A stretch of 30,748 nt of DNA, taken from IMG/VR virus record IMGVR_UViG_3300021425_000116, positions 1-30,748 of that record, one strand, 5' to 3'. The notes beneath the pieces are model-generated. The model made no database searches. It had not been told where the DNA came from and was given only the letters and a program-made list of their open reading frames with translations. How positions within the stretch are numbered: the first letter of the stretch is position 1; the number at the start of each line of letters is the position of its first letter. The stretch is from a virus. Below, in pieces: positions 1-30,748 of the stretch. A program made the translations under genes and the position numbers.

Positions 1-2326
1 TTGGGTTACCAGAGCCTCCAAACCCAACCGGACGATAGATATCTGGATCATATCCATTGTATGTAACGTTACCTGTTGTTACAGCCTTATCGGGCATTAA
101 GAAAGGAACAACTGTCTCGAAGAAGACATTTGCGGGATTGCCACCGTTCGCTTCCGCTGTTGCAAATTGAGCTTGAGTGAAGTTAATCGCTGTTACACCA
201 TCCGTAGACTTCAAAGTAAACTCGTTACCTTTCGGACCAACTACAGAATCTACTTGATAAATTGCGCCAGGCTCTAAGCCTCCAATAGTCGCAATTGTAT
301 CTCCGGCTTGAGCGAATCGAACGTGTTGTCCAAATGTTACTTTACCTTCAGTTAACTTCAACTGATTATCAGTATCACATACAACTCGAATCTTCTTCTT
401 TTCTTTGAGTAAGTTTGGATCGTAGACACCAGCGTGAACCATAATCAGGCCGTCACGAAGAGCAACCAAGTTACCTGCAAATCCTCGCTCACCAGTTACT
501 GTTGTTTCTACGTTTTCAAAATCAAAGTTAGCAATAACTTTATCACTAAGATCTTCCTGCTTTACGTAGTTAGTATTATTAGTAGCGTAGCCCAGCTTAT
601 CTGTCAAATCAAAAGTGATGAGTCTCTTAAGATATTGATGCCTAGGCTTTTCCGTAACATTCTGAGATGATACTGAAAGTCCAGCATCTTGATAGTACAT
701 CGACATATTATATTTTGTTTCTGCGATACCGCCGCCAGCAATATCGTTCTTGAATCCTTCAACAACAAAGTCCGCAATATCTCGTTGACACTTATACTTG
801 ACCTCAGCAAGCGTAAATGTTCTTCCGTACTTACCTGTGTATGCAGTAGCAGTATCGTCTGTAATTGGATTATTAGATTCGTCAAAGTAAGTTGAAACTA
901 CTCTATCGTTGTATGGATTTGATGTAGCCGCACCACTATCACTAAAAGTAGAAACAAAGTATCCCCAATAGTTTTTCTTAACGTCATAGAATGTGTCAAT
1001 TTGTCCACGGCTACCATACGAGAATCCAGCGATACCTGTCCAGTTTACGGGAGTTGTGTAATGATTGCTAGATGCTTCCAAGTTAGAATTTACTGTTCCG
1101 ACAAGGCTCTGAAGCTTTGTGATAGCTGCAGCACTCAAGTCTGGATCTGCTCCAATGTCTGTGCTTAGCTGAGTATAAAATGCTCCCTCAAACGCTGAGA
1201 AGTTTGGGATCAGTGCTGTCGTGAAATTAGTCAGATTCCAAATTGTGTGCGCTGTTCCACCCCACTCCATATCTTGAAGGAAAAAGTCTATCCAATAGTC
1301 GGCGTCTCTCTTACACTTTTCTTCTACAAGTCGAATCAGTTCAAGACCGTCATCTACACCGCCGTCTTCTGCTGATCCTACTGCCCCAGTTCCGTAAATA
1401 CCTCGTGCAAGATCGTAATAATAGTTGTTGACTACTTCACCTTCAACTGTATTTGTGTCAGTAGCGTCTGGTCCAGATCCAGTAAATGTACCGCCGCCCT
1501 CAATATTGAGAGTATTAGAGCTTTGGTCGTAGGCTACAACAATAGTAGCATAAGTCGCTTCGACAAGATCGAATCTCTTACCGGTAAGAATTTCTCTATC
1601 CCTTACTAAAAGATTTGGAGAAGAGGCAATCTCTTTTTCACCTTGTCCGCAAAAACGATAATCGTCAACCTGTGTTACTGATACATTTGAGCCAGTTTCT
1701 TGTGGACCTCTCTTTGGAGTTTGTCCCGCAACACCATACTGCGTAGAGGGCGATCTAGATACAGACTGAGTTCTACGAACACATGAGAAGTTATCTCCTA
1801 CGCCACTGTTTTTAGTTTCCCAATAGTATCCGTCGAAGTTATCGAAAATACCATACTTACGGATCACAGGATTTCGAGCGTATCCGGCAGCAGAAATAGT
1901 AGACTTAATACCGAATGTAGCCGCTGATACTCGACCTGGCTGATAGCGGAAGAAACGCTTTGATGTCAGTACAGCAGTCTTATTTCTAGGCGCTTCAACC
2001 AGAGCACCCGCTTCGTTAGGAAGGTGCTTAATACCGTGTCCGGCGAGATAAAATTCGGGAGCGTTTGACCATTCTGATGGGTTAACGTCATATGTGTTTA
2101 CATCAGCGAAGATACCAAGCGCTACTTCCGCTCGGGGAATACCAAGAAGCGAAAGTGCAACTTCTGACTGTACTTTGTTTTGCTCTTCTACGGGAATCGC
2201 AGTTTGATCTGAAGCAAGGACAACAGGAATCGACTTCTCAGCAGGCTGTTGACCGGGCGAGACTGGTGTAGTCCGTCCTACGGTTACAATACTGGAATTA
2301 TTATTTACATTAGTAATGCTAGACAT
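1..2326 (-). CDS. Large virion structural/fibre protein, 3' end beyond window
   Basis: An open frame of 775 codons runs from an ATG at 2326 to the left edge without a stop, so the C-terminus is missing. The start is fixed by a TAATG overlap with the upstream fibre gene and a good Shine-Dalgarno (AAGGAAGGA) about 9 nt before it. The N-terminus (SSITNVNNNSSIVTV, then IPVVLASDQTAIPVEEQ) and the KTAVLTSKRFFRYQPGRVS stretch resemble, from memory, large structural proteins of T4-like marine phages. Two copies of a repeat with the pattern KCxRDxxx...D...GG lie at about 1234-1342 and 689-805, a pattern seen in long phage fibres. I infer a baseplate-attached fibre or other tail structural protein; the exact role is unknown. 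Confidence 0.8.
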   Translation of the reverse strand, partial: MSSITNVNNNSSIVTVGRTTPVSPGQQPAEKSIPVVLASDQTAIPVEEQNKVQSEVALSLLGIPRAEVALGIFADVNTYDVNPSEWSNAPEFYLAGHGIKHLPNEAGALVEAPRNKTAVLTSKRFFRYQPGRVSAATFGIKSTISAAGYARNPVIRKYGIFDNFDGYYWETKNSGVGDNFSCVRRTQSVSRSPSTQYGVAGQTPKRGPQETGSNVSVTQVDDYRFCGQGEKEIASSPNLLVRDREILTGKRFDLVEATYATIVVAYDQSSNTLNIEGGGTFTGSGPDATDTNTVEGEVVNNYYYDLARGIYGTGAVGSAEDGGVDDGLELIRLVEEKCKRDADYWIDFFLQDMEWGGTAHTIWNLTNFTTALIPNFSAFEGAFYTQLSTDIGADPDLSAAAITKLQSLVGTVNSNLEASSNHYTTPVNWTGIAGFSYGSRGQIDTFYDVKKNYWGYFVSTFSDSGAATSNPYNDRVVSTYFDESNNPITDDTATAYTGKYGRTFTLAEVKYKCQRDIADFVVEGFKNDIAGGGIAETKYNMSMYYQDAGLSVSSQNVTEKPRHQYLKRLITFDLTDKLGYATNNTNYVKQEDLSDKVIANFDFENVETTVTGERGFAGNLVALRDGLIMVHAGVYDPNLLKEKKKIRVVCDTDNQLKLTEGKVTFGQHVRFAQAGDTIATIGGLEPGAIYQVDSVVGPKGNEFTLKSTDGVTAINFTQAQFATAEANGGNPANVFFETVVPFLMPDKAVTTGNVTYNGYDPDIYRPVGFGGSGNP

Positions 2327-5300
2327 TAAAGTATCCTTCCTTGCGCTAAGACAAACTTATCTGTGATATTTATCTGACCTATGTTTTGGCCATTAGTTAA
2401 GTTGCTTGCAGTAATGGCCTCTGCGACAGTCTGACCCGATACGGAACCATTGAATCTAATTTGCACTACAAACGACGATCCATTTTGAACAATTGAATAA
2501 ACTTCTCCAGTATTCACCTGATTAGCACTATTGCCAGCAGGTTGATTGCTCCATCCTGCATGGAATCCGTTAAATGCCACTGGAGTTCCTTGATCAAGAA
2601 CAATGCTAGGAGCTAAGTATCCGCTCAAGACATCAGTTACAAGTATTTGATATATAGCATCAGTTTCTGGCACACCAGTTCCTGCGTAGTCAAATTCGCC
2701 TGCGTTAGTTCCTTGTGGCAACCATCCAGTTACACCCGTTATATCTGCTGCCTTAACTTGCTGTTCGTATGATGCTGACCATGCCCATCCAATATGATCA
2801 TTATCTCTAGCATACATTGCTGTAAATGATCTATTACCCACTGAGGTCTGGAAGATCTTACCACCGCTATTAGTAACGCCATTGAATGTTTGATCAACAG
2901 TTAAAGTTGTGCTTGTAGAATCTCCATTGATTGTATAGAGTCCATTATTTTGATCACTATCGACGATCTCAATCGAATCTCCATCTAAGAATCCAGACAA
3001 ATCTGTAGTCGTGGACGTAATAGTGCTACCGGAAAAGTTTAAGTCTTCATTTGGATTTGCATCAACGATAAACGGTGCCTTCTTAACAGACGCTACATCG
3101 GCTTGTGGAATCTGGAATCCGAAGATACCTTCCGCTCTAGTTTCGTAAGTCGTATTTGAGATAAGTGGAATAGAAGTCACGTTTTGTGGAGAGTAAATTT
3201 CCTCAACTCCAGTTGTCCCAGACTTCTTAAGAGCAAATGATTCAAAGCTCAAAGTACCAACTACTGTTGACGCAGTAGGATTAAGTGAGTTGTAGTTGGT
3301 ACTAGCTGTTTGAAGTAGATTAAACGCACTACCATTTTCTTGATATACAAACTGATCACTCGAAAATAGATCTGAAGATAGATATGCTTCTGTCAAATCT
3401 ACGTTGATAACATCGTATTCAGAGTTCAGGCTATCTGGAGTTGGTAAGAACTCGTTAGCAGGTCCAATCAGAACGTTTGGAGACGATACAAAGAATCGTG
3501 ATCCGTAAATAAACAACCCGCTTCCGCAGTTGTTAATAATATTGTTCGCTACTACGCCCTTATCTGTCAGAGAAACATTGACATTACCAGTATAATTCTC
3601 AAAGCGGCATGACGTAATCAATGTTGTGAATGCGGCGTCAGCAACGATTGGATTATATTCATATCTATCTGATAATCCACTATTTAAGAAATCGCAAGTT
3701 GTAATCTTTAAGTTTGTAATACCAGGTGAATAGACTCCGCCTCCAGCCACATCGAAGACTCTAACTCTATCGATAGTTACGTCAATAGGATTAATACCAA
3801 GATCAATCGCATAATTCTTATCCCCATCAGCTACATCGTTGTAAAGGAAAGAGTTCTTCACGTTTCCATCGAGATCGAATCCAACAAGTGTAATCGTTTC
3901 CGCACCCTGATCTGATAGTGATTTGATCATCTTATTATTCAAAACACCCGTTTGACCTCCAGACCAAGGAAGTCTAATTATTTTAGTAACGGCTGTAGTT
4001 CCTTCTAAACCAAACTTGCTAGGAACTTCAAGTCCATCAGAAATATAAGTTTTAGCATTGAGAAGAATATTCTTTCGACCAATTGCAGCGTTAGCATTAA
4101 TCGCAGATTGTATAATAGAAGTATCATTGTGACAAAGTGTGCAATCTCTATTTGTATTTACGTAGAGAGCAGAGCTAAGCGTCAATGTCGTTGTATCTGC
4201 AACTGTATTTTGTGTTGAAGTTTCGATCTGAACATCAGCCCATCCTCTTTGAGGTTGAGTTGGGGCTGCTACTGGGAAGTGAATTACAGTAGCGTAAGTA
4301 TTATCAATAGCGACTGTCGCTTCGATCTCGCCTTGCTTGACGTAAGAAAACTCACCATCTTTTCCCGACCAAGTTGTATAGTCAAACGTGAAATAGTCAA
4401 TCCACTGATTGTTTACAGTTTCCTTCGGCCCTAAAACTGCTGTCAATTTATATGTGGTATCGCCTCCTTGCTGACGATATAACGCAATTCCTTTGCCTGC
4501 TGGAATGTTCGAAAACTGTACACGAATAAAATAATCTGAGTTAAATTGCTCATATACATCACTGGCGCTAGACTCTGTTGGCACTGCGATTTCAACAGAA
4601 GCAGTTGTTGACGCAACCTTACTGATTTTACCGTCTTGTAAATCAAATAGTGCGGCTCTATACGAAAAGTCTACTGCGACTGTTCCGGGTTTTGCACCTA
4701 CAGCTTCTACAAATCCAGCACGATTAGCTGATAAACTAAATCCAGACTGCTCATACGCATCCATGTCCTCGATTGAATCATCAAGCGATGCGCCGAAGAT
4801 TCGAAGAGTCTGTCCCTTCTGATAGTTTTCAAACACGTCTGCGGAAGGGATTTCTACTATGCTAGATTGACTTGCTGTTACACTCTGAAACTCTGCCGCA
4901 GTATCTAAAAGACTGTCACGAATAAGTCCGTTGTCGAATGCCGCTGTAAATTGATTGTAGAATCGACCAAAGTTTTCAACAAAGAAATCGTCCACTCTTT
5001 CATCGGTATAGTAAAGATTTGTATTTTCCGTTACATATCGAGTCGATATTTCTGTCGCTGTTTGAGTCGTTACATTACCATTAGAATCTTCTATACTGAA
5101 TTGACGTATCAGTCTAGAGTTTGGTTCGTCGAATTGAATGTAATTGTTGTCATTCGATAACTGAGTTAAATTTACGGGAATATCTGGAGTATTAGTAAAA
5201 TTATCGTAGTTTAAGAAATAGTCGCCAGTCTTATATCCAGAAGTTGACACAAGGCCAGTATCGTGATACAGTCGAGTCGCATTTAAATCATTGATTGTGC

Positions 5301-5517
5301 CCACAAGGCTTGGATTGTCATCATGAGCGTTTAATGCATCAACGATTAATCCTGCGTTCGATGTAAAGAAGTCTGTAGATACAATGGCTTCTTTTAGTTC
5401 ACCAAACTCGATCTTCTTCGACGCAGTTTCACTATTATCAGAAACAGCAAATAGATCACTGTCTGTAATAGTAGTGCTATCGAGTGGTAGTAGATCACTA
5501 AATCTTACTTCTGCCAT
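2326..5517 (-). CDS. Tail fibre/spike-like protein with beta-helix region
   Basis: This 1063-residue protein starts MAEVRFSDLLPLD, an opening common among phage fibres that attach to the baseplate. Residues about 110-130 carry an FTNTPDIPVNLTQLSND segment typical of marine T4-like fibres. The middle (about 460-660) starts with an SIIQSAINANAAIGRKNILLNA stretch and short repeated coils (LKITTCDFLNSG, ITSCRFENYTGN, GVVANNIINNCG), which look like a right-handed parallel beta-helix of the pectate-lyase type. At about 825-893 is a FSGSTIT module also found twice in the gp7-like protein. No catalytic motif was recognised. It probably acts in host recognition or surface glycan binding. It begins 43 nt after the S74 fibre gene, with its own late-promoter motif, and ends in a TAATG overlap. 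Confidence 0.85.
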   Translation of the reverse strand: MAEVRFSDLLPLDSTTITDSDLFAVSDNSETASKKIEFGELKEAIVSTDFFTSNAGLIVDALNAHDDNPSLVGTINDLNATRLYHDTGLVSTSGYKTGDYFLNYDNFTNTPDIPVNLTQLSNDNNYIQFDEPNSRLIRQFSIEDSNGNVTTQTATEISTRYVTENTNLYYTDERVDDFFVENFGRFYNQFTAAFDNGLIRDSLLDTAAEFQSVTASQSSIVEIPSADVFENYQKGQTLRIFGASLDDSIEDMDAYEQSGFSLSANRAGFVEAVGAKPGTVAVDFSYRAALFDLQDGKISKVASTTASVEIAVPTESSASDVYEQFNSDYFIRVQFSNIPAGKGIALYRQQGGDTTYKLTAVLGPKETVNNQWIDYFTFDYTTWSGKDGEFSYVKQGEIEATVAIDNTYATVIHFPVAAPTQPQRGWADVQIETSTQNTVADTTTLTLSSALYVNTNRDCTLCHNDTSIIQSAINANAAIGRKNILLNAKTYISDGLEVPSKFGLEGTTAVTKIIRLPWSGGQTGVLNNKMIKSLSDQGAETITLVGFDLDGNVKNSFLYNDVADGDKNYAIDLGINPIDVTIDRVRVFDVAGGGVYSPGITNLKITTCDFLNSGLSDRYEYNPIVADAAFTTLITSCRFENYTGNVNVSLTDKGVVANNIINNCGSGLFIYGSRFFVSSPNVLIGPANEFLPTPDSLNSEYDVINVDLTEAYLSSDLFSSDQFVYQENGSAFNLLQTASTNYNSLNPTASTVVGTLSFESFALKKSGTTGVEEIYSPQNVTSIPLISNTTYETRAEGIFGFQIPQADVASVKKAPFIVDANPNEDLNFSGSTITSTTTDLSGFLDGDSIEIVDSDQNNGLYTINGDSTSTTLTVDQTFNGVTNSGGKIFQTSVGNRSFTAMYARDNDHIGWAWSASYEQQVKAADITGVTGWLPQGTNAGEFDYAGTGVPETDAIYQILVTDVLSGYLAPSIVLDQGTPVAFNGFHAGWSNQPAGNSANQVNTGEVYSIVQNGSSFVVQIRFNGSVSGQTVAEAITASNLTNGQNIGQINITDKFVLAQGRIL
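2367..2374 (-). promoter_or_regulatory. Putative T4-type late promoter (GATAAATA)
   Basis: GATAAATA on the minus strand ends 41 nt before the ATG at 2326, inside the 3' end of the upstream fibre gene. It differs at one base from the T4 late consensus TATAAATA. Its spacing to the start codon matches the similar motif before the gene starting at 5517. Confidence 0.45.
2842..3045 (-). repeat. FSGSTIT module, copy in the tail fibre
   Basis: About 68 codons encode a beta-rich module starting DLNFSGSTITSTTTDLSGF and ending GGKIFQTS. It aligns by eye with two copies in the gp7-like gene (15767-15979 and 15270-15460), sharing FSGSxIT, DLS.F, IEI/ITI.S, N(N/D)G.(Y/F)T and a closing G-containing strand. 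This suggests exchange or duplication of a domain between two virion proteins. Confidence 0.6.
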
Positions 5518-5554
5518 GTGTTCGACCTTGTTTTATACAATAGAGTTATATGTC

Positions 5555-5562
5555 TATTTATC
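5555..5562 (-). promoter_or_regulatory. Putative T4-type late promoter (GATAAATA)
   Basis: GATAAATA on the minus strand ends 38 nt upstream of the fibre start at 5517. It lies in one of the few real intergenic gaps of the operon, overlapping the stop codon of the S74 fibre gene. Confidence 0.55.
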
Positions 5563-6814
5563 ATGAGTTCTTAAGTTTTTCGACTTCTTCACGAAGTTCG
5601 TTAATTGCTTCTACAAGTAAGCCCACCATGTTACCATAACGAAGTGCTTTAGTTTGTTCTCCGTCAAATGTTTCTGTGCTGTAAACAGCTTCTGGTAAGA
5701 CCTTTTCGACTTCTTGTGCAATAAGACCGGTCATCCGATCTTCTCTATCTATGTATTGGAATGTGTATCCATTCAACTCGGATACTTTGTCAAGAGCGTT
5801 TTCGATTCTTTCAATGTTCTTCTTGCGACGAATATCTGAAAGTGTACCAAACGCCGTAATATCTCCAGTTGTGATAATACCATCACCAGTGCTTGGGGCA
5901 GCAACTAACTTAACTCCGCTAGTTCCGCTATCTGCTGTTACTGTCACATCTCCAGTTATTGTATCACCGGTGTCGTCTACCTTGCCATCTAATGCAGTCT
6001 GAAGACCAGTAACGTTAGCAATTGTATGATTGTGTGAGTTATCTCCAACTTGTAAATTAATGTCAGAAACATCTGCACTTCCGTCAATTGTGAAATTACC
6101 GGTGACATCTCCTCCACCAAAGGTTACGGTTCTTGCGTCTGTCCATTGTGCGGCGCTTGATGCTGTTACAGTTAAGCTTGCTTCAACGGGACTCGTTGAT
6201 CCATCAAAAGATACACTACCAGACGCATCGCCCGCAAAATCTATAGTGATTTCGTTTGTCCAAGAAGCGACTGTGATACCGTATGCGCCAGTTCCTAAAA
6301 GATTAGAAGCAATTGTAATATTACCATCTAGCGTTTGAGTTACGTCATCAATGTAAAGAAGAGAAGCAGTGGAGTCTCCAGTATTAAGATCTGTACCCTT
6401 GATTTCAAATCGAGTGTGAGTGTCATTCGGACCAATACTCCAAGTTTCTCCGTCAACAATTCCATCATCCAAATAAAACTTGAGGATATTAGATGCGCCA
6501 GCGGGTGTGGTTGCTGTACTAATTAAAGTAAGTTCACCCGTTGTTTCTAAGTCACCAGCAAACTCAATTGGAGCAAGAGCAGTAGAAGGTTGAATCTTAT
6601 CTGTCTTGATGCCGTCAGTGCTAGTTGTTTCAATTAAACCTGACGCTTCGATATAACCATCAATTTCTAAAAATCCGCTATTCTCTTCACCCGTTCCAAT
6701 ACCATCATTCAACGTTACAATTGAAGTTCTGAGTTCTAACAGAATTTCGTTTGTACGATTCTTCCAAACGCCGAAGGTATCTGTGTTTACAATGTCTTGA
6801 AGATTCTTACTCAT
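5561..6814 (-). CDS. Tail fibre with C-terminal S74 self-cleaving chaperone
   Basis: The 417-residue protein has a beta-rich, Gly/Thr/Asp-rich shaft (about 40-320) and an intramolecular chaperone of the Peptidase_S74 type (326-417). The chaperone begins LSDIRRKKNIERI, contains GLIAQEVEKVLPEAV, and ends in a helix MVGLLVEAINELREEVEKL. In this family the chaperone trimerises the fibre and then cuts itself off before the Ser of the S-D-x-x-x-K motif; here that is Ser326, with Lys at 331/332. The start is supported by an 8-nt overlap (ATGAGTAA) with the upstream small gene. It is probably a trimeric fibre on the baseplate or tail. The receptor is unknown. Confidence 0.9.
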   Translation of the reverse strand: MSKNLQDIVNTDTFGVWKNRTNEILLELRTSIVTLNDGIGTGEENSGFLEIDGYIEASGLIETTSTDGIKTDKIQPSTALAPIEFAGDLETTGELTLISTATTPAGASNILKFYLDDGIVDGETWSIGPNDTHTRFEIKGTDLNTGDSTASLLYIDDVTQTLDGNITIASNLLGTGAYGITVASWTNEITIDFAGDASGSVSFDGSTSPVEASLTVTASSAAQWTDARTVTFGGGDVTGNFTIDGSADVSDINLQVGDNSHNHTIANVTGLQTALDGKVDDTGDTITGDVTVTADSGTSGVKLVAAPSTGDGIITTGDITAFGTLSDIRRKKNIERIENALDKVSELNGYTFQYIDREDRMTGLIAQEVEKVLPEAVYSTETFDGEQTKALRYGNMVGLLVEAINELREEVEKLKNS

Positions 6815-6995
6815 CTCTGTTTAGTCTCTCTAATCCTTTGATTAAATCGTCGATCTTTTCCTCTATAGCTTCAAGACGAGCCTCTAACATGAACATTTTA
6901 TTCACACTAAGCTTTCTTGCTTTCGCAGCACGAAGAGCCTGTAAATCTGTATTTACAAGCCCGGCGTTTTTTCTCACAAATGTTTCGTTGTTCAT
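6807..6995 (-). CDS. Small coiled-coil protein in baseplate/fibre operon
   Basis: This 62-residue protein is mostly charged helix: residues about 15-60 have a heptad-like pattern (MFMLEARLEAIEEKIDDLI, then KGLERLN). It is held between its neighbours by an ATGA overlap with the 1802-residue gene and an 8-nt ATGAGTAA overlap with the S74 fibre gene, which makes it credible despite its size. The function is unknown. A trimeric adaptor or assembly factor for the fibre that follows is a guess from context. Confidence 0.75.
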   Translation of the reverse strand: MNNETFVRKNAGLVNTDLQALRAAKARKLSVNKMFMLEARLEAIEEKIDDLIKGLERLNRDE

Positions 6996-9900
6996 ACTAC
7001 TGCTATAGCCCTATAGTCATAAATGTGTGGGAACAAAGCGGCTCCACGCACTACAGTCGATTGTTCATTATCTTCAAGTTCCTGATCTGTCATTTGACGC
7101 ATAACAAGCTTGATCTGGAATGAAGAGTAAGCATAAGGCCAGTTTGCATCGCCTGCATCATTCGGATTTGTAGTCTCGTTTAGGAGATATTCAAAATCAC
7201 GATAGTCTTTAGTGTTTGATGAGTTAGAAAACAAGCCTGGTGTTTGATTCTCTAGCTGATACCATTCGCTCTGCTGATCCGCATTCGTAGGATAAACAAA
7301 TCTTGCATAAACATCTACGAATGTGCCTGCTGGACGATACGCACTCAGCAACACTTTCAATCCTTCCGCTTCAAATCCTTCTTCAAGAATTACTTCTCTT
7401 GAAATATATTTAGATGTATTCTCTTCTGCGGGTGATATGAAATACTCATATGCGTTTATCATAGAAAGATCAGTATCAACAAGCGGAGTCGTGGCCGAGA
7501 ATCCGTTGTTTGTTAATTCCGCACGAATAATGAAGTCGTCTTTTACTGATCCTTCTGCGATGTTGGACTTACTATTAATAGTACGAAGATTGTTAAGTAG
7601 ATACGTATTAGATGCATCATCGATATCCCTATCAATTACTATACTATCAACATTATTTTCCGTAATGATATCATAAAGCACAAGATTCGAAGAAGACTTA
7701 ATAGTGTTATCAATCAGAATCTGTGGCTGAATGTAGGAAATATCACGATTGTCAATTGTACCAATCGTCGCTGTTGCGCCAGATACAAGTCCAGTAATAA
7801 CGTCCGTAGCTTCAAATCGTGCATCTTGAATTGCAGAACTATCTTTTAAGTGTAATCGATTTGGTCTTGTACTATTGTAGTAAGAAACTCTTCCACCTAC
7901 AGCAACTTTAGCAGTTGCGCCCGTAGTTCCAGAATATGGCCATGGCTTATCGATTGTCAGTGTGGTATTTGTATTAAGACCAACAGTCTCTTCAAATACT
8001 CGAACGATTCTTGCAATGTGAGTATTAGTACCATCCGTAATACTCACGTAACCTTTAGCAATAAATTCTGTTGATTGTCCAATTGTAATTGATTGACTAC
8101 CTTGAGTTACAGTTGCCGAGTATTGATTAGTCTTAACCACATAAACAAGTTCGTCCGCTTGGAAAGCTCCAATGGGAGTTGTCAGTGTCAAAAACTCAGG
8201 GTTATTCGGAACGAGATTGATATACGATGAACCAGTAGACTGGAAATCATATCTTCTCAGTTGGAACTTAATGTCTTCATCTTGATAGGACTTCCAAGCA
8301 CTATCATTCGTTGATGTGAAGAGTACGCCGTCACCCCAATCGTTAGTGATAGGCGCTTTTTGAATCTCATCAGTTCCACCAACCTTAGCAGTCCAAATCA
8401 AATAGTCTGGAGAGTTACCGTCTGGGATTACGACAAAACAGTATTCTTTCTCAACATTCATTTTGATTGGATTACTAAATCTAATAGTAGTTGCAGTAGC
8501 AGAGTCATCCGATACATTGACATCAGCAGCCTTCAGATACTTTCTACCAAATGGAAGTACTTTTTGCGAAGGATATCCATTGACTACTTCTCTGATTTCA
8601 ACAGTAATACCTGTTGTTGCTGACTTACTCTTGAAGAATAAGTCTAACTCACTGACGTACACAGTCGTTGCGCCATTTGCTTGTGAAGCACGAATCGCAA
8701 ATGTTTGTGCAATAGGATCTGTTGGGGCGGGCCGTTGAATCGAACGCTCGATAATCTCTCTGTCAACGTCAAAGTCAACTGTGCGAGTTGTGGCATTCAA
8801 TTCAGTTTTTTCTACGTCAAAGTTATAAGCACGATATGTCGCTCTAGAGGAAGATGTCTTGGCTGCTTGTAAACTATCGTATGAATCTACATCAGCAATT
8901 TCAAGTGTGTTTTCTCCAACATAGAAGGTTTCTGCTGGAATCTCAAAAACAGCAAGTAGTGTTCCAGTGCTATCAGCAAATACTGGAGTTCCTGCGAGTC
9001 CACTTGTCGTTTCGACTCCGTTATTCAGATATGTGGTCGTACCCTTGACTACATTACGGCCTTCAACTGTAGAATCTTGATCGTCGATACCAGTATCAAT
9101 CAATGCGCCAGGATAGATGTATTGATTTACATCTTGTCCCTCAAAGAAGAAATAGTGTCTAGCGCCTGGTCGTAGCCCGGTGATTGCAATACCAACTTCA
9201 CGTGAAGCGACGAATGGGGTCATCGTAAAGTCAGTAATGAAGTTACCAACAGACTGAGTGTCTATAACAGATTCCGCTGTAAGACCAAGTACCTCAAATG
9301 TAGAAGTTTGAGTTACTGTTCGATTACGTCTAACGCCACTAAATGTTGTTTCTGTGTCAATCAGTCGTTCACGTGTCAGAGGAATAAATTCTTGGATATT
9401 ATCTACAAGATCTGTGATAACTGAATCTAGATCAATTTCAATGTTTACCGCAGGCGCTTGAGTGACATCATAACCCACATCAAATGCTGGGAACAAACTT
9501 GTTTTGCCCTGATAGTTGTAGAAGTTAGTTACACAGTTTCTAAATTGGGTTGCATATTGCTGATCAAATAGAACAACCTGTGTTCCAGTATTTGAAATGG
9601 AAGCAATATCATCATAAGATTGGAATCCGACTCCAGCTTCGTCCGAAGAAACAATCATATCAATGGGATACTGGATTACTGACGGAGTAATGACAGTTCT
9701 AGTTTTATCTACAGCACAACGGAACTCCGGATCGATAATGTTAGCTACTGTGAGATCTCGACATGCGTCTACTAGAATACCTGTCTTAAATCGATCAAGA
9801 CCCTGAGCATCCGGAATGAAAACGTCTTTCGACTTTAGCTCTAAAAGACTGAGAGAGACAGTTGTGACAAGACGATCAATTTTCTTATTGATAGCATCAA

Positions 9901-12400
9901 TATCTTTCATCGTATATGTCTTATTAGATACGTCGAAAATCTTAATAGGATTCACGCCTTTGACACTCAAGGCATTACCGGGTACTGAAATGCGGCTAAT
10001 TGGATACAGGTTTTTCAGCAATGGTCTTGAAGGTGTTTCAGACTCAGCGCCTTTAAAGATACTGATGTCTCCATATTCGTCAATAACTACGTTATCGATC
10101 CTAGAAAGATAGTATTCTTGCTTACTGATAATTTGATGATCAGTAGCAATGGGGATATTTGTTCTTTCAACAGACACCGGAGGGTTCAAACTCACAACCT
10201 GAGCACCTGTAGAAGAAATAGAATATGCAACAGTAGGTGCAGCGTAGGGTCGGAAGTCTAAACAGTTTCTGAGATCATATAACGTACCATCTCTCGATTC
10301 AAATACTCTCAAAAGGTTCGTGCTAGTTCCGCTATAACTATTAACGCTTAGATATCCACTTCCGCTTACTGAGCTTCGACTCAAGACCTTGACTTTAATT
10401 CGAATACTTGTACCGTCAGTAAGCGTTTCGCCAATCTTCAGTCTAAGGAAAGATAAATCATAAAAATGATCTTTCTGATTATTTACAAGAACAAACTTAC
10501 CCGTGATATCTACTTCTGGGCCTGATGTCGGAATTTCGAAAACTTCAAGTAACTTGATAGCATTCGGTAAGCCAATCTTTGCAATGTTTCCAGTTTCTTC
10601 ATATGTGGAACGAACAAATACATCTAGCTCAGTAAGGGTATCTTGAGATACGCCATTGATTCTCTCATCATAATAAACATACCCAGGCGATCCAGGCGAT
10701 CCAACAGGCTCAGTTAAGTTAACTTCAATTTGAGTACCGTCTGGAACTACGTTTGTTTCTACTGAAGAAATAGGAGCGATGGTTGAGTTGTTTGCAACAG
10801 CAACAATGTTAGATGCAAGAGGAAATCTACCCTGAACCGCATCTGGATTAATTAGAATTTGCGTTGCAGTTGTATCAACACGAAGTCTTCTGCGAACCAC
10901 AAAGGACGCCTCTTGAACACTCTTAAGACTGTCCTTACCTAGATCAAAGATTCGTCCACCTTCGTTCAATCCATAAAGTGTTCCCGCTGGATCTGCTCCG
11001 ATAGATGTAAGTGGAGTATTCTGAAAGAAAGTTGGTGATGTATTTTCATAGCCAGCTAACTTTTGTACGTTATAGACATACAGTCTACCTGGTGAAAGAG
11101 AAGCAACTGACGCTGAACCAATAATCGTAGTATTACCAGTATCGCTAACAGGAGCATTAATTGTGAGACTGTATTCTGTGCCGTCTAGCTCAAATTGATC
11201 GATAACATCAGCAGTGTCTTGATATGCATATGTAAAATATTGACCATAGGAAAGACCAGTAGATTGAGCATCTTTAATCTGGGTGGATGTTGTGCCCTCA
11301 ATCGGAAGTCTTTTTGCTGCGATGTTACGAATCTCACGACCGAATACATACGCTTTACCAGGCTCTACAACAGCAGATACATCACCCGCATCGTTTTCTT
11401 CAACTCTTACCTTAAGACCACTGACTACGTAGTTACCAGATTCTTCATATGTTCGTCGAGCGAGTTCTGTACCAATACTATTGAATTCTGTCAAGTCACG
11501 AATTCGAACAGCTTCTCCATTCTTGTATCGAATAAGAGCAAAGAAATCATCAGGCTCTTCGTCACTAGCAATCGCAGTAAGCTGTGGTACTAACTGAAGA
11601 CGATCTGCGCCCGGCGCATTTTCGTTGTTAAATCCACTCGCATTGTCTAAGAGAGATGCGTCTTGATTCGAGTTAACAAGATTTTCCTTAACAACAAATC
11701 CAACTGAAACATTGTTGGGCTGAATCGCCAAAGGAGATCCATCGACTACAACTGTGCCGTTGTTGGGATCTGGTAAGTACTTAGATACGACTACAAACTG
11801 AGCATCTACGAATATGAAGTGACCACGCTGATAGATCACACCTTCTTCGCAAGACACACCAAACGAACTTCCAGCGTGATCCGCAACATTAGCAACTGTA
11901 ACACTAACATTGCTTACAGGAACCTGAGTTGTTGCATTAATAATCTGGAGGGCTTCGCCTTGTTGGAATTCTTTGTCTTCTGGATTTGTGCCAGTGTTAA
12001 GATATTTGATAAAGAAAGTTTTAAGATCTGGGGCTTGCGTTTCAAAACCATTTGCCGTAGATACAATTTCTGCTCTAAGACCTGAACTACTTCCTTCGAT
12101 AATATATGTTGTAGTATCGCTGGGATTAAAAATAGAAGGATCAGTAAATGTTCTGTTATCCGACAACTTGACATACTTAATATCATCACGAGCGGTTAAG
12201 TTAACACCGGTAATGATAGTACCTTCTTTATAGATGTTTGATCCAAATCGCTCAACCTGATTCTGAAGGATTGATTGCAGTTGAGTCAGTTCTCTAGCTT
12301 GCACTGCACGTGCAGGACGGAACAGAATTCTATTAAACTGCTTATCCTCGTCGTAATCGTCGTAGTATGGATCTACGTTTAAGTCGGTATTAATTCCCAT
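6992..12400 (-). CDS. Giant DUF4815-type virion structural protein
   Basis: This 1802-residue protein opens with MGINTDLNVDPYYDDYDED and then FNRILFRPARAVQARELTQ...ILQNQVERFG. This is the hallmark N-terminus of the DUF4815 family of phage baseplate/tail proteins, which I recognise with good confidence. Further features typical of the long marine T4-like versions are GLRPGARHYFFFEG near residue 1070 and DPIAQTFAI followed by LDLFFKSKS and EVVNGYPSQKVLPF at about 1225-1290. It occupies the place of T4 genes 9-10, just after gp8, so it may link baseplate wedges to fibres; this is inferred from position. The start is 14 nt after the gp8-like stop, with AAAGG upstream. A CATAAATA motif at 12534-12541 could be an internal late promoter, but its leader would be long. 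Confidence 0.85.
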   Translation of the reverse strand: MGINTDLNVDPYYDDYDEDKQFNRILFRPARAVQARELTQLQSILQNQVERFGSNIYKEGTIITGVNLTARDDIKYVKLSDNRTFTDPSIFNPSDTTTYIIEGSSSGLRAEIVSTANGFETQAPDLKTFFIKYLNTGTNPEDKEFQQGEALQIINATTQVPVSNVSVTVANVADHAGSSFGVSCEEGVIYQRGHFIFVDAQFVVVSKYLPDPNNGTVVVDGSPLAIQPNNVSVGFVVKENLVNSNQDASLLDNASGFNNENAPGADRLQLVPQLTAIASDEEPDDFFALIRYKNGEAVRIRDLTEFNSIGTELARRTYEESGNYVVSGLKVRVEENDAGDVSAVVEPGKAYVFGREIRNIAAKRLPIEGTTSTQIKDAQSTGLSYGQYFTYAYQDTADVIDQFELDGTEYSLTINAPVSDTGNTTIIGSASVASLSPGRLYVYNVQKLAGYENTSPTFFQNTPLTSIGADPAGTLYGLNEGGRIFDLGKDSLKSVQEASFVVRRRLRVDTTATQILINPDAVQGRFPLASNIVAVANNSTIAPISSVETNVVPDGTQIEVNLTEPVGSPGSPGYVYYDERINGVSQDTLTELDVFVRSTYEETGNIAKIGLPNAIKLLEVFEIPTSGPEVDITGKFVLVNNQKDHFYDLSFLRLKIGETLTDGTSIRIKVKVLSRSSVSGSGYLSVNSYSGTSTNLLRVFESRDGTLYDLRNCLDFRPYAAPTVAYSISSTGAQVVSLNPPVSVERTNIPIATDHQIISKQEYYLSRIDNVVIDEYGDISIFKGAESETPSRPLLKNLYPISRISVPGNALSVKGVNPIKIFDVSNKTYTMKDIDAINKKIDRLVTTVSLSLLELKSKDVFIPDAQGLDRFKTGILVDACRDLTVANIIDPEFRCAVDKTRTVITPSVIQYPIDMIVSSDEAGVGFQSYDDIASISNTGTQVVLFDQQYATQFRNCVTNFYNYQGKTSLFPAFDVGYDVTQAPAVNIEIDLDSVITDLVDNIQEFIPLTRERLIDTETTFSGVRRNRTVTQTSTFEVLGLTAESVIDTQSVGNFITDFTMTPFVASREVGIAITGLRPGARHYFFFEGQDVNQYIYPGALIDTGIDDQDSTVEGRNVVKGTTTYLNNGVETTSGLAGTPVFADSTGTLLAVFEIPAETFYVGENTLEIADVDSYDSLQAAKTSSSRATYRAYNFDVEKTELNATTRTVDFDVDREIIERSIQRPAPTDPIAQTFAIRASQANGATTVYVSELDLFFKSKSATTGITVEIREVVNGYPSQKVLPFGRKYLKAADVNVSDDSATATTIRFSNPIKMNVEKEYCFVVIPDGNSPDYLIWTAKVGGTDEIQKAPITNDWGDGVLFTSTNDSAWKSYQDEDIKFQLRRYDFQSTGSSYINLVPNNPEFLTLTTPIGAFQADELVYVVKTNQYSATVTQGSQSITIGQSTEFIAKGYVSITDGTNTHIARIVRVFEETVGLNTNTTLTIDKPWPYSGTTGATAKVAVGGRVSYYNSTRPNRLHLKDSSAIQDARFEATDVITGLVSGATATIGTIDNRDISYIQPQILIDNTIKSSSNLVLYDIITENNVDSIVIDRDIDDASNTYLLNNLRTINSKSNIAEGSVKDDFIIRAELTNNGFSATTPLVDTDLSMINAYEYFISPAEENTSKYISREVILEEGFEAEGLKVLLSAYRPAGTFVDVYARFVYPTNADQQSEWYQLENQTPGLFSNSSNTKDYRDFEYLLNETTNPNDAGDANWPYAYSSFQIKLVMRQMTDQELEDNEQSTVVRGAALFPHIYDYRAIAVV

Positions 12401-12414
12401 TTAATCCACTGCCT

Positions 12415-14496
12415 TTAAAAGTCGAATACAAATTTAATTTTTTCCAATCGATCTTCTGATCTGTCTATAGGAGAAAAGTCGATAAAATGCAACAAGTCTC
12501 CGCTATATGGAACGTAATCAGAATCAGTAATACTATTTATGGCATAGTCAATACCATCACCAGACTGACCAATATCTTCAATATATCGAATAGTTCCGTT
12601 GTTTGTTGTCGCTGGATCAGTCGAAAACTTAGCCGAGAAGTCTCCAACATTATTCGTAATGAACATAACTGTTTTTTCGTAATCCGGATTTTGTACAGTA
12701 GCACCTGTACTATCTATAATAAATTCCTGAGTATCGTAATATATCTCATGCACCTGACCTAAGACTGTCTCGACAATTTCTGATCCATCATATACATCTT
12801 GCTTGATATAGTAATCCTCAAATACTTTATTCGAAAGTGCCTGGCCAGCAAATGTAATCTTTGTGCGATTGTCAAATTGCTCTGGAAAAGTTTCGCTAAG
12901 AAAAGCAGGATTCTTAACAAGACCAACTTGACTATAAGAGTTCGTACCGGGTATGAAAGGAGACGCACCACTGAACGTTGTTGCAACGCTCAACTGACTC
13001 ATAGCGAGTTCTTTTACAGGATCACTACCATGTCCGCCAGTTGGAGAGACGATGCAGCGTAACGTTGTTTGTGTATAACCTGCTGGAGGATTATTTTCAT
13101 TTGGTGCAATTGGTGCCGGAAACAAAACTTTCGCTGTTGCAAATTTATAATCAGATCCACCATCTACGATTGTAACATCATCGATATTTCCAAAAGAGTC
13201 TAAAACTGCGAATGCACGACAACGATTTCCGGTACTACGACTCACTTCCACTTTGGGAACAATAGAATAATTCTTAGTTGAACTCAAGTCAAAATCGAGT
13301 GTCGATAAATCGCTAATTGCGGATAGACTTTCATTTTGAAGTTCCAACTCTAATGTTGCGGTGCCGCCTGCATCATAGGCCGTACTGCTAGTGATATCAT
13401 ATAGAATTCCATCAAGCGGAGTATAAAAATACATATCTTTGTATGCATCATCAGCAACGAATCGATCCCCAGCAGATGTCGGATAGCTTACTCTTAATTT
13501 TTTAGTGGGTAAGCTGGTATCGATAATTTCAGTAATACGAACACCTGTTGCTCCGTCTTCGTCAACATGGGTGAATGGAGCAAATTTTGTAAATACGTTT
13601 TGCTCAGTTGTCACAACTTTAATATCGGAAATACTTTCTCTGGCAGCATCGATTACATCGAGATCGCCTGGGAAGTTAAAGGGAAGAAGATCAGAAGTTC
13701 CGTAAATAATGTATTCCGCTGGTGATACTTCAAACATAAATTTCCAGACGTAGCCGTCATCTAGAGTAATCTGAAAATCATTTGTTCGAAGAGTGTTATC
13801 GTCAACGTTTGAAACGGACGGAACACTTTGAGAAGTAGCACCTAGATTGTTTCGAATGCACTTATATACTTTATAAGAAGACTGATTCAATTCTGCTGTC
13901 GAAGATCCATCGCCCAGTACGGTTGCAAACATATCAAGTGTTGCTACATCTTGCGTGTCATCAAACTGATCGTAAACTTTTCCTTGCTCCCACAAAGAGT
14001 TCTTAAACATGTATCTCACTTCAGTTTCAGAGACTTTGTTTCCGAAGATAACCTTTCGCTTAAAGTTACGACTTGAAAACTGAGTATTCGTAATTTCTGT
14101 TTCACCGTTGATTACTGAACCAAAAACATAATACGTGCTAGGTCGATCAGTATCAGCTTTAACAAAGTTTAATTCAGCACCTTGAGGAATATCAAAGAGA
14201 GGATTGAACACAGTTAGATTGTCAGCAGTCAAACGAATCGTTGTAGCGTCTACGAATTCTAAAATTTTAATATCAGAAGATAGGGGAATTGATGCGCCAA
14301 AGTTTACGAAGTCTCCCTTCGCTAGACCTGTCGCATTAGTAAGCTGAATCTGTCCATATGACGGATCTGATGTATCAGTCACAGCATCGGCATCAAAAAG
14401 CTGAGAAGTTTTTCTAGAAATGACACCAGAGTCAAAGGAATCGAATAGCTCCTTTGTTGTCTCAGCTTTGAAATTTTCTGTTATAATCTTTGCCAT
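12415..14496 (-). CDS. gp8: gp8-like baseplate wedge protein
   Basis: The 693-residue product carries the gp8-type core STYYVFGSVING, then FSSRNFKRKVIFGNKVSE.EVRYMF and VYDQFDD (residues about 115-180). Next come SSYKVYKCIRNN and DDGYVWKFMFEVSPAEYIIYG (about 205-265). In T4, gp8 forms a dimer in each baseplate wedge arm and contacts gp6, gp7 and gp10. T4 gp8 has 334 residues, so this version is about twice as long, with extra beta-rich sequence towards the C-terminus, as in other marine T4-like phages. It starts four bases after the gp7-like stop. Identification rests on remembered motifs and on the order gp25-gp6-gp7-gp8. Confidence 0.85.
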   Translation of the reverse strand: MAKIITENFKAETTKELFDSFDSGVISRKTSQLFDADAVTDTSDPSYGQIQLTNATGLAKGDFVNFGASIPLSSDIKILEFVDATTIRLTADNLTVFNPLFDIPQGAELNFVKADTDRPSTYYVFGSVINGETEITNTQFSSRNFKRKVIFGNKVSETEVRYMFKNSLWEQGKVYDQFDDTQDVATLDMFATVLGDGSSTAELNQSSYKVYKCIRNNLGATSQSVPSVSNVDDNTLRTNDFQITLDDGYVWKFMFEVSPAEYIIYGTSDLLPFNFPGDLDVIDAARESISDIKVVTTEQNVFTKFAPFTHVDEDGATGVRITEIIDTSLPTKKLRVSYPTSAGDRFVADDAYKDMYFYTPLDGILYDITSSTAYDAGGTATLELELQNESLSAISDLSTLDFDLSSTKNYSIVPKVEVSRSTGNRCRAFAVLDSFGNIDDVTIVDGGSDYKFATAKVLFPAPIAPNENNPPAGYTQTTLRCIVSPTGGHGSDPVKELAMSQLSVATTFSGASPFIPGTNSYSQVGLVKNPAFLSETFPEQFDNRTKITFAGQALSNKVFEDYYIKQDVYDGSEIVETVLGQVHEIYYDTQEFIIDSTGATVQNPDYEKTVMFITNNVGDFSAKFSTDPATTNNGTIRYIEDIGQSGDGIDYAINSITDSDYVPYSGDLLHFIDFSPIDRSEDRLEKIKFVFDF

Positions 14497-14500
14497 TTGT

Positions 14501-17500
14501 TTACTCTTCTATCGTAATTTCAGAATCTAGTGTCAATATTGTAGCGACTAAGTTACTTCCCGCAGGTGCTGTAGTAGCAGTACTGATTAGTACAGTCGAT
14601 GGGTCTACGATATATGTACCATTTTCGTTAGGACTTTGAGTGCTTGGATCAGTAATATAGTCAGCGTTACTAATATCAAACACTTGCATCTCGACATCCA
14701 AATCGGTTGGTGTACTATTGCTACTATTTATCAAAGGAGAAGAGAACTGCTTTGTTCCAGCAACTCCAACTGTGTCCTTAATTAACTTTTCAAAGGAACC
14801 CGGTGGCACCCGACTCGAAATGTCGTAAGAGTATTCCTGATAGTAAAAGTTATCATGAATCGCTCTCGTGCTTTCACTAAGAAAAGAACTCTTTGTCTTC
14901 CAAGAGCCTGCGCCCTTTCCATTTTGATTCACTCTGAGACTTGAAAGCGCAAGCGGGTTAGAGTTATTAGTATCTTTGACACCATACAATGTAACGACTT
15001 CATTGTCTTCGTAGCGGAAGCCCGTGTTTGTAATGGAGATCTCTTCAATCTGTCCCTGCTCGAATCTTGCTTGGCCTTCTATAAATGCGTTACCCCCGAG
15101 TGCATTTGATTCCAAATCTCGCTGTAGTGTCAGAACATCATAGGTGCGATTAAAAATTTGAATCTGAAGTGTTGGATCAAAGTCAAAGAAACTTGTTTGC
15201 TTAAAGTAGAAGCGATTCTCTTCTCGACGAATATACTTTGCTCTTGCTGTGTACGGAATCAACTGAGGAGTTGCAATTGTAACGCTTGCGCCTTCTGCTT
15301 CTTCAGCAAAGGCTTCTTCGACAGTAATCACTGTTCCCGTATTAGACACAACAGTGTACTGTCCGTCATTCAATCCAGATCCAGAAATCGTGATCAAATT
15401 TGCAAAAGTTCCAAGGTTTCCGGTCGATGCTGTAATCGTACTACCGGAGAAAGCAAGATTCGATGAGGTCAATGTCAACGCCGCATCATATTTTAAATCT
15501 TCAATTGTTCTCTCTTGAGTAATTTCATCGCCCACATTCAATAAGAAGTCGATGATATCAAACTCAATAATTAAATCTTTCTTATCAAAGTTAAAGAGTT
15601 CATTTTGACGAACAACACCCTTGACATCGTTTTGATAATCGAATCCATTACTACGAACAAAAATTTGTTCAACTTCACCAATCTTAAGATCAACAACTTC
15701 AAATGCATCCGCAAGCGTAGTATTAATGTTTTCTTGTCCTGGGCCGGACATTCCGTAATCCACTCCACCATCAGAGACGATTAGTATTTGAGCACCAGCA
15801 GATTCGTTTGTGAATGTTCCAGTAATCGTAATTGTATTTGCTTGTCCGCCTCCACCAGCGGCTATTGTAAACGTACCGTCATTGGACGCTGATCCCGTAA
15901 TCTCAATTGTGGAGCCTGCAGTAAATGCTGATAGATCTGTCGAACCAGAAGTAATTACTGATCCAGAAAAAGATAGATCATTCGTATCCACAAAGCTTGA
16001 TAAAGTCGTATTAACATAATCGTCGATAATATCTGTGATCAAAGTGACTTCTTCAATTTCGCTAACTGATACATCAAACTGCGCTGATGCATTCTTAGCG
16101 GCGATACGAGTAACTTCAATATCGGGGATTACTACGTTATCCGCTGGATCTTTTGCTATATTCGTAAACTGGACTTTAACCTTTCCGTTATCGGGAAGCT
16201 CTGGAAACTCAGTTCCCGCTTGAAAGAAGATTAACTTTTCTTCATCATTCGTATCAATAATAGTTCCTGATCCAGTAATTCGAGATAGAAACTTATCTGT
16301 CTTAGCGACAGTACCATCTCCGAGATACGTTGTCAACACGCTAATTGTTTTCTCAATATTAAAGACATTTGCACTTGCAACATCTACTACAAGCGCATTG
16401 AACGCATCAAAGTCAGAAGGAGACACATTCGTAATATCAACGGAGTCTCCAACTTGGAGATTATGAGGCGAGTTTGTCGTAATCGTAACTTCCGAAAACG
16501 TTTGACTCGGAGTATCAAATGTTGCAGGATCTCCCACAATATCATTAATTGTAACAGTCGTAGATGCTGTATCAGCGTAGTACGCTATGATACACTTCAG
16601 TTTACTTGTTACGAGCGGCTCACCTGAATCAGCTATACCGTTATTGTTGATATCTTGGAATACTGTTGATCCCGCATCCGTGAGATCTATAGCTACGCCC
16701 GCTAGGGCGTCCGCCAAACTGGTGGCGAGTTTAATCTCGTTATCACTGACTCGAATTAAATAGAAAATATCATTCTCATTGAGTCCCGTTACGCCGGTAT
16801 TACCTGATCCAATTTCGTATCGAAGAGGAGCGCCTGATGTTAGTCCATGAGACTCAATTGTAATAATGTCTGTTCCAGTATCTACGTCTCCCGCTACAAA
16901 CGTTAGGACAGGCGCAGTCAATGGAATTGTGTCGGGATCAATAGGTTCGATCACAACATCAGTCGCTTCAATCGTGTCGTAGAGTCTTACGTCTACAGAC
17001 TGAGTTTGCTCCAGTACAACAACTTGATCGCTGATGAGAATATTATTGACAAGATTATTCGGTGGTGTATAGATAGCGGGATCATACGAAAATCCTGTAT
17101 ACTCAGAATTTGTAGGATCGAGATTCGGAGATAACGGGTTGTACCATTCTCCGTAAATAAATCCAAATCCAGAGTTCTCCAATTCAAACTCAATACGTCC
17201 GCTAATGTCTTCCGCAACTTTTGTAACAAGAGCTGTAGCACCCAGGCCATCTCGATCTGAAATGAGCTTGACCTCTTTACCCACTTCTTGACCCGGTACT
17301 CGATTTCTACGCAAAACCGTTGTAGCAGAAATTGATCCAGAAAACAACTTTCCTGTAATTAAAAATTCTTCATTTTGCCGACGTACATTAAACGTATCGT
17401 CTGGACTAAAGTTCCCGTCTGTATTGGATACGTAGAGAATCGGAATGAGCGGACCGTTCAGACGAATGAATATAACTTCATCGACGAATGCTCGTGCACC

Positions 17501-17983
17501 GGATACTGTTCCTGTAATAACGTCTTGCTTACGAATCGGATAGTCTTCGTAAGACATCACGGGTCTCATCTCAAGATAGTCTACACCACTCCAGATAGAG
17601 TTAGACGCTCGAAGTATCGACGTACTGGGATAAAAGATTTCAATCTCTTCGTTAAAGACCATACGAAAGAGAAGACGTAAACTTTCGTCCGTTCCCTTTC
17701 GACGATAAAGATCTGTAATATGCTTGACAAGAAAACGAACATCAACATTATTCTCAGCCCGCTTTGTGGGAAAGTCTTTTAAATACTTTTCCTTAAAGAA
17801 TATCAGATACTTTTCAAAGGTCGTATCGATATCATCTATCGCTGAAAGATCTCGTGTATTACGAGAGTCGAGCCATTGATAATAGACAGACAAAAGCTCA
17901 GCAAACGCTGGACCTTCTTCTCTTACAAAGCTAGGTAGCTGAGTATAGATGTCTGTATGAATGTTGTCTCTTATTTCTAACAT
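14501..17983 (-). CDS. gp7-like baseplate wedge protein
   Basis: This 1160-residue protein lies between gp6 and gp8, where T4 has gp7 (1032 residues). The N-terminal 130 residues (LPSFVREEGPAFAELLSVYY, then LIFFKEKYLKDFP, then RRKGTDESLRLLFRMVFNEE) form a helical domain seen in baseplate proteins of marine T4-like phages. The rest is a string of beta modules: an 'ESHGLTSGAPL' type near 375-385, a DINNNGIADSGE calcium-loop-like motif near 441-453, an 'SPHNLQVGDSVDI' module near 500, and two FSGSxIT modules (about 669-738 and 842-904). It starts by TAATG overlap with gp6. In T4, gp7 spans the wedge periphery. Assignment to gp7 is by synteny and size rather than clear sequence identity. Confidence 0.75.
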   Translation of the reverse strand: MLEIRDNIHTDIYTQLPSFVREEGPAFAELLSVYYQWLDSRNTRDLSAIDDIDTTFEKYLIFFKEKYLKDFPTKRAENNVDVRFLVKHITDLYRRKGTDESLRLLFRMVFNEEIEIFYPSTSILRASNSIWSGVDYLEMRPVMSYEDYPIRKQDVITGTVSGARAFVDEVIFIRLNGPLIPILYVSNTDGNFSPDDTFNVRRQNEEFLITGKLFSGSISATTVLRRNRVPGQEVGKEVKLISDRDGLGATALVTKVAEDISGRIEFELENSGFGFIYGEWYNPLSPNLDPTNSEYTGFSYDPAIYTPPNNLVNNILISDQVVVLEQTQSVDVRLYDTIEATDVVIEPIDPDTIPLTAPVLTFVAGDVDTGTDIITIESHGLTSGAPLRYEIGSGNTGVTGLNENDIFYLIRVSDNEIKLATSLADALAGVAIDLTDAGSTVFQDINNNGIADSGEPLVTSKLKCIIAYYADTASTTVTINDIVGDPATFDTPSQTFSEVTITTNSPHNLQVGDSVDITNVSPSDFDAFNALVVDVASANVFNIEKTISVLTTYLGDGTVAKTDKFLSRITGSGTIIDTNDEEKLIFFQAGTEFPELPDNGKVKVQFTNIAKDPADNVVIPDIEVTRIAAKNASAQFDVSVSEIEEVTLITDIIDDYVNTTLSSFVDTNDLSFSGSVITSGSTDLSAFTAGSTIEITGSASNDGTFTIAAGGGGQANTITITGTFTNESAGAQILIVSDGGVDYGMSGPGQENINTTLADAFEVVDLKIGEVEQIFVRSNGFDYQNDVKGVVRQNELFNFDKKDLIIEFDIIDFLLNVGDEITQERTIEDLKYDAALTLTSSNLAFSGSTITASTGNLGTFANLITISGSGLNDGQYTVVSNTGTVITVEEAFAEEAEGASVTIATPQLIPYTARAKYIRREENRFYFKQTSFFDFDPTLQIQIFNRTYDVLTLQRDLESNALGGNAFIEGQARFEQGQIEEISITNTGFRYEDNEVVTLYGVKDTNNSNPLALSSLRVNQNGKGAGSWKTKSSFLSESTRAIHDNFYYQEYSYDISSRVPPGSFEKLIKDTVGVAGTKQFSSPLINSSNSTPTDLDVEMQVFDISNADYITDPSTQSPNENGTYIVDPSTVLISTATTAPAGSNLVATILTLDSEITIEE
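15270..15460 (-). repeat. FSGSTIT module, second copy in gp7-like protein
   Basis: About 64 codons, starting NLAFSGSTITASTGNLGTF and ending EEAEGASVTIAT. It aligns by eye with the copies at 15767-15979 and 2842-3045, but lacks two residues after the GTF turn. Confidence 0.6.
15767..15979 (-). repeat. FSGSVIT module, first copy in gp7-like protein
   Basis: About 71 codons, starting DLSFSGSVITSGSTDLSAF with a glycine-rich GGGG loop in the middle. It aligns by eye with 15270-15460 in the same gene and 2842-3045 in the tail fibre. Confidence 0.6.
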
Positions 17984-19779
17984 TACTCGGCTGCTGTGCT
18001 ATTTACAGTAATACGAATATCTTCATCTCGTATCGAAAGAATGCGATCCTTCGGTGCTGTAATATCCTTCTTCTTTGTATCCGCATAGAACTTAATAGCG
18101 TCTCCAGAAAGATCCTCTACAACAAAGTTAGAAAGCGCTACGTGTCCTGTTGTATAATCGATTGTGCCTATCTTTTGCTTCAGTGCTGTCGCACCCGCTG
18201 TCGCTGTCACAACAGCAATGATCTCTCCGCTTCCATTATCCTGTAGAGAAACAATTGATCCGTCCAATGTGAATGTAGTCGAAGTTAATGACGGAATGAA
18301 TTTTAGGAATCCTGTACTTTCACTATAAGGATAAGGCTCTACTAAAGGAGACACAAACGAGAAAGACGGATTTGTAATAACGTTAATTCTAGGAATATAT
18401 TCAATAATCGGACGTGACTTAATATCCGTACTCACAATCGACGGATCATAACTATCAAGATACGCTGTAATATTAGACTGACGTAACGTGATATTAAAGT
18501 CATTCAGATTTGCTTCCTGATACTCCAGAATACGAGATCGAATATCACTACGTATTTCACTCGCACTCTTGCTTGTCAGATTCGGATCATACGTAACACT
18601 CACATCCATATCGACGTACATGAACTTAGCCGCTACGAAAACAGGCTCAATTGTTAACGGAGTACGATTCGCTAGATAGTCTCTAAAGGCGGTCACTTCA
18701 AAATCAGAAGCGCCATCTCCACCTTGTACGTCTACAGAAATTACGACTTTACCATATCGAGGTGGATCTACTTCATCTCCTCCGTATACAGAAATCGCTT
18801 GAATATTTGGAAAACGTTGCTTCAGTAACACTTCATAGTCTTGCTTTGTAACAGCCCGCTCTTGGACTTGTAACGACTTAGGAGCGAACTTACGAATGGA
18901 CTCGATATCTTCCGCATACGCACCCCCACTACTCACTTCAGGCATTACAACACTCGAACTTGCTTCTCCAAGATTCGTAACAAGATTTACTTTACGTACA
19001 CCGTTTGCTTGCTCTCCACTTGTAATACGATAAGTCACTCGAATCACATTCGTCGCAACAGGTTGTTTTCCAAACGTATCCTCTCCAAACTGAAGACTAT
19101 ATTTTCCATCCGCTTCAGGCTGAATATAGAATACATTATCCGTTGCTGTTGTACCAAAGATATCCTTACGATAATTGTACACGTCTCCGATATCCGCCGA
19201 TGAGGCGGACGCATTTTCGTATATCTTAACTTCTACGCTACGAATATCCACAAACTCATTGGAAAGCGTTGTATTACTGATATCCAAAAACTCTGTAATC
19301 AGTCTTCCTTCGTATACGTCCATATCCTCAATGAGATATGTGTTCGTCGTACCCGCTAGTTTATTTCCAGTATAGACTTTATCCGTAATAAAGGTATACG
19401 TCTGATTTCCACAGCGACCCGCAAATGCGCATCCCTTGGGAATAGAAAGGAAATTCGCTGTAGCACTATTATCCGTAATTGTCAAGTTAATTCTTGCACG
19501 AGAAGATCGACGGGAGCGAGGAAGATAGTTCAATTCCTTTGCATGAGAAATCACACTATTACGCTGTTGTGCGCTATCAAGGAATCCTTCAGCAATCGCC
19601 ATGTTATAGTAGAACGTATTATAGTATCCGTTATAAGCAAGAATATCCAAAAGGACACTCATGTTCGATCCATCGAAATCATAATCTTTAAATCGATCCT
19701 GATTCTTGAGATAGTCCTTGAGAGATTCTTTTAGCTCTACAAAATCTAGATCCTGTACAGGCTGTAGCTTACTGGCCAT
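17983..19779 (-). CDS. gp6: gp6-like baseplate wedge protein
   Basis: This 598-residue protein starts MASKLQPVQDLDFVELKESL and continues FDGSNMSVLLDILAYNGYYN, MAIAEGFLDSAQQRNSVISH and AKELNYLPRSRRSSRA. That is the recognisable N-terminus of T4 gp6 / baseplate-J type wedge proteins. A C-terminal half with VTKQDYEVLLKQRFPNIQAI (about 315-335), followed by a long beta region, also fits. In T4, gp6 dimers form the inner ring joining the six wedges around the hub; T4 gp6 has 660 residues. The gene starts three bases after the stop of the 47-residue peptide and ends in a TAATG overlap with the gp7-like gene. Confidence 0.93.
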   Translation of the reverse strand: MASKLQPVQDLDFVELKESLKDYLKNQDRFKDYDFDGSNMSVLLDILAYNGYYNTFYYNMAIAEGFLDSAQQRNSVISHAKELNYLPRSRRSSRARINLTITDNSATANFLSIPKGCAFAGRCGNQTYTFITDKVYTGNKLAGTTNTYLIEDMDVYEGRLITEFLDISNTTLSNEFVDIRSVEVKIYENASASSADIGDVYNYRKDIFGTTATDNVFYIQPEADGKYSLQFGEDTFGKQPVATNVIRVTYRITSGEQANGVRKVNLVTNLGEASSSVVMPEVSSGGAYAEDIESIRKFAPKSLQVQERAVTKQDYEVLLKQRFPNIQAISVYGGDEVDPPRYGKVVISVDVQGGDGASDFEVTAFRDYLANRTPLTIEPVFVAAKFMYVDMDVSVTYDPNLTSKSASEIRSDIRSRILEYQEANLNDFNITLRQSNITAYLDSYDPSIVSTDIKSRPIIEYIPRINVITNPSFSFVSPLVEPYPYSESTGFLKFIPSLTSTTFTLDGSIVSLQDNGSGEIIAVVTATAGATALKQKIGTIDYTTGHVALSNFVVEDLSGDAIKFYADTKKKDITAPKDRILSIRDEDIRITVNSTAAE

Positions 19780-19782
19780 GTT

Positions 19783-19926
19783 TTATCTTCCCTGTCCTCG
19801 GTACTTTTTATAGCTGACTTTCTTTCTTTTATTCATAGACGAAAGCTTAACTTTTCCACATCCGATAGAAGTTCCTTTCGGGGCGGGTGCACTTCGCTCA
19901 AGTCCTAAACCTTTTTGTTTTGCCAT
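19783..19926 (-). CDS. 47-residue basic peptide between gp25 and gp6
   Basis: This short frame reads MAKQKGLGLERSAPAPKGTS, then an IGCGKVKLSSMNKRKKVSY segment, and ends KKYRGQGR. About a quarter of its residues are Lys or Arg. Its ATG overlaps the gp25 stop as TAATG, and its stop lies three bases before the gp6 start, so translational context strongly supports it. Similar short SSMNK...YRGQG peptides between gp25 and gp6 seem familiar to me from marine T4-like phages, but I cannot verify this here. The function is unknown; a small structural or nucleic-acid-binding peptide is possible. Confidence 0.8.
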   Translation of the reverse strand: MAKQKGLGLERSAPAPKGTSIGCGKVKLSSMNKRKKVSYKKYRGQGR

Positions 19927-20336
19927 TATCGAACCCTTTGAATTTGTATTCTCACAGAAGATGTCGCATCTGTATTTATGACTCTAAAAAATATATTCGC
20001 TAGGAGTGTATGTTCCTGATCGCTTGTTGTCACTTCCACTGATACAACTTCACATCGGGGTTCATATGTCTCAATTGCTGATTCTATTTTCTCTTTGATT
20101 AGCTGTAGAATCGTGGGATCAATTTGCTCAAATAGCAAGCCCTTTATTCCACAACCAAAATTAGGTTGAAATACACGCTCGCCGGGTTCTGTCAATACGA
20201 TATTACGAATCGCTTCCTTGACAGCATTTTCGTTTAGCTTACGTGAAAGTTCATTACGACCAGGTATCTGTTCCAGAGTCTTCGGAAAGTCTGAATAATA
20301 TTCTACTGATCTAAATTTTGGACTGAGAATGCTCAT
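19926..20336 (-). CDS. gp25: gp25-like baseplate wedge protein
   Basis: The 136 residues match the T4 gp25 / type VI secretion TssE family (T4 gp25 has 132). The motif LTEPGERVFQPNFGCGI is followed by LLFEQID (residues 48-73), and the signature EPR occurs at 92-94. In T4, gp25 sits in the inner baseplate with gp6 and gp53 and helps nucleate sheath assembly. The start has a Shine-Dalgarno AAGGA and lies 18 nt after a TATAAATA late-promoter motif, so this gene probably heads the wedge transcription unit gp25-gp6-gp7-gp8. It ends by TAATG overlap with the next small gene. Confidence 0.95.
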   Translation of the reverse strand: MSILSPKFRSVEYYSDFPKTLEQIPGRNELSRKLNENAVKEAIRNIVLTEPGERVFQPNFGCGIKGLLFEQIDPTILQLIKEKIESAIETYEPRCEVVSVEVTTSDQEHTLLANIFFRVINTDATSSVRIQIQRVR

Positions 20337-20353
20337 GAGTTATCCTTTATTCT

Positions 20354-20361
20354 TATTTATA
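20354..20361 (-). promoter_or_regulatory. Putative T4-type late promoter (TATAAATA)
   Basis: An exact TATAAATA on the minus strand lies in the 28-bp gap between the 653-residue gene and gp25, followed by an AAGGA ribosome-binding site and the ATG. The leader would be short (about 10 nt). Confidence 0.7.
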
Positions 20362-20364
20362 GCG

Positions 20365-22326
20365 CTATTCAACTTTTCGAGTAAATTCTTTTTTCTCATG
20401 ACGATCTAGTAAACGAGCAAGTTTAGCACTTGTAGATAATTCAGTGATAGCGTCATCTGACTGTTGGAATCCATCAGAGTATCCAGCAACCCATGTCAAT
20501 TTTCGTGGCCCAATGTCCAAATGTATATAGCCTGAGTGTACACCTATTCCTACAAAACCTTCCTGACTTGCTGAAACAATGATCTCGGCTTGCTCTTGAA
20601 AGCCACTTGCTTGTATGTGTATTGCTCCACCGGACGCCATAATCGAATTATCCGCTGATCCCACTTTTTCTTTATCGTCTTCTTTTTTCTCAAAACCCTT
20701 GACAACAACAAATTCTTTGTCTAATCTAGCGGCCATTCTCATGAGTCTAGCATAGACAATAGGCTTAACTAGCTTATAATTCTTAGGCTTTCCTTCCAGT
20801 ATACTTCCCGAGAAGGTAAAACTACCCGGTACGCCTTCGTCCTTGAGACAGAAAAGCGCTTGTGCTTCATCACATGATATCTCTTTTGCTGTCACATAAT
20901 CAGTTGATTCTCCATCAATGAGTTCTTGTATGCTTGCTGATTTCGCATTGATACTCTTACGTGCTTCTTCCTGTAGGACTCTACGATCCTCGGGAGAGAG
21001 TCTTAATGCGCCATGCTCTACAGCATACTTTGTATTCTTAAGTGATACGGAACGAGCCATTCTATCTTCTGCTGCGAACGTTCTTCCAAGTTCTTGAAAA
21101 GCAAGTATAGGATTAAAGAGTAGTTGCTGAATCAGATTGACAAAATCACAAAGTCTCTGAAGTAAAAGAATCACATTCTCGAAAGTCAAACGCTCAAACT
21201 CTGCGGTCAACTTAGTAATGAATGCTTCAATACGCTTCTGAAACGTATCAAGATTTTCATCAGAGTAAAAGTCTTCAAGTTCTGTACACGCCTTTCCAAG
21301 AGTAGACATTGCTCGATGCTTTGCGCCCTTGAGATTACAAATCATATCCTTAAACTTCTCAATGATACGTAAAATTCTGGCACGAATCTTGTCGTAAATT
21401 TTCTGAATTGTCTCCTTAATCAACTTGACAATTGCCTCAATGGTCAATCTCGCTAGCAATTGTTCCGCTAGTTTAATCAAGTCAAGTTCGAATATGTTCT
21501 TAATCAGCGTAATGACTTCTTTTGCTGTGTCGATAATGACAAGAATTCCAAGAATTTTTTGAATGATACTAGCCGATGCTGAGCATAATCCTCTTGCAAT
21601 ATCCGCTCCAATGTTACTTGTATAGTAATCTTCAAGAGATCCTAGAGAATTGATTAGGAAAGCAGACGTGTCGGAGTTAAGATCAAAGTTTCCAATCGCT
21701 GTCAATAGATCATTTGGGTCAGTTTCCGAGGTCACTAACCAGTCTCCAACCTCTGTAAAGGACAATGCGGGGACGGATGTCAAGCGATCTGATAAGTTCG
21801 GATAGCTACTGAGATCCGGAAAACGCTCGGAATCATTGAATCCTGAGTTCAAAAATCCGTTTAGAGCATTCGTTGTATCGACAATTGTCTCTCTTCCAAA
21901 CGTATTTTCTGCGGATGTCAAGTCCAAATTAGAAGAAAAATCTTCAATTTCAGAGAAAACAGCACTGGTATCTAGGAATCCATCCAGTGTTGACGGGTCA
22001 ATTTCACCCCCGTTAAAGAGACTCCCAGCGCTCTCAAGGAGGTTTCCGTTAGTGTCATATATCCTCGAAGAGTCTCCAAATAGCTCTTCAGCGAGTCCTG
22101 AGCCCGTGTCAAGCTCTCCACGAGCCAATGCTATCTGAAGTGAACGTACTCCAGCAAGCCGATCCTGATCAAGTGCTGTACTTCTAACATCGATATCGGG
22201 AAAAGTCAACCCTGTTTCTTGGCCCTCGTTAACGAGTCCATTGCCGTTGAGTAGCGAGTTTCCGTTTGATCGTAGAATCAAATTCGCTAGTGTAGAGGTA
22301 GGTAAATATCCGTTTTCGCAACTCAT
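20365..22326 (-). CDS. Tail/hub-associated protein with M15-peptidase-like C-terminus
   Basis: I do not recognise the full 653 residues. The N-terminal third (1-230) is acidic and Ser/Asn/Asp-rich. The centre (about 250-440) is strongly helical, with long amphipathic runs (LIKLAEQLLARL, IVKLIKETIQKIYDKIRARI), perhaps coiled coil. The C-terminal domain (about 520-615) contains VGIGVHSGYIHLDIGPRKLT, then W. This strongly resembles the HxD-containing end of M15-type cell-wall peptidases and related folds (His602, Asp604). The usual upstream SxHxxGxAxD zinc motif is not clear; His570 and Gly575 in AIHIQASGFQEQAEI may be a degenerate version. It lies directly after gp5, whose lysozyme domain is missing, so a role in cell-wall penetration is plausible but unproven. 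Confidence 0.75.
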   Translation of the reverse strand: MSCENGYLPTSTLANLILRSNGNSLLNGNGLVNEGQETGLTFPDIDVRSTALDQDRLAGVRSLQIALARGELDTGSGLAEELFGDSSRIYDTNGNLLESAGSLFNGGEIDPSTLDGFLDTSAVFSEIEDFSSNLDLTSAENTFGRETIVDTTNALNGFLNSGFNDSERFPDLSSYPNLSDRLTSVPALSFTEVGDWLVTSETDPNDLLTAIGNFDLNSDTSAFLINSLGSLEDYYTSNIGADIARGLCSASASIIQKILGILVIIDTAKEVITLIKNIFELDLIKLAEQLLARLTIEAIVKLIKETIQKIYDKIRARILRIIEKFKDMICNLKGAKHRAMSTLGKACTELEDFYSDENLDTFQKRIEAFITKLTAEFERLTFENVILLLQRLCDFVNLIQQLLFNPILAFQELGRTFAAEDRMARSVSLKNTKYAVEHGALRLSPEDRRVLQEEARKSINAKSASIQELIDGESTDYVTAKEISCDEAQALFCLKDEGVPGSFTFSGSILEGKPKNYKLVKPIVYARLMRMAARLDKEFVVVKGFEKKEDDKEKVGSADNSIMASGGAIHIQASGFQEQAEIIVSASQEGFVGIGVHSGYIHLDIGPRKLTWVAGYSDGFQQSDDAITELSTSAKLARLLDRHEKKEFTRKVE

Positions 22327-22349
22327 AAGGCTATCTTCTGGGTTTTCAT

Positions 22350-24152
22350 CTATTTAGGGGACCGACTTGTAATATTAATAGGCTGTACAACACCCAAACG
22401 ATTATCCGCTTTCCATCCAGTAAAGGGTCGAATCGGATCTAATTTCTCGGGATCCGGTGTAACAAGTGCAGCGAATTCAGCCAAATTAATGTATGCTGGA
22501 ATCGGAATTTGTGGAATAGCGGGTACCGCTGGAAGACCCGGAGTGCCTGGAGTACCCGGTGTCGCTCTCGGTCCACTTGTTCCCAGTAACGTAGCTCCTC
22601 CTCCAACGAACGCAACACCCCCATTTAGCGAGGCCGCTCCTCCTCCTGTAACGCTTGCTACTCCTCCTCCAAAGACATGAGCAACACCCGCTCCGGTCAA
22701 ACTGGCCTTTCCTGCAGCAAAAACTGACGCTCCTCCAACGCCAGTAAGACTGGCTTTACCGGCACTAAAGAGAGACAAACTTGTTCCCCCTGTCACATTT
22801 GCGGTTGCTCCACCAAATAATGTAGCGCTTGCTCCCCCTGTTACATTCGCTGATACGCCTCCAATCATCGAAGAGCTACCAGATGACTGTACGACAGAAG
22901 AGACAATCGCTGTCGAAGCAAACTGTCCAAGCGTCTGAAACGTTGTACGAAGCCCTGTCCATACGTTAAGATATGTCGGTGTATTAATCTCAATTCCAGA
23001 GATAACTTTCGGAGGTGGGGGTATCAGAATGTTCGGAGTTCCCAAAGGAGGTAACGCTAGAATGTCGGGAAGTCCAAGACTTGTAATTCCAATATAGGAA
23101 TGACTGAACATATTCAGCGCATAAGAGTCTATGTTGAGATCTCCCAGCGGTGCTTTAATGATAATGTTTCCAGACTTCAGGCCGGGGATTCCCACAGTCT
23201 GAATTTTGATTTGATTCAGCGCTCCTATGTTAACATCATCTGCAAGCGCTGTCAACCCGACTTTACCGCCCGATAAGTTAATTGCATTTCCAGCAAAGAT
23301 ATTCGCACTCGCTCGTGCGTCTACATTGAAGTTGTTACACGAGATATCCAGATCTCCCTGTATCTCGATTCTTCCACTTCCACCCTCGACCATGATTGAC
23401 CAGTCGCCACCAATGTTTGTATGACTGTCCTTATCAATACGATTGAACTCAAATCCTTCACTACTGTTATACGTATCACCAAATGACTTAATAAAAATTG
23501 TACCATTTGCATCAATCTGTACAGCACTTCCACTTGAATGCGAAACGAGAATTGTACTTCCATCACCATCCTCACTCTCATTCAATACAATAACATTGTT
23601 TCCTTCCTTACTCTGAAAGACTCGACTATCATAGTTCTTCTCTGGAGTCAAAATATTCGGCTCACTAAATCTTACATACTCATCACTCTTTGCATTCTTA
23701 AAGATCGCTGTCTTAATACCATTCTTCTGTGCTGTCGCTTGAGCAGGACTCGCTGTTAACTCTCCATCTTCCGCACCCATATACGGACTCAAAGGAGGCT
23801 TTCCAATGTTCTTAATATACTCTGGTGGTAGATACTCATCAGCATCAGGTAATCCAGTCGCACCCGGTAGTCCCAAATTCGTCCCAGGCAAGCTTCCAAT
23901 TAACATAGGATGCTGACAATCATTTCCATCAATAAAGAATCCAATGACCCATTCACCAACCGCAGGAATAACTTGACTTGCTCCATAACTATTGTTAATC
24001 ACTGTCGCCCATGGTAAATGTCTCGTAGGAACATCTTCACCTTTTGGTGGATGAACATTAAACGCTCTGACTCTTACTCGACCATTATGCGTAGGATCAT
24101 CGTTATCTTCTACGACTCCAATGAACCAAATAAATTTATCAAATCCCATCAT
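22350..24152 (-). CDS. gp5: gp5-like baseplate central spike, without lysozyme domain
   Basis: This 600-residue protein has an N-terminal OB fold (about 5-95: FIGVVEDNDDPTHNGRVRVR, then HLPWATVI, then VGEWVIGFFIDGNDCQHPML and IGSLPG) typical of T4 gp5 and VgrG. Beta-helical sequence follows (about 150-345: GNNVIVLNESEDGDGSTILV, VQIDANGTIFIKSFGD, GRIEIQGDLDI). A glycine-rich array of GGxSxxVTGGASATLFGG-like units (about 430-525) is next, then a Pro/Gly tip (TPGTPGTPGLPAVPAIPQIP). T4 gp5 has a lysozyme domain between the OB fold and the helix; nothing like its catalytic region is visible here. The trimer should form the membrane-piercing needle under the gp27-like hub. It starts by ATGA overlap; a second Met follows the first. 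Confidence 0.9.
   Translation of the reverse strand: MMGFDKFIWFIGVVEDNDDPTHNGRVRVRAFNVHPPKGEDVPTRHLPWATVINNSYGASQVIPAVGEWVIGFFIDGNDCQHPMLIGSLPGTNLGLPGATGLPDADEYLPPEYIKNIGKPPLSPYMGAEDGELTASPAQATAQKNGIKTAIFKNAKSDEYVRFSEPNILTPEKNYDSRVFQSKEGNNVIVLNESEDGDGSTILVSHSSGSAVQIDANGTIFIKSFGDTYNSSEGFEFNRIDKDSHTNIGGDWSIMVEGGSGRIEIQGDLDISCNNFNVDARASANIFAGNAINLSGGKVGLTALADDVNIGALNQIKIQTVGIPGLKSGNIIIKAPLGDLNIDSYALNMFSHSYIGITSLGLPDILALPPLGTPNILIPPPPKVISGIEINTPTYLNVWTGLRTTFQTLGQFASTAIVSSVVQSSGSSSMIGGVSANVTGGASATLFGGATANVTGGTSLSLFSAGKASLTGVGGASVFAAGKASLTGAGVAHVFGGGVASVTGGGAASLNGGVAFVGGGATLLGTSGPRATPGTPGTPGLPAVPAIPQIPIPAYINLAEFAALVTPDPEKLDPIRPFTGWKADNRLGVVQPINITSRSPK
22351..22358 (-). promoter_or_regulatory. Possible late-promoter variant (CCTAAATA)
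   Basis: CCTAAATA on the minus strand overlaps the gp5 stop codon, 25 nt before the ATG of the 653-residue gene. It keeps the TAAATA core of the T4 late promoter but not the full consensus. Confidence 0.3.
22610..22870 (-). repeat. Glycine-rich spike repeats in gp5
   Basis: Within gp5, about ten units of 8-10 residues follow the pattern (G)GxAxVxGG/GAx, for example GGASATLFGGATANVTGG, KASLTGVGG, KASLTGAGV and GGGVASVTGG. The alternation of small and beta-forming residues fits an intertwined triple-stranded needle. Confidence 0.6.
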
Positions 24153-25468
24153 GATGTAGTTCTCCGCAAGCCACCTTTCGTGATTGTCAATTGTTGCTTA
24201 TACTGATCCCCAGCAAAGATATTAACCACGGACGTAATCAAATAAGGCCCGCTTCTTTCTTTATCCAACACAGAACCTTTAAGGTCTTCACTGAATTCCA
24301 GCACTTCAAGATAGATCATAGACCCAGGCATAAGCTTTCCTTGTCCATTGATCATACAAGACACACTGCTGTTCTTCATATGATAATTGATCACAGTCTT
24401 CGTCATATAGTTCTGAGCATAGTTTCGAAACGGTGCGAGCGATCCATCCCGTCCTTGAGCAACACCTAATTGATTATAGTCTGTAACGTAAACAACTTCC
24501 GGTGCTTCTTCATCGGGCATGTACGCTTCAACGAATGCGTCTGTATTGATCTTCGATAGCTTATCAATAGCGAAATGCTTCGGTTGTTCTTCCAGATAGT
24601 CATAGGTCGTTCGAATGCGAAACTTGTTGTAGTAGTCTAGCTCTGTGATGTTTCTCTTATACGCTCCCTGCTTCATCGCTTTGATTGTATTCGATCTATC
24701 CAGATACGAGAGTTCATTCATCGTAAACTGCGCCACTCTTTGTCCGGTAGGTTCGTTATCGTTCAACGTCGAGTAAATATATTTTAACTGGTTTTCTTCC
24801 GCAGTGGCCGCACTGGCAACTAAATCGATTTTTTTCTCTACTAGCTTCTCATAAGCCATAAAATAATATTTTTCTCTTGTTTCAAAGAACGTAAATAAAG
24901 AAGAAGGTGAAGCATCAGTCGCCGCACGTCTTGCTAAAAAGGTCATTGCTTCATCTGATCTCAGTCTTGGAATGACTAATGTTTGTTTTGAGTCTGTATC
25001 TTGGACTTCAATCTCTTTGTCTCCACTAAAATATCGTTCAAAGACTTGACTAGCCATGTTCGATACTCTTTCTTCTCCAAAGGATTTACGAACGTATGAC
25101 TTATCTGACTCTAATTTTTGAAAGGTAGTGAAGTGAAGAGTGTACGTCATTAGCTTTCCGTTTGTTGATGGATCTTTTTTAAGATCTGTAATAGCGTACA
25201 CGTAGAAGACATACTCAAAGGATTCATCAAAGTAATCAGTAAAAGAAATAGTGAGTCTTTCTTCTCCACGAAAAGGAAGTTTTTTTAACGCATCAAAGGA
25301 TTCAGAGACGACAGCAGAGCCATTGATAAACGCTTGATCAATAGATTCAGTAATATTAAATTGTACGACCGCTCTTTTAAGTTCAATACCTTCAGCGTAT
25401 TTACCTGGCTCATTCAACGCTTGAGCATAAAAGGAATCGAGTCGATAGTATCCAGCGTTTTTACTCAT
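24149..25468 (-). CDS. gp27-like baseplate hub protein
   Basis: This 439-residue protein is just upstream of gp5. It begins MSKNAGYYRLDSFYAQAL, with an early beta region (LKRAVVQFNITESIDQAFIN, RLTISFTDYF, VFYVYAITDLKKD). Next comes a helical segment ERVSNMASQVFERYFSGDKE and a domain DEAMTFLARRAATDASPSSL (about 190-215) typical of hub proteins that bracket tube-like domains, as in T4 gp27 (391 residues) and phage gpD. The C-terminus GPYLITSVVNIFAGDQYKQQ, then LTITKGG, also fits hub proteins. The hub trimer carries the gp5 spike and joins the tail tube. It overlaps gp53 by 8 nt (ATGAGTAA) and gp5 by ATGA. Assignment rests on order and architecture. Confidence 0.8.
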   Translation of the reverse strand: MSKNAGYYRLDSFYAQALNEPGKYAEGIELKRAVVQFNITESIDQAFINGSAVVSESFDALKKLPFRGEERLTISFTDYFDESFEYVFYVYAITDLKKDPSTNGKLMTYTLHFTTFQKLESDKSYVRKSFGEERVSNMASQVFERYFSGDKEIEVQDTDSKQTLVIPRLRSDEAMTFLARRAATDASPSSLFTFFETREKYYFMAYEKLVEKKIDLVASAATAEENQLKYIYSTLNDNEPTGQRVAQFTMNELSYLDRSNTIKAMKQGAYKRNITELDYYNKFRIRTTYDYLEEQPKHFAIDKLSKINTDAFVEAYMPDEEAPEVVYVTDYNQLGVAQGRDGSLAPFRNYAQNYMTKTVINYHMKNSSVSCMINGQGKLMPGSMIYLEVLEFSEDLKGSVLDKERSGPYLITSVVNIFAGDQYKQQLTITKGGLRRTTS

Positions 25469-26084
25469 TCGATAATACTTCTGCTACGGACTTATCGATC
25501 TCTACGATAAATCGACGATCAAAAAGAATAATTTTCTTTCGTAATTCATTGAGTTCTTCTTCGTACTCATAGATACGAATGGGTCGAAAATCCGCTGCGA
25601 CGAAGGATTGATCAACGATGATTTCAGTGTTCGCTGTAGCGGGATTATTATCGTCTACAACAGGCGTGGGAAAGTTTTCGTAAGTATTAGGAGAGATACG
25701 AATTTGTCCGTTACGTCGATGAGCGTAATAAAGAATATTTTCGGTGATCGTTGTGTTCTGTGTCCATTCAATGACAGCTTGACCGGTAGCGTTTGCTTTT
25801 TCAGCGTACTGGACTTTAATATATTCGTCGAGATTATATTGTGTCTTTGGCCATGACGTATACGGATCAATAATATTATTAGCGAGGAGTACGAGCCAAG
25901 CGTAGGACGAATCATTGTAATAATAAAATGCAACGTCCTCGGGTCGCTCACCGTCTTTGACTTCATACGGAACGTAATTATAAAGTACGCCGTCTTTTTC
26001 TGAATTAATTACGACTCGACGAGTGATATCAATCGTAGATAAATTATTTTGTTTTGTCTTGGGAAATTTATTAAAATAACTCAT
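25461..26084 (-). CDS. gp53: gp53-like baseplate wedge protein
   Basis: The 207 residues begin MSYFNKFPKTKQNNLSTIDI. A region at about 38-82 (VPYEVKDGERPEDVAFYYYN, then SYAWLVLLANNIIDPYTSWP) is characteristic of T4 gp53 (196 residues) and resembles a LysM-like fold. In T4, gp53 is one of the last wedge proteins added; it clamps adjacent wedges together around the hub with gp6 and gp25. The C-terminus EYEEELNELRKKIILFDRRF is helical. Start by TAATG overlap with the gp48-like gene. Confidence 0.92.
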   Translation of the reverse strand: MSYFNKFPKTKQNNLSTIDITRRVVINSEKDGVLYNYVPYEVKDGERPEDVAFYYYNDSSYAWLVLLANNIIDPYTSWPKTQYNLDEYIKVQYAEKANATGQAVIEWTQNTTITENILYYAHRRNGQIRISPNTYENFPTPVVDDNNPATANTEIIVDQSFVAADFRPIRIYEYEEELNELRKKIILFDRRFIVEIDKSVAEVLSNE

Positions 26085-27181
26085 TAGCCACCTCCCTCTC
26101 CAGTCGTAGATCCTGTCGCAGCACCTTCCGTATTGACATTTCCGTTGGGTACAATTCCAATTGCTTCGTTAATGACATCATCAATTGTACTTCCATCAAA
26201 ATCTAATCCAGCGAGCGGATCAATGGTTTGTTCTCCAGTTTGATTAGCGCTGGAATCGCTTGTGCCTACTCCGAATCCACCTTGAGGATAATCTTTTGAA
26301 GTCCAGATAGATGCTTCTTGGACTGTCATGGAAATTCGAATCTGCGCTGGCTTTCCGCCTTTTAAAATTGCTACGCCGTTCGGCGTAAAATCTGTGACAA
26401 AATTCTGAACCATACAAGGCTTCAGTCTATAATAATAATCCTCTTTAATTCCTGAGAATTTAATATCCAATAAACTAGGATATTGTAGCAAGCCACGATC
26501 TAATGCGGACACACCCGAAGTTTCTCCCCCGACTGCTTCGTAAGATGGAACAATATTTCTACGAATTTCCGCAATAATATTTTTAATAAATTCTGAATCG
26601 GATGGACTTTCTGGAGAGAGGAGCCATTCGAATGTGTGTGTCTTCAGATCGACTCCATTAAATACAAGTGTAGCGAATGGATTAACAGCTTCTCCTGTTC
26701 CAACACCAAAGCCATTTGTAACATCGGGAGCGACTGAAGCGAGACCTGCTTTTGCGAAGAATGCAGCATCAGCCGTAGCTCCGCTTAATTTATTTAAAGC
26801 GGTCTCATATTTTCCTTGCAATACTTCGCCTGTCGCTTCGCCTGCTGATTTTCCGGCCGCTTCGATTGCATTAAATACTCCCTTTACCTTATTACCAATT
26901 TCATTAGGATTTGATGCGGCTTGTGCTGAAAGTGTTCCAAGTATACCTAATTCATTTTGTCCTACCTGAACGGTAAGTGAGTCAGACATAACTGTAGGAA
27001 GCGGAAGAATAATTGTTGGACTTCCATTATTTAATTGAGCCGCTCCAGTTTCAGTATATGAATAATTTCTAAATTGAAGTCGAATGTGATAATCCCCAAG
27101 CACACCCGGATAAGTCTCTACACGACTCAGCGCTGAGCGACTTGCCTTTCGTTGAGCAATAAATGTTTCTGCTGAAGTCAT
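26084..27181 (-). CDS. gp48: gp48-like baseplate tube cap protein
   Basis: The 365 residues match T4 gp48 (364) in size and in motifs: NPFATLVFNGVDLKTHTFEW, then LLSPESPSDSEFIKNIIAEI (about 167-207), LLQYPSLLDIKFSG, and CMVQNFVTDFTPNGVAILKG, then PAQIRISMTVQEASIW (about 265-300). In T4, gp48 caps the hub and, with gp54, starts tail-tube polymerisation. The centre (about 88-160) is Ala/Gly-rich and helical, and the C-terminal 60 residues are low-complexity Gly/Ser/Asp-rich. It is the first gene of the long minus-strand unit; a TATAAATA late-promoter motif ends 41 nt before its ATG. Confidence 0.88.
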   Translation of the reverse strand: MTSAETFIAQRKASRSALSRVETYPGVLGDYHIRLQFRNYSYTETGAAQLNNGSPTIILPLPTVMSDSLTVQVGQNELGILGTLSAQAASNPNEIGNKVKGVFNAIEAAGKSAGEATGEVLQGKYETALNKLSGATADAAFFAKAGLASVAPDVTNGFGVGTGEAVNPFATLVFNGVDLKTHTFEWLLSPESPSDSEFIKNIIAEIRRNIVPSYEAVGGETSGVSALDRGLLQYPSLLDIKFSGIKEDYYYRLKPCMVQNFVTDFTPNGVAILKGGKPAQIRISMTVQEASIWTSKDYPQGGFGVGTSDSSANQTGEQTIDPLAGLDFDGSTIDDVINEAIGIVPNGNVNTEGAATGSTTGEGGG

Positions 27182-27192
27182 TCGATAACCTT

Positions 27193-27200
27193 TATAAATA
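27193..27200 (+). promoter_or_regulatory. Putative T4-type late promoter (TATAAATA), rightward
   Basis: An exact TATAAATA on the plus strand ends 39 nt before the gp4 ATG, so it should drive gp4, the AOX and probably the genes beyond. It faces the minus-strand motif at 27222-27229. Confidence 0.75.
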
Positions 27201-27221
27201 ATAAGTTAGAGTTGTCTACTA

Positions 27222-27229
27222 TATTTATA
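27222..27229 (-). promoter_or_regulatory. Putative T4-type late promoter (TATAAATA), leftward
   Basis: An exact TATAAATA on the minus strand ends 41 nt before the gp48 ATG, heading the baseplate operon. It lies downstream of the rightward promoter, so the two initial transcripts would overlap by a few bases. Confidence 0.75.
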
Positions 27230-27238
27230 CTGAATTCT

Positions 27239-27685
27239 ATGGGAAAATATTATCAAGGAAAATTCAATCCAAGAAATCCGAAAAAATATTTGGGTGATCC
27301 CACAAATATCATTTATCGATCAGGGTGGGAATTAAAATTATGCTCATATTTAGACAAGCATCCAAACGTCACTGGATGGGCATCAGAAGAGGTTGTCATT
27401 CCATATCGTAGTCCCATAGATAATAAAATACATCGATACTTTGCGGATTTTTATGTTGAGCAAATAAATAGAGACGGGAAAAAAGAAACACTCTTAATAG
27501 AGGTAAAGCCTAAAGCACAGACGAAGCCTCCTAAGAAACCTGATAACGTGAGGAATAGAAGATTTATTAATGAAGTCAAGACTTGGGGAGTCAATCAGGC
27601 AAAATGGAAAGCGGCTCAAGAGTTTTGTTTAGATAGAGGCTGGAAATTCCAGATCATGACGGAGGACGAACTTGGAATCAAATGA
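27239..27685 (+). CDS. gp4: gp4-like head completion nuclease
   Basis: From the ATG at 27239 the product is 148 residues (T4 gp4 has 150). The motifs match T4 gp4: KFNPRNPKKYLGDPTNIIYR followed by SGWELK (E31), WASEEVVIPYRSP, RYFADFYV (D70), LLIEVKPKAQTKPPK (E88-x-K90) and RFINEVKTWGVNQAKWKAAQ. The D...ExK arrangement is that of PD-(D/E)xK / TnsA-like nucleases. In T4, gp4 completes filled heads so tails can join. I chose this ATG over a TTG 27 bases upstream because T4 gp4 begins at the equivalent point; no strong Shine-Dalgarno precedes either. Its stop overlaps the AOX start as ATGA. Confidence 0.92.
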   Translation: MGKYYQGKFNPRNPKKYLGDPTNIIYRSGWELKLCSYLDKHPNVTGWASEEVVIPYRSPIDNKIHRYFADFYVEQINRDGKKETLLIEVKPKAQTKPPKKPDNVRNRRFINEVKTWGVNQAKWKAAQEFCLDRGWKFQIMTEDELGIK

Positions 27686-28245
27686 GAGATACGATAGCAA
27701 GAAGTCAAACAAAGTTTTTTAGATTTTTCGCTGACACATTCTTTGCGAAACGTTATGGACATAGGGCAGTAGTTCTAGAAACAATTGCAGGTGTACCGGG
27801 TATGGTAGCGGGGATGTGGATTCATCTCAAGTCGCTACGACAAATGAAAACCGGATATGGTCCTAAAATTCGAGAACTTCTTTCTGAAGCAGAAAATGAA
27901 AGAATGCATCTCATGTTTTTTATTGAAATTGTAAAGCCCAATTGGCTTGAGCGGAATATTGTACTCATTGCTCAGTTAATTTTCTGGATTTATTATTTTA
28001 TTCTATATGTTTTCTTTCCTAAGACTGCGCATCGCATGATCCATTACTTCGAAGAGGAGGCTGTCCGTAGTTATACTGAATATCTTGAACTCATCAACAG
28101 TGGTATCATACGAGACGTTCCAGCGTCATCATTGTCCATCGATTACTACGGACTAAATAAAAATGCAAGACTCTCAGATATGATCAAGTGTATTCGAGAG
28201 GACGAAATGAAGCACAGTCGAGTCAACTATAGGATGTCGCTATAG
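27682..28245 (+). CDS. aox: Alternative oxidase (ubiquinol oxidase, di-iron)
   Basis: This 187-residue protein has all the hallmarks of alternative oxidase: RAVVLETIAGVPGMVAGMWI followed by HLKSLR (E33), LLSEAENERMHLMFFIEI (E73, H76), HYFEEEAVRSYTEYL (a ligand Glu among 124-126) and REDEMKHSRVN (E175, H178). All six di-iron ligands are therefore present, with conserved Tyr in SYTEYL. AOX is a monotopic inner-membrane enzyme that oxidises ubiquinol and reduces O2 to water without pumping protons; residues 89-112 are strongly hydrophobic. It is compact beside bacterial AOX of about 200-230 residues but appears complete. It resembles proteobacterial AOX more than cyanophage PTOX. It overlaps gp4 by ATGA and so probably shares the gp4 late transcript. 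I infer that it keeps quinol oxidation going in the infected cell. Confidence 0.95.
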   Translation: MRDTIARSQTKFFRFFADTFFAKRYGHRAVVLETIAGVPGMVAGMWIHLKSLRQMKTGYGPKIRELLSEAENERMHLMFFIEIVKPNWLERNIVLIAQLIFWIYYFILYVFFPKTAHRMIHYFEEEAVRSYTEYLELINSGIIRDVPASSLSIDYYGLNKNARLSDMIKCIREDEMKHSRVNYRMSL

Positions 28246-28270
28246 TTATTAAAAAAAGAGGAAATGGAAG

Positions 28271-28675
28271 ATGGTAAACAAACTGGATCTCAACGATGGT
28301 TCAGTGATAGCAATACCTATACGTAATTTATTAGCAATTATATTTGGAGTGGCGGTAGCAGTAGTAGGATATTTTGAAGTGACTAATCGTATTGCAGTCT
28401 TGGAAAGAGATATGTCACTGATACAACAAGAAGTGTCAATGAACTCAGAGTTTAGAGTCAAATGGCCACGTGGTGAGTTGGGCTCTTTGCCCGACGATCT
28501 CATGCAGAATGCTGATATCAATATGATGAAAGAACAGATTGAACTTAATACAGTGTTCCGTAACACATGGGCCCCACCCAAAGAAGTACAAGAATCAGTG
28601 CGTAAAAATCATGAGCAAGAAATACGTATTGACTATTTGGAAAAGAAATTAACAGATCTCGAAAACAGGGGATAA
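28271..28675 (+). CDS. Single-pass membrane protein with coiled coil
   Basis: The 134 residues start MVNKLDLNDGSVIAIPIRNL. A hydrophobic span (about 18-36, LAIIFGVAVAVVGYF) is followed by a soluble part with two heptad-like segments (about 38-58 and 105-132) and FRVKWPRGELGSLPDDLMQN between them. This layout, including the 'KWPRGE.G.LP' stretch, recalls a conserved hypothetical protein of marine T4-like phages near structural genes; its function is unknown to me. An AGAGGA ribosome-binding site precedes the ATG. It lies 25 nt after the AOX, so functional linkage is possible but not shown. A lysis or inner-membrane role is conceivable. Confidence 0.8.
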   Translation: MVNKLDLNDGSVIAIPIRNLLAIIFGVAVAVVGYFEVTNRIAVLERDMSLIQQEVSMNSEFRVKWPRGELGSLPDDLMQNADINMMKEQIELNTVFRNTWAPPKEVQESVRKNHEQEIRIDYLEKKLTDLENRG

Positions 28676-28680
28676 TTTAA

Positions 28681-29031
28681 ATGGCGAAAAGAACAGTAGA
28701 GTTTGATGATCGAATCCCCAAATTCGCAGTATGGGCTATCGGTGTCGTATTCACAGCGTACTTCGCTATCGACAGTCTATACATCGATCCAACTGAACTG
28801 TCAGTCGATCAAGCGGAACAAAAAGCCGCTTATGAGGCTATCGGAGAGGATCTACAAACAAGAATCCTTATGAGTGAGTCTACACGATACGCACAAGTCG
28901 CTAAGTATTATCGAGACGAATTACAAAAGAGAGCGTTGACTGAAGCGGAGCAAGCGAGACTCGATCTAGTGGAGCGAGAGCAGTGTAGAATACGGAATGA
29001 GTTAGTGGACGGAAACGAGATCTGTAACTAA
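28681..29031 (+). CDS. Small membrane-anchored coiled-coil protein
   Basis: The 116 residues have an N-terminal membrane span (about 14-33, KFAVWAIGVVFTAYFAIDSL). A charged helical domain follows (about 40-110), rich in Glu, Gln, Arg and Ala and likely coiled coil, with Cys near the C-terminus (EQCRI and EICN). It starts five bases after the preceding membrane-protein gene, with AGGGG upstream, and ends in a TAATG overlap with the next gene. The two neighbouring membrane proteins share the same plan (N-terminal anchor then coiled coil) and may pair. The function is not recognised. Confidence 0.78.
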   Translation: MAKRTVEFDDRIPKFAVWAIGVVFTAYFAIDSLYIDPTELSVDQAEQKAAYEAIGEDLQTRILMSESTRYAQVAKYYRDELQKRALTEAEQARLDLVEREQCRIRNELVDGNEICN

Positions 29032-29621
29032 TGGCAGTACTCTTTAGCGATCTTCTAGCAAAAGGTATCCGTCAAGGAAAGGTTCCTGCACGTGAACAGG
29101 AAGCAAGGAACTGGTATCGAAGAACGGCTAGATCTTATACAAACGTCAACGAGCGTCAACTGCTCCGTGGTGATCGAGATCGCATGACAAGCAAGCCCAT
29201 GATAGGTGCTATGTACATGTTCTCTTACTCCGCTAAGAATCGAGCAACACTACCGTACTACGATAAATTTCCGTTGATCTTTCCGTTTCGAGTTGCGAAG
29301 GGTGGGTTCTATGGAATCAACATGCACTATCTACCCCCAGCGTTGAGAGCAAAGCTCATGGATTCGCTTTACGACATCACTAACAATAAAAAGTATGATG
29401 AGTCAACAAGACTCAAATTAAGTTATTCAGTATTATCTTCAGCATCAAAGTTTAAGGGCTTCAAGCCTTGTGTAAAACAATATCTAAATACTCAAGTTAA
29501 GAGTCGATTTGTATATGTCTATCCTTCAGAGTGGGATCTAGCGCTGTTTTTACCCGTAGAAAACTTTGTTGGAGCTTCGAAGCAAAAAGTGTGGGCCGAC
29601 TCCCGAAAGATGATTACTTAA
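29031..29621 (+). CDS. Conserved T4-like phage protein of unknown role
   Basis: This 196-residue basic protein starts MAVLFSDLLAKGIRQGKVPA. It contains PMIGAMYMFSYSAKN, LPYYDKFPLIFPFRVAKGGF, then YGINMHYLPPALRAKLMD (about 57-112), and FKPCVKQYLNTQVKSRFVYV followed by YPSEWDLALFLPVENFVGAS (about 143-182). From memory this pattern is widely conserved in T4-like marine phages beside head and baseplate genes, but I cannot attach a firm function. A DNA-end-protector (T4 gp2-like) role fits the T4 gene order near gp4 but is only a weak suggestion. Its start overlaps the previous stop (TAATG); its last 8 bases overlap the 3' end of the antisense HNH gene. Confidence 0.85.
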   Translation: MAVLFSDLLAKGIRQGKVPAREQEARNWYRRTARSYTNVNERQLLRGDRDRMTSKPMIGAMYMFSYSAKNRATLPYYDKFPLIFPFRVAKGGFYGINMHYLPPALRAKLMDSLYDITNNKKYDESTRLKLSYSVLSSASKFKGFKPCVKQYLNTQVKSRFVYVYPSEWDLALFLPVENFVGASKQKVWADSRKMIT

Positions 29622-30129
29622 GTTTGCCTCTAACCCATCCTTCGGGACATTCAAATGCTTGCGTTTGCTCTGTCCCGTTATTCCACCACTTCTTTCCTCT
29701 GACAGCATCAGCCAATTTTTTTCGAGTTTCTTTAGTTCTTTCGTATCGTCCCATCTTTTCAGTATTGGACTTAGGTTTACGCATCGCCTGCTTTGCTTCT
29801 TCGGACTTAGATTTACGCATTTTATCCAAAGTCTCTTTAGAATAAATTCCCGTCTTTCCTTTATTCCAAGCAGAGCGTCCCTTATTCGCTTTCCCGCAGC
29901 GGATTCCATTTTGTCGATAAATTTCTTTTAATATTTCCTCTTTTCCTATCTGCTTACTCAATCCTTGCCATGCTAAATAATCTTCAGTTAGCCCATACTT
30001 TTCGTATAGCTTTCGATGAGCTTCAGCGTGTTCTTCGACAGTAAGGGAAACGAGATTGGATGGGTCGTCTGTTCCGCCCATATGCTTAGGGACAATGTGA
30101 TGGGTATGATAAATACTATTGCTGGACAT
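29614..30129 (-). CDS. HNH homing endonuclease with NUMOD-like repeats
   Basis: The 171-residue protein has an HNH motif at the N-terminus (YHTHHIVPKHMGGTDDPSNL followed by VSLTVEEHAEAH; H10/H11, N25, H34, H38). From about residue 86 there is a chain of short basic DNA-binding repeats (WNKGKTGIYSKETLDKMRKS, EEAKQAMRKPK, TRKKLADAVRGKKWWNNG) resembling NUMOD3-type elements of phage homing endonucleases. It ends ECPEGWVRGKLK, a tail that seems familiar from cyanophage HNH enzymes. It lies antisense to its neighbours, has a strong AAGGAGG ribosome-binding site and a TATAAATA motif upstream, and looks like a free-standing mobile gene. It probably cuts an allele lacking the insertion. Confidence 0.9.
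   Translation of the reverse strand: MSSNSIYHTHHIVPKHMGGTDDPSNLVSLTVEEHAEAHRKLYEKYGLTEDYLAWQGLSKQIGKEEILKEIYRQNGIRCGKANKGRSAWNKGKTGIYSKETLDKMRKSKSEEAKQAMRKPKSNTEKMGRYERTKETRKKLADAVRGKKWWNNGTEQTQAFECPEGWVRGKLK
30108..30115 (+). promoter_or_regulatory. Possible late promoter (GATAAATA), rightward
   Basis: GATAAATA on the plus strand lies inside the 5' end of the HNH gene, about 96 nt before the ATG at 30211. It could serve the rightward genes, but a terminator-like hairpin lies in between, so this is weak. Confidence 0.3.
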
Positions 30130-30153
30130 AGAATCCTCCTTGGGTTGTCTAGG

Positions 30154-30190
30154 GTAGTTGGAAGTTGCCGCTTCGTGAACTACATTTTTA
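30154..30190 (+). terminator. Possible rho-independent terminator, rightward
   Basis: GTAGTT pairs with AACTAC (outer stem) and GAAG with CTTC (inner stem) around a TTGCCG loop, with a small asymmetric bulge, followed by ATTTTTA. It would end rightward transcription before the 37-residue gene. The stem is imperfect, so confidence is moderate to low. Confidence 0.4.
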
Positions 30191-30196
30191 TTTATA
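30189..30196 (-). promoter_or_regulatory. Putative T4-type late promoter for HNH gene (TATAAATA)
   Basis: An exact TATAAATA on the minus strand ends 60 nt before the HNH ATG at 30129. It overlaps the T-run after the hairpin, so part of the match may be fortuitous. Confidence 0.5.
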
Positions 30197-30210
30197 AAAT
30201 AGAGGGTCTA

Positions 30211-30324
30211 ATGACATACGAAGAAGCAGAAGAAAAAGCTTTGAGGGCTCTTGATTTAGACATCATAAATATTGATCAGATAGAAGACTACATAAGATTC
30301 CTTATGAGCAAGGGAAAAGAATAA
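30211..30324 (+). CDS. 37-residue acidic peptide
   Basis: This short frame reads MTYEEAEEKALRALDLDIIN, then IDQIEDYIRFLMSKGKE. It is helical, acidic at the front and basic at the end. AGAGGG precedes the ATG, and the stop codon is immediately followed by the ATG of the tail-tube-fold gene. Tight coupling and sensible composition support it, but it has no recognised function. A longer frame reading through from 30016 would overlap the HNH gene antisense and is unlikely. Confidence 0.6.
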   Translation: MTYEEAEEKALRALDLDIINIDQIEDYIRFLMSKGKE

Positions 30325-30748
30325 ATGGCTTTCAACATACAAGAGTTTCAATCTCAAGTCACGTCAAGTGGCTATGCTGAGACTAGCACATTTATTGTTG
30401 ACATCACTCCCCCACCCACTTTAATTGGGGGAGAAGTTGACGGTATCTTTCGTTTCTATTGTCGATCAGTAGGTCTTCCAGAGTTTGACATTCAGGTAGC
30501 GGATGTTCCGATACAAGGATTTGGTGCTCCAACGAAGAAGCCAATTGGTCGGACTTTTCCTATCATCCCAGCAACATTCCTCGTTGACAAAAATCATAGC
30601 ATGTTGGGATTCTTTCATCGCTGGTCACAACTCGTATCGAACTATGATCGCTCAGCGGGTCCTCTCGGATCTGCTTTTGGTATGACTCCCTTTGAGATCA
30701 ATTACAAGAGCGAGTATCAAGGTACAATGTCTATTGTTGTATTCAATC
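30325..30748 (+). CDS. Tail-tube-fold protein, gp54-like candidate, 3' end beyond window
   Basis: An open frame of 141 codons runs off the right edge. It begins MAFNIQEFQSQVTSSGYAET, then STFIVDITPPP, FRFYCRSVGLPEF, VPIQGFGAPTKKPIGRTFPI, LGFFHRWSQLV and YKSEYQGTMSIVVFN. The pattern (an early beta-strand 'FxVxI', 'xFxCRSxxLP', a Gly/Arg turn before a 'FPxxxATF' strand, then a helix 'FFxRW') is that of the T4 gp19/gp54 tail-tube family. In T4, gene 54 (the tube initiator) is next to gene 48, so gp54 is my preferred reading, with gp19 or another tube-like protein as alternatives. It starts directly after the preceding stop. Confidence 0.7.
   Translation, partial: MAFNIQEFQSQVTSSGYAETSTFIVDITPPPTLIGGEVDGIFRFYCRSVGLPEFDIQVADVPIQGFGAPTKKPIGRTFPIIPATFLVDKNHSMLGFFHRWSQLVSNYDRSAGPLGSAFGMTPFEINYKSEYQGTMSIVVFN

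Follow-up and report, generated by a model that had tools for sequence, protein, structure and literature searches.

The 57-bp divergent gap between gp48 and gp4 in a marine T4-like phage fragment (27182..27238) contains two face-to-face boxes, both exact matches to TATAAATA, that on the evidence of their sequence and position are almost certainly T4-type late promoters. The fragment, referred to below as the window, is the whole 30.7-kb virus contig that was analysed, and it comprises a T4-like late region. The same facing pair is widely conserved at the gp4 junction of T4-like phages and is found in T4, of whose own arrangement the window is a new instance. It is apparently undescribed, since no account of it was found in the literature on divergent or overlapping T4 late promoters, of which the older T4 mapping work was thinly covered. 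The architecture of these junctions depends on the length of the gap, and we propose that the facing pair most probably represents the compact packing of two T4-type late promoters into a short gap, with alternate occupancy as a by-product.

The gap separates the first genes of two operons. On its left gp48, the baseplate tail tube cap (26084..27181, minus strand; PHROGs phrog_230, 6.9e-36), is followed by gp53 in a leftward baseplate operon. On its right gp4, the head closure or completion protein (27239..27685, plus strand; PHROGs phrog_218, 2.5e-60), which has a TnsA-like nuclease domain (PF08722), opens a rightward operon that continues with an alternative oxidase (AOX; 27682..28245, plus strand; PF01786, 1.7e-64) as its second gene and then gp2, the DNA end protector (29031..29621, plus strand; phrog_429, 9.1e-58). 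The AOX gene thus sits within the late gp4-gp2 operon. The sole related phage record found for it is that of C48C1 (62% identity), where, unlike its placement in the window, the gene adjoins clamp-loader genes. An HNH/NUMOD3 homing endonuclease gene (29614-30129, minus strand) lies antisense to the extreme end of gp2 and has an exact late box of its own (30189-30196, minus strand).

The gp4 box occupies 27193..27200 on the plus strand and the gp48 box 27222..27229 on the minus strand, as a reading of the letters alone (the sequence-only reading) had reported and as a scan confirmed. The 8-bp late promoter sequence is therefore matched exactly on both strands, and boxes in the window precede the late structural genes gp4, gp48 and also gp25. 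The 5′ ends of the facing boxes lie 46 nt (gp4) and 48 nt (gp48) from the start codons, and the distances of 39 and 41 nt given in the sequence-only reading are right if counted from the 3′ ends. Late boxes of T4 are positioned at −13 to −6 relative to the start of transcription (PMC1524935). When this spacing is applied, transcription of gp4 is predicted to start at ∼27206 on the plus strand, with a leader of 33 nt, and that of gp48 at ∼27216 on the minus strand, with a leader of 35 nt. By arithmetic the 5′ ends of the two transcripts would overlap by ∼11 bp (27206..27216), in support of the slight overlap proposed for these facing promoters. The boxes are 21 bp apart with an outer span of 37 bp, and with the −12 to +2 region that is melted in the gp55 open complex (PMC7892883) the predicted melted regions, 27194-27207 and 27215-27228, do not overlap. 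Both starts are predicted to fall between two separate boxes, so the pair is not one shared symmetric −10 element. A Shine-Dalgarno-like AAAGG of gp48 (27189..27193, minus strand) has one base in common with the gp4 box on the opposite strand. Matches to sigma70-like promoters near the gap were at chance level (12 versus 9.9).

Each of the four exact boxes in the window precedes a gene start on its own strand by 25–67 nt. One of them (20354..20361, minus strand) has its 5′ end 25 nt upstream of gp25, and a further box, GATAAATA, was found at 5562 before the gene at 2326-5517. The promoter in the gap is accordingly not the sole one for the baseplate operon, which corrects the sequence-only reading on this point. 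Four exact boxes compare with 1.88 expected and were reached in 12 of 100 shuffles, such that the raw count by itself is weak evidence of non-chance; a reversed-motif control was uninformative for the window because ATAAATA is the same when read backwards. From the window-wide box rate, the chance of two opposite-strand boxes in one 57-bp gap is ∼2e-6. Enrichment of the motif across a complete genome, which the sequence-only reading had suggested as a check, was found in the relative C48C1, with 25 occurrences of TATAAATA versus 4 for the reversed control pattern. The gp4|gp48 gap of C48C1 has its own facing boxes at 117582 (plus) and 117606 (minus).

Neither gp55 nor gp33 was found on the window fragment, a search limited to its 30.7 kb. 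In the contigs of 18 relatives, which are mostly short, gp33 is present in 14, and gp55 and gp45 are each present in the same two, of 145 kb and 99 kb. Late sigma factor and clamp genes are annotated in C48C1, and gp55 is present in S-ShM2 and Aeh1. The search for gp55- and gp33-like factors thus succeeded in the relatives and failed on the fragment itself, and the absence of a gp55-like factor, which would have counted against late promoters, does not hold for the relatives.

To place the pair in a wider context gp4 was taken as the anchor, as a protein search of viral contigs with gp48 gave no relatives, gp48 being too divergent. Relatives were collected from viral contigs by three queries and supplemented with annotated isolates, gp4 and its divergent neighbour were located at each contig locus, and the loci were dereplicated to 72 junctions with little common sequence. 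A C was permitted at the second box position after the late box of Aeh1, which has been published as CTAAATA (PMC1524935). A face-to-face N[AC]TAAATA pair is present in 48 of the 72 junctions; 200 rounds of dinucleotide shuffling gave 0.27 on average and never more than 2. The strict NATAAATA pair is present in 27 (0.125 in shuffles). The gene opposite gp4 varies by group and can be gp48, gp53 or a tail-tube-like gene, indicating that the promoter arrangement persisted while the opposite gene changed. Geometry was measured for 46 pairs, after two junctions with apparent gaps of >100 bp and uncertain automatic start codons were omitted; several cyanophage upstream starts were called as TTG or GTG and are possibly off by a few codons. 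The spacer between the facing boxes averages 76% AT over these pairs, making the DNA downstream of each box AT-rich. Five junctions with gaps of 44–52 bp (L091, L180, L190, L192 and L201, from ViI-like phages, Vibrio D504 and DLP6) have one or no recognisable box, and the late box may depart from N[AC]TAAATA in these phages.

Ordering the junctions by gap length separates the architectures. Gaps of 10–16 bp contain the plus-strand gp4 box only (eight junctions, accounting for 8 of the 9 plus-only junctions). In these (L023, L037, L042, L044, L047, L055, L061 and L076) the box lies 13–14 nt before the ATG, from which the late mRNA of gp4 is predicted to be leaderless, and in several the gp4 box shares bases with the start codon of gp48 (CATAAATA). 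Gaps of 31–67 bp contain the face-to-face pairs (46 junctions). The two junctions with gaps of 71 and 75 bp have separate back-to-back boxes with leaders of 33+39 and 33+35, which sum approximately to the gap. Two exceptions fall within the face-to-face range, one with a 54-bp gap, back-to-back boxes and a near-leaderless gp4 box (L021) and one with a 46-bp gap and overlapped boxes (L030). Nine junctions of 30–52 bp have a box only for the gene opposite gp4. At seven junctions (L014, L026, L050, L053, L064, L069 and L078) the gp48 box shares bases with the start codon of gp4 (TATTTATATG), and a recognisable gp4 box is absent.

Within the 46 facing pairs the inter-box spacing ranges from 7 to 28 bp and the outer span from 23 to 44 bp. 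Since the span is never below 23 bp, which leaves at least 7 bp between the boxes, both predicted starts lie between the boxes. In length the leaders are close to the leaders of 28 tandem late promoters from the same contigs (median 46 nt); they are not strictly constant and vary with the gap. In the group most like the window the mean distances of the boxes to the neighbouring start codon are 10 and 12 nt, and the boxes adjoin the neighbour's ribosome-binding site, a position that is expected if an 8-bp promoter lacking a −35 element is packed into the gap. The span varies less than under permuted gaps, where gap and leaders would be independent, and a direct constraint on the inter-box span is possible for this reason.

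We propose that each promoter would consist of the 8-bp, −10-like box alone, read by a gp55-class phage late sigma factor, and that the two boxes would be interleaved face-to-face in a gap shorter than two normal late leaders combined. T4-type late promoters need no −35 element (PMC2988020), and the DNA upstream of the late polymerase may thus lie across the second promoter or the adjacent gene. Each of the boxes would then sit beside the ribosome-binding site of the opposite gene, the starts would lie between the boxes and each leader would cross the other box, which would make the facing layout the most compact start for two late operons running in opposite directions. Minimal promoters of this kind, without a −35 element and with a leader of normal length, fit an architecture ordered by gap length. 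The late polymerase would bind in one orientation, open the DNA beside one box and escape over the other box within ∼15–20 nt, freeing the site for the next polymerase to bind either way. One bound polymerase would cover both promoters, so that starts would alternate randomly, with relative output set by competition, and a dedicated regulator would be unnecessary for the alternation. Mutual exclusion of two polymerases at the window pair is very plausible from the geometry, as boxes spanning only 37 bp could not plausibly accommodate two polymerases together. Measurements on bidirectional promoters of E. coli have shown that competition between the opposed promoters matters only at high activity (PMC12825309). 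By analogy, because T4 late promoters are strongly activated, competition between the facing boxes is plausible.

The strongest of the alternatives is a regulatory device under selection, in which exclusion or occlusion at the pair fixes the ratio of head-completion to baseplate transcripts or cuts noise and which is maintained for that purpose. Persistence of the facing pair across several phage families despite the changing gene opposite gp4 could be read in this way, as could the less variable inter-box span, and at opposed E. coli promoters in common DNA polymerases do compete and noise is altered (PMC12825309). Gap length alone, however, predicts the architecture, and the facing geometry is evidently dispensable, as relatives with longer gaps have back-to-back boxes and those with gaps of 10–16 bp a single box. 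The span, moreover, covers the full 23–44 bp with no helical-phase preference by eye. We therefore consider a selected device unlikely, and on the gap-length evidence the geometry probably does not owe its existence to regulatory coupling. The suggestion in the sequence-only reading that the pair couples the two operons or switches between them is accordingly unsupported as it stands, the leaders being ordinary and the architecture following the gap. Nor is there a special link to AOX or to this phage, as the 4|53 junction of T4 carries the same pair without AOX.

A second possibility is a switch read by replication, in which the orientation of the gp45 clamp, reflecting fork direction or lagging-strand history, selects the head-completion or the baseplate operon. 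In T4 the direction of late transcription is determined by which strand carries the break at which the clamp is loaded (PMC2988020), and at a site bound in a single orientation the clamp would on this basis choose the operon. We regard such a switch as improbable. It is very doubtful that TATAAATA...TATTTATA, as an inverted repeat, serves a dimeric factor as operator or hairpin in place of two promoters. The boxes are formally an inverted repeat, and their first two bases are identical in 15 of the 46 pairs, but the arms are a variable 7–28 bp apart and the leading bases show the independent variation of known late promoters (N at −13). These bases differ between the two boxes in 31 of the 46 pairs, such that the unit is not maintained as a perfect palindrome. 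The same box also occurs singly before other late genes, and each predicted transcript lacks one arm, making an RNA hairpin impossible in it. The operator or hairpin reading was rejected on the variable spacing and independent leading bases. Finally, a pair of AT-rich octamers arising by chance in a gap that is itself rich in AT, a reading for which the unexceptional number of exact boxes in the window might be cited, is scarcely credible and is refuted by the decisive conservation of the sequence pair across the dereplicated junctions.

The architectures of these junctions can also be followed in named phages. The 47-bp 4|53 gap of T4 (AF158101) consists of a plus-strand box, 7 bp and a minus-strand box, both exact TATAAATA, and no other exact TATAAATA boxes of T4 face each other within 150 bp; a second facing pair of late boxes is found at inh|segE. 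Facing pairs are also present in PEi20, STP4-a, an Acinetobacter T4-like phage, Sinorhizobium phiM12 and ACG-2014f, as well as in Salmonella SKML-39 (Ackermannviridae). Phage 65.2 (gap of 73) has back-to-back boxes like those of the 71- and 75-bp junctions, and no recognisable box was seen at the gp4 junction of DLP6. Overlapped, palindromic back-to-back late boxes occur at 26|51 in T4 (116450-116461; TATTTATAAATA) and at 48|4 in Aeh1 (L198; TATTTAGCTAAATA), and these overlapped forms represent an alternative compact divergent late promoter. Its presence in T4 makes the facing pair testable with classical T4 reagents, and the gp4 junction provides a natural system for studying polymerase competition at opposed minimal promoters. 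For annotation, a rule follows for late promoters in short divergent gaps, where gap length sets the architecture and facing boxes are at least 7 bp apart.

The closest known counterpart is T4 4|53, which like the window has exact TATAAATA boxes on both strands, facing each other in the divergent gap that precedes gp4. Across the gap lies gp53 in T4 and gp48 in the window, and the T4 boxes are only 7 bp apart with overlapping predicted melted regions, whereas those of the window are separated by 21 bp with no such overlap, its 5′ ends overlapping by 11 nt. T4 26|51 and Aeh1 48|4 also place two late boxes between divergent late genes that lie ∼50 bp apart, but their boxes share bases and point apart, with no 5′ overlap. 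The cyanophage NATAAATA late promoters (PMC2984593) are of the same box class, with facing CTAAATA/ATAAATA in the gp48|gp4 gap, although that gap is shorter (31–43 bp) and its gp48 box shares bases with the start codon of gp4. Bacterial bidirectional promoters (PMC12825309) likewise have opposed promoters in common DNA that cannot be occupied jointly. However, they are read by sigma70 and their starts flank or lie within one symmetric −10 element, in contrast to the window, where a phage late sigma factor would read two full boxes with the predicted starts between them.
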